Positions 1 to 64,000 of a stretch of DNA of 64,000 bases are shown in pieces. The notes beneath the pieces were generated by a model that was not told the origin of the DNA, did not search any database, and saw nothing but the letters and a program-made list of their open reading frames with translations. Location of the stretch: contig CAMHLV010000005.1 of assembly GCA_946186115.1 (NCBI GenBank), positions 30,729 through 94,728 on the forward strand. Reading direction: 5' to 3'. The stretch is from an uncultured Prevotella sp. GTDB lineage: Bacteria; Bacteroidota; Bacteroidia; Bacteroidales; Bacteroidaceae. Position numbers and translations under genes: made by a program. How positions within the stretch are numbered: the first letter of the stretch is position 1; every line of letters starts with the position of its first letter.

Positions 1-592
1 ACTGCTTGACACTGGTCTGTGTAGGCTTGGTCTTCAACTCGCCTGCAGCGGCCAGATATGGAACATAGGTAAGATGTACGTTCAGCGCGCACTGTGGCCC
101 CAGTTCCCAGCGCAGCTGTCGGATAGCTTCAAGGAAGGGCTGGCTCTCAATGTCGCCAATGGTTCCGCCGATTTCTGTGATAACAAAGTCAAAAGCATCC
201 CCAAGTCTCAGCATCCTCCTTTTGATCTCATCCGTGATATGCGGCACTACCTGAATGGTTTTCCCGAGATAGTCGCCGCGTCGCTCGCGCTCGATGACGG
301 AGAGGTAGATGCGTCCCGTCGTCACGCTGTTGTCGCGGGTGGTCTCAATGCCTGTAAACCGCTCATAGTGTCCCAGGTCGAGGTCGGTCTCCATGCCATC
401 GGCAGTGACGTAGCATTCACCATGCTCATAGGGGTTTAATGTCCCCGGGTCGATATTGATATAAGGGTCGAACTTCTGGATGGTAATGCGATAGCCCCGC
501 GCCTGCAACAACTTGCCGAGCGAGGCTGATATTATACCTTTTCCAAGTGACGAGGCAACGCCTCCTGTAATAAAAATGTATTTTGTTTCCAT
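1..592 (-). CDS. pyrG: CTP synthase, N-terminal part (runs off window)
   Basis: The protein begins [19 protein letters not shown], the N-terminal P-loop of the amidoligase domain of CTP synthase, which makes CTP from UTP, ATP and glutamine in the cytoplasm. Further on, [33 protein letters not shown] and TTGRI match the conserved UTP/ATP-binding stretch. About 197 codons are present. The C-terminal glutaminase domain lies beyond the window edge, so completeness cannot be judged. It follows the nitrogen operon on the same strand but a terminator-like hairpin separates them. The ORF track misses it because it is open at the edge; the listed plus-strand ORF at 74-439 is its shadow. Confidence 0.95.
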
Positions 593-611
593 ACTACGTA
601 AGAATAAACGC

Positions 612-649
612 AAAAAACCTCCCCCCTGCCACAAGGCAGAAGAGAGGGG
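612..649 (-). terminator. Intrinsic terminator downstream of the barrel-protein gene
   Basis: Read on the minus strand, a stem built around CTGCC-TTGT-GGCAG extends outward with C/T and G/A runs using several G-U pairs, then six T residues. It ends the glnK-amt-barrel operon before pyrG. Confidence 0.7.
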
Positions 650-664
650 TGTACCTGGGGAAGA

Positions 665-1378
665 TTAAGGTTGCAGCGTAAAACCGAAAACCAGGTATGC
701 TTTTTGTGAACAGGGGTTTGCCACCACCTGTCCGAAGACGGGTATTGAGAAAGAATCGGTCACCTTGATGTCTTTCGTCGCCTTCAATGCCAGGTTGGTA
801 ACAGCAAATCCTGTTGTACCATACGATGTGGTGGCGAACGGGACGGCACCTGCCGTGGCAGTCCACTCGGCCCCGCCTAAGCGGAATGGGACATTGGCCT
901 CCAGATAGCTGCTATAGGCGCGGTCGCCGTCCTTGTTAGCACCGTCGTTGCCGGCAATATTGGTGTACCATTGCAAACTAGCAACCCCGAAGTCGTAGCC
1001 GATGTTTGCCTCGAAGAGGTGATTGGTTCCGTGAGCATCATATTTAAAATAGCGGCTTTCAGGATCAAGTCCTGCGTTAAACCAGTAGTCGGTGATATCG
1101 ATATTGAATCCACCGACAGTATAAGCCAGCGTGAGGTCAAACTCCTTGGTATCGGCAGGTTCTGTCAGACCTACAGAACCCCATGCCGTCAGGCTAAGCC
1201 CCTTATAGCTTACACCAAGAGTAGGCTGCAGGGAGACATTGCCCAGATCCTGACCACGCCAGATATACTGATTCACTACATCAGCCGCAATAGTGGTTTC
1301 TACTTCCTCCTGAGCCTCTGCGGCTGCTGCTACTGTGAGCAACAAGCCTGCGAGGAACAATCCTTTTACCTTTTTCAT
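665..1378 (-). CDS. Outer membrane beta-barrel protein, TorF/Gcw_chp-like putative porin
   Basis: A 237-residue exported protein. I start it at MKKVKGLFLAGLLLTVAAAAEAQ, a clear signal peptide; the ORF-track start adds 17 residues of unlikely sequence. The mature part is rich in alternating aromatic/polar strands, and the segment YIWRGQDLGNVSLQPTLGV followed by ...SVGLTEPADTKEFDL resembles the TorF/Gcw_chp putative porins, which often sit beside ammonium transporters. It is the last gene of the glnK-amt operon, with 58 bases between amt and its start. Inference: it forms an outer membrane pore or sensor used under nitrogen limitation, perhaps for ammonium or small nitrogen compounds. The substrate is unknown. 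The family assignment is moderately sure, the barrel and export call is good. Confidence 0.7.
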   Translation of the reverse strand: MKKVKGLFLAGLLLTVAAAAEAQEEVETTIAADVVNQYIWRGQDLGNVSLQPTLGVSYKGLSLTAWGSVGLTEPADTKEFDLTLAYTVGGFNIDITDYWFNAGLDPESRYFKYDAHGTNHLFEANIGYDFGVASLQWYTNIAGNDGANKDGDRAYSSYLEANVPFRLGGAEWTATAGAVPFATTSYGTTGFAVTNLALKATKDIKVTDSFSIPVFGQVVANPCSQKAYLVFGFTLQP

Positions 1379-1436
1379 AATACTATACTTTCTTTCTGTT
1401 AATAATATGATTAGAATATATATCTTCATTCCCTAT

Positions 1437-2690
1437 TTAGTTATAGCAGCTCTCTCCATGCTCATAGATATCGAGACCTTCTTCCTCTATGCGGGCATCC
1501 ACACGGAGTCCATGCAGCTTCTTGATGCCGAAGAACAGCACCACACCGCAGGCTGCTGCCCAAAGGTCGATACACAGCACTCCAAAGCACTCGGCACCGA
1601 AGAATCCCCAACCATGACCGTACAGTGCACCATTGCTCGTTGACAGCAGACCGGTCATCAGAGTACCCAGGATACCACACACGCCATGAACAGAAGAAGC
1701 ACCAACGGGATCGTCAATATGCAAAACGTGGTCTATGAACTCAATAGAGAAGACAAGCACCAATCCGCAAGCCAGTCCAATAATTACTGCACCCATGGGA
1801 GACACGAGGTCGCAACCAGCCGTGATACCTACCAATCCTGCCAGCACACCATTCAGTGTCAGCGACAGCGACGGTTTGCCATACTTAAACCATGTAGTGA
1901 ACATCGTTGCCACACCACCAGCTACAGCAGCCAGGTTTGTAGTAAGGAACACATGCGAGATAGCCACACGGTTCACCTCGCCAGAGGCTGCCAACTGAGA
2001 ACCAGGGTTAAATCCGAACCATCCAAGCCACAGGATAAACACACCCAGCGAGGCCAAAGTCAGGTTATGACCGGGGATAGCACGACTCTTACCGTCAGTA
2101 CCATACTTGCCGATACGCGGACCAAGAGCAATGGCACCGATAAGAGCAAGCACACCACCCACACTATGCACTATGGCAGAACCGGCAAAATCGTGGAACA
2201 CGTCGCCAAACGCCGTCATCATAAATGAGTCTTCAGCATCGTTGCAAAGCCATCCGCCGCCCCAGGTCCAGTGACCCTCTACAGGGTAAATAATCAGCGA
2301 GATGAAAGCCGAATATATCAAGTACATAGAGAATTTCGTGCGCTCAGCCATGGCACCACTTACGATAGTGGCTGCAGTGGCACAGAATACAGTCTCAAAA
2401 ATCAGGAATCCCTCTACCGGCAGGTCGCCCTTGTAGAAGCTCAGGTCGCCCCAGTTGGGAGCACCGATAAAGCCTGCGCCGTCACTTCCAAACATAAAGC
2501 CGAAGCCCAGGAAGAAAAACAGCAGCGAGCCGAACATGAAGTCAACAAAATTCTTCATCAGGATGTTTGCCGTGTTCTTAGAGCGTGTAAAACCCGCCTC
2601 ACACAGTGCAAAACCAGGCTGCATCCAGAAAACCAACATCGCAGCCAACAACATCCATACGGTATCTAGCGATAATGCAATTTCGTTCAT
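1437..2690 (-). CDS. amt: Ammonium transporter (Amt family)
   Basis: A 417-residue polytopic inner membrane protein of the Amt/MEP/Rh family, which conducts ammonium/ammonia into the cell. Conserved pieces are visible: the N-terminal MLLAAMLVFWMQPGFALCEAGF helix, DFAGSAIVHSVGG (the aspartate and histidine surroundings of the pore) and GLVGITAGCDLVSPMGA toward the C-terminus. The conserved second-histidine segment reads SSVHGVCGILGTL. The cytoplasmic tail RIEEEGLDIYEHGESCYN is the usual GlnK-interacting end. It lies 49 bases downstream of glnK, the classical arrangement in which uridylylated or ligand-bound GlnK blocks or releases the channel. Length and topology are normal for the family. Confidence 0.95.
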   Translation of the reverse strand: MNEIALSLDTVWMLLAAMLVFWMQPGFALCEAGFTRSKNTANILMKNFVDFMFGSLLFFFLGFGFMFGSDGAGFIGAPNWGDLSFYKGDLPVEGFLIFETVFCATAATIVSGAMAERTKFSMYLIYSAFISLIIYPVEGHWTWGGGWLCNDAEDSFMMTAFGDVFHDFAGSAIVHSVGGVLALIGAIALGPRIGKYGTDGKSRAIPGHNLTLASLGVFILWLGWFGFNPGSQLAASGEVNRVAISHVFLTTNLAAVAGGVATMFTTWFKYGKPSLSLTLNGVLAGLVGITAGCDLVSPMGAVIIGLACGLVLVFSIEFIDHVLHIDDPVGASSVHGVCGILGTLMTGLLSTSNGALYGHGWGFFGAECFGVLCIDLWAAACGVVLFFGIKKLHGLRVDARIEEEGLDIYEHGESCYN

Positions 2691-2739
2691 AATCTTAAAT
2701 TTTTGTGTTTGTGTTGTTTTGTTATCCTAAATCTCTTTC

Positions 2740-3087
2740 TTACTTCTTGTCTCTAAGCACTGTGTCACCATGTTCTCCGGTACGGATAGACCAGGTGTCT
2801 ATCATATCACTGACGAAAATACGTCCGTCGCCGATCTCACCAGTGTGAGCCACGCGCAAGATAACGTTTATGGTGGGCTCAACAAACTGCTCACGGCACA
2901 CGATGGTTACAGCCACGCGCTCTATCACGTCAGTAGAATACTGAACACCGCGATAGATGCGCTCCTCGCGACTCTGGCCGATACCATGCACATTGTGGTA
3001 TTCGAACCAGTCGATGTCAGACTGCAACAATGCTTCCTTCACATCCTCGAACTTTGTCTTACGGATGATTGCCTCAATCTTTTTCAT
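2740..3087 (-). CDS. glnK: Nitrogen regulatory protein P-II
   Basis: A 115-residue P-II signal protein that senses 2-oxoglutarate and ATP/ADP and controls Amt and other nitrogen targets. It starts MKKIEAIIRKTKFEDVKEAL and carries a T-loop GIGQSREERIYRGVQY, with Tyr50 in the position of the classical modified tyrosine. VAHTGEIGDGRIFV is the B-loop (nucleotide-binding) signature and the C-terminal loop reads IRTGEHGD. The T-loop is unlike the standard enterobacterial sequence, which is common in Bacteroidota. It heads the glnK-amt-barrel operon, transcribed away from gltB, so the two nitrogen operons share the 545-base region upstream. Confidence 0.95.
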   Translation of the reverse strand: MKKIEAIIRKTKFEDVKEALLQSDIDWFEYHNVHGIGQSREERIYRGVQYSTDVIERVAVTIVCREQFVEPTINVILRVAHTGEIGDGRIFVSDMIDTWSIRTGEHGDTVLRDKK

Positions 3088-3205
3088 ACCTTAAATCCTT
3101 TCTTTTTCTGTTAATACCTTATTATATATAAATGTCTCGTATATTACTTTTTCTCTGGTTTGAGAATTAGAGTGTTATTACGCTGCACATCTACTAATGC
3201 ACTGG

Positions 3206-3213
3206 CAAAGGTA
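3206..3213 (-). promoter_or_regulatory. -7 promoter box for glnK operon
   Basis: Minus strand reads TACCTTTG, matching the Bacteroidota consensus TAnnTTTG. It lies about 119 bases upstream of the glnK start. Confidence 0.65.
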
Positions 3214-3584
3214 CGACGATTTGCAAATAAATCAAAGGTTTTTCTTTCTATTTGAAACCAAAAAATGTTGTATTCTGACGTTTTGTAAAGCTTTTCTATG
3301 TTTCTGCTTTCATTTTGTTGTCATTTTGCAAATAAATAGTGCCATTTCGTTACAAACTGCCATTTTGCAGAAAAATATCAGCGACGACAAAATAGTTGCC
3401 ATTATTTCATTGAGAGGATTCTCCATTAGGCGCCCGAATGACAAAGTGTAAAGTCGACAAGGTTTCTAAAAAGGAAACAGTTTCACTTTGCATAAAATAC
3501 GGGCCGTTTGATTACAAAGTGTCAAAATAGGCGTTTTTGAAGATGAAAAGTAAGCATAAATTTGGTCGTTTGAACATTTTGTCT

Positions 3585-3592
3585 TAATTTTG
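3585..3592 (+). promoter_or_regulatory. -7 promoter box for gltB operon
   Basis: TAATTTTG, with TTTG at 3561-3564 in the -33 position. The surrounding ACATTTTGTCTTAATTTTGC is nearly identical to the promoter of glnN at 31759-31778. Confidence 0.75.
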
Positions 3593-3632
3593 CAGCCAAA
3601 TTGAACAAAAAGAAAGAAAAAGTAAGGATAAT

Positions 3633-6600
3633 ATGTCAAATTGTAAATTCCAAACACAAGAACACGGTCTCTATCAGAGCCAGTATGAGCATGACGCATG
3701 TGGTGTTGGCATGGTGGTCAACATCCACGGCAACAAGAGCCATGAGCTGGTTGACAATGCCCTGCGTGTGCTTGAGAACATGCGCCACCGCGGTGCCGAA
3801 GTCGGCAAGGACGGTGATGGCGCCGGTATTCTGCTGCAGATTCCGCACGAGTTCATCCTACTACAAGGTATTCCCGTGCCAGAAAAGGGTAAATACGGCA
3901 CAGGTCTGGTGTTTCTGCCAAAAGACGAGCAGTCACAGGGCGAGATCCTGAGCATCATGATTGAGGAGATAGAGCGCGAAGGGCTGCAGTTGATGCACCT
4001 GCGCACAGTACCCACCAACCCCGACTGTCTGGGCGAGGCAGCACTCTCTACCGAACCCGCCATCAAACAGATTTTCATTACGGGTGTTTCTGACGACAAA
4101 GTAGATTCTTTCGCGCGAACATTATATATTATACGCAAGAAGATAGAGCGCCGCGTAACCCACAAAGACTTTTATATCTGTTCACTGAGCAACACAAACA
4201 TTATATATAAAGGCATGCTCTCGAGCATGCAGGTCAGGCAGTATTTCCCCGATCTGACCAATCCATATTTTACTAGCGGACTGGCATTGGTGCATTCACG
4301 TTTCAGTACCAACACATTCCCGACATGGTCGTTGGCCCAACCGTTCCGACTGCTGGCCCACAACGGCGAAATCAACACCATCCGCGGCAACCGTGGGTGG
4401 ATGCAGGCTCGTGAGAGCGTGCTGTCGAGCGAGGCATTAGGCGACATCAAGCAGATATCGCCCATCGTTCAGCCTGGAATGTCAGATTCTGCATCACTCG
4501 ACAACGTGCTGGAATTCTTTGTCATGTCAGGACTCTCACTCCCTCACGCGATGAGCGTGCTGGTACCAGAGTCGTTCAACGACAAGAACCCGATATCAGA
4601 AGACCTGAAGGCATTCTACGAATACCATTCTATTCTGATGGAACCGTGGGACGGCCCTGCAGCACTTTTGTTCTCCGACGGGCGCTTTGCCGGAGGTATG
4701 CTCGACCGCAACGGTCTGCGCCCGGCACGCTACACCATCACCACAAACAACATGATGGTGGTGGCCTCTGAGGTAGGAGTAATGGATTTCGACCCCACAG
4801 AGATTGCCGAGAAGGGACGACTGCAACCAGGCAAGATACTGCTGATAGACACTCAGGAGGGCAAGATATACTACGACGGCGAGATAAAGCAGCAACTGGC
4901 TGCCGAGCACCCTTATCGCCAGTGGCTCTCTACCAACCGCATACAATTAGAAAAACTGAAGTCAGGACGACACGTAGAAAACAGCGTTTCCGACCTGCTT
5001 CAGAAGGAACTGATGTTCGGATACGGCGAGGAAGACGTGGATGGAACCATCATCCCCATGGCCATCAATGGTCAGGAGCCTACGGCATCAATGGGCAACG
5101 ACACACCGCTGGCGGTGCTCTCTGACAAGCCACAGGTATTCTTCAACTATTTCCGACAGCAGTTTGCACAGGTCACCAACCCTGCCATCGATTCCATTCG
5201 CGAAGAACTGGTGATGAGTCTGACGGAATACATAGGACGTGTGGGCTCGGGAATTCTGAACCCCGACGAGACCAACTGCAAGATGGTACGCCTGCCCCAT
5301 CCTATTCTGAACAATACACAGCTGGATATCCTCTGCAACATCCGATACAAGGGTTTCAACACTATCAAACTGTCGCTGGGAGTACCAACTCCACTGTCGT
5401 CAGCCGATGGGGACGCTAATGTCTCAGCCCGGAGTAATGAAGCCAAGGGTGCCGGCGAGGCTCTTAGAAGTGCTATTGACAAGCTCTGCAAAGATGCAGA
5501 GAAAGCCGTGGATGATGGCTACAACTACATCATACTGACCGACAAGAGTATAGAAACTCCCTCGGGGACAGTAGGTGGGACCTCGGATGCCAATGGGGCC
5601 GCCCCATGGTTCTACATCCCATCGCTGCTGGCAGTAAGTGCCGTACACCATTATCTTATCAGCGTCGGCAAGCGCGTACAGACAGCACTGATTGTTGAGA
5701 GCGGCGAGATTCGCGAAACCATGCATGCCGCACTACTGCTAGGCTATGGAGCGTCGGCACTCTGCCCATATATGACTTTCGCCATCCTCGACGATTTGGT
5801 GAAGCGCCACAAGATACAGGAGGACTATGCCACTGCCGAGGCCAACTACATCAAGGCTGTAAAGAAAGGCCTGTTCAAAATCATGGCCAAGATGGGCATC
5901 TCTACCATCCGCTCGTATCGCGGAGCAAAGATATTCGAGAGCATCGGACTCTCAGAACCGGTGCTGAAGGCTTATTTCGGCACAGAGGTGAGCACCATAG
6001 GAGGTGTAGGACTGGAGAAAATAGCACATGACCAGATAGCCATGCAAAGGGCAGCAATAGTCAATGGTGAAACCGCCGGCCATGCAGGAGATTTCCTGCC
6101 TAACCTCGGCCAGTTCCACTGGCGCAAAGACGGCATCAAGCATGCCTGGAACCCTGAGACTATAGCCACACTGCAACTGGCAACACGCACAGGCAACTAC
6201 GAGAAATTCAAAGAGTGGAGCAAACTGGTAGATGAGAAAGATTCTCCTATCTTCATCCGTGATTTCCTCGGATTCAAGAAACACCCCGTCAGCATCGACC
6301 AAGTAGAACCTGTAGAGAACATCGTCAGGCACTTCGTGGCAGGAGCCATGTCGTTCGGAGCCCTGTCGAAGGAGGCCCATGAGGCTATCTGTTTGGCCAT
6401 GAACAAGTTGGGAGGCCGTTCAAACACCGGCGAAGGCGGTGAAGACGCCGAGCGCTTCCACAGCACGGTAGATGGCATCTCGCTGTCGAGCAAGACCAAG
6501 CAGGTGGCCAGCGGACGCTTCGGTGTTACCACAGAATATCTGGTAAACGCCGAAGAGATTCAGATAAAAGTAGCCCAGGGTGCCAAGCCCGGCGAAGGCG

Positions 6601-8249
6601 GTCAGCTACCAGGCTTCAAGGTAAACGAAGTCATAGCCAAGACGCGCCACTCTATACCCGGCATCTCACTCATCTCTCCACCACCACATCACGACATCTA
6701 TAGCATAGAAGATTTGGCTCAGCTCATCTTCGACCTGAAGAATGTCAATCCGCGTGCTGCCATCAGCGTAAAACTGGTTGCCGAGAGCGGCGTGGGAACC
6801 ATTGCTGCCGGTGTTGCCAAGGCCAAGGCCGACCTCATCGTAATCAGTGGTGCCGAGGGCGGTACGGGAGCCAGTCCCGCATCATCTATGCGCTTTGCAG
6901 GCATATCTCCCGAGATAGGTCTGAGCGAGACTCAGCAGACACTGGTGCGCAACGGTTTGCGCTCTCAGGTCCGACTGCAGGTTGACGGACAGATAAAGAC
7001 TGGTCGCGACGTGGTGTTGATGGCTCTGCTGGGTGCCGAGGAGTTCGGTTTCGGAACGGCAGCACTCATCGTACTGGGCTGCGTAATGATGCGAAAATGT
7101 AATCTGAACACATGTCCTATGGGTGTAGCCACACAGAATCCCGAACTGCGCAAGCATTTCATAGGACGCTACGAATACCTGGTCAACTACTTCACATTCA
7201 TTGCCCAGGAGGTACGCGAATATCTGGCCGAGATGGGCTTCACCCGACTCGACGACATCATAGGGCGCACCGACCTCATCGAAAACCGCGCAGCAGTAGG
7301 CCAAACAGCTGCCGACATGCCTCTCGACTTCTCGCGCCTGTTGGTAAAGGAAGAAGGCACGCTGCACTTCACGGGCAAAATAAACAAGCCCAGTATCCCA
7401 TTGGGCATGCAGGGCACCACACTCGACCAGCAGATGATAAGCGCTGCTGAGCGGGCCATAGAACAGCAGGACGAGGTAAACCTCGACTACGCGATAAAGA
7501 ATACCGACCGCGCCGCCGGCACCATGCTCTCAGGAGTCATCGCCACTAAATACGGCGAAGCCGGACTGCCCGACAACACCATCAACGTGAAGTTCAAGGG
7601 CTCGGCAGGTCAGTCGTTCGGTGCTTTCCTCGTAAATGGTGTGTCCTTCAAACTGGAGGGTGAGACAAACGACTATTTTGCCAAGGGACTCTCTGGCGGA
7701 CGCATAGCCATACTACCGCCCATGCGCTCTAACTTCAATGCCGAAGACAACATCATAGCCGGCAACACCGGACTCTACGGTGCCACCAGCGGCGAACTCT
7801 ACGTCAACGGTAAGGTGGGCGAACGCTTCGGAGTACGCAACTCGGGTGCCATAGCAGTAGTAGAGGGTGCCGGCGACCACTGTTGCGAATACATGACAGG
7901 CGGCAGGGTTGTTGTACTCGGCGAGACGGGACGCAACTTCGCTGCAGGTATGTCAGGAGGCGTTGCCTACGTTTGGGACAAGAACCACAATTTCGACTAC
8001 TTCTGCAATATGGATATGGTGGAGATCAACCTCGTGGAAGACTCCATCTCGCGCAAGGAACTGCATGAACTCATCAGGCAGCACTACCTCTACACAGGCT
8101 CTAAACTGGCTCGCCAGATGCTTGACGACTGGAACAGCTACGTGGGCGACTTCATACAGATTGTGCCTATCGAGTACAAACGTGTGCTGCAGGAAGAGCA
8201 GTTCAAGAAACTACAAAACAAGATTGCCGATATTCAGCGTGACTATTAG
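3633..8249 (+). CDS. gltB: Glutamate synthase, large subunit
   Basis: A 1538-residue GltB that transfers the glutamine amide to 2-oxoglutarate, forming two glutamates with GltD as electron donor. Cys23 in HDACGVGMV is the glutaminase nucleophile exposed after removal of a short propeptide. The central and FMN domains follow ([29 protein letters not shown]), then the 3Fe-4S motif [15 protein letters not shown] and the C-terminal beta-helix GXXGXXXG repeats. Two short low-complexity segments interrupt the central domain: one near [12 protein letters not shown] and one near [15 protein letters not shown]. Both replace stretches that are continuous in the homologues I remember and look like translated repeats (see findings). 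It is followed by gltD after 73 bases. Confidence 0.97.
5380..5440 (+). repeat. G/C-run repeat translated inside gltB (copy 1)
   Basis: Encodes [13 protein letters not shown] within GltB, in the same frame and with the same LSS-x-x-(G/D)-D pattern as insertions in gltD and dapF. Homologues as I recall them run directly from the IKLSLG-like strand into the AKGAGEAL helix. Confidence 0.5.
5556..5615 (+). repeat. G/C-run repeat translated inside gltB (copy 2)
   Basis: CTCCCTCGGGGACAGTAGG followed by GGGGCCGCCCC encodes [17 protein letters not shown] just before [14 protein letters not shown]. Family members usually pass from the ILTD(K/R) strand almost directly to that motif. Confidence 0.45.
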
Positions 8250-8322
8250 AATTGAAAAATAAAAAAATGGAAAGATTGAAATCTTAAAGACTTCAATTCT
8301 TCAATATATAAATTTTACAAAA
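8250..8322 (+). repeat. A/T-rich gltB-gltD spacer with GAATTGAA/TTCAATTC dyad
   Basis: The 73-base spacer contains words of the type ATTGAAA repeated on both strands (GAATTGAA near its start, CTTCAATTCTTCAAT near its end). It can fold into a weak hairpin. It may be one of the simple intergenic word-repeats of this genome rather than a regulatory site. Confidence 0.35.
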
Positions 8323-9723
8323 ATGGGAAATCCAAAAGCTTTCTTAGAGATACACCGCCAAGAGGCGGGATACCGTCCGATTCACGATAGAATCCACGAC
8401 TTCGGCGAAGTGGAGCAAACGCTGAACACCCGCGAGCGTAAGTTGCAGGCCTCACGATGCATGGACTGCGGCGTACCCTTCTGCCATTGGGCTTGTCCGC
8501 TGGGCAACAAGCCGCCCGAGTGGAACGATGCCCTGTATAAAGGCGACTGGGAACTGGCTTACCGACTGCTCAACGCCACCAACCCCTTCCCCGAGTTCAC
8601 TGGGCGCATCTGTCCTGCACTCTGCGAGAAAGCCTGCGTGCTGAATCTCATCGAGCACGAGCCTACAACCAACCGCGAAGACGAGGCAGCCATCACCGAG
8701 GCAGCCTTCCGCGAGGGTTTTGTCACACTGCATCACCCTGTACGCAACGGCAAGAAAGTGGCTGTTATCGGTGCCGGTCCTGCCGGACTGGCTGCCGCCA
8801 ACGACCTTAACCTCATGGGCTACACCGTCACCGTATTTGAAAAGAACGAGGCTGCCGGTGGCTTGCTGCGCTACGGCATACCCAATTTCAAACTCAACAA
8901 GGCCATTATCGACCGACGCATGGCACTGCTGGAAGAAGAAGGAATAGAGTTCAAGTATGGTGTAGAGATATCCCTTTCGTCCCTCGAAGGGGACACAATA
9001 GCCTCAGCACTCAATTCTATAGTAGCCCCTTCAGGGGCTGAAGGTGGGGCTTTCGATGCCATCGTCATAGCCACTGGCACTCCAACAGCCCGCGACCTTA
9101 ACGCCCCAGGCCGTGAACTAAAGGGCGTACACTTTGCACTCGAACTGCTGGCACAACAGAACCGCGTTCTGGCGGGTATTGAGATATCAAAAGATGAGCG
9201 CATCACTGCCAAGGGTAAAGATGTGCTGGTGATAGGCGGCGGCGACACGGGCTCCGACTGCATCGGCACTGCCCACCGTCAGGGTTGCAAGAGCGTTACC
9301 CAGATAGAGATCATGCCTAAGCCAGTAGAAGGTCCTACAGACCCGAAGAATCCCTGGCCCAACTATCCACGCACACTGAAGACAACGTCATCCCACGAGG
9401 AGGGTTGCACGCGCCGTTGGAACATCAACACACTTGAGTTTATAGGCAAAGACGGCAAGCTCACCGGGGTAAAGGTTCAGGAGATTGACTGGCAGCCCAA
9501 TCCCAATGGTGGCCGACCGCTGATGGTAGAGAAAGGCAAACCCGAAATCATCAAGGCCGAACTGGTTTTGCTGGCTATGGGATTCCTTAAGCCCGAGCAT
9601 CCGCAATATCCCGAAAACGTATTCATCTGCGGCGATTCCGCCAACGGAGCGTCACTTGTAGTGCGTGCCATGGCCAGCGGCAAGCAGACGGCAAAGAGGG
9701 TTGATGCTTTCTTGAAAAGATAA
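8323..9723 (+). CDS. gltD: Glutamate synthase, small subunit
   Basis: A 466-residue NADPH-dependent oxidoreductase that feeds electrons to GltB through 4Fe-4S clusters and FAD. Visible are the N-terminal cluster motif [17 protein letters not shown] with [12 protein letters not shown], the FAD-binding [14 protein letters not shown], and the NADPH-binding [11 protein letters not shown]. The C-terminal FAD segment reads [23 protein letters not shown]. It is slightly longer than usual because of an in-frame segment [28 protein letters not shown] ahead of DAIVIATG, derived from a repeat. Second gene of the gltBD operon; dapF follows 23 bases later. Confidence 0.97.
8971..9050 (+). repeat. G/C-run repeat translated inside gltD
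   Basis: CCCTTTCGTCCC starts the element and GCCCCTTCAGGGGC lies near its end. It encodes [11 protein letters not shown] and then APSGAEGGA. The first 31 bases match the dapF insertion at 25 positions and are read in the same frame. Confidence 0.6.
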
Positions 9724-9746
9724 TAATTAGCATTATATATTATAAA

Positions 9747-10604
9747 ATGGGCAAGATTCAGTTTACAAAGATGCATGGTGCCGGCAACGACTACATCTAC
9801 GTCAACACTATGCTGTACGATGTGCCCAATCCTGCTGCTGCAGCTATTGCGTGGAGCGACCGTCACAAGGGCATAGGCTCCGACGGTCTGGTACTCATAG
9901 GGCGCTCACCCGTTTCCGAGGCCGACTTCACCATGCGCATCTTCAATGCCGACGGCTCAGAAGCCATGATGTGCGGCAATGCCAGCCGCTGCATTGGCAA
10001 GTACCTGTATGAGAGAGGTATTACCGATAAACAGCAAATACGCTTGCTCACCCTGTCGGGCATTAAGGTTATCAACTTGAACCTTAACGGCGCATCGGTG
10101 GAGAGTGTCACGGTAGATATGCTCTCACCAGAGCTTGACGACAAGAATCTGTACATTCCCAACCGCAGACTGCCCAGGGGAACATTTGTATCGATGGGAA
10201 ATCCCCACTACGTCATTTTTACTGATGATGTTGACCAAGTGGATAAGACTGGACCAATACTGGAAAACCACCCAGCCTTCCCTCAGCGCTGCAATATTGA
10301 GTTTGTAGCCCCCCTTTCGTCCCCCGAGGATGACACGATAGTTCCTGCCGGCAAATCTATAGAAGTCCCCTTTGGTGCTTTCCGTGTCCGTGTCTGGGAG
10401 CGTGGCAGCGGTGTCACCCAAGCCTGCGGAACAGGAGCCTGTGCCACAGCAGTGGCAGCAGTGCTCACCGGTCGTGCTCCCCGCCATTCGCAAATAGTGA
10501 TGGACGGTGGCACGCTGAACATAGAATGGCGCGAGAGCGACAACCATGTATATATGACTGGTCCTGCCGCCTACGTCTTCGATGGAGAAATAGAACTGAA
10601 GTAA
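9747..10604 (+). CDS. dapF: Diaminopimelate epimerase
   Basis: A 285-residue cofactor-independent racemase converting LL- to meso-diaminopimelate for lysine and peptidoglycan. The two catalytic cysteines are seen in [14 protein letters not shown] (first) and in [16 protein letters not shown] (second), each with the usual substrate-binding surroundings. The segment between NIEFV and FRVRVWERG is expanded by an in-frame repeat encoding [11 protein letters not shown]; family members normally have only a short strand there. It sits between gltD and dapL (19-base gap to dapL), so nitrogen assimilation and DAP synthesis appear co-transcribed. Confidence 0.96.
10305..10378 (+). repeat. G/C-run repeat translated inside dapF
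   Basis: Begins GTAGCCCCCCTTTCGT, a 16-mer found again, inverted, inside the cysteine desulfurase gene at 14021-14036. Encodes [17 protein letters not shown]. Confidence 0.6.
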
Positions 10605-10623
10605 AAGTAAAAAGGTAAAAGAT

Positions 10624-11931
10624 ATGGCATTAGTTAACGTACATTTCCTCAACCTCCAGAACAACTACCTGTTCGCCGACATCGCCAAGAAGGTGAATGC
10701 CTATAAGGTAATGCACCCCAAGGCCGACATCATCTCACTCGGCATTGGCGACGTCACCCAACCCCTATGTCCTGCTGTCACCGAGGCGATGCATAAGGCC
10801 GTCAGCGAACTCGGCACCGCCGAAGGATTCCACGGCTATGGTCCGGAACAAGGTTACGCCTTCCTGCGCGAAGCCATCCTGAAGAACGATTTCCTGCCCC
10901 GCGGCATACATCTCGACATCGACGAGGTATTCATCAACGACGGTGCCAAGTCGGACACGGGCAACTTCCAGGAGATTCTGCACTGGGACAACTTCATTGG
11001 CGTCACCGACCCTATTTATCCGGTATATATCGACTCAAACGTGATGATAGGCCGCTGCGGCACCTTCGAAGACGGTCGCTGGACCAACGTGGTCTATATG
11101 CCATGCACCGCCGAAAACGGTTTCGTGCCCCAGATTCCCAAGGATCGCCATATGGACGTCATCTACCTATGCTATCCCAACAATCCCACGGGCACCGTAA
11201 TTACCAAGCAGGAGTTGCGCAAGTGGGTAAACTATGCACTCAAAAATGACGCCCTGATACTCTACGATGCAGCCTACCAAGCCTATATTACCGACCCCGA
11301 CATACCGCATAGCATCTACGAGATACGTGGAGCCCGCAAGTGTGCTGTAGAGTTCCGCAGTTATTCCAAGACGGCAGGTTTTACGGGAGTGCGCTGTGGC
11401 TATACAATAGTTCCCAAAGACCTCACTGTGGCAAACCTGACGTTCGGTCGTGAGTACTCACGTTCTGAGGAACTGATGCAAGCGTCGCTCTTCTCACGTT
11501 CAGCCTCCAGCACCGAGGGTGAGCGCATCAATGTCAACAAGCTCTGGAACCGCCGGCAGTGCACCAAGTTCAATGGTGCCAGCTATATCTCTCAGCGAGC
11601 TGCCGAGGCCATCTACACTCCCGAGGGCAAGCAGCAGGTCAAAGCCACCATCGACTACTATATGCAGAATGCACACCGACTGTTGGAGGGACTGCAGCAG
11701 TTGGGATTCGAGTGCTACGGTGGCCGTAACGCTCCATACATCTGGATGAAGACCCCCGAGGGCAGCAGTTCATGGCAGTTCTTCGAGGCATTGTTGTATG
11801 GTGCCCAGGTGGTATGCACCCCTGGTGTAGGGTTTGGCCCGTCGGGCGAGGGCTATGTGCGATTCACCGCCTTCGGCAGTCACGAAACCACCGAGAAAGC
11901 CCTTGAGCGCATCAGCCGGTGGACCAGATAG
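10624..11931 (+). CDS. dapL: LL-diaminopimelate aminotransferase
   Basis: A 435-residue class I/II PLP aminotransferase that makes LL-diaminopimelate directly from tetrahydrodipicolinate, bypassing DapD/C/E. SLGIGDVTQPL, FINDGAKSDTGN, CYPNNPTGT and SKTAGFTGVRCG (the PLP lysine is SYSK) identify the family. It is about 25 residues longer than the DapL proteins I recall from Bacteroides. The excess lies between VPKDLTVANLT and INVNKLWNRRQ, where FGREYSRSEELMQASLFSRS is inserted, probably another translated repeat. Last gene of gltBD-dapF-dapL; it converges on metY with 15 bases between stops. Confidence 0.95.
   Translation: MALVNVHFLNLQNNYLFADIAKKVNAYKVMHPKADIISLGIGDVTQPLCPAVTEAMHKAVSELGTAEGFHGYGPEQGYAFLREAILKNDFLPRGIHLDIDEVFINDGAKSDTGNFQEILHWDNFIGVTDPIYPVYIDSNVMIGRCGTFEDGRWTNVVYMPCTAENGFVPQIPKDRHMDVIYLCYPNNPTGTVITKQELRKWVNYALKNDALILYDAAYQAYITDPDIPHSIYEIRGARKCAVEFRSYSKTAGFTGVRCGYTIVPKDLTVANLTFGREYSRSEELMQASLFSRSASSTEGERINVNKLWNRRQCTKFNGASYISQRAAEAIYTPEGKQQVKATIDYYMQNAHRLLEGLQQLGFECYGGRNAPYIWMKTPEGSSSWQFFEALLYGAQVVCTPGVGFGPSGEGYVRFTAFGSHETTEKALERISRWTR
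11438..11515 (+). repeat. Probable in-frame insertion in dapL
   Basis: Contains CGTTCGGTCGTGAGTACTCA and two near-copies of TCTCACGTTC, with an internal GAGTACTC palindrome. Encodes the serine/arginine-rich stretch not expected in DapL. Different base composition from the G/C-run repeats, so a second repeat family. Confidence 0.45.
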
Positions 11932-11946
11932 AGCTGGGGTAATCCA

Positions 11947-13188
11947 TTATAGTTTGATACGTAAGGCCTGCTTGATATCTTCGAGCAGGTCGCTCTTGTC
12001 TTCCAGGCCTATGCTGAGGCGGACCGTCGTATCAGGAACGGACATCTCGGCGCACTGCTCGGGGGTGAAGAGCCCAAAGATGGTCGAGGCAGGATGGATG
12101 GCCAGCGACTTACGATCGAAGAGGTTGGTGGCACGACGGATTACCTGCAAGTTGTCGATAAACGCCCAGGCGGCTTCCTTCGATTCGAGATCGATGGTGA
12201 AAACGGCTCCAGGCAACTGACCGAATTGTCGTGTTGAGAGCTCGTAGAAGGGATTATCCTCCAAGCCAGTATAGTTGACGCGCTTGATTTCGGGCAACTC
12301 TCGACACTGCTGGGCAAGCCAAAGCGTAGTCTCTGCCTGACGACGGAAACGGATATCGAGCGTGTCGAGACCCAGCGTTTCCATATAGGCTGCCTGCGGC
12401 ATCATCAGCGAGCCGAGGTTTGTTATCAACTCAGTCTTTACACGAGCTGTAAAGGCCAGTTTCTTCCCCACCCTCTTGGTACGAGCCTGCAACACTGGCG
12501 ATGGATGCTGTGACCAGTCATAGCGTCCGTAGTCTATGAGCAGACCGCCCAGTCCGGTGCCTCCGCCGGAGATATATTTTGTGCTGCTGACCACCTCTAT
12601 ATCCACGCCCAACTCATTGGCATGGAAAGTAGAGAACGGCACGATGGTTGTATCGGCTATCAGGGGCACTCCTTTACGATGGGCAATCTCTGACAGCACC
12701 TTGATGTCGGCTACAAACAGCTGCGGATTGGTGATAATCTCAAAAAACAAGGCGCATGTCTTATCGTCTATCTGGGCCTCTACCTCCTCGGTCTTTGTGA
12801 AATCCGCAAAACGGACTTCCACACTGAATGCACCAAGCGTGTCACGAAGAAGCGAGACGCTGTTGCCAAACAAATGCTTCGAGGCTACGATGTTCAGTCC
12901 TGCACCACTCACGGCCGTCAGGGCATAGTGGATAGCTGCCATACCCGTGTTGAGCGCTGTCACGCTCTGTGCACCAGTTATCTGTCTGACACGCTCTTCC
13001 AAATAAGTCACCGTAGGGTTGGCGATACGAGCATACGACGGTGCCATTGAGCGACCGCAAAAGGCGTCGCTCATAGCCTTGGCATCGGGGAACTCGAATG
13101 CCGCCGTGTAATACACCGGCATCGAGAGAGCCCCGTATGCGTCAGGTTTCTGATACTTTGTGGTTAATACTTTTGTTTCGTAATTCAT
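11947..13188 (-). CDS. metY: O-acetylhomoserine sulfhydrylase-like PLP enzyme (MetY type)
   Basis: A 413-residue Cys/Met-metabolism PLP enzyme. Signatures are SMPVYYTAAFEFPDAKAM, YARIANPTVTYLEERV, and the PLP lysine in SSTKYISGGGTGLGG, with SVRLSIGLED at the end. MetY-type enzymes replace the acetyl of O-acetylhomoserine with a sulfur nucleophile to form homocysteine. I start at the ATG of MNYETKV; the ORF-track start is a GTG inside a repeat of ATTATGAATT words. It lies 30 bases downstream of the desulfurase in the encapsulin operon. With a sulfur-carrier protein, E1 and JAMM protease nearby, the likely donor is a protein thiocarboxylate, as described for MetY in Wolinella. It could alternatively use an acylserine. 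Confidence 0.9.
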   Translation of the reverse strand: MNYETKVLTTKYQKPDAYGALSMPVYYTAAFEFPDAKAMSDAFCGRSMAPSYARIANPTVTYLEERVRQITGAQSVTALNTGMAAIHYALTAVSGAGLNIVASKHLFGNSVSLLRDTLGAFSVEVRFADFTKTEEVEAQIDDKTCALFFEIITNPQLFVADIKVLSEIAHRKGVPLIADTTIVPFSTFHANELGVDIEVVSSTKYISGGGTGLGGLLIDYGRYDWSQHPSPVLQARTKRVGKKLAFTARVKTELITNLGSLMMPQAAYMETLGLDTLDIRFRRQAETTLWLAQQCRELPEIKRVNYTGLEDNPFYELSTRQFGQLPGAVFTIDLESKEAAWAFIDNLQVIRRATNLFDRKSLAIHPASTIFGLFTPEQCAEMSVPDTTVRLSIGLEDKSDLLEDIKQALRIKL

Positions 13189-13216
13189 AATGCATAATTC
13201 ATAATGCACAATGCAT
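13188..13216. repeat. ATTATGAATT word repeat at metY start
   Basis: CATAATGCATAATTCATAAT-type words fill the desulfurase-metY spacer and supply several overlapping ATG/GTG triplets on the minus strand. Only one ATG is in frame and followed by conserved sequence. Confidence 0.5.
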
Positions 13217-13218
13217 GA

Positions 13219-14727
13219 TTAGCTGCGCTGGCCCACGATCTTGCGCACGGCAATCACGAGTTTATCCACATCTTCGCGGGTGTTGTAGAGAGCGAAGGTA
13301 GGACGTACGCTCATCTCGTAGCCGAGAGCTCGGAGGGCGGGCTGAGCGCAGTGGTGACCGGCACGCACTGCGATGCCCTCCTTATCTAACAACGTACCTG
13401 TTTCGGGAACGGGGATGCTGTCGAGGACGAAACTCACTACCGACACGCGGTTCTTGGGGTCGCCAATAAGTGTGAGACCTGGAATCTGGGCCAGTTGCTC
13501 GCGGGCATACTCTGTCAGTTTGTGCTCGTGGGCCTCGATGTTACGGATGCCGAGATGACTCACGTAGTCGAGGGCAGCACCCAGTCCGATGGCGTCGGCC
13601 ACATTGGGCGTACCAGCCTCAAAGCGTGCAGGAGGCACATTATACTCCGTGCGCTCGATGGTCACGTCCTTAATCATGTTACCACCACCCTGCCAGGGCT
13701 GCATCTTGTCGAGGATGTCCTTGCGTCCATACACCACACCGATGCCGTTGGGACCATAGATCTTATGACCAGAGAAGACGAAGAAGTCGGCTCCTAACTG
13801 CTGCACATCGACAGGCGTGTGGGCAATCGACTGTGCACCGTCAATCAACACGGGGATGTTGTGCGAGTGTGCGATATCGATAATACGCTTCACGTCGTTG
13901 ATAGTGCCGAAGGTGTTGTTCACATGACCCACGCTAACGAAGCGGGTACGCGGCGTGATGATGCGCTCAAACTCTGACAGTATCAAGTCGCCGTTCTTAT
14001 CCGTTGGGATAGCCTTCAGCGTAGCCCCCCTTTCGTGGGCCACCTGCTGCCAGGGCACGATGTTGGCGTGATGATCCAGTTCGCTGACGATGACTTCGTC
14101 GCCAGGAGTCAGGAATTGCCTGCCGTAAGTCTGTGCCACAAGGTTGATACCCTCAGTGGTTCCTCGCACGAAGATGATCTCCTCGCTGCTGCCGGCATTG
14201 ATGAAGCGTTGCACCTTTTCGCGCGCTTCCTCATAGGCATCAGTAGCACGTGCTGCCAAGGTGTGGGCACCGCGATGGATGTTCGAATTATAAGTTTTGT
14301 AGTAATCCGAAATCTTGTCGATCACCTGTATCGGCTTCTGGGTGGTAGCACCGTTGTCGAGCCATACCAGGTCGTGGCCGTTCACCTTCTGTTGGAGCAC
14401 AGGAAAATCCTTTTTGATCTCCTCCGAGTTCAGTGTATCCACCTCCTCGTAGTGCAGGCTCTGCAGTTTCTCGGTCTCAGGGATACCGATGCCGAAGCCA
14501 TTGTCTGCCGGCACGATAGGCGAGGTGCCCTGTCCCGTAGGATGCGACTCTGTCGCATTGAACAGGACCGCCAACGACGAGAGGTCTAACTGCTCATCAG
14601 GAATCACCGCCTTTCGCTCGTCCTGCAACTCTTCAGGGCAGTACTTTTGTGCCACCTGCCGCAACAGTTCGAAGCCAGGATCTTGGATGCCGTAACCGCC
14701 TATATTTTGTATATTTATCATACGCAT
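13219..14727 (-). CDS. Cysteine desulfurase with N-terminal extension, probable encapsulin cargo
   Basis: A 502-residue class V aminotransferase of the SufS type, releasing sulfur from cysteine as an enzyme persulfide. From about residue 103 it is a normal SufS: IKKDFPVLQQKVNGHDLVWLDNGATTQKP, the PLP lysine Lys322 in FSGHKIYGPNG and the persulfide cysteine Cys460 in AGHHCAQP. The first ~100 residues (MRMINIQNIGGYGIQDPGFELL...) are extra, poorly structured and rich in Gly, Pro and acidic residues. Desulfurases encoded next to family 2 encapsulins carry such extensions as cargo-loading sequences. The gene is 49 bases downstream of the shell gene, so encapsulation is a strong inference. TusA-like and DsrE-like acceptors lie in the same operon. 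Confidence 0.93.
   Translation of the reverse strand: MRMINIQNIGGYGIQDPGFELLRQVAQKYCPEELQDERKAVIPDEQLDLSSLAVLFNATESHPTGQGTSPIVPADNGFGIGIPETEKLQSLHYEEVDTLNSEEIKKDFPVLQQKVNGHDLVWLDNGATTQKPIQVIDKISDYYKTYNSNIHRGAHTLAARATDAYEEAREKVQRFINAGSSEEIIFVRGTTEGINLVAQTYGRQFLTPGDEVIVSELDHHANIVPWQQVAHERGATLKAIPTDKNGDLILSEFERIITPRTRFVSVGHVNNTFGTINDVKRIIDIAHSHNIPVLIDGAQSIAHTPVDVQQLGADFFVFSGHKIYGPNGIGVVYGRKDILDKMQPWQGGGNMIKDVTIERTEYNVPPARFEAGTPNVADAIGLGAALDYVSHLGIRNIEAHEHKLTEYAREQLAQIPGLTLIGDPKNRVSVVSFVLDSIPVPETGTLLDKEGIAVRAGHHCAQPALRALGYEMSVRPTFALYNTREDVDKLVIAVRKIVGQRS
14021..14036. repeat. G/C-run 16-mer inside desulfurase gene
   Basis: GTAGCCCCCCTTTCGT is identical to the dapF insertion at 10305-10320. On the minus strand it encodes ERGAT using an AGG codon. 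No length change of the protein is obvious here. Confidence 0.4.
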
Positions 14728-14740
14728 TCTCTATTTTAAC

Positions 14741-14773
14741 TCCCCTCCCTTTTGGGAGGGGGCGGGGGTGGGC
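14741..14773. repeat. Intergenic G/C-run palindrome between encapsulin and desulfurase genes
   Basis: CCCCTCCC-TTTT-GGGAGGGG followed by GCGGGGGTGGGC. It is the untranslated counterpart of the coding-region repeats and could also act as a partial terminator or RNA-stability hairpin that sets the shell-to-cargo ratio. Confidence 0.65.
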
Positions 14774-14776
14774 TTT

Positions 14777-16216
14777 TTACTTCTCTACTTTGTTCCTATG
14801 CTGATAATCGTGATAGTAGCCTACTTCCACGTTCTCAAGTACGGCGATAGCGTCGTCGGTGAGGGCTGCTAATGAGAAGTATTTCGTGAGCAGGTACGAA
14901 GCCACGCCAAACTTGTCAAGGCCCATCAGACGAGCTGACAGCGACGGAGCAATCTCACCGGGGATACCACTCTGATGGAGTCCTACTACACCCTGGTTCT
15001 GTTCGCCGGTACGCACGAGGATAATCTTCGTCGTGCCTACGCCGCGACCTGTCAGGTACTGGCCTTCCACCTCTACCTTATCCGATGGAATCAGGGGCAC
15101 GCCGCGCCACAGTACAACTTTCGTGCCGAAGAGGTCGGTGGTCACAGGAGGCACACCGCGCCATGTGCACTCACGCTCGAAGGCGGCGATGGCACGGGGA
15201 TTGGCCACGAAGAATGCCGGCTCCTTCCATACCAGCGACAGCAATTCATCGAGATCGTCGGGTGTCGGCGAGCCATAGCGTGCCGAGATGCGATATGCGG
15301 GGTTGGCAGCAGCCAGCAGACCGAACTTCTTATTGTTTATCAGTTCCCACTCCTGGCGCTCCTTGATGCTCTCTATCGACAGGCGCAGCTGCTCTTCCAG
15401 CTGGTTATAGGGGTTATTATAGAGGTCGCTGACGCGGGTGTGCACACGGACAACCGTCTGCAGGGTGTTGAGCGAGTATTCTGTGGGATTCTCCTCGTAG
15501 TCGATGTATGTCTCAGGAATGATGTTATCCTCCTCGTGGCCGCTTACCAGGTCGATGTGCTTCTCGCCATTGTCGTTGACCGAGGCCTTCAGGCGCAGTT
15601 GCTTGTCAACGGCCTTATTAAAGGTCTCGCGGAAGTCGGGCACTTCTTTAATGAACTTCACCAGTTCCTTCAGCTTCAGGCCGAGGAACACTGTGGGAGT
15701 GATAGCACGGACGCTAACCGTTGACTCCTGCTCGTCCAGCAGGTCGGCCTCGCCAAAATACTCACCGTCGCCCAAGAGAGCAATCCGTAGTTCCTCGCCA
15801 TGTGAGCCACGGCTGATAACCTCTGCCTGACCGGAAGCAACTATAAAGAAGCGCTGCTTGTCTTTGCCCTCCTCAACGAAGAGTTTGTCAACATCCACTT
15901 CCTGTGTCTCAAACGAGCTAACCAGTCGGTTCAGAATCTCGTCGTCAAACTCAGAGAACAGAGGGATGGCCTTGAGGTTCTTGGCTGTGAACGAGGGCTT
16001 TCCATCTACGTATTGTATCGGCAGACGGTCGTTCTTGCGTAGTTCAACTTTAGTACGATTAACGCGGAATGTACCGCCACTAACCTGTACCCAAGGGAGC
16101 AACTTGAGGAGTAATCTCGGAGTGATTGAGCCCATCTGTGGGGCGGTCTTGGTGGTGGTCGCCAGTCTTCTGGCGGTAGCAGTGGTCACACTGCGCTGAA
16201 GATTAGAATCTGCCAT
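14777..16216 (-). CDS. Family 2 encapsulin shell protein with inserted cyclic-nucleotide-binding-like domain
   Basis: A 479-residue protein. Residues 1-80 are an N-terminal arm. Residues ~82-195 (IPLFSEFDDEILNRL ... GDGEYFGEADLLDEQESTVSVRA) form a cNMP-binding-like beta-roll. From ~230 to the end it is the HK97-type shell domain of the SrpI/family 2 encapsulins (YSLNTLQTVVRVHTRVSDLY, GIPGEIAPSLSARLMG, YLLTKYFSLAALTDDAIAVLENVEVG). Such proteins self-assemble into icosahedral protein compartments; the cNMP-domain layout corresponds to family 2B. In the phosphate-binding cassette the arginine expected before the VxA strand is replaced (STVSVRA), so classical cAMP binding is doubtful. It heads the shell-cargo-metY genes and follows tusA and dsrE genes. 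Older databases may call it a Crp-like or membrane protein. Confidence 0.92.
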   Translation of the reverse strand: MADSNLQRSVTTATARRLATTTKTAPQMGSITPRLLLKLLPWVQVSGGTFRVNRTKVELRKNDRLPIQYVDGKPSFTAKNLKAIPLFSEFDDEILNRLVSSFETQEVDVDKLFVEEGKDKQRFFIVASGQAEVISRGSHGEELRIALLGDGEYFGEADLLDEQESTVSVRAITPTVFLGLKLKELVKFIKEVPDFRETFNKAVDKQLRLKASVNDNGEKHIDLVSGHEEDNIIPETYIDYEENPTEYSLNTLQTVVRVHTRVSDLYNNPYNQLEEQLRLSIESIKERQEWELINNKKFGLLAAANPAYRISARYGSPTPDDLDELLSLVWKEPAFFVANPRAIAAFERECTWRGVPPVTTDLFGTKVVLWRGVPLIPSDKVEVEGQYLTGRGVGTTKIILVRTGEQNQGVVGLHQSGIPGEIAPSLSARLMGLDKFGVASYLLTKYFSLAALTDDAIAVLENVEVGYYHDYQHRNKVEK

Positions 16217-16267
16217 AATGATTTACAATTTTACAATTTACTATTTACTATTTATTTTCTCATTTAA
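16217..16267. repeat. TTTACAATTTACTATTTA word repeat
   Basis: Spacer between tusA-like and encapsulin genes made of near-identical TTTACTATTTA words. The same words recur at 16490-16538 and, inverted, at 16583-16621. Confidence 0.5.
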
Positions 16268-16489
16268 CTATTTCTTAATTGTCACGCGATGCGTGGTGCC
16301 TTCTACGTGCTCGACGGAGATAACGTTGTAACCCTGTTCCTTTGCGTTGCGGGGAACGTTGTCGAGAGGTTCGCCCTCGGCGAGGAGCACTTCCAGAATG
16401 TCGCCTTCGTTGAGTTTCGAAAGTTCAATCTTCGTCTTTACGAAAGTCATCGGGCAATGCTCTTTCGTAATGTCTAAAACCTTTTTCAT
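16268..16489 (-). CDS. TusA/SirA-like sulfurtransferase
   Basis: A 73-residue TusA-fold protein. Its active-site region is HCPMTFVKTKIEL, where the cysteine accepts persulfide sulfur from a desulfurase and passes it on; the usual second proline of CPxP is absent here (CPMT). The body GDILEVLLAEGEPLDNVPRNAKEQGYNVISVEH follows the family pattern. Being between the DsrE-like gene and the encapsulin gene, it probably shuttles sulfur released from, or destined for, the encapsulated desulfurase toward the ThiS-like carrier. Length is normal for the family. Confidence 0.9.
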   Translation of the reverse strand: MKKVLDITKEHCPMTFVKTKIELSKLNEGDILEVLLAEGEPLDNVPRNAKEQGYNVISVEHVEGTTHRVTIKK

Positions 16490-16623
16490 TTACAATTTAC
16501 TAATTTACGATTTACTATTTATTTACAATTTGGTTGATTTGGCGATTTAACCTCTGGAAAGAAATAACTAAAAACTTGAAATAGTCAATCAATCGTAAAT
16601 AGTAAATCGTCAAATCGTAAATA
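16490..16623. repeat. Inverted TTTAC/GTAAA word repeats between dsrE-like and tusA-like genes
   Basis: The 134-base spacer has TTTACTAATTTACGATTTACT words on one side and CGTAAATAGTAAATCGTCAAATCGTAAAT on the other, giving long imperfect complementarity. I see no gene in it. Confidence 0.5.
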
Positions 16624-17103
16624 TCAGATAAACAATGTTTGTCCGCCTTCGCTCAAGTTGAGGAACGATGCCACACCAAGAACGTCCTTTACCTCGGGAA
16701 TAAAATCTTCCCTCTTGAGTCCCAGTACGTGCATCGCCATCTCACAAGCATAGAGATTTATGCCCAGGGCCTTGGCGGCCTCAACCAGTTCCTCCAGCGT
16801 AGCCACGTTGTTCTTCCTCATAAGGTATCGGAACAACTTGGGGCCTATACCGAAGAAATTAAAACGCGAGGTGGGTGTCACTTTCAGTCCGCCCATCATG
16901 AATCCGAAGATCTTGGTGAGCCAGTTGCCGCCCGTGAACGAGCGCCCCTGCTTTTTCTTGATAGCATCCAGTCCCCAGAAGGTAAAGAAGATGTTTACCT
17001 CATAGCCTACTGCTGCCGCGCCCGTACCTAATGTAAATACTGCCGTCAGCTTGTCGAAATCGCCACTAAAGGCGATGATACTTAATTTCTTTTGTTCTGC
17101 CAT
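16624..17103 (-). CDS. DsrE/DsrF-like sulfur-relay protein
   Basis: A 159-residue DsrE/F-type protein. The start LSIIAFSGDFDKLTAVFTLGTGAAAVGYEVNIFFTFWGL, the low-complexity middle with FGFMMGGLKVTPTSRFNFFG, and the Cys in LYACEMAMHVLGLKRED are typical of the DsrE-related family often paired with TusA. Such proteins bind or relay persulfide sulfur. A second possibility is a peroxiredoxin-like sulfane reductase role. It is the first gene of the minus-strand sulfur operon, directly downstream of a divergent promoter region, and precedes the TusA-like gene. Confidence 0.88.
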   Translation of the reverse strand: MAEQKKLSIIAFSGDFDKLTAVFTLGTGAAAVGYEVNIFFTFWGLDAIKKKQGRSFTGGNWLTKIFGFMMGGLKVTPTSRFNFFGIGPKLFRYLMRKNNVATLEELVEAAKALGINLYACEMAMHVLGLKREDFIPEVKDVLGVASFLNLSEGGQTLFI

Positions 17104-17129
17104 AATTTTGTCGGTTATAAATCTGGGTG

Positions 17130-17137
17130 CAAAATTA
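17130..17137 (-). promoter_or_regulatory. -7 promoter box for dsrE-tusA-encapsulin-desulfurase-metY
   Basis: Minus strand reads TAATTTTG. Its centre is 58 bp from the centre of the dyad at 17183-17200, the same distance as the divergent box at 17246-17253. Confidence 0.7.
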
Positions 17138-17182
17138 GGGGGTTTTCACGACATAGACAATCGCCTGTTTATGGCATTTTGC

Positions 17183-17200
17183 ATACCCATGACATGGTAT
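17183..17200. promoter_or_regulatory. Dyad operator ATACC-N8-GGTAT of the sulfur cluster
   Basis: GCATACC CATGACAT GGTATGC is a perfect 7+7 dyad with an 8-bp spacer. It is placed symmetrically between the two divergent -7 boxes. Related sites lie at 20580-20597 and 23504-23521. The distance suggests an activator site near -66. Confidence 0.7.
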
Positions 17201-17245
17201 GCCATTTACCCTATATGAGGGATTGCGCCACATCAGGAAACTCCG

Positions 17246-17253
17246 TACCTTTG
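17246..17253 (+). promoter_or_regulatory. -7 promoter box for thiS-like operon
   Basis: TACCTTTG in the context CCGTACCTTTGCA, a context shared with the promoters at 20643 and 23544. Confidence 0.75.
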
Positions 17254-17276
17254 CAGCGTGATTTGATCACACAGCG

Positions 17277-17336
17277 AAGTCAGGCGGCGCCTCGGCAAAG
17301 AGAAAGCTCTCTGCGCTCGGCTTGCACTGACTTTTT
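17277..17336 (+). terminator. Attenuator-like hairpin in the leader of the thiS-like gene
   Basis: Outer stem AAGTCAG/CTGACTT with inner AGAG-AAAG-CTCT hairpin, ending in five T residues, located between the promoter and the ThiS-like start. It may be a leader terminator, or a mobile palindromic repeat: CGCTCGGCTT recurs near 63874. Confidence 0.45.
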
Positions 17337-17368
17337 CACCCGAAATCATTTTTTAAACCGACAGAATT

Positions 17369-17581
17369 ATGGCAAAGATTTATGTAAATGGAGACGCGCA
17401 GGAAGTTACTCTGCCTCTCAACATTAGTGAACTCATCAAGAATTTATTAGTTGAAAACCCCGAGATGGTCTCAGTCCAGGTGAACGAGGAGTTTGCCGAG
17501 CGTGACGACTGGGACAACATCCAGATTCAGGAAGGCGACAATGTGGACTTCCTCTATTTCATGGGTGGCGGAAGTCTTTAG
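17369..17581 (+). CDS. ThiS/MoaD-like sulfur-carrier protein with masked C-terminus
   Basis: A 70-residue beta-grasp protein, MAKIYVNGDAQEVTLPLNISELIKN..., ending DFLYFMGGGSL. ThiS/MoaD proteins must end in Gly-Gly to be adenylated and converted to a thiocarboxylate. Here Gly-Ser-Leu (or Ser-Leu) follows the diglycine, so the tail must first be trimmed. A JAMM protease two genes downstream can do this, as QbsD does for QbsE and the homologous protease does in the Wolinella homocysteine pathway. The E1-like gene lies between. I infer a carrier for homocysteine or cysteine synthesis with MetY, not thiamin or molybdopterin synthesis, for which no partners are present. Confidence 0.88.
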   Translation: MAKIYVNGDAQEVTLPLNISELIKNLLVENPEMVSVQVNEEFAERDDWDNIQIQEGDNVDFLYFMGGGSL

Positions 17582-17606
17582 TGAAAAGTGAATAGTGAAA
17601 AGTGTA
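17582..17606. repeat. GAAAAGTGAATAGTGAAAAGTG word repeat
   Basis: The spacer carries a 22-base sequence that matches the reverse complement of 55624-55648 (upstream of speA) at all but one position. Confidence 0.55.
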
Positions 17607-17635
17607 AAATTTGCTACCGCTTAAAGTAAAGAGTT

Positions 17636-18442
17636 ATGATAGATTTTTCTGAAGAACAGATACAGCGATACTCTCGCCACATACTGCTTAAGGATGTGGG
17701 TGTAGAAGGTCAAGAGAAGATAATGAACGCACGCGTGCTAGTGGTGGGAGCCGGTGGACTGGGAGCCCCCGTGAGTCTCTATCTTGCTGCAGCAGGAATT
17801 GGACGCATCGGTATCATTGATGCCGACGTAGTAGATTTGTCAAACTTGCAGCGCCAGGTAATCCACTTTACTAAGGATGTTGGAGTGCCAAAGGTAGAGA
17901 GTGCCAAGGAAAAGATTCTGGCCATCAACCCCGATGTAAAGGTTGACACCTACTATAAATTCCTTGATTCATCCAACGCACTCGACATTATCAGTGAGTA
18001 CGACTTCATTGTTGACGGTACCGACAATTTCCCAGTGAAGTTCCTCATCAACGATGCCTGCGTCATGGCTGGCAAGCCCTTCTCTCATGGAGGCATCCTG
18101 CGATTCAACGGCCAGACCTTCACACACCTGCCTGGCACGGCATGCTACCGCTGCATGTTCAAGGAGCCACCTCCCGTTGGAGCCGTCCCCACTTGTTCGC
18201 AAGCAGGAGTGCTGGGTGCTATTGCCGGCATGCTGGGTACTATCCAGGCTGCTGAAACGCTGAAATACTTTACCGGTATAGGTGAGTTGCTTACCAACCG
18301 CCTGCTGACATTCGATGCCAAGACCATGCAGTTCCGCACTGTACCTGTAAGACACCGCGACAACTGTGCCATCTGTGGCGAGCATCCCACCATCGATCAT
18401 CTCATCGACTACGAGCAAGCCGCTTGCGACTTGAAACATTAA
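17636..18442 (+). CDS. ThiF/MoeB-like E1 adenylyltransferase
   Basis: A 268-residue E1-like enzyme that adenylates the C-terminal glycine of the sulfur carrier so that sulfur can be added. It opens with the MoeB-type RYSRHILLKDVGVEGQEKI, followed by the nucleotide-binding VVGAGGLGAPVSLYLAAAGIG, IIDADVVDLSNLQRQV, and a zinc site made of CYRC and CAIC. The mid-part DGTDNFPVKFLINDACVM carries the catalytic aspartate region. No rhodanese domain is fused, so sulfur probably comes from the TusA/DsrE relay. It lies 54 bases after the carrier gene and 30 before the JAMM gene. Confidence 0.93.
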   Translation: MIDFSEEQIQRYSRHILLKDVGVEGQEKIMNARVLVVGAGGLGAPVSLYLAAAGIGRIGIIDADVVDLSNLQRQVIHFTKDVGVPKVESAKEKILAINPDVKVDTYYKFLDSSNALDIISEYDFIVDGTDNFPVKFLINDACVMAGKPFSHGGILRFNGQTFTHLPGTACYRCMFKEPPPVGAVPTCSQAGVLGAIAGMLGTIQAAETLKYFTGIGELLTNRLLTFDAKTMQFRTVPVRHRDNCAICGEHPTIDHLIDYEQAACDLKH

Positions 18443-18472
18443 ACAATAAACAATAATCAATTAGCATTGAGA

Positions 18473-18889
18473 ATGATAATTCCACAGAACATCATAGATG
18501 AATTGATTGAGCAGGCAGAAAAGGATGCACCCAACGAGTCGTGCGGCTATCTCTTGGGCATACTCTCCCCCTCAACGGGGGGAGACGGAGGGAGTCTCGT
18601 GACGGAGAACTACTGGATGGAGAACATCGACCACTCACCCGAGCATTTCTCGTTTGCGCCAAAAGATCAGTTTGCCGCTCTGAAATATGCCCGTAGCAAA
18701 GGTCTGAAGATACTGGCCAACTGGCACAGTCATCCAGCCTCGCCCTCACGCCCCTCGCAGGAAGACCTGCGCCTGGCCAACGACCCCACCATCCGCTATG
18801 CCATCCTCTCGCTGCTTGACGGACAACCGAAGCTTAACTCCTTCAAGATACTGAACGGCGAGGTGGTGGATAAGCAGACACACCTATAA
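18473..18889 (+). CDS. JAMM/Mov34 metalloprotease (sulfur-carrier processing)
   Basis: A 138-residue JAMM protease. The metal site is visible as the catalytic Glu in the N-terminal ESCGYLLG and the NWHSHPASPSRPSQEDL motif (H-x-H...S-x(2)-D type). In related clusters such enzymes cut residues after Gly-Gly from a sulfur carrier (QbsD) or release cysteine from a carrier adduct (Mec). The ORF-track start is a TTG; I prefer the ATG two codons later. An in-frame G/C-run repeat encodes LSPSTGGDGGSL between GYLLGI and VTENYW, in a loop next to the active-site helix. Last gene of the plus arm, followed by a strong terminator. Confidence 0.9.
   Translation: MIIPQNIIDELIEQAEKDAPNESCGYLLGILSPSTGGDGGSLVTENYWMENIDHSPEHFSFAPKDQFAALKYARSKGLKILANWHSHPASPSRPSQEDLRLANDPTIRYAILSLLDGQPKLNSFKILNGEVVDKQTHL
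18563..18600 (+). repeat. G/C-run repeat translated inside the JAMM gene
   Basis: CTCTCCCCCTCAACGGGGGG then AGACGGAGGGAG, encoding LSPSTGGDGGS. Same pattern as the tcdA insertion (LPSKGGDKGAG). Confidence 0.6.
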
Positions 18890-18900
18890 ACCGGTTTGCC

Positions 18901-18961
18901 GCGATGCGTCGGCTCGATACATTTGTCGGTTAAAGTTTCGAGTACGATGCATCGCTTTTTT
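18901..18961 (+). terminator. Intrinsic terminator after the JAMM gene
   Basis: GCGATGC(G)TCG(G)CTCGA pairs with TCGAG(TA)CGA(T)GCATCGC, then six T residues. A long, near-perfect stem. Confidence 0.85.
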
Positions 18962-18968
18962 CTTAAAG

Positions 18969-19019
18969 TTTCCGATATTTGAAAATTATTCGCTATCTTT
19001 GCACACGCAATATCGGAAA
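18969..19019. promoter_or_regulatory. Inverted repeat TTTCCGATATT/AATATCGGAAA flanking the tcdA promoter
   Basis: Perfect 11-bp arms at 18969-18979 and 19009-19019, 40 bp apart centre to centre. They bracket the -7 box TATCTTTG at 18994-19001; the second arm covers the expected transcript start. Confidence 0.55.
18994..19001 (+). promoter_or_regulatory. -7 promoter box for tcdA
   Basis: TATCTTTG, 30 bases upstream of the start codon. Confidence 0.65.
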
Positions 19020-19030
19020 TTATAAAGCTC

Positions 19031-19855
19031 ATGGCAATAGAACAAGCAATATTCCGCAGGGCGGAACTCCTGTTGGGCGATGAGGCGATGAGCCGCATTG
19101 GTGAGAAGCGCGTGATCATCTTCGGTGTGGGCGGCGTAGGCTCTTGGTGTGCTGAGAGTTTGGTGCGTAGCGGCATTAGGGAGCTGACGATTGTAGACTC
19201 CGACCGTGTGTGCATCACCAATATCAACCGCCAGCTGATGGCGACAACGAAGACCGTGGGGCAAGTAAAGGTCGATGCCTTGAAAGAGCGTCTGCTTAGC
19301 ATTAACCCCTCAGCAAATATTAACGCCCTGCAGCAGATTTTCACGGCAGAGACGGCGGAGAGTTTCGAACTAGACACCTACGACTATATCATCGATGCCA
19401 TCGACTCGCTGAAGGACAAAGCGCTGCTCATCCTCATGGCCACGAGCCTTCCCTCCAAGGGGGGGGACAAGGGGGCTGGCCCGAAGTTCTTCTCGTCGAT
19501 GGGTGCTGCACTGAAGCTCGACCCTACGCGCATCAAAACGGCTGAGTTCTGGAAAGTGAAGGGCGACCCTCTGGCTCGCGCCCTCCGCAACCGCTTCAAG
19601 CGCGACAAGGTATTTCCCAAGCGCAAGTTCCAGTGTGTCTATTCTGATGAATTATTGGAGAATAAAGGTCACAACGCCACATGCGGCACGGAACAATGTA
19701 TGTGTCCCAAAGCCAAGAGCGGTCCTGGCGATCCCAACCTGCTGAACCACGAGTGGTGCTCGTCGAAAGCCCAAATCAACGGCACCCTGTCGCATATTAC
19801 CGCCATCTTCGGCTTTATGTTGGCTGGCCTCATCATTCAGGATGCCATTAGCTAA
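19031..19855 (+). CDS. tcdA: tRNA threonylcarbamoyladenosine dehydratase
   Basis: A 274-residue ThiF-superfamily enzyme that dehydrates t6A to cyclic t6A at position 37 of tRNAs. It shows IIFGVGGVGSWCAESLVRSGI, IVDSDRVCITNINRQLMA and the family-specific TRIKTAEFWKVKGDPLARALR and KRKFQCVYSDE stretches. A loop before FSSMGAALKLDPT carries an in-frame G/C-run repeat (LPSKGGDKGAGP). It has its own promoter and is not part of the upstream operon. It converges on the acetyltransferase gene with overlapping stop codons. TcdA normally cooperates with the CsdA/CsdE sulfur system in some bacteria. Confidence 0.95.
   Translation: MAIEQAIFRRAELLLGDEAMSRIGEKRVIIFGVGGVGSWCAESLVRSGIRELTIVDSDRVCITNINRQLMATTKTVGQVKVDALKERLLSINPSANINALQQIFTAETAESFELDTYDYIIDAIDSLKDKALLILMATSLPSKGGDKGAGPKFFSSMGAALKLDPTRIKTAEFWKVKGDPLARALRNRFKRDKVFPKRKFQCVYSDELLENKGHNATCGTEQCMCPKAKSGPGDPNLLNHEWCSSKAQINGTLSHITAIFGFMLAGLIIQDAIS
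19446..19483 (+). repeat. G/C-run repeat translated inside tcdA
   Basis: CCTTCCCTCCAAGGGGGGGG followed by ACAAGGGGGCTGG; encodes LPSKGGDKGAG. Confidence 0.6.
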
Positions 19856-20487
19856 AAAATAGGTCGGCAGCGCAAGCTGTCCATTGTTTTCTGCAGTTCA
19901 TTCAGGAAACGGCAGGCGTGGGCGCCGTCCATCTGGGCGTGATGGAACTGAAGGCTGATGGGCAGCGTGGTTTTGAACAGTCTCTTGCGGTATCTTCCCC
20001 AAGCGAGGAATGGATTGTTCCAGATGCCGTTATACTGGTTGACGATGCAGTCCAGCTCAGTCTGCGGCAATGCTGAGGTTCCCACAATCATGTAGTCCTC
20101 CAGCGACGAGTTCTTGCATGCTTTCGCGGTTTGGTCGGTTATCGCAAGATAGTCTGCATTGAACTGACTGATGTCATCGGAGAACGGTATGTCGCACATG
20201 TTGATACCATCCTTCACATTCTGTACCACGACATTGATGGCCAGCCGGTCGTATTGGTACATTTTATCTTTCTCCGGCAAGACGAAGAACTCCTCAATGT
20301 TACTGGCTGCCTTGCCAATACACCAGCACATCAGCATGTTGAATCGCAAGCCCGTCTTCCGGCTCACCTTCCGCAACCGGCGGACGTCAATGGTCTTCGT
20401 CAGCGTCACCATCGGTACGGGAGACGACATCCACATGCTGAATGCTTCTGCCCGTTTACTGTCTTGAGGGCGTATCTCTCTCTTCAT
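19852..20487 (-). CDS. Chloramphenicol acetyltransferase-like acyltransferase
   Basis: A 211-residue member of the type A CAT family. I start at MKREIRPQDSKRAEAF; the ORF track adds 116 residues of upstream sequence including the divergent promoter. The catalytic histidine lies in LQFHHAQMDGAHACRF, matching the HHxxxDG motif of CATs, and SMWMSSPVPMVTLTKTIDV corresponds to the usual N-terminal fold. Family members include drug-resistance enzymes but many are uncharacterised acetyltransferases, so resistance should not be assumed. It is transcribed divergently from the TonB receptor and has its own -7 box at 20515-20522. Confidence 0.85.
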   Translation of the reverse strand: MKREIRPQDSKRAEAFSMWMSSPVPMVTLTKTIDVRRLRKVSRKTGLRFNMLMCWCIGKAASNIEEFFVLPEKDKMYQYDRLAINVVVQNVKDGINMCDIPFSDDISQFNADYLAITDQTAKACKNSSLEDYMIVGTSALPQTELDCIVNQYNGIWNNPFLAWGRYRKRLFKTTLPISLQFHHAQMDGAHACRFLNELQKTMDSLRCRPIF

Positions 20488-20514
20488 CTTCACTGGGTTT
20501 GAATGATTCGTGTA

Positions 20515-20522
20515 CAAAGGTA
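20515..20522 (-). promoter_or_regulatory. -7 promoter box for the CAT-like gene
   Basis: Minus strand TACCTTTG, 28 bases upstream of the start. Confidence 0.65.
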
Positions 20523-20579
20523 CGAAATAAATTGAGAATTGAGAATTGATAATTGAAAATTTGGCACTGTTAAGGCGAA

Positions 20580-20597
20580 ATACTAAACGTTTGGTAT
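20580..20597. promoter_or_regulatory. Dyad operator ATACT-N8-GGTAT upstream of TonB receptor
   Basis: Same architecture as 17183-17200 with one mismatched base in the left arm. The centre lies 58 bp from the -7 box at 20643-20650. Confidence 0.6.
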
Positions 20598-20642
20598 GTA
20601 ATATGACGCAAAAAGGCGATTGCCGGTATATGGAAATCGCCG

Positions 20643-20650
20643 TACCTTTG
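20643..20650 (+). promoter_or_regulatory. -7 promoter box for TonB receptor
   Basis: TACCTTTG in the context CGCCGTACCTTTGCAGCG. Confidence 0.75.
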
Positions 20651-20694
20651 CAGCGGGTAAAGACATACCCTGTTACACGGATTAAACGAAGAAT

Positions 20695-22731
20695 ATGAAG
20701 AGAATAAACATAATAATAGGTATTCTGCTCCTGAATATTGGAGTAACCGAAGGAAAAGGATTGGAGGATAAGGATTCGACAGAGGTGACTACGCTTGACG
20801 GAAAGCGAATCTCGGAGGTAACGGTGTCTGCTCATAAGGCGGGCAGGGTGAAAATGAGTGGTCTTGCTAATACGGAAATGATTAACGCCAACGAACTGCT
20901 TCGTGCTGCCTGCTGTAATCTTGGAGAGAGTTTTACAACGAACCCTTCAGTTGATGTGAACTATGCTGATGCCGCCACTGGCGCACAACAAATCAAGTTG
21001 CTTGGGTTGAGTGGCACCTACGTTCAGATGTTAACGGAGAATATTCCTAATTATCGTGGAGCAGCTGCCCCCTTTTCGTTGGGTTATATCCCAGGGCCAT
21101 GGATGCAGAGCATCCAGGTCTCTAAGGGTGCATCGTCTGTAAAAAACGGCTATGAGTCTATTACCGGCCAGATTAACGTGGAATTTAAAAAACCCCAGGC
21201 TACGCCTTTTGCAGATGCGAACCTCTATTACAACTCAAAAGGTAAGCTGGAAGCGAATGTCGGAGCAAACTTACACCTTTCCAAAAGGTGGAGGACAGCC
21301 TTGCTGGGGCATTATGAGATACTAGACAAAAACCACGATGATAATGGTGACGGCTTTGCCGATCTGCCAAAAATCCGTCAAGGAGCACTCCAGAGTCGTT
21401 GGGCCTGGATGGGTGACCACTATGTGTTTCAGGCTTCAGTTAAGGGACTGAAGGAGCATCGCGAGGGCGGACAGGTTGGCCATCATGCAGCTAATAATAC
21501 TCATCCATATCTGATTGATATCACGAACGAACGATATGAAGCCTTTACAAAGAATGCTTATATCTTTGACAAGGAACGTGCGACAAATATCGCACTTATA
21601 TTATCCGGCTCACAACACCACGAAAATGCGGTGTATGGACACAAATTCTATAATACCGACCAGCGTAATGGCTATGCCTCGCTGATGTTCGAGAGTGATT
21701 TCGGTGAACATCACAATATTTCAACAGGTATCAGTCTGAACCATGATCTGTATGACCAACGCTATCGTTTGGAAAATACCATGAAAGGCGAAGAACTGAA
21801 AGAACGCGACGAAGAAACGACCCCCGGTGCCTATGTGCAGTACACTTACAAGTTGGGAGATAAGCTCACGGCGATGGGAGGCTTAAGATGGGACCACAGT
21901 AATATTTACGGCAGTTTCATCACACCCAGGATGCATCTCAAATATTCGCCCAATGATATCGTCACCCTTCGTGCAAGCGTAGGAAAAGGCTATCGTACTA
22001 ACCACGTGTTGGCGGAAAACAATTTCCTGTTAGCCAGTGGACGTCAGATCGTCATTGATCAGGACCTTGACCAGGAAGAGGCCTGGAATTACGGAATTAG
22101 TGCAGCCTTGAAGGTTCCGGTAGGAGAGAAGACCCTGGAGTTGAACGCAGAGTATTATTACACGAATTTCAATCATCAGTTGCTTGTCGACCTTGATACA
22201 GATCCGCACGCCGTTCACTTTACGAACCTTAATGGCGACAGTTATTCTCACACCTATCAGTTAGAGGCCACTTATCCTTTCTTCAAGGGATTTACATTGA
22301 CAGCCACTTATCGTAGAACGAATGTGAAGTCAACCTATAATGGTGAGTTACGAGAGAAACCTCTGACCAACAAGTATAAAGGATTGTTGACCGCTTCCTA
22401 TGCACCTGGTCTGGGAAAATGGCAATTCGATGTGACCTTGCAACTGAATGGTGGCGGAAGACTACCAACAGCTTATACGACTGCTGAAGGACTGCCCTCG
22501 TGGGACGAGCGCTATAAAGGATATGAACAGTTGAGCGCACAGGTAACCCGCTTCTTCCGTTACTGGAGCATCTATGCAGGAGGCGAGAATATTACAGGCT
22601 TCAAGCAGAAGAATCCGATTATTGGAGCTAACGACCCTTGGGGTCCGAACTTCGACTCAACGATGATCTGGGGACCCGTTCATGGAGCCATCTATTATAT
22701 AGGCGTGAGATTAAATTGGAACAAAATATAA
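20695..22731 (+). CDS. TonB-dependent outer membrane receptor
   Basis: A 678-residue TonB-dependent receptor: a signal peptide (MKRINIIIGILLLNIGV), then a plug domain (ISEVTVSAHKAGRVKMSGLANTEMINANELLRAACCNLGESF; QIKLLGLSGTYVQMLTENIPNYRG; KGASSVKNGYESITGQINVEF) and a 22-stranded barrel ending with an aromatic strand GAIYYIGVRLNWNKI. There is no N-terminal carboxypeptidase-like domain, so it is of the metal/vitamin-transporter size rather than a SusC. It precedes an exported double-HMA protein by 20 bases, suggesting a metal-related substrate such as copper. A histidine-rich loop (GHHAANNTHPY) fits that. The substrate is an inference. Confidence 0.9.
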   Translation: MKRINIIIGILLLNIGVTEGKGLEDKDSTEVTTLDGKRISEVTVSAHKAGRVKMSGLANTEMINANELLRAACCNLGESFTTNPSVDVNYADAATGAQQIKLLGLSGTYVQMLTENIPNYRGAAAPFSLGYIPGPWMQSIQVSKGASSVKNGYESITGQINVEFKKPQATPFADANLYYNSKGKLEANVGANLHLSKRWRTALLGHYEILDKNHDDNGDGFADLPKIRQGALQSRWAWMGDHYVFQASVKGLKEHREGGQVGHHAANNTHPYLIDITNERYEAFTKNAYIFDKERATNIALILSGSQHHENAVYGHKFYNTDQRNGYASLMFESDFGEHHNISTGISLNHDLYDQRYRLENTMKGEELKERDEETTPGAYVQYTYKLGDKLTAMGGLRWDHSNIYGSFITPRMHLKYSPNDIVTLRASVGKGYRTNHVLAENNFLLASGRQIVIDQDLDQEEAWNYGISAALKVPVGEKTLELNAEYYYTNFNHQLLVDLDTDPHAVHFTNLNGDSYSHTYQLEATYPFFKGFTLTATYRRTNVKSTYNGELREKPLTNKYKGLLTASYAPGLGKWQFDVTLQLNGGGRLPTAYTTAEGLPSWDERYKGYEQLSAQVTRFFRYWSIYAGGENITGFKQKNPIIGANDPWGPNFDSTMIWGPVHGAIYYIGVRLNWNKI

Positions 22732-22751
22732 ATTTATTAAAACCAAAGATT

Positions 22752-23417
22752 ATGAGAACAAAGTTATTATTCCTGAGTTTGGCTTTTGCAGCAGTATGCT
22801 CTGCCAAGGACATTAAGACAGTTGTATTGAACACTTCTCCTGAGATGCACTGTTCAAGTTGTGAGAACAAGATTAAGTCGAACCTGAAGTTCGAAAAAGG
22901 AATTAAGGACATTCAGACTGATCTGACTACCAAGACTGTAACCATTCAGTATGATGCTGACAAGACAAATGTTGAGAACATCATTGCAGGCTTCAAGAAG
23001 ATTAATTATGTAGCAACGGTTGCAGGTAATAATTCTGCAGCAGCAGCTCCTAAAGCAGAAAAGAAAGGTGGCTGCTGCGGCAGTGGCGGTTGCAAGTGCG
23101 GTTCAGCTAAAAAGCCAGAACAGGCCGAAGCTAAACCCGCGGAGAAGAAAGGATGTTGTTGCGGTTCAAAGAAAACAAATCCGGAAACAGCAGCCAACGA
23201 CGGTTCTGTAGTCAAGTTCAAGGCAAAACAGATGAGTTGTGGCGGTTGTGCGAATAAAGTAAAGAAATTGCTGACAGGTGTTGACGGAGTAAAAGATGTT
23301 GCCGTTAATCTGGAATCAAAGATTGTTACGGTCAGTTACGACAGCCAGAAAACGAATGCCGCAAAGATCCAGGACAGTTTCAAGCAAATAAACTATACGG
23401 TAGAGGAAGTCCATTAA
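22752..23417 (+). CDS. Exported protein with two HMA domains joined by a Cys-rich linker
   Basis: A 221-residue protein. I start at MRTKLLFLSLAFAAVCSAKD, a signal peptide; the ORF-track start lies inside the receptor gene. Two heavy-metal-associated domains follow: the first with MHCSSCENK (residues ~36-44), the second with MSCGGCANK (~155-163). Both have the CxxC copper/zinc-binding loop. Between them is a Lys/Ala-rich linker with GGCCGSGGCKCGS and KKGCCCGSKK, which looks like a metallothionein-type cysteine cluster. The combination suggests metal capture in the periplasm beneath the preceding TonB receptor, for detoxification or delivery. A terminator follows. Confidence 0.88.
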   Translation: MRTKLLFLSLAFAAVCSAKDIKTVVLNTSPEMHCSSCENKIKSNLKFEKGIKDIQTDLTTKTVTIQYDADKTNVENIIAGFKKINYVATVAGNNSAAAAPKAEKKGGCCGSGGCKCGSAKKPEQAEAKPAEKKGCCCGSKKTNPETAANDGSVVKFKAKQMSCGGCANKVKKLLTGVDGVKDVAVNLESKIVTVSYDSQKTNAAKIQDSFKQINYTVEEVH

Positions 23418-23441
23418 CAGCTTTCGGCTGTGAAGAAATGG

Positions 23442-23474
23442 GGGGCGGCTTCTATCTGAAGTCGCCCCTTATTA
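23442..23474 (+). terminator. Intrinsic terminator after the double-HMA gene
   Basis: GGGGCGGCTTC-TATCT-GAAGTCGCCCC, an 11-bp stem with one G-U pair, followed by TTATTA. Confidence 0.7.
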
Positions 23475-23503
23475 TGTGGAAATACCACGTTTATGTGAAA
23501 CGA

Positions 23504-23521
23504 ATACCCCCATGTCGGTAT
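23504..23521. promoter_or_regulatory. Dyad operator ATACC-N8-GGTAT upstream of SBP-like gene
   Basis: AATACC CCCATGTC GGTATT. Same arms and spacer length as the sulfur-cluster site. Its centre is 35 bp from the -7 box, that is 23 bp closer than at the other sites, about two helical turns. A weak half-site ATACC also lies at 23482-23486. Confidence 0.6.
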
Positions 23522-23543
23522 TGTGGATAAGCAGGGGACGCCG

Positions 23544-23551
23544 TACCTTTG
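23544..23551 (+). promoter_or_regulatory. -7 promoter box for SBP-SusCD operon
   Basis: TACCTTTG in the context CGCCGTACCTTTGCAC, 34 bases upstream of the start. Confidence 0.75.
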
Positions 23552-23577
23552 CACCAAGAAATTTAAATAGAGAAATT

Positions 23578-24483
23578 ATGAAATTAAAGATTGTTTTCAT
23601 TATATCATTTGTTGCAACAGTGTCTATGGCACAGGTTCACACTATCAGCACCCCGCGGTTTACCCGTCCGCTGGTTGAGAAGTGGGTAGAAGATTACAAG
23701 AAAGTCGCACCCAATGTACAATTACGGATATTAAAAGGTTGTGGCTGTATAGACGAGTCGGAACTGAGTGTCTTGCCATTTAAAGGAGATGTACAGGATG
23801 ATACCAATGTGATATTCTTTGCCAAGTATGCCATCCTGCCTTTTACGGCCACAGGGTCAGAGGCAGAGAAAATACTTAATAACAAGAAACTTAGTGGCAA
23901 GCGCCTGCGTAAGATTTTCTTCGAGCATGAGGACTATGCTACTGATGAAGAACTGACCAAACAGGAAAAGCGGCAGAAACAGCTTGTCGTTTATAGTGCG
24001 AACAATCCCGCCTCCTTATCAGAGCCGTTTGCCGGATTCTTCAACGAAGTGACTGAGAATTTGAGAGGCCGAAGAATTGCTGGCGATGATGCATTCTTGA
24101 CGTCAGCAGTAATAAAAGATCCCTATGGCGTGTCGTTTGGCACATTGTCCAACATCTTTAGTCTGGACAACCGTCTTCTGAAGAGTGGCATCTCCATCCC
24201 TTCGCTCGACACGAGAAAGGAATTGGAAGCTGGCCTCAAGGAGCCCATCTCACTCGATTCACTGATACCGTTGCTGGAACAGTATCCGGCAGAAGAGGTC
24301 CCCACGGGAATGGTTGGGATTGTATATAAAGGCTATAGTAAGGAAATTGACGATTTCTTGTCATGGGTCCTCACCTCAGGAAGGAATCACGTCCATAACT
24401 ATGGACTGCTGCAAATTGAACAAGAGTTGGCAGAAAGACAGACAACAAAAATAGAGGCTGTATATACAGCGCAAACAAAATAA
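23578..24483 (+). CDS. Periplasmic substrate-binding-like protein of a SusC/D operon
   Basis: A 301-residue exported protein (signal MKLKIVFIISFVATVSMAQ). The body resembles PstS/ModA-type binding proteins: FTRPLVEKWVEDYKKVAPNVQLRI, IFFAKYAILPFTATGSEA, LSGKRLRKIFFE, SEPFAGFFNEVTENLRGRRI and YGVSFGTLSNIF. No ABC permease or ATPase is nearby, so it may hand its ligand to another system or act as a sensor. GCGCIDESE near the N-terminus gives two cysteines close together. It is the first gene after a promoter with the shared dyad and is followed after 28 bases by SusC. The start is the ATG after AGAAATT, 102 bases inside the ORF-track frame. Ligand unknown. Confidence 0.75.
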   Translation: MKLKIVFIISFVATVSMAQVHTISTPRFTRPLVEKWVEDYKKVAPNVQLRILKGCGCIDESELSVLPFKGDVQDDTNVIFFAKYAILPFTATGSEAEKILNNKKLSGKRLRKIFFEHEDYATDEELTKQEKRQKQLVVYSANNPASLSEPFAGFFNEVTENLRGRRIAGDDAFLTSAVIKDPYGVSFGTLSNIFSLDNRLLKSGISIPSLDTRKELEAGLKEPISLDSLIPLLEQYPAEEVPTGMVGIVYKGYSKEIDDFLSWVLTSGRNHVHNYGLLQIEQELAERQTTKIEAVYTAQTK

Positions 24484-24511
24484 TATGATTAATATAATAA
24501 TTTGATTAGGT

Positions 24512-27500
24512 ATGAGAAAACGATTGTTTTTATTCGTGATTGCCCTTCTGACCATCTCATCTGGACTGAAGGCGCAGGTCATCACAGGAAAGGTTGTCAA
24601 TGCAGACCAGGAACCTTTGATTGGCGTAGTCGTTAAAGGAGGTAATAATAAAACAGGTGCTACAACTGATGCTGATGGCATTTTCAGCCTGAACCTTGGA
24701 AAAGGTGTGAAATACCCAATACAGGTGCAGATCAACTATGTGGGCTATGACCCTTACGATCTTGACATCTATGAGGAAACAGACAATGTGGGCACTATTG
24801 TCCTCCGTACGGAGCGTTTCTCACTTGATGGAGTTGTGGTGGTGGCTTATGGTTCACAGAAAAGGCGTGACCTGACAGGTGCTGTCAGTTCTGTGGATGG
24901 TAAAGAATTGCTGAAAAACCCCGTAACCAGTTTGGAACAGTCACTTGAAGGCAAATTGAGCGGTGTTCAAGTGACACAGGCAACAGGAGCCCCGGGAGGT
25001 GCCGTCAGCATTAATGTGCGCGGAACAAGTAGTATTTCTGCCGGCAACGAACCATTGTATGTGGTTGATGGTTTGCCCGTCGTTTCCAAGGATTTGTCTG
25101 ATATTGGCGGTTATCAGGGAAACTCTCTGAGTGGAATCGCAGATATCAATCCCAATGATATTGCCAGTGTAGAGGTGTTAAAGGATGCTTCAGCTGCAGC
25201 CCTTTATGGATCACGTGCATCTAATGGTGTCATACTGATCACCACAAAGAAAGGTGCAGCTGGACGTACAAAGGTGACACTCGACAGCTACGTGGGTTTC
25301 CAGAACCTACAGAAGAAGCTTCAGTTCCTAAATGCCTCTGAGTATGTGGCAGCCCGTAATGAGGCCATCGATAATTACAACACATCATTAGGTCTGACAG
25401 CTGCTGATGCAGCCTATAAGCAGCATGTGACAGCTGCCGTACCTGGTGCAGACACCAACTGGCTCGACGAGATTACCCACAATGGCCTACAGACGAGTCA
25501 CCAGCTGACCATCTCAGGCGGTAACGACCGTACACAGTTCTATGCATCAGGTGGCTACTACAAGCAAGATGGTGCCATCATCAACACCAGCTATGAGCGC
25601 TATAACCTGCGTACCAATATCGGGCATCAGCTGAACAAGCGCATCCATATCGATGCTAACATCGCATTAAGCACTTCTGACACATGGCGTGCTACGGGCG
25701 ATAACAACATCTATTCTCCGTGGAGAAATGCCCTTTTTGTGTCACCTGACTATCCTGTCTTTAACGAGAGTGGTGGCTACAGCAGTGTCAATACCGGTGC
25801 CAGGAATCCTGTCCAGCTGATTAAAGAGGAGCCGCAGCACTCAAAGAAATACCGTGCGTTGGTTAATCTGAAAGGCTCGTTGCAAATACTGCCCGACCTC
25901 TACTACCACCTGAATTTAGGTGGTGACTATAACATCCTGCACGAACTACAGGTATGGCCTTCAACCTCATTGCGGGGTTCGAGCGTCAATGGTGAAACAG
26001 TTGACGGACGCGCCTTTACCTTCACCAACCTGGCTGAGCACACCTTCGATTACAATCACACTTGGGACAAGTTCTCACTAAAGGCTCTGGCAGGATATAG
26101 CTACCAAAAAACGATCGTTGACAATGCTTATGTCGATGGTATTAACTTTGTATCACCCACTCTGATATATCTCGATTCTGCAGGTGAGATTACTTACGGT
26201 GGATCATACGTCGAGAAAAATGCCCTTCAATCGTTCTTTGCACGTGCAAACCTGAGCTATGCAGACCGTTACCTGCTCGAGCTTTCATTCCGCAGTGATG
26301 CTTCCTCGAAATTCTCACCCGACAACCGTGTCGGCTACTTCCCAGCAGCCTCTGCAGGTTGGCAAGTGTCGAAGGAGAAGTTCTGGAAGGAGAACAAGGC
26401 CATCAACGACCTGAAGTTGCGTGCCAGCATTGGCTACACGGGTAATCAGGAAGGTATTGGCAACTATGAGTACCATCAGACGTATTCTGCCAGCAGTATC
26501 AAATACAACGGTAACTCAGGCTACGGTTTCCCCACATATAAGCCCAATCCTGACCTTTCTTGGGAAAAGACGCTCCAGTATGATTTAGGTTTTGACGCCG
26601 TATTGTTAAACCGCCGCATTGAACTTATCTTCGACTGGTATAAAAAGGATACCCACGACCTGTTGCTGACGCACAGTATCAATTCACTGAGTGGATATAG
26701 CAGCACTACTTCAAACGTTGGTAATATCACAAATACAGGTGTGGAAGTGGGTATTACTACCCACAACCTGACGGGTGCCCTGAAGTGGGACAGCCACCTG
26801 AACTTCACTTATGCCAAGAACGAAGTGACAGGACTTGTGAAAAATGCCGAAGGCGAGGAGCCTTACATCACTACAGGTTTCTGTAACATCCTACAGGTGG
26901 GAGAGCCGATGGCGGCGTTCTACTTAATCCAAGCCGATGGCATCTTCCAGTCGAAGGAAGAGATTCTGGCACAGCCTGGTGGGCAGACACTTTGGGACAA
27001 GGGAATTCGCCCAGGCGATGTGAAGTATTACGACAAGAATGCAGACGGAGTCATCAACTCAGAAGACCGCGTCATCAGTGGTTCACCTTTCCCAAAAATC
27101 TTCGGTGCATTCTCCAACAACTTCAGCTACAAGGGCTTTGACCTGAGTCTCGACTTGCAGTACTCATTAGGTGCCAAACTATATGCCGCATGGAAGTATT
27201 CGGGTTTAGGCAACCAAGGTGGCCATACAAATGGCTATACCATCCTGAAATCAGAGTGGGATGACCGCTGGACAGAGAGTAACCCATCAAACGACACACC
27301 ACGTGCAGTGGCTTACGGCGCAGCCTACACCAACAACAACATCAACTATACCACGCGCTACTTGGAGAATGCTGATTACTTGAAGATCCGCAACCTATCC
27401 ATAGGTTACACTCTACCCGCAGCCATCACCAAACAGCTGGGAATCAGCCGCCTGCGCTTCTATGCAACCGCACATAACCTCTATACCTTCAGCAGTTATG

Positions 27501-27616
27501 ACGGCTTCGACCCCGAGGTAGCCATGTTCCCCAGCCGCACCACCTATCGTGGCTATGACTCAGGTTCCGTACCACAACTCCGCTCATATGTATTTGGCTT
27601 TAATTTGACATTCTAA
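24512..27616 (+). CDS. SusC/RagA-family TonB-linked outer membrane transporter
   Basis: A 1034-residue SusC-type protein. After the signal peptide come the carboxypeptidase-like beta-sandwich (VITGKVVNADQEPLIGVVVKGGNNKTGATTDADGIFSLN), the FSLDGVVVVAYGSQKRRDLTGAVSSV TonB-box region and the plug with NVRGTSSISAGNEPLYVVDGLPV and EVLKDASAAALYGSRASNGVILITTKKG. The barrel ends SYVFGFNLTF. It forms the outer membrane channel closed by the lipoprotein SusD encoded next. The usual glycoside hydrolases of a polysaccharide locus are missing here; instead the operon holds a binding protein and a metalloprotease, pointing to a peptide, protein or metal-complex ligand. Confidence 0.96.
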   Translation: MRKRLFLFVIALLTISSGLKAQVITGKVVNADQEPLIGVVVKGGNNKTGATTDADGIFSLNLGKGVKYPIQVQINYVGYDPYDLDIYEETDNVGTIVLRTERFSLDGVVVVAYGSQKRRDLTGAVSSVDGKELLKNPVTSLEQSLEGKLSGVQVTQATGAPGGAVSINVRGTSSISAGNEPLYVVDGLPVVSKDLSDIGGYQGNSLSGIADINPNDIASVEVLKDASAAALYGSRASNGVILITTKKGAAGRTKVTLDSYVGFQNLQKKLQFLNASEYVAARNEAIDNYNTSLGLTAADAAYKQHVTAAVPGADTNWLDEITHNGLQTSHQLTISGGNDRTQFYASGGYYKQDGAIINTSYERYNLRTNIGHQLNKRIHIDANIALSTSDTWRATGDNNIYSPWRNALFVSPDYPVFNESGGYSSVNTGARNPVQLIKEEPQHSKKYRALVNLKGSLQILPDLYYHLNLGGDYNILHELQVWPSTSLRGSSVNGETVDGRAFTFTNLAEHTFDYNHTWDKFSLKALAGYSYQKTIVDNAYVDGINFVSPTLIYLDSAGEITYGGSYVEKNALQSFFARANLSYADRYLLELSFRSDASSKFSPDNRVGYFPAASAGWQVSKEKFWKENKAINDLKLRASIGYTGNQEGIGNYEYHQTYSASSIKYNGNSGYGFPTYKPNPDLSWEKTLQYDLGFDAVLLNRRIELIFDWYKKDTHDLLLTHSINSLSGYSSTTSNVGNITNTGVEVGITTHNLTGALKWDSHLNFTYAKNEVTGLVKNAEGEEPYITTGFCNILQVGEPMAAFYLIQADGIFQSKEEILAQPGGQTLWDKGIRPGDVKYYDKNADGVINSEDRVISGSPFPKIFGAFSNNFSYKGFDLSLDLQYSLGAKLYAAWKYSGLGNQGGHTNGYTILKSEWDDRWTESNPSNDTPRAVAYGAAYTNNNINYTTRYLENADYLKIRNLSIGYTLPAAITKQLGISRLRFYATAHNLYTFSSYDGFDPEVAMFPSRTTYRGYDSGSVPQLRSYVFGFNLTF

Positions 27617-27634
27617 AAAAAGGAGAATATAGTT

Positions 27635-29050
27635 ATGAATAAGAAGAATATTATCATTTCATTGACATCGCTGGCACTCACTGCCTGCAACCTGGACTAT
27701 TATCCCACCACGGCAGTCAGCGACAGTTCGCTCACGGAAGCCGATTATACCAATCTGCTCACCGGTGTCTATGATGGCGCACAGAGTATTAAAATCAATA
27801 TTGACGATATTGCAGCGGACAACCTCACCAGTCCTGGCTGGTGGCCAGATATCGACAACAACGGACAGACCGCCAGCACCAGCAGTGATATCAACTCACT
27901 GTGGAACAGTCACTACAAATACGTGCAGTTGGCCAATAACCTCATCAACCTCATAGAGCACACAGGATCTCCAACACCTGCCCAAATAGAGATAGAGGCT
28001 CAGGCTCGTGTCATCCGTGCATGGCTCTATGCCCGAATAGCTCAGCACTGGGGCGATGCTCCCCTGCTATTGGAGGTCACCGACGAATTAGTTGGTCGCG
28101 ACCCGGAGATAGAGATATGGAAACAGGTTATTGCCGATCTGGAATATGGCGTACAAAACGCCCCCGACTTCACTGACAGGGGCTATGTCAGCAAAGTAGC
28201 TGCAAAGGCACTTCTGGCACGAACCCTACTTACCGGTCCCTCTGCCGTGCAGGACAAAACCCGAGCCCAACAGCTCGCTGAAGAGATTATCGCATCAGGG
28301 AAATTTAGTCTGGCTGCCAACTTTGCCGACATATGGCATGCTAAATCCTCGAATGAGATCATCCTGCAATGGACGAACCTGAATGGTGACTCAGGCTCTG
28401 ATGGCTGGTTCATGCGTTCCGACATCGTCAATCTCTATGAGGCCGAGAATGGCAGTGGTTCAGCCGGTTATGGTGAACAGGGACGATATGAGAACCACGT
28501 GGATCTGGCTGCTTTCGATGCCTTCGAGGAAGGTGACCTCAGAAAAGCTCCCACCGTGCGTCATCTGAAGTTGGCAAGTGGTGCTGAGACTTGGGACTGT
28601 GTGAAATACCCCAGCTATAATGAAGCTGACCCCTGGCCTGTTATTCGCATTGCAGAACTTTACCTGATTTCTGCTGAGGCACAAGGCTATCCTGCAGGTG
28701 TCGATCGTCTGAACCAACTGCGTGTGGTACGCGGATTAAAGGCCCTGAATGCTGGCTCTGACATTACAGCCGATAACTTTATCGACCGTATCATGGCCGA
28801 GCGTCGCGTAGAATTCTATGCTGAAGGACATCGCTGGTACGACTTGCGTCGCTGGTTCAACTCTGGTGAGGCTGGAAAGAAGGCTGTGCTGTCCTTCCGC
28901 AAGTATCAGCCGGGTGAAGCGGCTGGAAGTCGTCCACAGGCATCAGAGACGATGCAGATTGCAGATGACGGTCACAACCTGCTTTGGCCTGTTCCACAGA
29001 CCGCCATTGATAACGACCCCAATCTGTTGCCACAGAATCCTGGTTATTAA
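27635..29050 (+). CDS. SusD/RagB-family surface lipoprotein
   Basis: A 471-residue SusD-like lipoprotein. The lipobox is LTAC at the end of the signal peptide, followed by NLDYYPTTAVSDSSLTEADY. The TPR-rich domain includes ARVIRAWLYARIAQHWGDAPLLLEV; near the C-terminus, RIMAERRVEFYAEGHRWYDLRRW is the family hallmark, and NDPNLLPQNPGY ends it. It caps the SusC channel and binds the ligand at the cell surface. Gap to susC 18 bases, to the metalloprotease gene 31. Confidence 0.96.
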   Translation: MNKKNIIISLTSLALTACNLDYYPTTAVSDSSLTEADYTNLLTGVYDGAQSIKINIDDIAADNLTSPGWWPDIDNNGQTASTSSDINSLWNSHYKYVQLANNLINLIEHTGSPTPAQIEIEAQARVIRAWLYARIAQHWGDAPLLLEVTDELVGRDPEIEIWKQVIADLEYGVQNAPDFTDRGYVSKVAAKALLARTLLTGPSAVQDKTRAQQLAEEIIASGKFSLAANFADIWHAKSSNEIILQWTNLNGDSGSDGWFMRSDIVNLYEAENGSGSAGYGEQGRYENHVDLAAFDAFEEGDLRKAPTVRHLKLASGAETWDCVKYPSYNEADPWPVIRIAELYLISAEAQGYPAGVDRLNQLRVVRGLKALNAGSDITADNFIDRIMAERRVEFYAEGHRWYDLRRWFNSGEAGKKAVLSFRKYQPGEAAGSRPQASETMQIADDGHNLLWPVPQTAIDNDPNLLPQNPGY

Positions 29051-29081
29051 AAAAAAATTCTTTAGTCATATAGTTAGTTAG

Positions 29082-31379
29082 ATGTATTTTAGGTTCATTT
29101 ATTTACGCATGAGTATTGCTGCCATTTTCATAATGGCAGCAATACCTGTTTCTGCGGATCAGATACCCCATCCGCGAATTGAAGGTAGTCATGTATTTCT
29201 TGACATACCCAAGACTTGTTTCTCGCGAGAATACTTGTTGTCTGGGTGCGTTGCGAAAACAGATCATTATAAATGGATGGAAGTGGGAACCCGTCCCTCA
29301 ACGCTTCATGTACGTTTTGAGCAGGTAGGCGATAATGTATGGCTGAGGCGTATCAATACTCCAGTAGTAGGTAATCCTGCAGATTCACTTAGTATTCAGT
29401 CTATCCGTGATAATAATATGGATGGTTATCTGATAAGCTTTCCCATTACATCTTCATCTAACAAAAGTATCGTCACCATTGATGCTACAGACTTGTTCTT
29501 GTCTGATCGGTTCTTGTCACCTTTCTCCTCATGGTTCAACAAAGCAAAGGTGGTTTTTGATCCCAAGTTAAGTTACGTGGCTGGGTGTAAGTCGTTTGAT
29601 GATAATTTTTCCGTTCGTTGCATACTCACTTTTTCCCATGACCAAAACAGTCGTCAACGTCCGAATCTCTGTTCTGCTGAAGTGGTCAGCAGTATGCTGC
29701 TGCTTCCAGAACAGAAAATGCGTCCTCGTCTTGGTGACAATCGGATAGGTCTCTTTACTACTGATAAGAAACGTGTGGATTTTGAGAAGAGTGATTTTAT
29801 TGAGGATATTGAATATGTGGAGCGTTGGCGGGTAGAGCCATCTGATTACGAAGCCTGGAAAAAAGGAGAGACAGTTACCCCCAAACGACAGATTGTCTAT
29901 TATATTGATAATGCATTCCCTGAGAACTGGAAAGAGCCTATTCGAAGAGGAATTTTGGATTGGAATGAGGTCTTTGAACGTATTGGTCTGAAGGATGTAA
30001 TCGCTGTACGCGACTATCCTACAGATGATCCGGAGTTTGATGAAGACAACTTGAAATACAGTTGTATCCGATACATCCCTACTGACCGCGGTGGTGCCCA
30101 AGGACCAAGTTGGATTGATCCCACGACAGGAGAGGTACTGAGCGCTTCCGTTTATGTATGGGGCTCGATGCTTGAAATAATGAACCGTTTTTGTTACGTG
30201 CAGACGGCTCATGCAAATCCTGCTATCCGGTCAGGAAAATTTCCAGAGGATATGTTGGCATCCACCATACAGATTACCTTAGCTCATGAAATAGGTCATA
30301 CACTTGGCTTAGCTCATAATATGGGTGGATCGGCTGTCTATCCTACTGACTCACTTCTGAAAGCAGACTTCGTCAGACAGCATGGAATTACGGCCTCTAC
30401 GATGGATTATGTCTTTTATAATTACATTGTGCCAGTGGGGAATACAGACATCCCTCTGATGTCAACCCGTTTGGGCGATTATGATCGTATGCTAATCGAC
30501 TATATCTATCGACCTACTGCTCCTTCGCTTAGTATAACGGATGACTATGCAGTGGTGGAAAAACGACTCGACAAGTATTTGGAGAATCCTTATTGTCATT
30601 ACGGGCGCCAGCAATGGGGTAATGGCAATGACCCGACGTCGTTGATTTATGATCTGGGTGATGATCCGATAAAGACAGGAAATCTGTCGATTACGAATCT
30701 GAAATATGTGTTGAATCACTTGGAAGAATGGCTACCAGGCGGTGACAATGCTCATTTGCGGAAAAATATGTATGAGTCGTTGGTTGAGCATTATGAGGTA
30801 TTGATGCGTAGTGTAACCCATAATGTGGGTGGTATCCGTGTCAATCTGACCGACTCTGCTCGTGATCGCCACAACAAGTCTGTCCCGCGCCAGCTTCAGC
30901 ATGAGTCAGTGGAGTGGTTGGCAAAGCAGTTGCGACAGTCTGACTGGCTTAACAACCGACGGCTGATTTCTACACTCCCGTTAGCTCAACCACCTGCAGC
31001 CACCATGCTTGCCAAAATTGCGAGCGACCTTGTCAAACGCTCCTCAAAGATTGTATTGTCTTCATTGCTTTCAGAAGATCCGTACACTCTGAGTGATTAC
31101 ACGAATGATCTCTATACACTATTCTTCGATGTGCCGAATCTCTCTGATGCCGACAAAATATTCCAGCGCGCTTTGCTGAGATCTATCACTGAGGAAAAAA
31201 ACAAGAATCTTGAAAAAGGCAGTGATATTAGTTACATCAGCGAAGAAGCTGGCGCATGGAGACTATTGCAAGAACGGATTCTTGAATTGTCAGACAAACG
31301 GAAAAAAGGTGCAAAAGACAAACCCCATTGGACGATGATTCACTCTCTGATATATCCACACTTGGCGCCAGACGCATAA
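29082..31379 (+). CDS. Exported zinc-dependent metalloprotease (HEIGHTLGLAHN)
   Basis: A 765-residue exported protein (signal MYFRFIYLRMSIAAIFIMAAIPVSA; an alternative start at MSIAAIF also gives a signal). The zinc site is HEIGHTLGLAHN around residue 405 and the downstream STMDY methionine turn identifies a metzincin. N-terminal sections FFLDIPKT-like and YYIDNAFPENWKEPIRRGILDWNEVF belong to the large Bacteroidota zinc metalloproteases with DUF5117/DUF4953-type regions. It ends the SBP-SusCD operon and is followed by a terminator. I infer that it releases peptides, or a ligand from host or dietary protein, for uptake by SusCD. Base composition is a little more A/T-rich than the preceding genes. 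Confidence 0.85.
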   Translation: MYFRFIYLRMSIAAIFIMAAIPVSADQIPHPRIEGSHVFLDIPKTCFSREYLLSGCVAKTDHYKWMEVGTRPSTLHVRFEQVGDNVWLRRINTPVVGNPADSLSIQSIRDNNMDGYLISFPITSSSNKSIVTIDATDLFLSDRFLSPFSSWFNKAKVVFDPKLSYVAGCKSFDDNFSVRCILTFSHDQNSRQRPNLCSAEVVSSMLLLPEQKMRPRLGDNRIGLFTTDKKRVDFEKSDFIEDIEYVERWRVEPSDYEAWKKGETVTPKRQIVYYIDNAFPENWKEPIRRGILDWNEVFERIGLKDVIAVRDYPTDDPEFDEDNLKYSCIRYIPTDRGGAQGPSWIDPTTGEVLSASVYVWGSMLEIMNRFCYVQTAHANPAIRSGKFPEDMLASTIQITLAHEIGHTLGLAHNMGGSAVYPTDSLLKADFVRQHGITASTMDYVFYNYIVPVGNTDIPLMSTRLGDYDRMLIDYIYRPTAPSLSITDDYAVVEKRLDKYLENPYCHYGRQQWGNGNDPTSLIYDLGDDPIKTGNLSITNLKYVLNHLEEWLPGGDNAHLRKNMYESLVEHYEVLMRSVTHNVGGIRVNLTDSARDRHNKSVPRQLQHESVEWLAKQLRQSDWLNNRRLISTLPLAQPPAATMLAKIASDLVKRSSKIVLSSLLSEDPYTLSDYTNDLYTLFFDVPNLSDADKIFQRALLRSITEEKNKNLEKGSDISYISEEAGAWRLLQERILELSDKRKKGAKDKPHWTMIHSLIYPHLAPDA

Positions 31380-31408
31380 GAGATAGATTTTTGCATTCAT
31401 ACTTAGTT

Positions 31409-31447
31409 CGGGCGATAAAGTATTTTGGCTTTTCGCCCGATTTTTAA
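31409..31447 (+). terminator. Intrinsic terminator after the metalloprotease
   Basis: CGGGCGA ... TCGCCCG with a 17-base loop, then ATTTTT. Confidence 0.8.
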
Positions 31448-31471
31448 GATATTATTTGTATTTTTGCAGCG

Positions 31472-31642
31472 ATGAAGAAGACGATAGTGAGTACCAATCG
31501 GCCCATCATGGGCATCATACTTCCCATATATACCATAATCGACATGGTTGAGACCGCCGTCAATGTCTGGTCCGACTCCTGCGTCTGCGCCATGACCGAC
31601 CACGATCTTTTTCAACCACGTATCACTTTGCATCAAAAATGA
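31472..31642 (+). pseudogene. Small ORF, probable remnant of a dicarboxylate:cation symporter
   Basis: A 56-codon ORF missed by the track: MKKTIVSTNRPIMGIILPIYTIID... followed by METAVNVWSDSCVCAMTDHD-like residues. The LPIYTIIDMVETAVNVWSD stretch resembles the last transmembrane segment and substrate-coordinating NxxxD of DAACS-family symporters. The N-terminal part of such a transporter is missing, so a decayed fragment is likely. A TATTTTTG box ends only 5 bases before the ATG. The 3' end overlaps an inverted repeat upstream of glnN. The family call rests on memory of one short motif. Confidence 0.4.
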
Positions 31643-31664
31643 GGATAATTATTGCAAAGTGATA
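31621..31664. promoter_or_regulatory. Inverted repeat TATCACTTTGCA/TGCAAAGTGATA upstream of glnN
   Basis: Perfect 12-bp arms at 31621-31632 and 31653-31664. The CACTTTG/CAAAGTG core is the same word found three times upstream of gltB. Confidence 0.55.
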
Positions 31665-31692
31665 AGAAAGAAGAGCAAAAGCCTATCCAAAA

Positions 31693-31707
31693 GATTACAA
31701 AATGTCA
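31693..31707 (+). promoter_or_regulatory. GATTACAAAATGTCA motif upstream of glnN
   Basis: Differs at one base from GATTACAAAGTGTCA at 3510-3524 upstream of gltB. Start-to-box distances are 77 and 75 bases. Confidence 0.5.
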
Positions 31708-31769
31708 GTTTATTAGATTTTCTATAAACAAAAAGAAAGCGTTTTCTTGCGAAATTTTACATTTTGCCT

Positions 31770-31777
31770 TAACTTTG
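31770..31777 (+). promoter_or_regulatory. -7 promoter box for glnN
   Basis: TAACTTTG within ACATTTTGCCTTAACTTTGC, nearly identical to the gltB promoter. Confidence 0.75.
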
Positions 31778-31813
31778 CAGCGCAATTATAACATTTTGTA
31801 AATCGAAAAGATT

Positions 31814-34039
31814 ATGGAAGCATTAAGATTTCAGGTTGTCGGTGAGGCATTCAAGAAGAAGCCGCTCGACGTAAAAACACCAAGTGAGAGACCTTATGAA
31901 TACTTTGGCAAGAAAGTATTCAATCGTGAGAAGATGTACAAGTATCTGCCTAAGGACGTTTACGAGGAGATGATCGACGTCATCGACAATGGTGCCCGGC
32001 TCGACCGCAAGGTTGCCGATGCCGTGGCTACAGGCATGATGCAGTGGGCCAAGGAGAACGGTGTCACCCACTATACACACTGGTTCCAGCCACTGACAGA
32101 AGGAACTGCCGAGAAGCACGACTCTTTCATTGAGCACGACGGCAAGGGCGGTATGATAGAGGAGTTCAGCGGAAAACTGCTGGTACAGCAGGAGCCCGAC
32201 GCCTCGAGTTTCCCCTCCGGCGGTATCCGTGCCACCTTCGAGGCCCGCGGATATTCCGCATGGGACCCCACAAGTCCGGTATTCATCATTGACGACACGC
32301 TATGTATTCCCACCATATTTATATCCTACACAGGCGAGGCCCTCGACTATAAGGCACCGCTGCTGCGTGCACTGAAGGCCGTCAACGTGGCTGCCACCGA
32401 GGTATGCCACTACTTCGACCCGTCGGTGAAGAAAGTTGTGTCAAACCTGGGTTGGGAGCAGGAGTACTTCCTGGTTGACGAAGGGCTATATTCAGCCCGC
32501 CCCGACCTGCTGCTGACGGGCAGGACGCTGATGGGTCACGACTCGGCAAAGAACCAGCAGATGGACGACCACTACTTCGGAAGCATACCCGAGCGTGTGG
32601 CAGCCTTCATGCGCGACCTTGAGATTCAGGCCCTCGAGTTGGGCATCCCCTGCAAGACACGCCACAACGAGGTGGCCCCCAACCAGTTTGAGGTGGCTCC
32701 TATCTTTGAAGAGACCAACCTGGCAGTAGATCACAACATGCTGCTGATGTCGCTGATGAAGAAGGTGGCCCGCAAGCACGGATTCCGCGCCTTGCTGCAC
32801 GAGAAGCCCTTTGCCGGCATCAACGGTAGCGGTAAGCACAACAACTGGAGCCTCTCTACCGACAACGGCGTACTGCTGCATGCTCCAGGCAAGACTCCTG
32901 AGCAGAACCTCCGCTTTGCTACATTCATCGTTGAGACACTGATGGGCGTATATCGCCACAACGGTCTGCTCAAGGCCAGCATCATGTCGGCAACCAACGC
33001 CCACCGTCTGGGCGCCAACGAGGCACCTCCCGCAATCATTTCAAGCTTCTTGGGCAAGCAGCTGACAGAACTGCTCGACCACATTGAGAAGGCCGACAAG
33101 GACGACATCTTCAGTATGGCCGGCAAGCAAGGCATGAAGATGGATATTCCCGAGATTCCAGAACTGCTCATCGACAATACCGACCGCAACCGCACCAGTC
33201 CCTTCGCATTCACGGGCAACCGTTTTGAGTTCCGTGCCGTGGGTTCAGAGGCCAACTGTGCCAGCGCCATGATAGCCCTCAACAGTGCTGTTGCCGAGGC
33301 ACTGGCCGACTTCAAGAAGCGTGTTGACAAGAAGATAGCCGATTACGCCAAGCGCTCAGAGTTTGCCGAGGGCTCGGGACACACTGCAAAGTTCCATGCC
33401 ATCATCGACGTGCTGCGCGACGACATAAAGACCTGCAAGCCCATCCGTTTCGACGGCAACGGCTACTCTGACGAGTGGATCGAAGAAGCCACCAAGCGCG
33501 GACTGGATGTTGAGAAGTCATGCCCGAAGATTTTCGAGCGCTACCTCGACGATGAGTCTGTGGCAATGTTCGAGAGCCTGGGCGTCATGACCAAGAAGGA
33601 ACTGGAGGCCCGCAACGAGGTGAAATGGGAGACATACACAAAGAAGATTCAGATTGAGGCCCGCGTACTGGGCGACATCTCGATGAACCATATCATCCCC
33701 GTGGCCACCCGCTACCAGTCGCAGTTGCTGCACAATGTCGAGAATATGGCCGCCATCTTCCCTGTTGACAAGGCAGAGCACCTGAGCAGCCGCAACGTGA
33801 AGCTGATAGAGGAAATAGCCGAGCGCACCAGCGCCATCGAGAAAGGAGTCGAAGACCTTGTAAATGCCCGTAAACTGGCCAACAAGATTGACGACGAACA
33901 CGAGAAGGCCATTGCCTACCACGACAAGGTCGAGCCGAAGTTAGACGAGATTCGCTACCAGATAGACAAGCTCGAACTCATCGTCGACGACTCACTATGG
34001 CCACTGCCTAAATACCGTGAACTGCTGTTCATCCGATAG
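31814..34039 (+). CDS. glnN: Glutamine synthetase type III
   Basis: A 741-residue GSIII, the large glutamine synthetase typical of Bacteroidota, which makes glutamine from glutamate, ammonia and ATP. Diagnostic parts are FPSGGIRATFEARGYSAWDP, GWEQEYFLVDE, KTRHNEVAPNQFEVAPIFE and AGINGSGKHNNWS, followed by NAHRLGANEAPPAIIS. Length is normal. It is monocistronic between terminators. Its promoter shares two motifs with gltB, so GS and GOGAT are likely co-regulated by nitrogen supply. Confidence 0.97.
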   Translation: MEALRFQVVGEAFKKKPLDVKTPSERPYEYFGKKVFNREKMYKYLPKDVYEEMIDVIDNGARLDRKVADAVATGMMQWAKENGVTHYTHWFQPLTEGTAEKHDSFIEHDGKGGMIEEFSGKLLVQQEPDASSFPSGGIRATFEARGYSAWDPTSPVFIIDDTLCIPTIFISYTGEALDYKAPLLRALKAVNVAATEVCHYFDPSVKKVVSNLGWEQEYFLVDEGLYSARPDLLLTGRTLMGHDSAKNQQMDDHYFGSIPERVAAFMRDLEIQALELGIPCKTRHNEVAPNQFEVAPIFEETNLAVDHNMLLMSLMKKVARKHGFRALLHEKPFAGINGSGKHNNWSLSTDNGVLLHAPGKTPEQNLRFATFIVETLMGVYRHNGLLKASIMSATNAHRLGANEAPPAIISSFLGKQLTELLDHIEKADKDDIFSMAGKQGMKMDIPEIPELLIDNTDRNRTSPFAFTGNRFEFRAVGSEANCASAMIALNSAVAEALADFKKRVDKKIADYAKRSEFAEGSGHTAKFHAIIDVLRDDIKTCKPIRFDGNGYSDEWIEEATKRGLDVEKSCPKIFERYLDDESVAMFESLGVMTKKELEARNEVKWETYTKKIQIEARVLGDISMNHIIPVATRYQSQLLHNVENMAAIFPVDKAEHLSSRNVKLIEEIAERTSAIEKGVEDLVNARKLANKIDDEHEKAIAYHDKVEPKLDEIRYQIDKLELIVDDSLWPLPKYRELLFIR

Positions 34040-34042
34040 CAG

Positions 34043-34068
34043 AGTAGCTCCCCGAGGGGGGAGCTACT
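34043..34068. terminator. Bidirectional terminator between glnN and flavodiiron gene
   Basis: AGTAGCTCCCC-GAGG-GGGGAGCTACT, a perfect 11-bp stem. It serves two converging genes and is also a member of the CCCC/GGGG palindrome family. Confidence 0.75.
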
Positions 34069-34069
34069 A

Positions 34070-35275
34070 CTACAACTTCAGCCTCTCAGCCATAACCCTT
34101 CCCAGAGCCTCACACTGAGCTTTTGTCTCAGCAGTGAGGCTCTGCTTTATCTCTACAGGTTCGCCCACAGCCTCGAAGTGCAGTCGCTCATCATTCCATT
34201 TCTGTATCTCGCTGACAGCCTTCGATGCCCAGCCATAAGAGCCGAACCAGCCCAGCAGGTGGTTTTTGATATCTTTGCCGGCGAGTTCAGAGAGCAGCAC
34301 ATCCATCTCGTGATAGAGAGCAGTATTGTAGGTCGGTGCACCCACTATCAGTCCCTTGTAGCGGAACACATCGCGGATGATATACGAGTGGTGAGTCTTC
34401 GACACGTTATACATTACTATGTTCCTGACGCCAGCCTCCGAGGCAGCACGAGCTATCACCTCGGCAGCCCTCTCGGTATTGCCATACATGGTGCCGTAGC
34501 AGATTACGAGTCCCGGCTCCGTCTCATATTTCGACATACGGTCGTATTCGGCTATTACCCGGTCGATATACTGGTGCCATACAGGACCGTGTGTGGCACA
34601 GATGTAGTCCAGCTTCACGCCCTCCAGCTTCTTCAGGGCGTTCTGCACGGGAGTTCCGTATTTGCCAACGATGTTAGAGTAGTAGCGCACCATCTCAAGC
34701 CAGAATGTGTCGCAGTTAATCTGCGAGTCGATTATTCCTCCGTTCAGCGCTCCGAAGCATCCGAAGGCATCGCCAGAGAATAATACCGTGTGTTGTGACT
34801 GTGTCACAACAGACGGCACACACAGCGTCACCATAGTCTCAGGCCAGTGCACCATTGGAGTCAGCACAAAGTTAAGCGTCTGTTTGCCCAAAGCAAGGCT
34901 GTCGCCGTTTTTCACCTCCATGGTGCCGTCGCTGATGCCATAGAAGCCCTCCATCATCTGGAAAGTCTTCTTGTTGCCCACAATCTTGATCTCGGGATAA
35001 TACTTCCTGATGAGCGCTATAGAGCCGCTGTGGTCGGGCTCCATGTGGTTTATCACCAGATAATCCACCTGTCGGTCGCCGATGACCTCGTGGATATGTT
35101 CGATAAACTGTGTGAAGAAGTCAACCTCTACGGTATCTACAAGGCACACCTTCTCATCGTCGATGAGGTATGAATTATAACTCACGCCATTTGGCAGGGG
35201 CCAAAGACCTTCGAATAGCGACTTGTTGCGGTCGTTGACACCCACGTAATAGATGTTTTCTGTAATATTCTGCAT
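34070..35275 (-). CDS. fprA: Flavodiiron protein (O2/NO reductase, FprA type)
   Basis: A 401-residue A-type flavodiiron protein that reduces oxygen to water, or NO, protecting anaerobes. The metallo-beta-lactamase-like domain carries the diiron motif HMEPDH with later ligands in MVHWPETM, FSGDAFG and CATHGP. The C-terminal flavodoxin domain binds FMN through YGTMYGNTERAAEV and VGAPTYN. It lies only 5 bases downstream of the PfkB kinase gene and is probably co-transcribed with it. Confidence 0.95.
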   Translation of the reverse strand: MQNITENIYYVGVNDRNKSLFEGLWPLPNGVSYNSYLIDDEKVCLVDTVEVDFFTQFIEHIHEVIGDRQVDYLVINHMEPDHSGSIALIRKYYPEIKIVGNKKTFQMMEGFYGISDGTMEVKNGDSLALGKQTLNFVLTPMVHWPETMVTLCVPSVVTQSQHTVLFSGDAFGCFGALNGGIIDSQINCDTFWLEMVRYYSNIVGKYGTPVQNALKKLEGVKLDYICATHGPVWHQYIDRVIAEYDRMSKYETEPGLVICYGTMYGNTERAAEVIARAASEAGVRNIVMYNVSKTHHSYIIRDVFRYKGLIVGAPTYNTALYHEMDVLLSELAGKDIKNHLLGWFGSYGWASKAVSEIQKWNDERLHFEAVGEPVEIKQSLTAETKAQCEALGRVMAERLKL

Positions 35276-35280
35276 AATAC

Positions 35281-36222
35281 TTATAATTTTAGATTTTCAT
35301 TTTGTAATTTCCCAAATTCTGTCGAGACGTAGTTATACAGACTGCTGCACACCTCGGCGGCAAACGTCTGGCCGCTCTCTATCAGTGCGTCCCACTGCGC
35401 CTCGCTGAGTCCGCGGTCAAAGTCGCTGCGCGTGATGCCCTGCCTGATGATTCCCAGCAGTAATCCCGCATTGAAGTTATCTCCGGCCCCGATGGTGCTT
35501 ACCGCCTGGATAGGCCTTACGGGATACTGCTTCTTCAGTCCAGCGTCGGCACGCAGTTCTATGGGCTTTGGTCCCTGAGTATAGATAAACTTCTTGGTGT
35601 AGAACATTATCTGCGAACGATACACCACGTCGGGGTCATCCTTCTTAAACAGTATCTCAAAGTCTTCCGACGAGCCGCGCACGATGTCAGCCAGTTCAAA
35701 ATTCTCCAGCAGGTTGGGTGTCAGTTTCATCACCTCATGCTGGTGCGAAGCACGGAAATTGACATCGTAATAGAGTATTGCGCCTCGGCTGTGGGCATAT
35801 TCCAGAAATCCCTTCACCTGGGGGCGTATCACGGGGTTCAGCGCATAGTATGAGCCAAACAGCACCAGGTCGTCAGCCTGCACGTCGGGATAAGTGAAGT
35901 CCAGCCGGTCGTTGGGATGGTCTTTATAGAATATGTATTCTGCATCGTTACGCTCATTGAGGAAAGCCAGCGAGAGCGGCGATTTCGAGTCAGGATACAC
36001 ATTCACGCAGTCGGCCTGGCAGCCGTTATCCTTCAGAAACTGGATTATCATTCGCCCCACTCGGTCGTTGCCTGTCTCACTGATAAAACTCGTCTGCACC
36101 CCACAACGTCCCAGCGATATTATGGCGTTAAACGTAGAACCTCCCGGGACGGCATGCACAGGCTGTCCGTCGCGGAAGATGATGTCAAGCACGGTTTCAC
36201 CGATACCAATAACTTTTCGCAT
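35281..36222 (-). CDS. PfkB-family carbohydrate kinase (fructokinase-like)
   Basis: A 313-residue PfkB/ribokinase-fold sugar kinase. It starts at MRKVIGIGETVLDIIF; the ORF-track extension of 50 residues crosses the promoter. VPGGSTFNAIISLGRCG near the N-terminus binds the sugar, and STIGAGDNFNAGLLLG holds the catalytic aspartate and anion hole. The most likely substrate is fructose, by resemblance to Bacteroidota fructokinases, but adenosine or 2-keto-sugars cannot be excluded. A -7 box TATCTTTG at 36240-36247 precedes it. Confidence 0.9.
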   Translation of the reverse strand: MRKVIGIGETVLDIIFRDGQPVHAVPGGSTFNAIISLGRCGVQTSFISETGNDRVGRMIIQFLKDNGCQADCVNVYPDSKSPLSLAFLNERNDAEYIFYKDHPNDRLDFTYPDVQADDLVLFGSYYALNPVIRPQVKGFLEYAHSRGAILYYDVNFRASHQHEVMKLTPNLLENFELADIVRGSSEDFEILFKKDDPDVVYRSQIMFYTKKFIYTQGPKPIELRADAGLKKQYPVRPIQAVSTIGAGDNFNAGLLLGIIRQGITRSDFDRGLSEAQWDALIESGQTFAAEVCSSLYNYVSTEFGKLQNENLKL

Positions 36223-36239
36223 AGTTTTAGAATTTTCGG

Positions 36240-36247
36240 CAAAGATA
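36240..36247 (-). promoter_or_regulatory. -7 promoter box for PfkB-fprA
   Basis: Minus strand TATCTTTG, 18 bases before the ATG. Confidence 0.65.
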
Positions 36248-36341
36248 CGTTTTTTCACGCAACCAGCCAAAAGATAATGCAAAAAAATGCACAGTTGCAT
36301 CTGGACAAATTTTGCAACATAAATACCAATAAGTTTGTTAC

Positions 36342-36530
36342 ACAGCAGCATACGCAGAAGCGGTAAAGGCAATTAAGGAGGCGATACTTGAAAGTCGCTA
36401 TCGTGCTGCTCGGTTGGTAAACAAGGAAGTGTTGGCGCTGTACTATGCCATAGGTGGGTACATTTCCGTTCAAAGCAGAGCAGCAAGATGGGGCACTAAT
36501 GCTATTGGTACTATCTCTGAATTGCTGCAA
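36342..36530 (+). pseudogene. Truncated DUF1016 (YhcG-like) gene fragment
   Basis: The frame starting near 36354 reads AEAVKAIKEAILESRYRAAR, then LVNKEVLALYYAIGGYISVQ and WGTNAIGTISELLQQ. This is the conserved N-terminal domain of the DUF1016/YhcG family, whose C-terminal part is a PD-(D/E)XK nuclease-like domain. Similarity stops after LLQQ, there is no upstream start codon in frame, and the nuclease half is missing. It marks accessory DNA decay beside the ATPase gene. The remaining 36223-36341 shows only the PfkB promoter. Confidence 0.65.
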
Positions 36531-36583
36531 CAGGTAATGAACGAGCGGGCATCGGCAAGGGTGAGGTCATTTTATATTTGTGG

Positions 36584-37720
36584 TCAATATGACCTGCAGA
36601 TCCACATCTCAAGGAAGCGGTCGGAAATGCTGTAAAGCTTTGTGCGTCCATCGTTCTGGTAAGTCAGAAGTTGTTTGTCCAGCAGGGCGCTGATGGCATA
36701 CTGGACAGAACTGGGCGATTTCAGCGCATGCTTCTTTACATAAGCGACAGAGGTGACACCGCTGGCTTTCCCTTCTTTGGCAATGGCCACCAACGTCTCT
36801 TTCTGCTGGTAGTTGAGCTGGTTCATAACCGAGGCAAACGAACGGCCTTTCTCTTCCAGAATGTCACTCAGAATCTTGTTTATGTCGGTTTCGTCTATGG
36901 TCTTCTCGTGATCAATATATGCAAATGCGTTGTGGAGCACGTTGTGCACGTAGTAGGTGTGCCCTTCGAAAAGGTCATAAGCTAGAGATAGTGCATTGGG
37001 AGCAATCCTTCGTCCGGACTTCGCGAACTGCTCTTCGGCAAAGGCAGTATAGACGTCCTTTGAGATTCTGTCTAAGTATATCTGCTCTGCGCTGTTATAG
37101 AACGGCTTGGCGGCAGAATTGAACATGTTTTCAAGGACATGACGGTTGCTGCCAGCATAGATGAACAGACAGTTGTTCATCTTCTGGATATACGTACGAA
37201 GCATGGCCTCGACGTTCTTCTCCGGATAGTTAGCTATTTGTTGGAACTCGTCAATGGCGAAGATGCAAGGTTTATCGGCCTGTTCCAGATAACGGAAAAT
37301 TTCTTCCAGCGTCAATTCTGGAGAGAGGATGTCGCCCAGTTTGATGTTGAAAGTGGGCATATTGGAAACGGGGTCGTAGCCGAAACTGCCTTCCAGCGAG
37401 TGAAGTGCCGCCAGGAATTTATTCAGGACGTTCTTTCCCTTGGGCACCAGTACGGTGTAGATCTCCTTACTGAGAAACAATACCAACTCGTGTAGGCTGG
37501 TGGTAGGGTAAATGTCCGTATAGAAAGTGTAGCAGTTATCTTTGATAGACGGTTGCTCGAACACATGGCGTATCAACTGCGTCTTGCCCATTCTTCTGGG
37601 CGATGTTAACAGAATGTGCGCTTTGTTTTCAAGAGTGCGGACTATCCACGACGTTTCTTTCTCTCTATCGCAGAAATAGGATTCTGGGATGATGCCAGTG
37701 ATGTAGAATGGATTTTCCAT
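36584..37720 (-). CDS. AAA/STAND-type ATPase (archaeal-ATPase-like)
   Basis: A 378-residue ATPase_2-family protein. MENPFYITGIIPESYFCDREKET opens it, followed by Walker A LTSPRRMGKTQLIRH, Walker B CIFAIDEFQQI, a sensor region FIYAGSNRHVLENMF and a C-terminal winged-helix part (GVTSVAYVKKHALKSPSSVQYAISALLDKQLL). These are orphan ATPases of unknown role, common in Bacteroidota accessory regions. A TAACTTTG box at 37747-37754 (minus) precedes it. Confidence 0.85.
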   Translation of the reverse strand: MENPFYITGIIPESYFCDREKETSWIVRTLENKAHILLTSPRRMGKTQLIRHVFEQPSIKDNCYTFYTDIYPTTSLHELVLFLSKEIYTVLVPKGKNVLNKFLAALHSLEGSFGYDPVSNMPTFNIKLGDILSPELTLEEIFRYLEQADKPCIFAIDEFQQIANYPEKNVEAMLRTYIQKMNNCLFIYAGSNRHVLENMFNSAAKPFYNSAEQIYLDRISKDVYTAFAEEQFAKSGRRIAPNALSLAYDLFEGHTYYVHNVLHNAFAYIDHEKTIDETDINKILSDILEEKGRSFASVMNQLNYQQKETLVAIAKEGKASGVTSVAYVKKHALKSPSSVQYAISALLDKQLLTYQNDGRTKLYSISDRFLEMWICRSY

Positions 37721-37746
37721 TATATTGTTTTTTGCAATTTCGACTG

Positions 37747-37754
37747 CAAAGTTA
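37747..37754 (-). promoter_or_regulatory. -7 promoter box for the ATPase gene
   Basis: Minus strand TAACTTTG, 27 bases upstream of the ATG. A direct repeat TACAAATTCTATAAT lies just beyond. Confidence 0.55.
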
Positions 37755-37834
37755 AGGAAATTATTTCAATTATACAAATTCTATAATACAAATTCTATAA
37801 TTGCATTCGAACTTAACTTGATTCATTTCGAGTT

Positions 37835-37978
37835 CTATTCCCAGTCCTCCTCGTCGGCCCAGCCGCTCTCACGGCTGTGCACTATGCCGCCCTCGTTGCC
37901 ACCACTGCCGCCGCCATAGCCGATGCCACCGTCACCGTCAATGTCCTTGATGCTATCAGTTAGTATCTTGTAGCCCCG
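37835..37978 (-). pseudogene. Orphan C-terminal fragment, Gly-rich
   Basis: Minus frame reads YKILTDSIKDIDGDGGIGYG, then GGSGGNEGGIVHSR and GWADEEDWE before a stop. It has codon-like composition and a typical acidic C-terminal end but is cut off upstream by TAA with no start. I do not recognise the protein. Probably the tail of a gene lost when the neighbouring element inserted. Confidence 0.35.
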
Positions 37979-38023
37979 TTAGGTAATTCGGAAAAGCAAT
38001 AGTAATGTAACGACGACAACATG

Positions 38024-38098
38024 AATCTTACACTTTTTTATATAACTGTCTAATTATTAGATGTTTGATTTATATGTAAGATAGTTGAAATCCTACAC
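38024..38098. repeat. Paired AATC(T/C)TACAC repeats, 65 bp apart, left of the VirE-like gene
   Basis: AATCTTACAC at 38024-38033 and AATCCTACAC at 38089-38098. The inverted word GTGTAAGATT occurs twice, also 65 bp apart, right of the gene. Confidence 0.6.
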
Positions 38099-38159
38099 TT
38101 TTTGATTTAAGATTGCAAACTTTTCCTGTCATAGTCTTGTATTTTTGACATAAAAGGAT

Positions 38160-38167
38160 TATCTTTG
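38160..38167 (+). promoter_or_regulatory. -7 promoter box for the VirE-like gene
   Basis: TATCTTTG, 26 bases before the ATG. Confidence 0.65.
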
Positions 38168-38192
38168 TAGGCAGTAACAAACCTACAAAGCT

Positions 38193-40211
38193 ATGAAGAT
38201 AACAATCATCAACAACGAAAGAAATGAAAAACGGTACACTCGTGAGGAGCTCGACGAGTTCGTTTCTCAGCTGAAAGACGGAACATTCAGCCAGCATTAT
38301 GTGCAAGACTATTACAAGGAGGTATGCTTTGCTGCAGAATGGATGAAACAGAGCGGCGAGTTGAAGGCCAAAAGCTTCAATGCGCTCGTATTGTTGTCAT
38401 TGGAGAATCTACGCAACTTGGCCACTGTCCAGGAATACAAACGCCTCGCCACGCAGCAGCCCTATACCCAACTCTGTTTTCTCGGCCACGATGGTCATTC
38501 ACTCCGCATCGTCTGTCCATACGCTGTCTCTGACGGTGAGCCTTCGGAAACGGCCCTGCTAAATGCCTTCCGTAAGCTGCACTATATATACTCTTCACAG
38601 TTGGGCACCACACTTGTTGAGACGGAACCCACATTCTTGAGCTGTTGCATGACCAGCTACGATCCGCAGCCATTCTATAACCCCTCGGCCATCGCCGTCA
38701 CCGTATCCAATGAGCCTGAAGAGTCGCCAGAGTTTCGTCCTATGCAGGAGAATATCAGCGACTACAACTGGCCAGAGGAGATTCCGGGACTGACCGTCCA
38801 TGAAAGTCGCTTGCGCCGTTTCCATGACTGCCTCAATGTCGCCATTGAAACACATCGCGATATTAAAGAAGATGAAATGTTCACAGACGCTGTGCTGGAA
38901 CAGTTGGCCGACGGCTGTCGCCAGATGGGTTTGCCACAGGCCTGGTGTGCACGCATGTGTACCTTCATCCCCATGCTCGGAGGAATAAAGAATCAGGAAA
39001 CCATCGAGGCCGTATTCCAGACTGCCTACCTGCGCGAGACACTGAAAACCTTCCCCCTGAAGTATATCCGTCCTTCGGCCTTGCTTACCTACAAGACCGA
39101 GGCATATATGAAGGAACACTACACGCTGCGACTCAACGTGATGACCGGCACACCTGAATACCGTCTGAATGCCGTGGGCTATGGCTTCTGGCCACTGGAT
39201 CAGGCGGCCCGCAACACAATGGCCATCAAGGCCCTGAAGGCTGGCGTCGAGTCGTGGGACAAGGACCTGAACCGCTATATTGACTCGAACCTCATTCCCA
39301 AATACTATCCGATGGAGGACTATATCAAGCATCTGCCAAAATGGAATGGCAAGACAGACTATGTAGGTGAGCTTGCACGCCGCGTGAAGACCGATAACCC
39401 ATATTGGGAAAGCGACTTCCATACATGGATGCTCTCTATGGTGGCGCAGTGGCTAGGCAAGGACCGCCAACACGGCAATGCCATCGTGCCACTGCTCATC
39501 GGTCCTCAGGGCTCAGGCAAGACCACTTTCTGCAAGCGTCTGCTGCCTGGATACTTGCAGATATATTTCAACGACCGTATTTCAATGAAGAGCGACAACG
39601 ACATCTTCATCGCCATGTCGAGCTATGCCCTCATCAACATCGACGAGTTCGATGCTATGTCGAAGTCGCAGCAGCCCATCCTGAAGTATCTGCTCTCGAA
39701 ACACGACGTGAAGTTCCGTCCGCCTTACGGGAAGACGATGGAAGAACGGCAGCGCTTCGCCTCGTTCATTGCCACCACCAACAATCGCCGTCCACTGGTG
39801 GATCCCACAGGTTCCCGCCGTTTCATCTGCGTCTATGCCGATGAAATAGACAACGACGGCAACATCTATTACGACAAGCTATACAGCCAGCTCTATGCAG
39901 AGCTACAGGAGGGGCGTAGATACTGGTTTGAGGACGAGGAAAACGCCCGTATCATTCAGCAGAACGAGTCATTCCAGCAGGTAAGCAGCTACGAACAGAT
40001 GATAGCGCTCACCTACCTGTCACCTGATGACACCCCTGAAGATGCTGAGTTCATACCCCTTCAGTCGATTATGAAGCGACTTGAGAAGATGTTTCCTACC
40101 TTTACCATTAAGAAGGGAACGGATGTTGAACTCGGGAAACGCCTGTCGAAAATGGGATATGAGCGCAAGCGCAACAACAAAGGTTCGGCATTTAAGGTGG
40201 AAGGGATATAA
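38193..40211 (+). CDS. VirE/VapE-like protein: BT4734-like N-terminus and P-loop ATPase
   Basis: A 672-residue protein of a type widespread in Bacteroidota. The N-terminal half includes MKITIINNERNEKRYTREEL and a BT4734-like region. The ATPase part has Walker A LLIGPQGSGKTTFCKRLLP, Walker B ALINIDEFDAMSK and ATTNNRRPLVDPTGSRRF, as in VirE/VapE and phage D5-like helicase-primases. The C-terminus (FIPLQSIMKRLEKMFPTF) matches the DUF3874 region. Such genes come from plasmids or phages and are often kept alone. Here it has its own promoter and is followed by an HU-like gene; repeats with 65-bp period surround it. No integrase is present. Confidence 0.88.
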   Translation: MKITIINNERNEKRYTREELDEFVSQLKDGTFSQHYVQDYYKEVCFAAEWMKQSGELKAKSFNALVLLSLENLRNLATVQEYKRLATQQPYTQLCFLGHDGHSLRIVCPYAVSDGEPSETALLNAFRKLHYIYSSQLGTTLVETEPTFLSCCMTSYDPQPFYNPSAIAVTVSNEPEESPEFRPMQENISDYNWPEEIPGLTVHESRLRRFHDCLNVAIETHRDIKEDEMFTDAVLEQLADGCRQMGLPQAWCARMCTFIPMLGGIKNQETIEAVFQTAYLRETLKTFPLKYIRPSALLTYKTEAYMKEHYTLRLNVMTGTPEYRLNAVGYGFWPLDQAARNTMAIKALKAGVESWDKDLNRYIDSNLIPKYYPMEDYIKHLPKWNGKTDYVGELARRVKTDNPYWESDFHTWMLSMVAQWLGKDRQHGNAIVPLLIGPQGSGKTTFCKRLLPGYLQIYFNDRISMKSDNDIFIAMSSYALINIDEFDAMSKSQQPILKYLLSKHDVKFRPPYGKTMEERQRFASFIATTNNRRPLVDPTGSRRFICVYADEIDNDGNIYYDKLYSQLYAELQEGRRYWFEDEENARIIQQNESFQQVSSYEQMIALTYLSPDDTPEDAEFIPLQSIMKRLEKMFPTFTIKKGTDVELGKRLSKMGYERKRNNKGSAFKVEGI

Positions 40212-40220
40212 CAAACAAAA

Positions 40221-40304
40221 GTAAAACAACTTGTTTTACTGTCGTCAAGACGGTTTAAGACATAGACAACATGCTTATAAAAAAAGTAAAACAAGTTGTT
40301 TTAC
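40221..40304. repeat. Two 19-bp palindromes GTAAAACAA-(C/G)-TTGTTTTAC, 65 bp apart
   Basis: At 40221-40239 and 40286-40304, differing only at the central base. Likely a binding site for a dimeric protein, perhaps the HU-like or VirE-like product, or an operator for the HU-like gene. Confidence 0.65.
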
Positions 40305-40318
40305 AACAAGTAACAGCA

Positions 40319-40393
40319 GTGTAAGATTAACAGCAACATACACTCTGTATATGTTACTGATTATAAAGCAGATAAGACAAATAGTGTAAGATT
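40319..40393. repeat. Paired GTGTAAGATT repeats, 65 bp apart, right of the VirE-like gene
   Basis: Exact copies at 40319-40328 and 40384-40393, in inverted orientation to the left-hand pair. A weaker GTTTAAGACA at 40253 extends the 65-66-bp spacing. Confidence 0.6.
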
Positions 40394-40416
40394 GAATAAA
40401 TAAAGATAAAAAGAAA

Positions 40417-40833
40417 ATGGCAGTACATATCAAATTAATCAAGAACAATATCAAGCGCAGCAGTTCATACGGGAAATATTTTGCTAAGGCTGTAAGTCAG
40501 GGTGATGTGACGCTCGATGAAATCGCAGCTGAGGCTTGCCGTAACAGCGGTTTTTCAGAAGGAGCCGTCGTCGGTGTAGTGACAGAATTACAGGATATTT
40601 TGAAGGAGAAACTACGGAATGGCCAGACTGTGGTACTTCCTGGCATCGGCCGTTTCAGCCTCCGCGTGGAGAGCATCGGTGTGGATAATCCCAAGACCTT
40701 CAACATACGCCAGCACATCACCCGAATCATTTGCGGCTTCCTCCCCGCTGGCCGCCGCATTCAGGGCCGTCATATCCTTTACGACTTCTGTGATGGCGTC
40801 GATGCCGTATGGCAAAATGGCTTCAAGCCATGA
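40417..40833 (+). CDS. HU-like DNA-binding protein
   Basis: A 138-residue HU-family protein of the longer Bacteroidota type. The HU pattern is visible in SSSYGKYFAKAVSQGDVTLDEIAAEA, VVTELQDILKEKLRNGQTVVLPGIGRFSLRVE and the region IRQHITRIICGFLPAGR. These proteins are often encoded next to VirE/VapE-like genes. I infer that it bends DNA at the repeat region directly upstream. Nothing indicates truncation. Confidence 0.85.
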   Translation: MAVHIKLIKNNIKRSSSYGKYFAKAVSQGDVTLDEIAAEACRNSGFSEGAVVGVVTELQDILKEKLRNGQTVVLPGIGRFSLRVESIGVDNPKTFNIRQHITRIICGFLPAGRRIQGRHILYDFCDGVDAVWQNGFKP

Positions 40834-40896
40834 GATGACTAATGAAGAAAAATCGAAAATTTTTCAAAAAAACAACCAGCGTGTTGATTTTTTTTG

Positions 40897-40904
40897 TATA
40901 TTTG
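40897..40904 (+). promoter_or_regulatory. -7 promoter box for truncated sensor gene
   Basis: TATATTTG, about 90 bases before the ATG at 40993. Confidence 0.6.
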
Positions 40905-40992
40905 CCGACAAATACCAAATATTGTAAAAACATATATCAACTGGCCCCATATCCCTCACGCAATATGGAGCATTACTAAAAAGCAAAAAGAT

Positions 40993-41550
40993 ATGCTCAA
41001 GAAGAACAAGCTGAACATACAGATTATCATCGAGGCACTATTGGTGCTGGCTGTGACTTTGGGTATATTGGCTTATTTCACACAAAAAGCTCTCAGGCAA
41101 GAGGCACTGCTCAATGCGGAGCAGCTGCTGGAGGGTACCATGCAGGATATAGACAACATCTTGCTGAATGTAGAACAGTCAACGGCAAATGTGTATTATG
41201 ACTTGCTGGAGCATCTGGACGATCCCGACAGGATGTTCACCTACAGCAAGGAACTGGTAGAGAACAACCCCAACATCATTGGTTGCGCCATTGTCTTCAA
41301 ACCCGGTTTCTACCCTGGCAAGAACCTCTTTATGGCCTATGTACACCGTAGGTCGTCAGACACCTATGACCAGGCAGAACTGGTGACGTCGGAAACGTTT
41401 ATCGACCGCCCTTATAATGAGCAGGTATGGTACACCATTCCCGTGGAGGAAGGAAAGATAGGGTGGATTGACCCGCTGAAGGGTAAAGAGACGGAAAATG
41501 AGCCTCCAGCATCGACACAGACTATCACGATGGCTGCAGGATTACGGTAG
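40993..41550 (+). CDS. Membrane-anchored cache-type sensor domain, C-terminally truncated
   Basis: A 185-residue protein: one transmembrane helix (IIIEALLVLAVTLGILAYF), then an extracytoplasmic region like the N-terminal part of a PDC/cache sensor (ALRQEALLNAEQLLEGTMQD, NPNIIGCAIVFKPGFYPG, QVWYTIPVEEGKIGWIDPLKG). Homologues I remember continue into a second membrane helix and an output domain such as a SpoIIE-type phosphatase. Here the frame turns into PPASTQTITMAAGLR and stops. It is therefore probably a disrupted receptor gene, truncated by a deletion just before the M16 gene. Confidence 0.65.
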   Translation: MLKKNKLNIQIIIEALLVLAVTLGILAYFTQKALRQEALLNAEQLLEGTMQDIDNILLNVEQSTANVYYDLLEHLDDPDRMFTYSKELVENNPNIIGCAIVFKPGFYPGKNLFMAYVHRRSSDTYDQAELVTSETFIDRPYNEQVWYTIPVEEGKIGWIDPLKGKETENEPPASTQTITMAAGLR

Positions 41551-41573
41551 AAATGCCCAAGTAACAGATAATT

Positions 41574-42800
41574 ATGACAAACTATAACACAACAACACTA
41601 AACAACGGACTACGCATCATACACCTGCCGTCGGCATCGCCAGTGGTGTATTGCGGCATAGGCATCAATGCCGGATCACGCCACGAGGCACTGGGCGAAG
41701 AGGGACTGGCACACTTCTGCGAGCATACCACATTCAAGGGAACTAAGAAGCGCTCGGCACTACAGATCCTAAACTGTCTGGAGAGCGTGGGCGGCGACCT
41801 CAATGCGTTTACCAACAAGGAAGATACCATATTCTATGCAGCCATACAGCGCGAACACTTCACACGAGCCGTAAACCTGCTGACCGACATCGTATTCTTC
41901 AGCATATATCCACAGCACGAGATAGAGCACGAGGTGGACGTGATATGCGACGAGATAGAGAGCTACAACGACTCACCGGCAGAACTCATCTACGACGAGT
42001 TTGAAAACATGATATTCTGCGGACATCCACTGGGACATAACATCCTGGGAACACGTGAGCGAGTACAGGGCTTCACAAGCAATGATGCACAGCGATTTAC
42101 ACAGCGATACTACCGGCCAGACAATGCTATATTTTTTGTATATGGCGACATCAGTTTCCCACAATTGGTAAAGATGCTGGAAAGGAAAGTGGGCCCCCAC
42201 CTCACAGGGGGACAGACCCCATGTGAGGCCCACCTCACAGAGGGTCTGTCCCCCTGTGAGGTTGAGGTTGAGCGCCCCTCTCATCATCAGGCTCACGTGA
42301 TGCTGGGGTGCAAGACTTTCGGTTACGACGATGTGCGCCGCATGCCGCTATACCTGCTGAACAACATACTGGGCGGACCGGGAATGAACGCACGGCTGAA
42401 TATCTCGCTGAGGGAGCGACAAGGGCTGGTATATACCGTGGAAAGCTCGATGGCAAGCTATAGCGACACAGGATGCTGGAGTGTGTACTTCGGCTGCGAC
42501 CACCACGACGTGAAGAGATGCCTGAAACTGGTGAACCGCGAACTGGACCGCATGATGCAGCATCCCTTGAGCCCGCGACAGCTGACTGCCGCCAAACGAC
42601 AGTTGAAAGGACAGCTGACGATAGCCTGCGACAACCGCGAACAGTTTGCCCTCGACATAGCCAAGCACTATCTGCACAGGGGCAAACGGCGCGACATCAC
42701 TGAACTGCTGGCTAACATTGATGCCATCACTGCCACTCAGATACAAGATGTGGCTCAGGAGCTTTTCGCTCCGAGCCACATGCAAATGATAACTCTTTAG
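41574..42800 (+). CDS. M16-family zinc peptidase
   Basis: A 408-residue insulinase/PqqL-type peptidase with no signal peptide. The inverted zinc motif HxxEH is HFCEH (residues 47-51), followed by VIC-DEIESYNDSPAE with the distal glutamate. The C-terminal inactive half has LNNILGGPGMNARLNISLRERQGLVYTV. It degrades peptides or processes proteins, probably in the cytoplasm. Between LERKVG and ERPSHHQAHVMLG lies an in-frame hairpin repeat encoding PHLTGGQTPCEAHLTEGLSPCEVEVE, at the link between the two halves. Confidence 0.92.
   Translation: MTNYNTTTLNNGLRIIHLPSASPVVYCGIGINAGSRHEALGEEGLAHFCEHTTFKGTKKRSALQILNCLESVGGDLNAFTNKEDTIFYAAIQREHFTRAVNLLTDIVFFSIYPQHEIEHEVDVICDEIESYNDSPAELIYDEFENMIFCGHPLGHNILGTRERVQGFTSNDAQRFTQRYYRPDNAIFFVYGDISFPQLVKMLERKVGPHLTGGQTPCEAHLTEGLSPCEVEVERPSHHQAHVMLGCKTFGYDDVRRMPLYLLNNILGGPGMNARLNISLRERQGLVYTVESSMASYSDTGCWSVYFGCDHHDVKRCLKLVNRELDRMMQHPLSPRQLTAAKRQLKGQLTIACDNREQFALDIAKHYLHRGKRRDITELLANIDAITATQIQDVAQELFAPSHMQMITL
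42191..42263. repeat. Long hairpin repeat translated inside the M16 peptidase
   Basis: CCTCACAGGGGGACAGACC at 42200-42218 and its exact reverse complement at 42243-42261, separated by 24 bases that themselves contain TGTGAGG/CCTCACA. Adds about 25 residues. Confidence 0.7.
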
Positions 42801-42812
42801 TATCTAATCTGT

Positions 42813-44747
42813 TCAGAATTCAAGTATCAGCGACTGACGAGGCTTCAGCTTGAAATCCTTTGAGAGGTCGTAGTAGCGGCCTGTTGCGACATCACGGACA
42901 TGGGTGACATCCTGACCGTCGGAGAGTACCTCGGCATAGCGGTCAACCTTGAGAAGGGCCTCACTGGCAGTGCCGTTGAGGATGGTCATGACGGTGTTGC
43001 GGTGCCAGCGGCGGGTAACGACGTAGATGCCGTTATAGGGAATGAACTGAGTCTGATAGCCACGGATGATAGTCTCATTGCCCTGACGCCAGTGCAGCAC
43101 GCGACTGAGCCAGTTGAACATAGAGTTCTCGGCCTGAGTGCGCCCCTCCTTTGTAAATGCATTATGCTGGTCGCCGGGGAATCCGCCGGGGAAGTCTTGG
43201 CGCACATTGCCGTCGGTGACTTCTTTGGTACCATTCATCAGTATCTCAGTACCATAATACAGCTGCGGTATGCGCTGCACGGTAAGCAGCAGTGCAAGGG
43301 CCTGCTTCAGGGCCAGGGTGTCTTTACCGTTGCCCAGGAAGCGGTCGGTATCGTGATTGTCGATAAATGCCATCACGCTCGACGGGTTGGGATACAGATA
43401 GTCATAGACAAACGAATTGTAGAGGCGGTTGAGGCCCGAGAACCACGGATCGGTCTCCTCATTCTTGGCATGATTGATCTTGTCGTAGAACGAGAAGTCC
43501 ATGACGGTCTTAAGATATGAGTTGGGGAAACCGCGACTGACATTCTTTGAGTCTTTCTGCCATGCAGCAGTGTAGGCGGGCTCCGTAACCCACGTCTCGC
43601 CGACGGTATTGAAGTTAGGATACTCTTCGTCGAGTTCCTTCATCCACTGCGCCATGGCATCAGCATAAGCGTAGGGATAGGTATCCATGCGGATGCCATC
43701 GATGCCGACGGTCTCTATCCACCACTTTGAGTTCTGAATGAGATAGCGCATCAGGTGGGGATTGTGCTGGTTGAGGTCGGGCATGGTGGGAACAAACCAG
43801 CCCTCGGTGGTCTCTCGCTTGTCAACCTCAGAGGCATAGGGGTCTAAGACGGGAGTCAGTTTGTAACTGGTCTGCAGAAAACTGGTTCCACTGGCATTCG
43901 ACGAACCTCCCGACTCCTTAAGCCAGTCGGGCAGATTGAGCCAGTCTTTCGACGGCATGTCGCTAGTCCAGGGATGTTCGAATCCGCTATGGTTGAAAAT
44001 CATATCCATCACCACCTTGAGTCCCTTCTGGTGAGCCTCGTCGCACAGACGGCGATAGTCGGCGTTGCTGCCGAAGCGGGGGTCAACACGATAGTAGTTG
44101 GTGGTGGCATAGCCGTGGTATGTGGAATAGCCGCGCTCATCGTCGGGTGAGTCGTTTTCAAGAACGGGAGTGAGCCAGAGTGCCGTTACTCCGAGCTGCT
44201 TGAAATAGTCGAGGTGCTCGCGGATGCCGTTGAGGTCGCCACCATGACGCAGCGAGGGCTTTGAGCGGTCTTCCCTATATGAGCGCATGCCCTTGACCTG
44301 GGGATTGTGGCCGGCGCCCTGGGCGAAACGGTCGGGCATAAGCATATACAGCACGTCGCTATTGTCGAAACCTATGCGCTTGTCGCCCGACATCTCACGC
44401 TGTTTCAGCTGGTACTGGGTTTTGAGTTTTGTGGTTGGAGTCTTAAACAGCAGCGTCATGGTGCCTGGCTGGGCATCGCGCAGATTCATATACACCAAAA
44501 GATAGTTGGGGGAATCGAGGCGCACCACACTGTCTATCGCAACACCGGGATAGTCGGTGGTAACACTGGCCACATTTGCTATCCCCTTGCCATAGACCAT
44601 CAGCTGTAGCTGCGGATTCTTCATCCCTACAAACCAGTCGGTGGGTTCTACACGGTCAATCACTGGACGATTGGTAGTCTTTGCTGCACTCATAATAGTA
44701 GTGTTTGCCATTAATAAGGCACTGAAAAATAATATACGGAGCTTCAT
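42813..44747 (-). CDS. GH13-family alpha-amylase/neopullulanase-like, exported
   Basis: A 644-residue exported GH13 enzyme (signal MKLRILFFSALLMANTTIMS). An N-terminal beta-sandwich (VIDRVEPTDWFVGMKNPQLQLMVYG) precedes the catalytic barrel. The catalytic residues are in GIDGIRMDTYPY (nucleophile Asp), NTVGETWV (acid/base Glu) and FIDNHDTDR. The N-terminal domain and DVLYMLMPDRFAQG indicate a SusA-like neopullulanase or cyclomaltodextrinase that cuts alpha-glucans in the periplasm. It has its own -7 box at 44764-44771 and lies downstream of GH78 on the same strand, though starch and pectin enzymes need not act together. Confidence 0.93.
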   Translation of the reverse strand: MKLRILFFSALLMANTTIMSAAKTTNRPVIDRVEPTDWFVGMKNPQLQLMVYGKGIANVASVTTDYPGVAIDSVVRLDSPNYLLVYMNLRDAQPGTMTLLFKTPTTKLKTQYQLKQREMSGDKRIGFDNSDVLYMLMPDRFAQGAGHNPQVKGMRSYREDRSKPSLRHGGDLNGIREHLDYFKQLGVTALWLTPVLENDSPDDERGYSTYHGYATTNYYRVDPRFGSNADYRRLCDEAHQKGLKVVMDMIFNHSGFEHPWTSDMPSKDWLNLPDWLKESGGSSNASGTSFLQTSYKLTPVLDPYASEVDKRETTEGWFVPTMPDLNQHNPHLMRYLIQNSKWWIETVGIDGIRMDTYPYAYADAMAQWMKELDEEYPNFNTVGETWVTEPAYTAAWQKDSKNVSRGFPNSYLKTVMDFSFYDKINHAKNEETDPWFSGLNRLYNSFVYDYLYPNPSSVMAFIDNHDTDRFLGNGKDTLALKQALALLLTVQRIPQLYYGTEILMNGTKEVTDGNVRQDFPGGFPGDQHNAFTKEGRTQAENSMFNWLSRVLHWRQGNETIIRGYQTQFIPYNGIYVVTRRWHRNTVMTILNGTASEALLKVDRYAEVLSDGQDVTHVRDVATGRYYDLSKDFKLKPRQSLILEF

Positions 44748-44763
44748 AGTTATAAGTTTTCTG

Positions 44764-44771
44764 CAAAGATA
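44764..44771 (-). promoter_or_regulatory. -7 promoter box for the GH13 gene
   Basis: Minus strand TATCTTTG, 17 bases before the ATG. Confidence 0.65.
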
Positions 44772-44885
44772 TGAAAATATATCTTATCGCCATACTACAA
44801 GTTGATGTTTTTATTTCATCAACGTGCAAAAACGATTGCACAACTTATTTCGCAACTGCAGGAGCAGGCAAGGAAACAGGAGTGG

Positions 44886-47800
44886 CTACCACTCCAGTTT
44901 CCTCACATCGATGGCTTTATAGGCTACTCGCTGGCGGCGCCAGGTATAGACGCAATGCAGTGTGCCGTCACGGCCCTGGATGATGGCTGGATAGCTGTAC
45001 TGGTCGATGGGCGAGTCTTCTAATGTCAGGGCATGGTGCCACGACTGTCCGTCGGCGCTGACAGCTATAGAGATGGGCGTGCGCACTCCCTTCTTGGTGA
45101 GGGGGAGCGTTGCGAAATTGTTGTAGATAAGGGCATGGCGGCCGTCGCTCAGCGTCACGGCATCGGTGCCGCTCTGATTGTTTTCCACCTCAGAGAGTGT
45201 GACGGGAGTCCATGTGTTGCCACGGTCGCTGCTGAACGATGTTGCCAGCCGTGCATTATGCGTGCGCATGAGCGCCTGCAGGCGTCCATCTTTTAATTTA
45301 AGGATGCTGGGCTGAATGCAGTCGATGGGATGCGGCTGGTTGTCGTCGGTCTTGATGGCTTCTGTAGATTCCACGGGGATGTATTTCCAGTTAAGGTCTC
45401 TGACGGGGGTGTCGCTCTTCCAACGGCCATCGCTGAGGTCGAGTATCTCCATGTGGAACCTCCAGCCTTTGTCCTCGGTGGATGAGCCGCAGAGCAGGCG
45501 ACCATCGATGAGTTCGGGCTTGTTCTTGATGGGACCGAGGAGGGGGAACTGGCTACCCGACGGTGACCCGTCGGGAACGGTGGCATAGCCCAGGGGCTGC
45601 TTGTCGCTCCACGTCAGACCGCCGTCCTTCGACTTGCAGAGCCAGCCCGTCCAGTCGCCCACCGTAGTACCTATCTTGAAGAAGAGCCAAAGCTCGCCGT
45701 CGGGCATCTCGAAGAGCACGGGGTTCCAGCATGACTTGCGCTTCAGAGTCTCGGGGACGCCAGTGAGGCGGGTGGTCTTGGTGTTATAGTCGTAGGTGGC
45801 CTCGTCGGGGAGGGAGGGCTTGGCGACCGAACTGCCAAGCACGGTGAGACGGATGGGGCCGGCGGTGGCGGGGGTTGTCTCGGATGTGAGGCCCGAGAGG
45901 CCCATGAAGCGGGCAAGGGGGTTGTTGATATCCAGCACTCCGTCGGCAGCAAGGATGGGGGCACTCCAGGTGTCGGAGCCTTTCTTCTTGATATTGACGT
46001 AGATGCAGACATCCGGGTCGCGCTCATGCGTGCCACCGAAGTATGCGCTTACAAGATTGCCTTTCTTGGTCTCTACTATAGTAGAGGCGTGAGCCTCAGG
46101 GAAGAAGGTGTGGTCGTAGAGGAATTCATCCTTTACAATGGCCTTGTTGCCGGTAGGTATGCTGACACTGAAGTCGTAGGAGCCCGAACCTACGGTCTTA
46201 ACGGTGCCATCGGGGAAATGAACGTCGGCCGTTGTATTGCAAGGCACGAGGATGTGCCAGTCAAGATGCTGGAGGGTCTTCTTCCACTCGCTCTTGATGG
46301 TGCCGTAAGGTGTGTCGTGACTGGCATTGACCCACTCGCAGTCTTCGATGTCGAAAGCTGGCTGAAGAGCATAACGAGCCTCCTCGGGGGCTTTGCGTAT
46401 GCCAGCAAGATACTGGTAGCACCACGTGATGAGGTCGCCAAGCAACATGACATGGTTTCCTGAGTTCATCTTGGGTGATGCCTTGTCGCCATTCCACAGT
46501 TCCCAGATGGTGGTGGCACCCTGTTCGGCCATATAGCCCCATGAGGGATAGCTCTTCTGCGTGGCCAGAAGGTAGGCTACATCGCTGAAGCCATTGTCGC
46601 TGAGAGTGCGGAGCAGCCATGATATGCCGATGACACCACATGACACATGGCCCTTGTTCTTGATGCAGATATTCTCAACCACCTGCTTCGCCACATCCTC
46701 ACGGCAGTCGTCGGGCACGATGCCGAAGGCCAGTGGCAACAGGTTTGCCGTCAGCGTGTTGTTGCCGTAGAATACGCTGTCGGGATAAAGCACATGGCCG
46801 GGGCGCGGACTGGTGCCTCGCTTGACGGTGAGGAACTTCTTGTTGAAAGCATCAATCATCTGTCTGCGCAGGGATTGCCAGCCAGCAACTTCGTCGGCAC
46901 TGACGTTGCCGACAATGCCATTGGCCGTCCACTCACTCATCAGTTGCAGACAGCGAATGACGTAGGCCGTTGACATCAGTGAGCCGTCAGTCTTGCGGTT
47001 AGGATCCTCAGAGTGTATCAGCTCCAGCTTTTCGGGCGGAGGGCACCAGTCGCCATAGCGGTCTTTCTCGATGATGCCGTTATCACTGTATTCGGCGATG
47101 ATGTGCTGTAGCCATTTCCTGATGTAGGGATAGCTGTCGATGATGGGCTGGCGGTTGCCATACTGCCTATAGAGCATGTCGCAAGTAAAGGGCAGGGCGG
47201 CAGGCCACGTCACATTATCGGAGAAATAGTTCCAGAACGTGGGAGCAACATCAGGGATGCAACCGTCGGAGCGCTGCGCCTCGCAGATGTCGCGCATCCA
47301 CTTGGTATATAGGCGCTCGTTGTCGAACAAGAACGACTCACCCAGACTTCCTACAGTGCGGTCGCCAAGCCACGGCTGGCGCTCGTCGCGCTGAGGACAA
47401 TCGACAGGCATGCCCTTGTAGTTGTCGAGAATGCCCCACCAGGCATTGCACATCACCTTGTTGAGGATTGTGTCAGAGCACTCAAAGCGTCCTGTATGTG
47501 CCATCTCATCGCTTACCTGCTGGCCAAGGAAATCAGACAAATCAGCATTTTTGAGGCCGATTACTTCCACATATTTGAAACCATGGTAAACGAATGTAGG
47601 AGACCACCAGCGCCCTGAGCCTTCATCGCCATTGCAGACATAGATGTCGGAAGACTGGGCATTGCGGAAATTCTCACGGTACAGAGTGCCGTCGGCATTA
47701 AGCTTCTCGGCATATACGAAACGGATGGTGTCGCCTTGACGACCTCTTACCCTGGCCTTAAGCCAGCCAGACATATTCTGGCCTAAATCGAGGACGACTG

Positions 47801-48905
47801 CTTCGCCACGCCCCTCGCCAGCCAAGGGGGTGATGCTTACAGCAGGGATGTCTTGCAGCACCTTCATGCCCGGTGTCATCTGACCACGGAGCACTGCCTG
47901 CGGAATATCCGTACGCTCGGCCTTCTGCCATTGGGAGTCGTCGAAGCCCACGGCAGCCCAGCCTTTTATCTCGTGACGGGCATCATACTCCTCGCCGTCG
48001 TATTCGTTGTTGGCACGTATCGGACCATCGGCCGTTACCTTCCAACCCTTATCGTCGGTCTGCAGGCGCTGTGTGGTACCGTCTTCATATTCTACAATGA
48101 CATTTATGCGACATTTGGGCAGACCAAAGACGGGAATCTTATAAGGCTTGTGCTGCTGCATAGGGAAGAGGCGGCCATTGCCCAGGACGATACCGAGGCA
48201 GACACCAGAAGAGCCAAAAGTCCCCAATGCGGCTGTAACATCATACGTGTTGTAGTAGATGGTCTTGCGATAGTCGGAGGGAACGGGTGATAAGACACGA
48301 TCGCCCTGGCGCTGTCCGTTGACATAGAACTCATGCAGTCCGATGCCTGCCACATAGGCGGTAGCGCGACGAATAGCTTTGTCTTTCAATTTGAACTCCT
48401 TGCGCAGATAGCGGGCTGCCAGACGGGTGTGGAAGCCGCGCTCCTCACCAGGTTGCAGGCTCTCCAGTCCTATCCAGTATCCACTCCACTTCGACTCGTT
48501 GAGCAGTCCGATGCTGAAGCGACCACCGTCGGTCCATTCCGTCTCGCCTTTGTTGGTATAGACTTTAACCTTCCACGTACAGAAAGTACCACTGGCTAAC
48601 GGTTTCCCCTGATAGCGTATCCATAATTGTTCATCAGATGCTACCTTCCCCGTATTCCACACTTCACCGTTATCATCGCTGACAATGATATGGTAGGCGG
48701 TCTGACTCACGGCTTTCTTGTCGGAGGTAATCTGCCACGAGAAACGAGGCTCATTGGTGTCGAGGCCAAGAGGCTGTGTGAGGTTCTCTACCCGCAGTTC
48801 CTTGACTTCTACCTTGGCGGATAAAGGCAAAAAGGCAAAAAGGTAAAAGAGTAAAACACCAAATACCTTTAATACGCCAATATGATAGTTTATCAATGTC
48901 TTCAT
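44886..48905 (-). CDS. GH78 alpha-L-rhamnosidase fused to a BNR-type beta-propeller
   Basis: A 1339-residue two-enzyme fusion. The first ~910 residues are a GH78 rhamnosidase: N-terminal domain VEVKELRVENLTQPLGLDTNEPRFSW, then QRDERQPWLGDRTVG with the general acid, and TTIWELWNGD. From about residue 920 (FFPEAHASTIVETKKGNLVSAYFGGTH) it is a BNR_2/sialidase-like propeller with CWNPVLFEMPDGELWLFFKI and QPSILKLKDGRLQALMRT. The propeller contains an unusual ~58-residue insert before KRKSCWNPV. The hydrophobic core of the signal peptide (VLLFYLFAFLPL) is encoded by a TTTTTACC-type word repeat. In GH78, ITPLAGEGRGEAVV is a probable translated G/C-run insertion. Probably degrades rhamnose-containing pectin; exact substrates unknown. 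Confidence 0.9.
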   Translation of the reverse strand: MKTLINYHIGVLKVFGVLLFYLFAFLPLSAKVEVKELRVENLTQPLGLDTNEPRFSWQITSDKKAVSQTAYHIIVSDDNGEVWNTGKVASDEQLWIRYQGKPLASGTFCTWKVKVYTNKGETEWTDGGRFSIGLLNESKWSGYWIGLESLQPGEERGFHTRLAARYLRKEFKLKDKAIRRATAYVAGIGLHEFYVNGQRQGDRVLSPVPSDYRKTIYYNTYDVTAALGTFGSSGVCLGIVLGNGRLFPMQQHKPYKIPVFGLPKCRINVIVEYEDGTTQRLQTDDKGWKVTADGPIRANNEYDGEEYDARHEIKGWAAVGFDDSQWQKAERTDIPQAVLRGQMTPGMKVLQDIPAVSITPLAGEGRGEAVVLDLGQNMSGWLKARVRGRQGDTIRFVYAEKLNADGTLYRENFRNAQSSDIYVCNGDEGSGRWWSPTFVYHGFKYVEVIGLKNADLSDFLGQQVSDEMAHTGRFECSDTILNKVMCNAWWGILDNYKGMPVDCPQRDERQPWLGDRTVGSLGESFLFDNERLYTKWMRDICEAQRSDGCIPDVAPTFWNYFSDNVTWPAALPFTCDMLYRQYGNRQPIIDSYPYIRKWLQHIIAEYSDNGIIEKDRYGDWCPPPEKLELIHSEDPNRKTDGSLMSTAYVIRCLQLMSEWTANGIVGNVSADEVAGWQSLRRQMIDAFNKKFLTVKRGTSPRPGHVLYPDSVFYGNNTLTANLLPLAFGIVPDDCREDVAKQVVENICIKNKGHVSCGVIGISWLLRTLSDNGFSDVAYLLATQKSYPSWGYMAEQGATTIWELWNGDKASPKMNSGNHVMLLGDLITWCYQYLAGIRKAPEEARYALQPAFDIEDCEWVNASHDTPYGTIKSEWKKTLQHLDWHILVPCNTTADVHFPDGTVKTVGSGSYDFSVSIPTGNKAIVKDEFLYDHTFFPEAHASTIVETKKGNLVSAYFGGTHERDPDVCIYVNIKKKGSDTWSAPILAADGVLDINNPLARFMGLSGLTSETTPATAGPIRLTVLGSSVAKPSLPDEATYDYNTKTTRLTGVPETLKRKSCWNPVLFEMPDGELWLFFKIGTTVGDWTGWLCKSKDGGLTWSDKQPLGYATVPDGSPSGSQFPLLGPIKNKPELIDGRLLCGSSTEDKGWRFHMEILDLSDGRWKSDTPVRDLNWKYIPVESTEAIKTDDNQPHPIDCIQPSILKLKDGRLQALMRTHNARLATSFSSDRGNTWTPVTLSEVENNQSGTDAVTLSDGRHALIYNNFATLPLTKKGVRTPISIAVSADGQSWHHALTLEDSPIDQYSYPAIIQGRDGTLHCVYTWRRQRVAYKAIDVRKLEW
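47811..47832. repeat. G/C-run repeat translated inside the GH78 gene
   Basis: GCCCCTCGCCAGCCAAGGGG; on the minus strand encodes TPLAGEGRG just before the conserved DLGQNMSGW. Confidence 0.5.
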
Positions 48906-48942
48906 CTTTTTACTGTTTTACCGTTTCACCTTTTTACCCTTT
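48820..48942. repeat. TTTTTACC-word repeats across the GH78 start
   Basis: AAAAAGGTAAAAGAGTAAAAC within the signal-peptide codons (48838-48858) is matched, in opposite orientation, by CTTTTTACTGTTTTACCG in the 5' untranslated region. In the mRNA the two can pair over the start codon. Confidence 0.5.
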
Positions 48943-50400
48943 CTACTCATTGAGATCGCGCTCCTTGGCTTTGTAACCGTCGGGCGACAGCTCTGTCTGG
49001 TCTTTCGTCAGATAATCCTTGGCAACATCGATGGCTATAAGCACGCCATCTTCTATGCGGGCCGACTGAGGATGATAGCGGAAGGTGAGCACCTTTGAGT
49101 CGTATTCGCCTAAATACTTCAATTTACCCGTTGCTGCTGTCATCCACCACACGTTCTTCTTATCGCCGCTGATCTTTGTGAGGTCGATTTTCATTACGTT
49201 GCCATTGTAGTTATAGACCAGCAGATAGTCGCTGCCACGGGTAGCAATGAGGCGGTTATACTGCTCACCATTCTCCTGGATGATGCTCTGGTCGGGGACA
49301 CGCTCGAAATAGGGGAATGAGAGGATGAGGCGCTTCAGATACTGCATCTGAGAGTATCCGGGGTCCTTGAGTCCCTGATACCACGACTTCACGTCGCCGG
49401 CATCACCATACGAGGTGGGATAGCCAGGCTTCAGCATCTGCATGATGGCGTTGTGGCCATAGGTGTGACCACAGCTGCCGGCAAACACACTCCAATAGGC
49501 ATAACGGCGCACATCGTAGTCCTGCCAGCGTCCCTCGTTGGCGTCGTGCAGTCCCTTGGGAATATCCTCGTATGACGGTTCAGCATCGAGTACGGGCTTA
49601 ATGGGATTGTATTTCCATGTGGAATCTACATACATCCAGTTGTCCTCCTCGGTATTGTCGGGGATGGGATAGTCGGCATTGCCCATGCGCTGACCATAGC
49701 GGCGATGGCCGCTCTGGAAGGTATGGAAGTCGATCCACGAGGCCTTGCTCCACCACTTTGCCGACGTATAGCGCCCACGGGGATGATATGTCATGAGATG
49801 GTTCTTGTCGATCGACTTGATGGTGGTGGCCAGCGCTTCCCAAACCTCGGGCTTGATGTCGCCCTGTATGTCGCCACCCATAAACCAGATGATATTGGGC
49901 TTGTTCTTATAACGATTTGCGAGGAATGTGCCGTACTTCTTGGCATCATCGACACTCAGCAGACCGGCTTTCACCAGTCCGCCCCAGATGCATACCATAC
50001 CAATATAGATGCCGTGCTGGGCTGCCATATCCACGATGTAGTCCATATGATCCCAGTAGCCATACACGCCCTTGCGGTTAATATCCTTGAAATTCCAACC
50101 GTCGATGTTCGACATCTGCCCATAAATGTTATATGCCGGCACACCGTCGATGGTCTGCACCTGGACAACGTTGTAGCCTGCCTTGGCACACGACTGCAGG
50201 TACCACTCTGCCTCAGCGCGGTCGAGCCTCTCGGGCAGCAGCCATCCCGTCTCTCCCAGCCAGAAGAAAGGCTGTCCGTTGTCAAACTGCAGATATCGCT
50301 GGTTATCCGATACACGTAACTTACCGTTATCCCACGGCTTGCCTGCCTGTGCCGACACGGTCAGCATGACAAGGCTTAATATCATTAGTAATTTCTTCAT
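48943..50400 (-). CDS. GH140-like exported glycosidase (DUF4038)
   Basis: A 485-residue exported TIM-barrel enzyme (signal MKKLLMILSLVMLTVSAQAG; the ORF-track start 20 codons earlier crosses a terminator). LRVSDNQRYLQFDNGQPFFWLGETGWLLPERL and YNVVQVQTIDG, IIWFMGGDIQGD and PVLDAEPSYED are characteristic of the DUF4038/GH140 group, with a small C-terminal beta-domain (LLVYNYNGNVMKIDLTKISG). GH140 enzymes known from Bacteroides remove apiose-linked side chains of rhamnogalacturonan II; related members act on other sugars. It lies between GH51 and GH78 genes, consistent with pectin side-chain breakdown. Confidence 0.87.
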   Translation of the reverse strand: MKKLLMILSLVMLTVSAQAGKPWDNGKLRVSDNQRYLQFDNGQPFFWLGETGWLLPERLDRAEAEWYLQSCAKAGYNVVQVQTIDGVPAYNIYGQMSNIDGWNFKDINRKGVYGYWDHMDYIVDMAAQHGIYIGMVCIWGGLVKAGLLSVDDAKKYGTFLANRYKNKPNIIWFMGGDIQGDIKPEVWEALATTIKSIDKNHLMTYHPRGRYTSAKWWSKASWIDFHTFQSGHRRYGQRMGNADYPIPDNTEEDNWMYVDSTWKYNPIKPVLDAEPSYEDIPKGLHDANEGRWQDYDVRRYAYWSVFAGSCGHTYGHNAIMQMLKPGYPTSYGDAGDVKSWYQGLKDPGYSQMQYLKRLILSFPYFERVPDQSIIQENGEQYNRLIATRGSDYLLVYNYNGNVMKIDLTKISGDKKNVWWMTAATGKLKYLGEYDSKVLTFRYHPQSARIEDGVLIAIDVAKDYLTKDQTELSPDGYKAKERDLNE

Positions 50401-50426
50401 AATTCTGACGTTATACATATAATAAT

Positions 50427-50470
50427 AAGACTGACGAGTGACTCTTTTGTAATCAGCCACTCGTCAGCCT
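50427..50470 (-). terminator. Hairpin after the GH51 gene
   Basis: CTGACGAGTG (50431-50440) pairs with CACTCGTCAG (50458-50467); read on the minus strand it is followed by TCTTATTATTAT. Probably partial termination before the GH140-like gene. Confidence 0.65.
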
Positions 50471-50497
50471 TAAATGTATGGTAAGGGATATGCTGTA

Positions 50498-52504
50498 TTA
50501 AAGCTGGTATTCCAACATCACCATAGAATATGGAGCCAGTTCTATGCTGAACTTCTTACGGGCCTTGACAGTCTCCTTCTGAGGAACAATAGGCTGAGCA
50601 TCATAGTTGTTCTCTGCATCGGGAGAACCGATGAGCACAGTCTTGGTGGCTTGCTTCTTCAGTCCGAAACGGCTCAGATTAACATTTGCCTTCTTGGCTA
50701 CGTCGCCAGCATTACAGAGTTTGACATACAGCTTGCGGGTCTTGGCATTCAGGATGACACTCTGACCGTAAGCACTGTTCTCGACAGGCTGAACAACACC
50801 AGCCTCATCTCCTTCGAAGTTCACGCAGTCGCCATAGTAGTACTGGCCGGCTGACTGACCGAACATCTGCTGGACATAATAGCTGCAAGTGAGGTATGTA
50901 CGGTTATTGTCGAAATAGATGAGGTCAGGATTCCAGTTGGTGGCATCCTTCTTGGCGAAAAGGGGCGCATAAGAAGTCATGCACACAATGTCGCCGTTGC
51001 GTTCTACGTGCAACAGGTAGAGTCCCTCAGCCAGGGCATCAATCAGTTTCTTGTCCTTGGCAGCATACTCTCCAAGATATACCTTGGTCTTACGGTCGCG
51101 AGGATACTTGTCGTACTGACGGCTGTTGAGGAAATACTTGTTCGGCTCATAGTAATGCTCGTCAATAATCGGCATACCCAACTCCTCGGCGAGTTTCCAA
51201 CCATTATCCAAATCAGAGTTGCCGGGATGCGAACCAGGACCAGCGGTACCCACAATGATGATATTGGGATAAACCTCCATAATCTTCTTATACATATAAG
51301 TGAAGCGCTCACAGAATTCGGGAGAGATACGCTCCTCGTTGCCAAGACCAAGATACTTCAAGCCGAAAGGCTTTGGATGACCGGCGTCGGCACGCATCTT
51401 TGCCCATTTAGAAGTTGCAGGGTCACCATTAGCCCACTCAATGAGGTCGAGAGCATCCTGCACCCACTCATCCATATCAGACATGGGAACAACATCCTGA
51501 GCCTGGCCCTTCATGCCCCAACCACCGTTGGAACCCTGACACGACACGCCACAAGGCAAAATAGGCAGCGGAGCCATGTTTAGGTCTTCGCACAACTGGA
51601 AATACTCATAGTAGCCAAGACCCATCGACTGGTGGTATCCCCATGTATTCTTCAATCCGCGTCTTGTCTCCTTCGGACCAATGGTGGTCTTCCAACGATA
51701 GGTATCCCAGAAGCCGTCGCCACCACCGTGAACTACACAACCGCCGGGGAAGCGCATGAATGTGGGATGAAGGTCGGCAAGAGCCTGCACAAGGTCTTTG
51801 CGCAAACCATGTCCCTTATAAGTATCCTGAGGAATTAATGACACCATGTCAACATCCAGCACACCTGTGTTAAGCACCAGAATCTGCAAAACAGCATTTG
51901 AGCAGTCTTCTGTTGGTGTCAGAAGAGCAGTATATTTCTTCCAGTCTTTGCTATCGACATCAATAGTGGCCTCTGCCAGCAGTTGAGGGTCCCTACCCCA
52001 GCCCTGCGGTATGCCCAACGCAATTCTAACCTGCTTGGCATCTCCTATGTTGCGCAGGAAAACAGAGAAGTCATAGTTAGCACCAGCCTTGACACTAATA
52101 CCGCCAAAGCCACCATTCTCGATACCAAATCCCTTCCATCCGCTATAGTCATAATACTCTTTTACGCGTTCTACATGCAAACGCATATAAGTGGGATTGT
52201 TCGGATGGATGGAATTATCTTTGCGTACCTCCAAGGTACCAAGTGAGTGTCCCGGACGTATCTGCTTCCAGGAAGTACCTGCTCCCCATCCGTCACGCTC
52301 GGCCGGACTATACTCAAACGAACCGTTCTGAATAAGTTCTGCATTCAATCCGCCATCAGCACTCGAACTGATGTCCTCGAAAAAGATTCCGACAAGTTTG
52401 TCACTAATGGTCTTTCCCCCACGCGGGGCATTCATGGGCTTTTGTGCACTCATTCCCATGGTTGCTGCCACAAAAAGAGCAGCCACTACGAAATGTTTTT
52501 TCAT
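50498..52504 (-). CDS. GH51 alpha-L-arabinofuranosidase, exported
   Basis: A 668-residue exported enzyme (signal MKKHFVVAALFVAATMGMSAQ) that releases arabinose from arabinan, arabinogalactan or arabinoxylan. GH51 features are VGIFFEDISSSADGGLNAELIQNGSFE, the acid/base Glu in KYLGLGNEERIS and the nucleophile Glu in KVYLGEYAAKD. A carbohydrate-binding-like beta-sandwich is inserted after the N-terminus (GGISVKAGANYDFSVFLRN), and the C-terminal beta-sandwich ends SIELAPYSMVMLEYQL. First gene of the GH51-GH140-GH78 set; its promoter box is at 52538-52545. Confidence 0.94.
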   Translation of the reverse strand: MKKHFVVAALFVAATMGMSAQKPMNAPRGGKTISDKLVGIFFEDISSSADGGLNAELIQNGSFEYSPAERDGWGAGTSWKQIRPGHSLGTLEVRKDNSIHPNNPTYMRLHVERVKEYYDYSGWKGFGIENGGFGGISVKAGANYDFSVFLRNIGDAKQVRIALGIPQGWGRDPQLLAEATIDVDSKDWKKYTALLTPTEDCSNAVLQILVLNTGVLDVDMVSLIPQDTYKGHGLRKDLVQALADLHPTFMRFPGGCVVHGGGDGFWDTYRWKTTIGPKETRRGLKNTWGYHQSMGLGYYEYFQLCEDLNMAPLPILPCGVSCQGSNGGWGMKGQAQDVVPMSDMDEWVQDALDLIEWANGDPATSKWAKMRADAGHPKPFGLKYLGLGNEERISPEFCERFTYMYKKIMEVYPNIIIVGTAGPGSHPGNSDLDNGWKLAEELGMPIIDEHYYEPNKYFLNSRQYDKYPRDRKTKVYLGEYAAKDKKLIDALAEGLYLLHVERNGDIVCMTSYAPLFAKKDATNWNPDLIYFDNNRTYLTCSYYVQQMFGQSAGQYYYGDCVNFEGDEAGVVQPVENSAYGQSVILNAKTRKLYVKLCNAGDVAKKANVNLSRFGLKKQATKTVLIGSPDAENNYDAQPIVPQKETVKARKKFSIELAPYSMVMLEYQL

Positions 52505-52537
52505 ATCTATAATTCGGTTTTAAAATATTTCCATGTG

Positions 52538-52545
52538 CAAAGATA
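52538..52545 (-). promoter_or_regulatory. -7 promoter box for the GH51 gene
   Basis: Minus strand TATCTTTG, 34 bases before the ATG. Confidence 0.65.
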
Positions 52546-52679
52546 TGAAAATAATCTGAACACAGCAAGCTCAAATTCCATTTGCAACAAATACGTAATT
52601 ATTTGCAACATCTAGAAAAGTAATTGTTAAGAAAACCAAAAAACATCTATATATATAAGGTGTAACCAAAACTTTTATC

Positions 52680-52687
52680 TACTTTTG
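52680..52687 (+). promoter_or_regulatory. -7 promoter box for topA
   Basis: TACTTTTG followed by CAGCCC, 29 bases before the ATG. Confidence 0.65.
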
Positions 52688-52715
52688 CAGCCCGAATAAC
52701 AAACAATTGCAAAAT

Positions 52716-55064
52716 ATGCAGAAGAATTTAGTGATAGTGGAGTCGCCTGCAAAGGCAAAGACAATTGAGAAGTTTCTTGGCAGCGACTACAAGGTTATGT
52801 CGAGCTACGGACACATCCGCGACTTGAAGAAGAAGGAGATGAGCATCGACACAACAACCCTTCAGCCCGAATATGAGATACCGGCAGAGAAAGAGAAACT
52901 AGTAAAGGAGCTTCGCACTAATGCACAGAAAGCCGACAAGGTTTGGCTGGCTTCCGATGAAGACCGCGAAGGAGAAGCTATTTCTTGGCATCTGTGTGAG
53001 GTGCTGGGGCTTGATGAAAACAAGACTAACCGTATAGTATTTCATGAGATTACGGAGCCTGCCATCCTACAGGCTATCGAACATCCTCGCCATTTGGACA
53101 TGAATCTGGTAAATGCCCAGCAGGCCCGCCGTGTGCTCGACCGCCTGGTAGGCTTCAAGCTGTCACCCGTCTTGTGGCGCAAGGTTAAACCTGCTTTGTC
53201 GGCCGGCCGTGTGCAAAGTGTGGCTGTACGCCTGATAGTAGAGCGCGAACGCGAAATACAGGCATTTAAAAACGAACCTTATTATAGCATCAGCGGCATC
53301 TTTGCCATCACAAATGCCGACGGTTCTCAGAGTGAGGTGCGTGCATCACTGGCTCAGCGCATGAAGACCAAAGAAGAGGTTGAGCAGTTCTTAGACCAAT
53401 GCAAGGATGCTACGTTCAAAGTGGATTCTATCGTAAAGAAACCTGTGAAGCGTACCCCTGCTCCCCCCTTCACGACATCTACCCTCCAGCAGGAAGCAGC
53501 ACGCAAACTAGGATATACCGTCAGCCAGACCATGATGCTGGCTCAGCACTTGTACGAGCACGGACAGATTACATATATGCGTACTGACTCTGTGAACCTG
53601 TCATCACTATGCATAAATGCAAGCAAAGAAGAAGTATCGAATCTCTATGGTGCAGAATACAGCAAAGTAAGACAGTATCACACAAGTTCAAAAGGCGCTC
53701 AGGAGGCACACGAAGCCATACGTCCTACATATATGGACAAGACTGAGATAGAAGGTACTACCCAGGAGCGAAGACTATATGAACTGATCTGGAAGCGCAC
53801 TATCGCCAGCCAGATGTCGGATGCAGAACTGGAGAAGACCACTGTTGAGATTTCCATCAACGGCCAGCAAGGCGAAACCCTGCCTCAGAAGTTTATTGCC
53901 CAAGGAGAAGTAGTAAAGTTTGACGGTTTCCTGAAGGTTTACCGCGAGTCATCGGATGATGATGAGTCTGCCGACAACAACCAGTGGATTAATGGACAGT
54001 CAGAAAGTCACATCCTGCCTCCTATGGCTGATGGTATGGAACTGACAAAACGCGAGATCCAGGCAACGGAACGTTTCAGCCAGGGACCACAGCGCTATAC
54101 AGAAGCTTCGCTGGTTCACAAACTGGAAGAACTGGGAATAGGACGTCCTTCAACCTATGCGCCCACAATATCTACTATTCAACAGCGCGAATATGTTCAC
54201 AAAGGTGAACAGAAAGGCTTCGAACATACCTATGCCGTCATTACCCTCAAGGGAAGAGTGATAACCCATAAGGAACGAAAAGAAACAACTGGTTCTGACA
54301 AGGGAAAACTGCTTCCGACAGACATCGGACTAGTTGTTAACGACTTCCTGATGCAGTATTTCCCCACTATCATGGATTACAACTTTACGGCAAAGGTAGA
54401 ACAGGATTTCGATAAGATTGCCGAGGGTGGAGAGACATGGACAGACATGATGAGAACATTCTACAAGAACTTTGAGCCTGTTGTAGAGAAGACCATGAAC
54501 GAACGCCAAGAGCATAAGGCAGGAGAACGCAAGATAGGAACCGACCCGCAGAGCGGGCGCCCCGTATTTGTGAAAATTGGCCGCTTCGGTCCTGTCGTAC
54601 AGATAGGTACTGCCGATGACACTGAAAAGCCGCGCTTCGCACAATTGCCCAGCGACAAGAGCATGGAGACGCTCACTCTCGACGAAGCCCTGGAACTCTT
54701 CAAACTGCCGAGAGTAGTTGGTGATTTTGAAGGCGATCCTGTAACCATCGGCGCCGGTCGCTTCGGTCCCTATGTGCTGCACCAGAAGAAATACACCTCG
54801 CTGCCTAAGGGCATTGACCCAATGACCATAACACTCGACGAGGCCATAGCACTGATAGAAGAAAAGCGCAAGCAGGAGTCACAGAAATTCCTGAGAGCCT
54901 TTGATGCCGATGGCAAACTGCAGATACTCAACGGCCGCTACGGTCCCTATATCGTTTACGACGGCAAGAACTACCGCATGCCAAAGGCTCTGCACCAGCG
55001 TGCTGCCGAACTGACATACGACGAGTGCATGAAAATTGTGGAAGGCTCATCAAAGAAGAAATGA
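52716..55064 (+). CDS. topA: DNA topoisomerase I
   Basis: A 782-residue type IA topoisomerase that relaxes negative supercoils. I start at the ATG of MQKNLVIVESPAKAKTIEKFLG rather than the TTG three codons earlier. The Toprim acidic motif is LASDEDREGEAISWHL and the catalytic tyrosine lies in GQITYMRTDSVNLS. The C-terminus has repeated RFGPYV/RYGPYIV units in place of zinc fingers, as is usual in Bacteroidota. Its stop overlaps the aroK start by ATGA. Confidence 0.97.
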   Translation: MQKNLVIVESPAKAKTIEKFLGSDYKVMSSYGHIRDLKKKEMSIDTTTLQPEYEIPAEKEKLVKELRTNAQKADKVWLASDEDREGEAISWHLCEVLGLDENKTNRIVFHEITEPAILQAIEHPRHLDMNLVNAQQARRVLDRLVGFKLSPVLWRKVKPALSAGRVQSVAVRLIVEREREIQAFKNEPYYSISGIFAITNADGSQSEVRASLAQRMKTKEEVEQFLDQCKDATFKVDSIVKKPVKRTPAPPFTTSTLQQEAARKLGYTVSQTMMLAQHLYEHGQITYMRTDSVNLSSLCINASKEEVSNLYGAEYSKVRQYHTSSKGAQEAHEAIRPTYMDKTEIEGTTQERRLYELIWKRTIASQMSDAELEKTTVEISINGQQGETLPQKFIAQGEVVKFDGFLKVYRESSDDDESADNNQWINGQSESHILPPMADGMELTKREIQATERFSQGPQRYTEASLVHKLEELGIGRPSTYAPTISTIQQREYVHKGEQKGFEHTYAVITLKGRVITHKERKETTGSDKGKLLPTDIGLVVNDFLMQYFPTIMDYNFTAKVEQDFDKIAEGGETWTDMMRTFYKNFEPVVEKTMNERQEHKAGERKIGTDPQSGRPVFVKIGRFGPVVQIGTADDTEKPRFAQLPSDKSMETLTLDEALELFKLPRVVGDFEGDPVTIGAGRFGPYVLHQKKYTSLPKGIDPMTITLDEAIALIEEKRKQESQKFLRAFDADGKLQILNGRYGPYIVYDGKNYRMPKALHQRAAELTYDECMKIVEGSSKKK

Positions 55065-55588
55065 AACGCATCATCCTCATAGGCTACATGGGCTCCGGTA
55101 AGACCACCGTGGGTAAAGCTCTCTCAAAAGAGACGGGCATGATGTTCTACGATCTGGACTGGTATATTGAGAGCCGTATGCACAAGACGGTATCACAGAT
55201 TTTTGCAGAAAAGGGCGAGGAAGCTTTCCGCCAACTGGAGTACAACATGCTGCATGAGGTTGCTGAATTCGAGGACGTCATCATCAGTTGCGGAGGTGGC
55301 ACGCCCTGTTTCTTCGACAATATAGACTACCTGAATCAACAGGGTGACGTGGTCTATCTGAAAGCAACACCCGAGGTGCTTTACCGCCACCTGCTTATGG
55401 CCAAGGTTGAGCGCCCACTGCTGAAAGACAAGACTTCGGAGGAACTGACAGCATATATCACTGAGCATCTGAAGGAGCGCGAGCCATTCTACCAGAAGGC
55501 CCGCTACACACTGGATGTCAGCGTGCTCGACGACTATGACAAAATAAAGGTCAGCGTAGCTACTCTACGTAACATGCTGAATATTTGA
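55061..55588 (+). CDS. aroK: Shikimate kinase
   Basis: A 175-residue P-loop kinase phosphorylating shikimate in aromatic amino-acid synthesis. Walker A is GYMGSGKTTVGKAL, the shikimate-binding DLDWYIESRM carries the family Asp, and IISCGGGTPC and ERPLLKDK match the other signature regions. The start ATG overlaps the topA stop, implying translational coupling; the ORF-track start lies inside topA. Confidence 0.95.
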   Translation: MKRIILIGYMGSGKTTVGKALSKETGMMFYDLDWYIESRMHKTVSQIFAEKGEEAFRQLEYNMLHEVAEFEDVIISCGGGTPCFFDNIDYLNQQGDVVYLKATPEVLYRHLLMAKVERPLLKDKTSEELTAYITEHLKEREPFYQKARYTLDVSVLDDYDKIKVSVATLRNMLNI

Positions 55589-55598
55589 AGTTAACAAC

Positions 55599-55606
55599 TA
55601 CTTTTG
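55599..55606 (+). promoter_or_regulatory. Candidate -7 promoter box for speA
   Basis: TACTTTTG, 44 bases upstream of the speA ATG. A CACTTTTCACAATTCACTTTTC word repeat lies between it and the gene. Confidence 0.45.
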
Positions 55607-55623
55607 GACGACAGTAAATTATT

Positions 55624-55648
55624 CACTTTTCACAATTCACTTTTCAGT
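55624..55648. repeat. TTCACTTTTCACAATTCACTTTTC word repeat
   Basis: Reverse complement of the repeat at 17582-17606, with one mismatch over 22 bases. Confidence 0.55.
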
Positions 55649-55649
55649 T

Positions 55650-57542
55650 ATGAAGAAATGGACGATTGAGGACTCACGTGAACTCTACAACATCAACGGC
55701 TGGGGTACCAGTTACTTTGGTATCAATGAACAGGGCAACGTCTATGTGACCCCCTGCAAAGATGGCACACAGATAGACTTGCGCGAGGTGATGGACGAAC
55801 TGTCGCTGCGCGACGTGCAGTCTCCTGTACTGCTTCGCTTTCCAGATATCCTGGACAACCGCATCGAAAAGACGTGGAGCTGTTTCAAAAAAGCAGCCAA
55901 GGAATATGACTACAAGGGCGAGAACTACGTGGTTTATCCCATCAAGGTAAACCAAATGCAGCCCGTAGTAGAGGAGATAATTTCTCACGGCCGTAAGTTC
56001 AACCTCGGCGTAGAAGCAGGCTCAAAGCCAGAACTGCATGCCGTTATTGCCGTTCAGTGCCAGAGCGACTCCATCATTGTCTGCAACGGATACAAAGACC
56101 AGTCGTATATAGAACTGGCACTTCTGGCACAGAAAATGGGCAAGCAGATATTCATCGTCGTAGAGAAACCTAACGAACTGGAACTCATTGCTCGCGAAGC
56201 CAAGAAACTCGGTGTTCGTCCCAATATAGGAATTCGCATCAAGTTGGCATCTTCCGGCAGTGGAAAGTGGGAAGAGAGTGGTGGCGATGCCTCGAAATTC
56301 GGACTGACCAGTGCTGAACTGCTGGAGGCATTGGAGCTGCTTGACAAAAAAGATATGCGCGACTGCCTGCGACTCATCCATTTCCACATCGGCAGCCAGA
56401 TTACCAAAATACGCCGCATTCAAACGGCCCTGAGAGAAGCGTCGCAGTTCTACATTCAGCTCCATAAGATGGGCTATAACGTAGATTTTGTTGACTGTGG
56501 AGGCGGACTGGGTGTCGATTACGACGGAACACGCTCACCATCAAGTGAGAGTTCTGTCAACTACTCAATACAAGAGTATGTCAACGACTGTATATACACC
56601 TTTGTTGAAGCAGCCAACAAGAATGGCATTCCACATCCCAACATAATCACTGAGAGTGGCCGCTCTCTGGCTGCCCACCACTCAGTGCTGGTAATCGACG
56701 TGCTGGAGACTGCATCACTCCCCGAGATGCCTGAGGAGTTCGAACCTGAAGAGAATTCACATCAACTGGTGAAGGACCTCTACGACATCTGGGACAACCT
56801 GTCGCCGCGCAACGTTCTTGAAGACTGGCACGATGCAGAACAGATACGCGAGGAGGTGCTCGACCTCTTCTCTCACGGCATTGTCGATCTTAAGACACGT
56901 GCCGAGATAGAGTCAATGTACTGGAGTGTTTGCCACGAGATACATGCTCTGGCAAAGAGTCTCAAGCATATCCCTGAGGAACTTATGAACATTGACAAGT
57001 TGTTGGCCGACAAGTATTTCTGCAACTTCTCACTGTTCCAGTCACTGCCAGACTCATGGGCTATCGATCAACTTTTCCCCATAATGCCCATCCAGCGCTT
57101 GAACGAACGCCCGACACGCAATGCCACCCTGCAGGATATCACCTGCGACTCCGATGGCAAGATAGCATCGTTCGTCACCAACCGCCACAACTCGCATGCC
57201 CTGCCGGTACACCCACTGAAGAAGAACGAGTCGTACTATTTAGGCGTATTCCTTGTAGGAGCATATCAGGAGATACTTGGCGACATGCACAACCTCTTCG
57301 GCGACACAACAGCTGTACACATCTCTGTGAAAGACGGCCACTACCATATCGACCAGATTATCGATGGCGAGACAGTGGCCGAAGTTCTCGACTATGTGCA
57401 GTACGACCCCAAGAAACTGGTACGCCAGTTGGAAGTATGGGTTACCAAGAGTGTCAAACAAGGAAAGATTACACTTGAGGAAGGCAAGGAATTCCTCAGC
57501 AACTACCGCTCCGGTCTATACGGATATACTTATTTGGAATAA
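55650..57542 (+). CDS. speA: Biosynthetic arginine decarboxylase
   Basis: A 630-residue PLP enzyme of the SpeA type that decarboxylates arginine to agmatine, the first step to putrescine and spermidine. The PLP lysine is in VVYPIKVNQMQPVVEEI, the phosphate/glycine loop in DCGGGLGVDYDGTRS, and HFHIGSQI and RSLAAHHSVLV match the fold-III barrel and second domain. ERPTRNATLQDITCDSDGKI contains the catalytic cysteine region. Length is normal. It is followed 31 bases later by sufE. Confidence 0.96.
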   Translation: MKKWTIEDSRELYNINGWGTSYFGINEQGNVYVTPCKDGTQIDLREVMDELSLRDVQSPVLLRFPDILDNRIEKTWSCFKKAAKEYDYKGENYVVYPIKVNQMQPVVEEIISHGRKFNLGVEAGSKPELHAVIAVQCQSDSIIVCNGYKDQSYIELALLAQKMGKQIFIVVEKPNELELIAREAKKLGVRPNIGIRIKLASSGSGKWEESGGDASKFGLTSAELLEALELLDKKDMRDCLRLIHFHIGSQITKIRRIQTALREASQFYIQLHKMGYNVDFVDCGGGLGVDYDGTRSPSSESSVNYSIQEYVNDCIYTFVEAANKNGIPHPNIITESGRSLAAHHSVLVIDVLETASLPEMPEEFEPEENSHQLVKDLYDIWDNLSPRNVLEDWHDAEQIREEVLDLFSHGIVDLKTRAEIESMYWSVCHEIHALAKSLKHIPEELMNIDKLLADKYFCNFSLFQSLPDSWAIDQLFPIMPIQRLNERPTRNATLQDITCDSDGKIASFVTNRHNSHALPVHPLKKNESYYLGVFLVGAYQEILGDMHNLFGDTTAVHISVKDGHYHIDQIIDGETVAEVLDYVQYDPKKLVRQLEVWVTKSVKQGKITLEEGKEFLSNYRSGLYGYTYLE

Positions 57543-57573
57543 GATGAGAGGTAAATAGTAAATTGAAGATATT

Positions 57574-58023
57574 ATGGAAACTATCAACGAGATACAAGAC
57601 GAAATAATAGAAGAGTTCTCTGGTTTTGATGACTGGATGGACAAATACCAGCTGCTGATTGACTTAGGCAACGAGCAAGAACCCCTTGACGAACAGTATA
57701 AAACAGAAAGCAACCTGATAGACGGTTGCCAGAGCCGCGTATGGCTGCAAGCCGATTATATTAAGTCAGAAGATGCCGGGCAGGAAACAGGAGTCCTGCA
57801 ATTCACCGCCGAGAGTGATGCACTAATCGTAAAAGGCATCGTGGCTCTGCTCATTCGCGTACTCTCAGGACATACTCCTGAGGAAATTCTTGATGCCGAC
57901 CTCTATTTCATCGATCGTATCGGACTTAAGGATCATCTGTCGCCTACTCGTTCCAACGGTTTGCTGGCCATGGTAAAGCAAATGCGAATGTATGCCATGG
58001 CTTTTAAAGCAAAGCAGGATTAG
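57574..58023 (+). CDS. sufE: SufE-like cysteine desulfurase activator
   Basis: A 149-residue SufE-fold protein that accepts persulfide from a SufS-type desulfurase and passes it to Fe-S assembly. The acceptor cysteine lies in LIDGCQSRVWLQ (about residue 51) and GLKDHLSPTRSNGLLAMVKQM is the conserved C-terminal helix. Its stop overlaps the end of the converging phosphatase gene by 20 bases. It could be a partner for a standard SufS elsewhere or for the encapsulated desulfurase in this window. Confidence 0.93.
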   Translation: METINEIQDEIIEEFSGFDDWMDKYQLLIDLGNEQEPLDEQYKTESNLIDGCQSRVWLQADYIKSEDAGQETGVLQFTAESDALIVKGIVALLIRVLSGHTPEEILDADLYFIDRIGLKDHLSPTRSNGLLAMVKQMRMYAMAFKAKQD

Positions 58024-59323
58024 GGCTGACTTTGACGCAAGCGTCATACTCGTCAAGTTTCTTCAGATAGTATTCGCGGAAATCGCGCCAGTGATAATAA
58101 GGGGCTATGTCTGTCTGTATAGGCAACATAGCCTCTGCTTCGTTCAGCAAGACCTTGAAGATAACATCACGGTCTGTAGGGCCGGAGCGGTAGAATACCA
58201 GTTGAATATTCGAAGCCATGGGAAACACCAGACAAGCCCACCAGCCATTCTCCTCCAAGTCCTCAAGATTATCAGTTTGCAAGTCAAAACCATTGATACC
58301 CAACAGACAAGTCAGTGGCAACACGACAGTTTCATGGCCATAGCGCAGTTGAACTGTAGTATTTGGCAACTGCAGACAACTGTCAGCATCCTGAATTATC
58401 TGGCGCAGCAGGTAGCGCTGTGAATAGTGACGATAGCCACCATTGTGAGGCGACGGTCCATAAACTAAATACCACCACGCATTCTCACGCTGCCAGAATT
58501 GGTGAATCTCCTCGAACGAGAACAAATCTATCATTGTGGAGCTGTCATCCATATGTGTGTTCTGCTGTATCAAGGCAGTCTTGAGAAGATAGTAATTAAG
58601 CCATTCTTCATCTACCACCTTCCTCACACTGTCAGGATGGATGAACAATTTCTCCATCAGACGAGGATTCCGAATTCGCGAACTACAATAGTTATCGTAA
58701 GCCTTAGTAGCCTCAGCAGTCATTAAACTGTCACGAAACTTACGGTCTTGATGATTCATGTAGAACATAGTGCGATTAGAAGCATCCATCGTAATATTCA
58801 ACTTTGGATTGATGCTCTTCATCTCTTGAAGGGCAGAGCCCATAGAGAGTATGCAATGGGTTACCGTAGTGCTCTTAGCATCGATACTGGCATTGCCACG
58901 GAACACTTCAGGGAAACGCTTCATCATTCTACGCGCTATATTACGGTGCTGCAGCTTGCCAAGTCCACTGAGATCTCCCCAACGGCCTTCAGAGTCGCTA
59001 ATGATAAGCTGGAGTTCTTGAAGAGTCTCCTTACCAGTCTGGGTGAGTTCGCCCATGCTATCGGCACTGCATAACATACGGAATGGGATGTCATATCCCT
59101 TACGGTTATTGAGATATCGTGAGCCATGACAACCGTAATGGGAAATATAGAAAGGACGCTTCCCCGCAGGAGGAGGTGTCATATAGGGCTTCACGCTGTC
59201 GGGATAGATACAGTAGTTGCTGGCAGAGAAATTACGGTTTTGATTGATAAATTCAAAAGCCGACTGTGCCCAAGTACTTACAGACAATAATGTCATAAGT
59301 ACTGCCGCCAATATGATTCTCAT
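58004..59323 (-). CDS. Histidine-phosphatase-family protein with altered RHG motif
   Basis: A 439-residue exported protein (signal MRIILAAVLMTLLSVSTWAQ; a start five codons upstream is also possible). It belongs to the branch-2 histidine phosphatases (phytase, inositol polyphosphate phosphatase). The active-site motif RHGxR reads YGCHGSRY: the nucleophile histidine is kept but the first arginine is cysteine. The proton-donor region is RYGHETVV, as in the paralogue. It is the downstream member of a tandem pair with the gene at 59325-60614. It could be inactive, altered in activity, or a binding protein. Confidence 0.85.
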   Translation of the reverse strand: MRIILAAVLMTLLSVSTWAQSAFEFINQNRNFSASNYCIYPDSVKPYMTPPPAGKRPFYISHYGCHGSRYLNNRKGYDIPFRMLCSADSMGELTQTGKETLQELQLIISDSEGRWGDLSGLGKLQHRNIARRMMKRFPEVFRGNASIDAKSTTVTHCILSMGSALQEMKSINPKLNITMDASNRTMFYMNHQDRKFRDSLMTAEATKAYDNYCSSRIRNPRLMEKLFIHPDSVRKVVDEEWLNYYLLKTALIQQNTHMDDSSTMIDLFSFEEIHQFWQRENAWWYLVYGPSPHNGGYRHYSQRYLLRQIIQDADSCLQLPNTTVQLRYGHETVVLPLTCLLGINGFDLQTDNLEDLEENGWWACLVFPMASNIQLVFYRSGPTDRDVIFKVLLNEAEAMLPIQTDIAPYYHWRDFREYYLKKLDEYDACVKVSPNPALL

Positions 59324-59324
59324 C

Positions 59325-60614
59325 TTAATCCCGTTCATACTTATCCAGTTTTTTCAAAAAATAGTCACGGAAATCACTCCACCGATAATATGGAGGATTA
59401 GAAGTCTTCAATGGCAGTGTTGCCTCATTCTCATTCAGTAACACCTTAAAAACTACATCAGTGTCATATGGGTCACTTCTATAGAAAACAAACTGAATGT
59501 TTGCTCCCATAGGGAAAATCTTGTAATTAGCCCATCCCTTTTTGTCAACCGACTCAAGGTCACTGGTGGCCAGGCCATAGCCGTTCAGATCAAGCAGGCA
59601 TACCAATGGCAGTATGACTGTCTCGTGACCATAACGCAGATGCACACTACTGCGAGGCTGGCGAATACAGCTATCGGCCTGCTCGATGATCTTCCGCAAC
59701 AGGTTGCGTTGTGAATATGGTTGCAGGCCACCATTTAGGGTACATCCCCCAAAGGCTATATACCACCAAGCGTTTTCTTTTTTCCAGTTACGATATATCT
59801 CATCATCAGTAAACAAGTCATATAGGGTGATACTATTACTGATGGCGGTACTCTGGATGTTGCTGGCCACCTTAAACAAGTAGTAATTCAACTTGCCACT
59901 ATCAACATGTTGACGGATGTATGCAGAATCGTTGAAGAGTGTCAGCATAAGCCGGTTGTTGTCTTCATACTTTTTTATAAAGACATTATATGTTGCCTGT
60001 GTGGCAGAGTCTAACTTCATATCAAAAAGTTTCTTGTCCTGCTGGTTAAGATAGTACATATCACGTGAGGTGGCATTATGGTGTATCTTTACTTTGGGAC
60101 GTATAGCCGACAACTGCATCAATGCATTCTCCATAGAGAGCACACATCGGCGCACTACGGTACTTCGCGCATCGACAGTGACATTTCCATCAAAGACTTC
60201 GGGAAAGCGCTGTACCATGCGGGTAATAATATGACGGTGCTGCCTTGCCCCCAATGGAGTCAGTTCACCCCACCGTCCGAAGGCGTCCTCTCTGATTTTT
60301 CTCAGTCTTTCGAGCACGTTGCGCCCAAAAGGGGTCAACTTGTTGGCGCTATCTGCTGCTGCAAGTATAAAATAGGGAATGTCATAGGTGCTCTGCTGGT
60401 TGTGGTAGCGCGAACCGTGACGGCCATAGTGAGAGATATAAAACGGCTGCTTACCGTCGGGAGGAGGTGTGAGATGCAACTGCTTAGGGCTGGGATATGC
60501 CATGTAATTGCTGGCCGAACACCGCAGGTTATTGCTAATCTCCTCGCGTAGTGTCTGTGCCAAGAGACCCCCAACAAATAGTAACAAGGATGCAATAAGC
60601 AGTATTTTTCTCAT
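59325..60614 (-). CDS. Histidine acid phosphatase-family protein (MINPP/phytase-like)
   Basis: A 429-residue exported phosphatase (signal MRKILLIASLLLFVGGLLAQ; the ORF-track start crosses the promoter). The complete catalytic motif HYGRHGSRYHN and the HE motif HLRYGHETVILPL are present, as in inositol polyphosphate phosphatases of gut Bacteroidota. ARQHRHIITRMVQRFPEVF supplies another phosphate-binding stretch. Likely releases phosphate from phytate or other phosphomonoesters in the periplasm. Gap to the paralogue is one base between stop and its preferred start. A TAATTTTG box at 60635-60642 drives the pair. Confidence 0.9.
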   Translation of the reverse strand: MRKILLIASLLLFVGGLLAQTLREEISNNLRCSASNYMAYPSPKQLHLTPPPDGKQPFYISHYGRHGSRYHNQQSTYDIPYFILAAADSANKLTPFGRNVLERLRKIREDAFGRWGELTPLGARQHRHIITRMVQRFPEVFDGNVTVDARSTVVRRCVLSMENALMQLSAIRPKVKIHHNATSRDMYYLNQQDKKLFDMKLDSATQATYNVFIKKYEDNNRLMLTLFNDSAYIRQHVDSGKLNYYLFKVASNIQSTAISNSITLYDLFTDDEIYRNWKKENAWWYIAFGGCTLNGGLQPYSQRNLLRKIIEQADSCIRQPRSSVHLRYGHETVILPLVCLLDLNGYGLATSDLESVDKKGWANYKIFPMGANIQFVFYRSDPYDTDVVFKVLLNENEATLPLKTSNPPYYRWSDFRDYFLKKLDKYERD

Positions 60615-60634
60615 AATGATTATTAATTTGGCTG

Positions 60635-60642
60635 CAAAATTA
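60635..60642 (-). promoter_or_regulatory. -7 promoter box for the phosphatase pair
   Basis: Minus strand TAATTTTG, 21 bases before the ATG. Confidence 0.6.
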
Positions 60643-60653
60643 GAAAATTTTCG

Positions 60654-60661
60654 TATATTTG
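60654..60661 (+). promoter_or_regulatory. -7 promoter box for 60688 gene
   Basis: TATATTTG, 27 bases before the ATG, divergent from and almost touching the phosphatase promoter. Confidence 0.6.
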
Positions 60662-60687
60662 CAAAATAATTTTCCAAAAAACGTGTC

Positions 60688-61335
60688 ATGGCAAATAAAC
60701 AACAATGGCAAGACGACTACTGGCTGCTGCTTATGCAAGTTTACCTGCGCAAGCCTGTCGGCATCAAACCGATGTATAGTCGTGAGATGGTGGAACTGAG
60801 TATGGAACTTCACATTGCACCACAGGTACTTCACGAACGCTTGGGTGACATAGCCCAGTTGCGCACACCGCGTATTGAGCGCATCTGGAACACTTATGGT
60901 CAAAACCCTCGAAGACTATCACGTGCGGTAAGCCTCTTGCGCCAGATGAAAGGGTTCAACTCGGGTGGCGAGTTCTATGAAGGTGTGGAGATGCAAGAAA
61001 CTTTCGAATGCAATTTCCGCCCTTTGGCAGAAGACGAACACCTTACCCCTGTAATGCTTATTATAATTCTCGACCTCTACTTCAGACTGACACCAATCAC
61101 AATGGTTAGTGGCACACCTGAGGTGCAGGAACTGGCACGCATGTTGCATATTCCCTCAGCGCTGGTAGTGGAGGTGATGGAGGTATTCCAGCATTGCGAT
61201 CCTTATCTTAACCGGCACGATGTCACCTTCAGTCAGTTGCTACTGCCCTGCCAGCGCACTTGGCAGAAATATGGCAACGGCGACATACGGCAATTAGCAG
61301 ATTTTGCCGAACAACTAAAGGCATACTACCAATAA
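60688..61335 (+). CDS. Conserved hypothetical protein with duplicated helical motif
   Basis: A 215-residue soluble protein with no signal peptide, which I do not recognise. Two similar helical stretches are visible: MVELSMELHIAPQVLHERL (about residues 34-52) and VQELARMLHIPSALVVEVME (about 150-169). Both look like the LHI-P/AP-type recognition helix of helix-turn-helix proteins, so a DNA-binding role is possible but unproven. It is transcribed divergently from the phosphatase pair and is followed after 34 bases by the GH3 gene. Confidence 0.7.
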   Translation: MANKQQWQDDYWLLLMQVYLRKPVGIKPMYSREMVELSMELHIAPQVLHERLGDIAQLRTPRIERIWNTYGQNPRRLSRAVSLLRQMKGFNSGGEFYEGVEMQETFECNFRPLAEDEHLTPVMLIIILDLYFRLTPITMVSGTPEVQELARMLHIPSALVVEVMEVFQHCDPYLNRHDVTFSQLLLPCQRTWQKYGNGDIRQLADFAEQLKAYYQ

Positions 61336-61368
61336 TTTTTCATTAACAATCTAAATACTATATCAACT

Positions 61369-63744
61369 ATGAAAAAATTATTATTTACTGGTCTTTTGGC
61401 CATCTTAACTGCAACAACTATGACTGCACAACCCAAATTACAGGCAGACAACATCGACGAGGTGCTGAAAGCCATGACACTGGAAGAGAAAGCCAAGCTA
61501 TTGGTTGGCGGTGCCAACAACTTCTTCGGAACCGGAGCAGTAGTAGGCGGCGAGGCTGACCTTGTTGCCGGTGCGGCAGGAACATCACCTGAGATTGCGC
61601 GTCTGGGCATTCCTGCTACCGTGCTCACTGACGGCCCTGCTGGTGTACGTATCGACCCCACAAGAAAAGGTACAGACAAGACGTACTATGCCACAGCATT
61701 CCCCATTGGCAGTTGTCTGGCATCAACATGGAACACAGAACTAGTGAAGAAGGTGGGCGAGGCCATAGGCAACGAAACCAAGGAATACCGCTGTGACGTA
61801 ATTCTTGGACCAGGCATGAACCTGCACCGCAATCCGCTGTGCGGCCGCAACTTCGAATACTATAGTGAGGATCCCTTGCTTACGGGAAAGATTGCTGCTG
61901 CCTATATCAATGGAGTACAAAGCCAGGGAGCCGGCGTATCAGCCAAGCATTTTGCCGTCAACTCACAGGAAACCGACCGTACAAGCGTTGATGAGCGTGT
62001 CAGCCAGCGTGCTGCCCGCGAACTCTACTTAAGAGGCTTTGAAATTGCCGTGCGCGAGAGTAATCCATGGACTATCATGGCTTCGTACAACAAAATCAAT
62101 GGCCAGTTTTCGATGGGTAACCACGACCTCCTGACAAAAATCCTGCGTGAAGACTGGGGCTACAAGGGTATTGTGATGACCGACTGGATTGGCATCCGCG
62201 AGGGCTTGCCCACCATTGCCGAGGTGCAGGCAGGCAACGACCTCATGGAGCCCGGACAGCCGGCACAGGTGGAGGAAATCATTGCTGGTGTGAAGAGTGG
62301 CAAACTCAACATGGCCGACGTAGACCGTAACGTACGCCGCATGCTGGAGTATATCGTCAAGACACCCAGCTTCAACCACTATCCGGCAACCAACAAGCCC
62401 GACTTGGAGGCTCATGCCGCCATCACCCGTCAGAGTGCTACCGAGGGCATCGTACTGCTGAAGAATAATGGCGTACTGCCCTTCAATACAGAAAACGAAA
62501 AAACGAAAGACGAAAGACGAAATACCGTCAAGACCGTAGCCCTGTTTGGCGAAAACTCTTACGACTTCCTCAGCGGCGGCACGGGCTCAGGTTGCGTCCA
62601 TCCGCCCTATGTCGTCGACATGCTTCAGGGCTTGAAGAATATCGGCATCCAGGCTTCGCCCACACTGACGGAAATCTATCGCAAGTACATCGACTATGCA
62701 CGTGTGAAATTCCAGGCTGAGCGTCACCCCGCCAAGTGGTTCCAGGTTGAGATGATGGGACAGCAGAAGTATCCTGAAATCGGACTCTCGCCTATTGCTG
62801 TTAATAAAGAGGTAGAGACTGCCGATGCTGCCATTATCACCATTGGTCGTCAGGCTGGCGAGGGCATTGACCGCGATATTGCCACCGAGTTCAACCTGAT
62901 TCCCGAGGAGCGCGCCCTCATCACTGATGTGTGCAATGCTTTCCATGCTGCCGGCAAACCCGTCATCGTCATCATTAACAGTGGCTCGGTCATCGAGACG
63001 GCATCGTGGAGCAGCTACCCTGACGCCATCCTATGCGCCTGGCAGCCGGGTGAGGAAGGCGGCAACTCGATTGCCGACATCCTGACGGGTAAGGTGAATC
63101 CCTCGGCTAAACTGACCATGACGTGGCCCATCGCTGCCACCGACCATGCTTCAACGAAGAACTTCCCCGGCAGTCTGGACAACTATTCGTTTGAACTGAT
63201 GGTGGGCAACAAGATGCCAGTACCTGGTCATACCTATACGAACCACGACGAAGACATCTACGTAGGCTACCGCTTTTTCGACACCTTTCATCGCGAGGTT
63301 GCCTATCCTTTCGGTTTCGGTCTGAGCTATACCACCTTTGACTTCAGCAAGCCTGTCGTCAAAGCAAAAGGCAACGACATCACCGTTTCCGTCACAGTCA
63401 AGAATACGGGCAGCGTCAGTGGTAAGGAGGTGGCACAGGTTTATGTCACCGCTCCGAAGGGCAACATTGAAAAGCCTGCTCAAGAGTTGAAGACCTTTGC
63501 CAAGACGCGTGAACTGCAGCCCGGCGAGAGCCAGACGCTGACCATGCACATCGAGCGCCGCGACCTCGCCTCGTTCGACGAGACTGGAAGCCAGTGGCTC
63601 GGCGAGGCAGGCAGCTACACCTTCCACATCGGCAACAGCAGCCGCAATCTGCCGCTCAGCGCTACGCTGAAACTGTCGGAGTACACGGAGAAAACCACTA
63701 ATGCCCTGGCTCCACAACAGCCGCTGAACCTGCTGAAGCAATAA
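61369..63744 (+). CDS. GH3-family beta-glucosidase-like enzyme, exported
   Basis: A 791-residue exported GH3 enzyme (signal MKKLLFTGLLAILTATTMTAQ). LTDGPAGVRIDP, DVILGPGMNLHRNPLCGRNFEYYSEDPLLTG and KHFAVNSQETDR belong to the barrel domain; the nucleophile Asp lies in GIVMTDWIG. The second domain follows (ESQSATEGIVLLKN-type region) and the FnIII-like third domain starts near VSVTVKNTGSVSGKEVAQVYV. The link before VALFGENSYDF contains KTKDERRNTVKT, encoded by an AACGAAAGACGAAA repeat also found downstream of the gene. Likely beta-glucosidase or beta-xylosidase; substrate unknown. Confidence 0.93.
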   Translation: MKKLLFTGLLAILTATTMTAQPKLQADNIDEVLKAMTLEEKAKLLVGGANNFFGTGAVVGGEADLVAGAAGTSPEIARLGIPATVLTDGPAGVRIDPTRKGTDKTYYATAFPIGSCLASTWNTELVKKVGEAIGNETKEYRCDVILGPGMNLHRNPLCGRNFEYYSEDPLLTGKIAAAYINGVQSQGAGVSAKHFAVNSQETDRTSVDERVSQRAARELYLRGFEIAVRESNPWTIMASYNKINGQFSMGNHDLLTKILREDWGYKGIVMTDWIGIREGLPTIAEVQAGNDLMEPGQPAQVEEIIAGVKSGKLNMADVDRNVRRMLEYIVKTPSFNHYPATNKPDLEAHAAITRQSATEGIVLLKNNGVLPFNTENEKTKDERRNTVKTVALFGENSYDFLSGGTGSGCVHPPYVVDMLQGLKNIGIQASPTLTEIYRKYIDYARVKFQAERHPAKWFQVEMMGQQKYPEIGLSPIAVNKEVETADAAIITIGRQAGEGIDRDIATEFNLIPEERALITDVCNAFHAAGKPVIVIINSGSVIETASWSSYPDAILCAWQPGEEGGNSIADILTGKVNPSAKLTMTWPIAATDHASTKNFPGSLDNYSFELMVGNKMPVPGHTYTNHDEDIYVGYRFFDTFHREVAYPFGFGLSYTTFDFSKPVVKAKGNDITVSVTVKNTGSVSGKEVAQVYVTAPKGNIEKPAQELKTFAKTRELQPGESQTLTMHIERRDLASFDETGSQWLGEAGSYTFHIGNSSRNLPLSATLKLSEYTEKTTNALAPQQPLNLLKQ
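62491..62522 (+). repeat. ACGAAAGACGAAA word repeat translated inside GH3
   Basis: GAAAACGAAAAAACGAAAGA followed by another CGAAAGACGAAA. The 14-mer AACGAAAGACGAAA recurs just after the stop codon, from about 63761. Confidence 0.6.
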
Positions 63745-63824
63745 CAAAACGAAAACGAAAACGAAAGACGAAAACGTCAACGTCAACGAAAACTCAAAAA
63801 CTCATAAACTCAAAAACTAATCAC
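63745..63824 (+). repeat. ACGAAA / CTCAAAAA word repeats after GH3
   Basis: Low-complexity tandem words CGAAAACGAAAACGAAAGAC, then CGTCAACGTCAACG and CTCAAAAACTCATAAACTC. No gene seen. Confidence 0.6.
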
Positions 63825-63860
63825 CCACGACACCCCCAATGCGGCTGTCGTGGCTTTTTC
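63825..63860 (+). terminator. Intrinsic terminator after GH3
   Basis: CCACGACA...TGTCGTGG with a 13-base loop, then CTTTTTC. Confidence 0.8.
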
Positions 63861-63967
63861 GTACGTTTTGCCTCGCTCGGCTTTGCCGCTTGCCATAGCA
63901 AGAACTTTGCAATAAAAAATTGCCATCAAGGGTTTAGTAAATCGGTTTTCGTGTGTATTAAGAGTGT

Positions 63968-64000
63968 ATGACAGATCAAAGTAAACTCGAAAAGCTGTTC
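63968..64000 (+). CDS. Start of a gene, possibly an ECF sigma factor (cut by window edge)
   Basis: ATG at 63968 opens MTDQSKLEKLF and runs off the window. Such an opening occurs in some Bacteroidota ECF-type sigma factors, but eleven residues cannot prove it. Confidence 0.3.
   Translation, partial: MTDQSKLEKLF

Follow-up and report, generated by a model that had tools for sequence, protein, structure and literature searches.

A putative NarL/LuxR-type operator shared by two divergent sulfur operons of an uncultured Prevotella, and its predicted regulator

Coordinated control of sulfur assimilation is exerted by CysB, a LysR-family protein, in enterobacteria, by CymR in Bacillus, by McbR and CysR in Corynebacterium, and by CysR in Synechococcus. 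These regulators do the same job as the candidate described below; they differ from it in protein family and operator, and none is of the NarL type. Searches of open-access papers for a published regulator that governs cysteine/methionine assimilation in Bacteroidales, for any named sulfur regulator from that order, and for a NarL-type sulfur regulator gave nothing. What is already known, besides the sulfur regulators of other families, is the NarL-type proteins and their 7-2-7 sites: NarL binds TACCCCTAAAGGGGTA, which has the geometry TACC-N8-GGTA (PMC4549865). Family 2 encapsulins with cysteine desulfurase cargo are known as well (PMC8346489, PMC8049743), among them the Synechococcus SrpI encapsulin, which is induced by sulfur starvation and is also encoded on a sulfur-regulated plasmid (PMC8049743). 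PMC5764234 cites the thiocarboxylate-dependent methionine pathway of Wolinella succinogenes.

We analysed a 64,000-nucleotide stretch of DNA from an uncultured Prevotella sp. (the window), in which two divergent groups of genes face each other (Table 1). A preliminary description had regarded both arms as a sulfur cluster, and sulfur genes were indeed found in each. The shell protein has an internal cNMP domain (PF00027) and scores above the NCBIfam cut-off, as expected for a family 2B encapsulin. The desulfurase passes the SufS subfamily cut-off; with the family 2A encapsulin cargo model NF041166 it scored 717.1 bits, below the curated cut-off of 800. The gene set of the thiocarboxylate methionine pathway is complete (ThiS-like carrier, ThiF-type enzyme, JAB protease, and MetY). 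We presume that it corresponds to the thiocarboxylate-dependent homocysteine pathway of Wolinella, in which HcyS, HcyF, HcyD, and MetY likewise comprise a ThiS-like carrier with residues after the GG, a MoeB-like enzyme, a JAB protease, and MetY. The set in the window departs from the W. succinogenes pathway in its coupling to DsrE2, TusA, and a cysteine desulfurase that is probably encapsulin cargo, all roles being predicted from the genes, and the cluster looks like a thiocarboxylate-dependent homocysteine pathway that would be fed by the encapsulated desulfurase. The locus resembles known family 2 encapsulins in pairing a cNMP-domain shell with a SufS-type desulfurase (family 2B in the scheme of PMC8346489) and differs from them in that the operon adds DsrE2, TusA, and MetY and lies opposite a thiocarboxylate operon across a common operator.

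The preliminary description had placed a dyad, GCATACC-N8-GGTATGC, with its centre at 17191.5, 58 bp from each of two divergent -7 boxes. When we re-read the window sequence, the dyad (GCATACCCATGACATGGTATGC) and its centre were exact, and the distance was 58.0 bp on both sides (58.5 bp when the 9-mer TAnnTTTGC is used as the box, as in our scripts). Both arms carry TTG-N20-TAnnTTTG, as expected of sigma-ABfr promoters, whose consensus is TAnnTTTG at -7 with a TTTG-type box at -33 (PMC7366714). With positions given relative to a start that presumes a -7 box centred near -7, the full promoter layout is TACC-N8-GGTA (~-65), a weaker dyad 23 bp nearer the start (~-42), TTG (-33), N20, and TAnnTTTG. 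Three dyads 23 bp apart thus occupy the gap between the two -33 boxes, and of each promoter's two dyads only the distal one, in the centre, is common to both arms. The core of this central dyad consists of two inverted TACC-type heptamers with a 2-bp gap, as in NarL-type 7-2-7 operators. The -33 boxes, the proximal dyad of each promoter, and the promoter copy at 20581-20650 are additions to the preliminary description.

Table 1. Features of the divergent sulfur cluster and of related promoters, in window coordinates.
Feature	Position	Strand	Remarks
Shared distal dyad GCATACC-N8-GGTATGC	17181-17202, centre 17191.5	.	~-65 for both promoters
Distal dyad core TACCCAT-GA-CATGGTA	17184-17199		Inverted heptamer pair with a 2-bp gap, as in NarL 7-2-7 sites
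-7 box TAATTTTG	17130-17137, centre 17133.5	-	sigma-ABfr type
-7 box TACCTTTG	17246-17253, centre 17249.5	+	
-33 box TTG, minus promoter	17158-17160	-	20 bp from TAATTTTG
-33 box TTG, plus promoter	17223-17225	+	20 bp from TACCTTTG
Proximal weaker dyad ATGCC-N8-GCGAT, minus promoter	17160-17177, centre 17168.5	-	~-42, overlaps -33 box
Proximal weaker dyad TTACC-N8-GGGAT, plus promoter	17206-17223, centre 17214.5	+	~-42, overlaps -33 box
Complete putative regulated promoter, dsrE-tusA-encapsulin-cyD-metY arm	17130-17199	-	Distal dyad to -7 box, 81.4 bits
Complete putative regulated promoter, hcyS-hcyF-hcyD arm	17184-17253	+	68.3 bits
Third promoter copy	20581-20650	+	78.8 bits; before TonB receptor gene 20695-22731
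Variant promoter	23482-23551	+	5.8 bits; degenerate distal dyad, strong proximal AATACC-N8-GGTATT, -7 box TACCTTTG
MetY-like O-acetylhomoserine sulfhydrylase	11947-13209	-	PF01053
SufS-type cysteine desulfurase, probable encapsulin cargo	13219-14727	-	
Family 2 encapsulin shell with cNMP domain	14777-16216	-	encap_f2b 561.8 bits, cut-off 400
TusA/YedF-like sulfurtransferase	16268-16489	-	PF01206
DsrE2-like sulfur carrier	16624-17103	-	PF13686
ThiS-like sulfur carrier ending MGGGSL (HcyS-like)	17369-17581	+	
MoeB/ThiF-like activating enzyme (HcyF-like)	17636-18442	+	
Prok-JAB metalloprotease (HcyD-like)	18467-18889	+	

GCATACC-N8-GGTATGC has no second copy within the window, where 0.18 chance matches to it would be expected at up to 2 mismatches. 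In the whole genome there was one exact copy, and 14 more places matched with 1-2 mismatches, none of which fitted the extended promoter pattern. The exact 14-base dyad was therefore dropped as a regulon probe, having a single genome copy and weaker matches that were not promoter-like; TACC-N8-GGTA plus the -33/-7 pattern was adopted instead. Since 64 kb should by chance hold about 4 dyads that combine 7-bp arms with an 8-bp spacer, whatever their sequence (64000/4^7), we regard the dyad taken alone as without significance, and its significance as coming from the comparative data.

The motif played no part in the choice of loci for this comparison: a search with the shell protein retrieved 80 encapsulin loci of other genomes, and the genes in them were placed by tblastn. 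All 29 loci with divergent hcyS and dsrE had the dyad at no more than 2 mismatches, so that no loss was seen in relatives that keep the divergent cluster. The -7 boxes stood at the window's distance from the dyad in these loci, with the exception of one (L050) in which the dsrE-side box is lost. In two loci where hcyS is relocated (L030 and L031), the dsrE and hcyS promoters each have their own copy of the dyad at an unchanged distance. The 58-bp spacing is kept both in divergent relatives and at one-sided promoters. Cultured carriers of the site include Prevotella sp. khp7, Xylanibacter ruminicola D31d, and Segatella baroniae B14.

Spacing was then counted over the encapsulin loci plus the window (1.25 Mb), which contain 189 nonredundant oriented TACC-N8-GGTA sites. 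At 96 of them a TAnnTTTG box lay at exactly the window's distance and at 10 it lay one bp closer, compared with at most 4 at any other distance. Spacers N5, N6, N7, N9, N10, and N11 and six control dyads each gave a total of 0, 1, or 2 boxes; among spacers N5 to N11, only N8 was position-locked to -7 boxes. Judged by these comparisons, the conservation of the dyad in relatives is not due to chance.

The loci also differed in gene order. In L027, L040, L041, L043, L044, and others, at least three arrangements of the cluster were seen. It may be divergent like that of the window, it may be split, or it may form a single long operon in which hcyS-hcyF-hcyD follow the gene for the desulfurase; in this operon form, the metY nearby is a 52-57% identical one that lies upstream.

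A position weight matrix built from 54 sites less than 80% alike gave the consensus ATACCaaa..t.tGGTATGcgaaaTgCCa..a.tg.GgGATTGTggg..tg..gAaAtCgCCgTAcCTTTGCAcCc, with four conserved blocks: the distal dyad, a weaker ATNCC-N8-GNNAT dyad whose right half extends into the -33 TTG, the TTG itself, and TAnnTTTGC. In the window it recovered the four promoters of Table 1, and all scores in the remaining window and in a reversed control were below -36. In other families of the order the proximal dyad is cleaner (e.g., ATACC-N8-GGTAT then AATACC-N8-GGTATT).

The site is not confined to the divergent pair. The variant promoter at 23482-23551 precedes a periplasmic-protein gene (ORF 23476-24483; its true start is probably further in). 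Elsewhere in the same genome, cysK (C10:34702) is preceded by the pattern, and an ATP-grasp gene (C4:75789) by a weak form of it; run backwards as a control, the pattern gave no sites in the genome. The genes that recur downstream of the site in relatives are cysK, metY, dsrE-encapsulin, hcyS, TonB receptors, and PstS-like periplasmic proteins, to which more distant families add a cysJ-like reductase, OsmC-like, and DUF2061-like proteins (names given by eye, except for the genes tested with Pfam). Judged by these comparisons, the genes behind the site form a sulfur regulon.

Two of the regulon promoters stand before a cluster at 20581-29050 of the window that encodes a TonB receptor, a two-domain HMA protein with a Cys-rich linker, a periplasmic protein, and a SusC/SusD pair. 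Given the two promoters, this cluster may import a sulfur source or a metal for sulfur metabolism. Another locus of the same genome (L097 5806-9896, G000:C4) has a weak regulon site in front of a gene pair for an ATP-grasp protein and an esterase, and the divergent gene encodes a TonB receptor similar to that at 20695.

A structured leader of ~87 nt (17252-17341) begins right at the plus -7 box, before hcyS. At E up to 1, no riboswitch or other known RNA in Rfam matched the region. Instead of this element, most relatives carry a leader of 25 nt, and similar elements follow -7 boxes of dsrE (L054, L118), metY (L108), and unrelated genes (L025, L097, L068). We rejected this leader as a part of the switch because most relatives lack it and elements like it lie behind the -7 boxes of unrelated genes; it looks like a dispersed Prevotella leader element.

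The regulator acting at the site is most likely a 213-residue protein of the NarL/LuxR type that is encoded beside metY2 and cysK (G000:C10:33797-34435). Its gene lies immediately before the cysK site, which in this genome falls between the regulator gene and cysK. The C-terminus contains a GerE/LuxR HTH (PF00196, 49.7 bits, cut-off 23.5). An 87% identical orthologue was modelled with AlphaFold (28 sequences, pLDDT 85.7); the model has a receiver-like N-terminus, and Foldseek matched it to LiaR (E 5e-11), VraR (8e-11), and RcsB (3e-9), as well as to NarL; a Pfam search of the candidate did not report a Response_reg domain.

Regulator and site tend to occur together. Fisher tests, whose p-values are inflated by shared ancestry, gave p=4e-27 for 249 congeneric species (130 with both, 29 with the regulator only, 12 with the site only, 78 with neither), p=7.5e-8 for the genomes at least 98% complete (35, 5, 2, and 15), and p=2e-7 for 198 genomes of the order (10, 14, 5, and 169). 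The 29 regulator-bearing congeners (out of 159) counted as lacking the site did so at the stringency used. The site lies directly before the candidate's own gene in seven species (G011, G030, G035, G173, G186, G191, and G209). Most close relatives have the candidate next to metY or cysK, and in several other families its neighbour is cysK; even in a family whose regulator is only 38% identical, the site is found before cysK beside the regulator gene. Of the 80 encapsulin loci, 36 contain the candidate, often as a neighbour of metY.

Twelve species have the site without a detected regulator, and two of these, G070 and G215, are at least 98% complete. Both are congeneric and have a strong site and no regulator homologue at E 1e-30; they may use a diverged or a different regulator.

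The candidate and its sites share with NarL, LiaR, VraR, and RcsB, and with the 7-2-7 operators of NarL/NarP, the inverted heptamers TACCNNN-NN-NNNGGTA, a LuxR-type HTH, and a receiver-type fold. Unlike in that family, its predicted targets are genes of cysteine/methionine assimilation rather than of nitrate respiration or envelope stress, and its site lies in sigma-ABfr promoters with a strictly fixed double-dyad layout. It further differs in the receiver: 76 of 90 homologues have Asn at position 9, usually the second acidic residue, and no histidine kinase was seen among the ORFs adjoining the candidate gene in L096. Of the residues expected in a phosphorylation pocket, D8, D53, and K104 are kept in 90/90 homologues and S81 in 88/90. 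Given these conserved residues, the Asn at position 9, and the missing neighbouring kinase, the input to the candidate could be a distant kinase or a metabolite.

What the comparisons establish is the operator with its fixed spacing and double dyad, the regulon behind it, and the tie to the candidate regulator; binding, activation, and a sulfur-limitation signal are what we infer. We consider it highly probable that the dyad is a shared operator at which NarL/LuxR-type dimers, formed by the 213-residue candidate, activate both arms and a wider sulfur regulon. The inverted heptamers, at about -65 for either start, would be bound by a homodimer, and the weaker dyad 23 bp (about two turns) nearer each start, against the -33 box, by a second one. 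One dimer on the common distal dyad plus one on each proximal dyad would then activate both promoters by recruiting the Bacteroidetes housekeeping RNA polymerase to the two TTG-N20-TAnnTTTG promoters. The carrier/encapsulin arm (dsrE-tusA-encapsulin-cysteine desulfurase-metY) and the thiocarboxylate arm (hcyS-hcyF-hcyD) would be co-induced, presumably by a shortage of cysteine or methionine, which is the obvious guess for the signal. The candidate would further control cysK, metY, a cysJ-like gene, transporters, and, in some species, itself.

One dimeric regulator for both arms, probably an activator acting near -66, had been suggested in the preliminary description. The conserved dyad and the fixed 58-bp spacing upstream of -33 support this idea, which we extend by a genome-wide regulon, two dyads per promoter, and a named candidate. 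We favour activation because the site keeps a single distance and phase upstream of -33: an activator would need such a fixed distance, with the helical phase unchanged at almost all promoters, and for a repressor it is unusual, which argues for the former. It could be speculated that the same NarL-type regulator uses the same operator to switch the genes off when sulfur is replete. The proximal dyad overlaps the -33 box, where a bound protein could block polymerase, and NarL itself represses some promoters (PMC4549865); however, repressor sites are usually variable in position and cover -33 to +20, whereas here the strongest part is the distal dyad, outside the core promoter and at one distance from the -7 box at nearly all promoters. 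We therefore find repression unlikely.

Another possibility is that the site belongs to a different LuxR-type or a LysR/Crp-type protein and that the NarL-type gene, so often adjoining cysK or metY, is only a member of the regulon. LysR-type promoters have a two-dyad layout similar to that at -65/-42, this genome encodes two further proteins with a LuxR-type HTH (GerE domain), and in the 12 species mentioned above the candidate was not detected beside the site. On the other hand, a search of this genome, which is 79% complete, for the LysR-type HTH (PF00126) gave no matches; genomes without the candidate have other LuxR-type genes yet seldom the site; genomes that lack the site likewise encode other LuxR-type proteins; and TACC-N8-GGTA is the known geometry of NarL. 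A different regulator thus seems quite improbable. Finally, dyads of such arm lengths are expected several times per window, but a coincidence of two unrelated promoters is refuted by the 29 conserved divergent loci and by the fixed spacing at ~100 promoters, with copies at other sulfur genes, and its probability is negligible.

Within the preferred reading, activation by the 213-residue candidate, a bolder version may tentatively be entertained, although we would not presume it. The Bacteroidales counterpart of CysB could be a kinase-less NarL-type protein with a modified receiver, Asp-Asn in place of Asp-Asp, that is itself the sensor of a sulfur metabolite (O-acetylserine, O-acetylhomoserine, sulfide, or cysteine, for example) and turns on the encapsulin/thiocarboxylate sulfur economy through a three-dimer, two-way operator.

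For Bacteroidales, which rank with the most abundant bacteria of gut and rumen, the outcome is a candidate regulator together with a precise operator rule (TACC-N8-GGTA at 58 bp from the -7 box). Among the predicted targets are new transport systems, a thiocarboxylate pathway to methionine, and an organelle of the encapsulin type. Membership in the regulon allows guesses at the functions of HMA proteins, TonB receptors, PstS-like proteins, and the ATP-grasp and esterase genes, and the physiological role of the encapsulin becomes testable.
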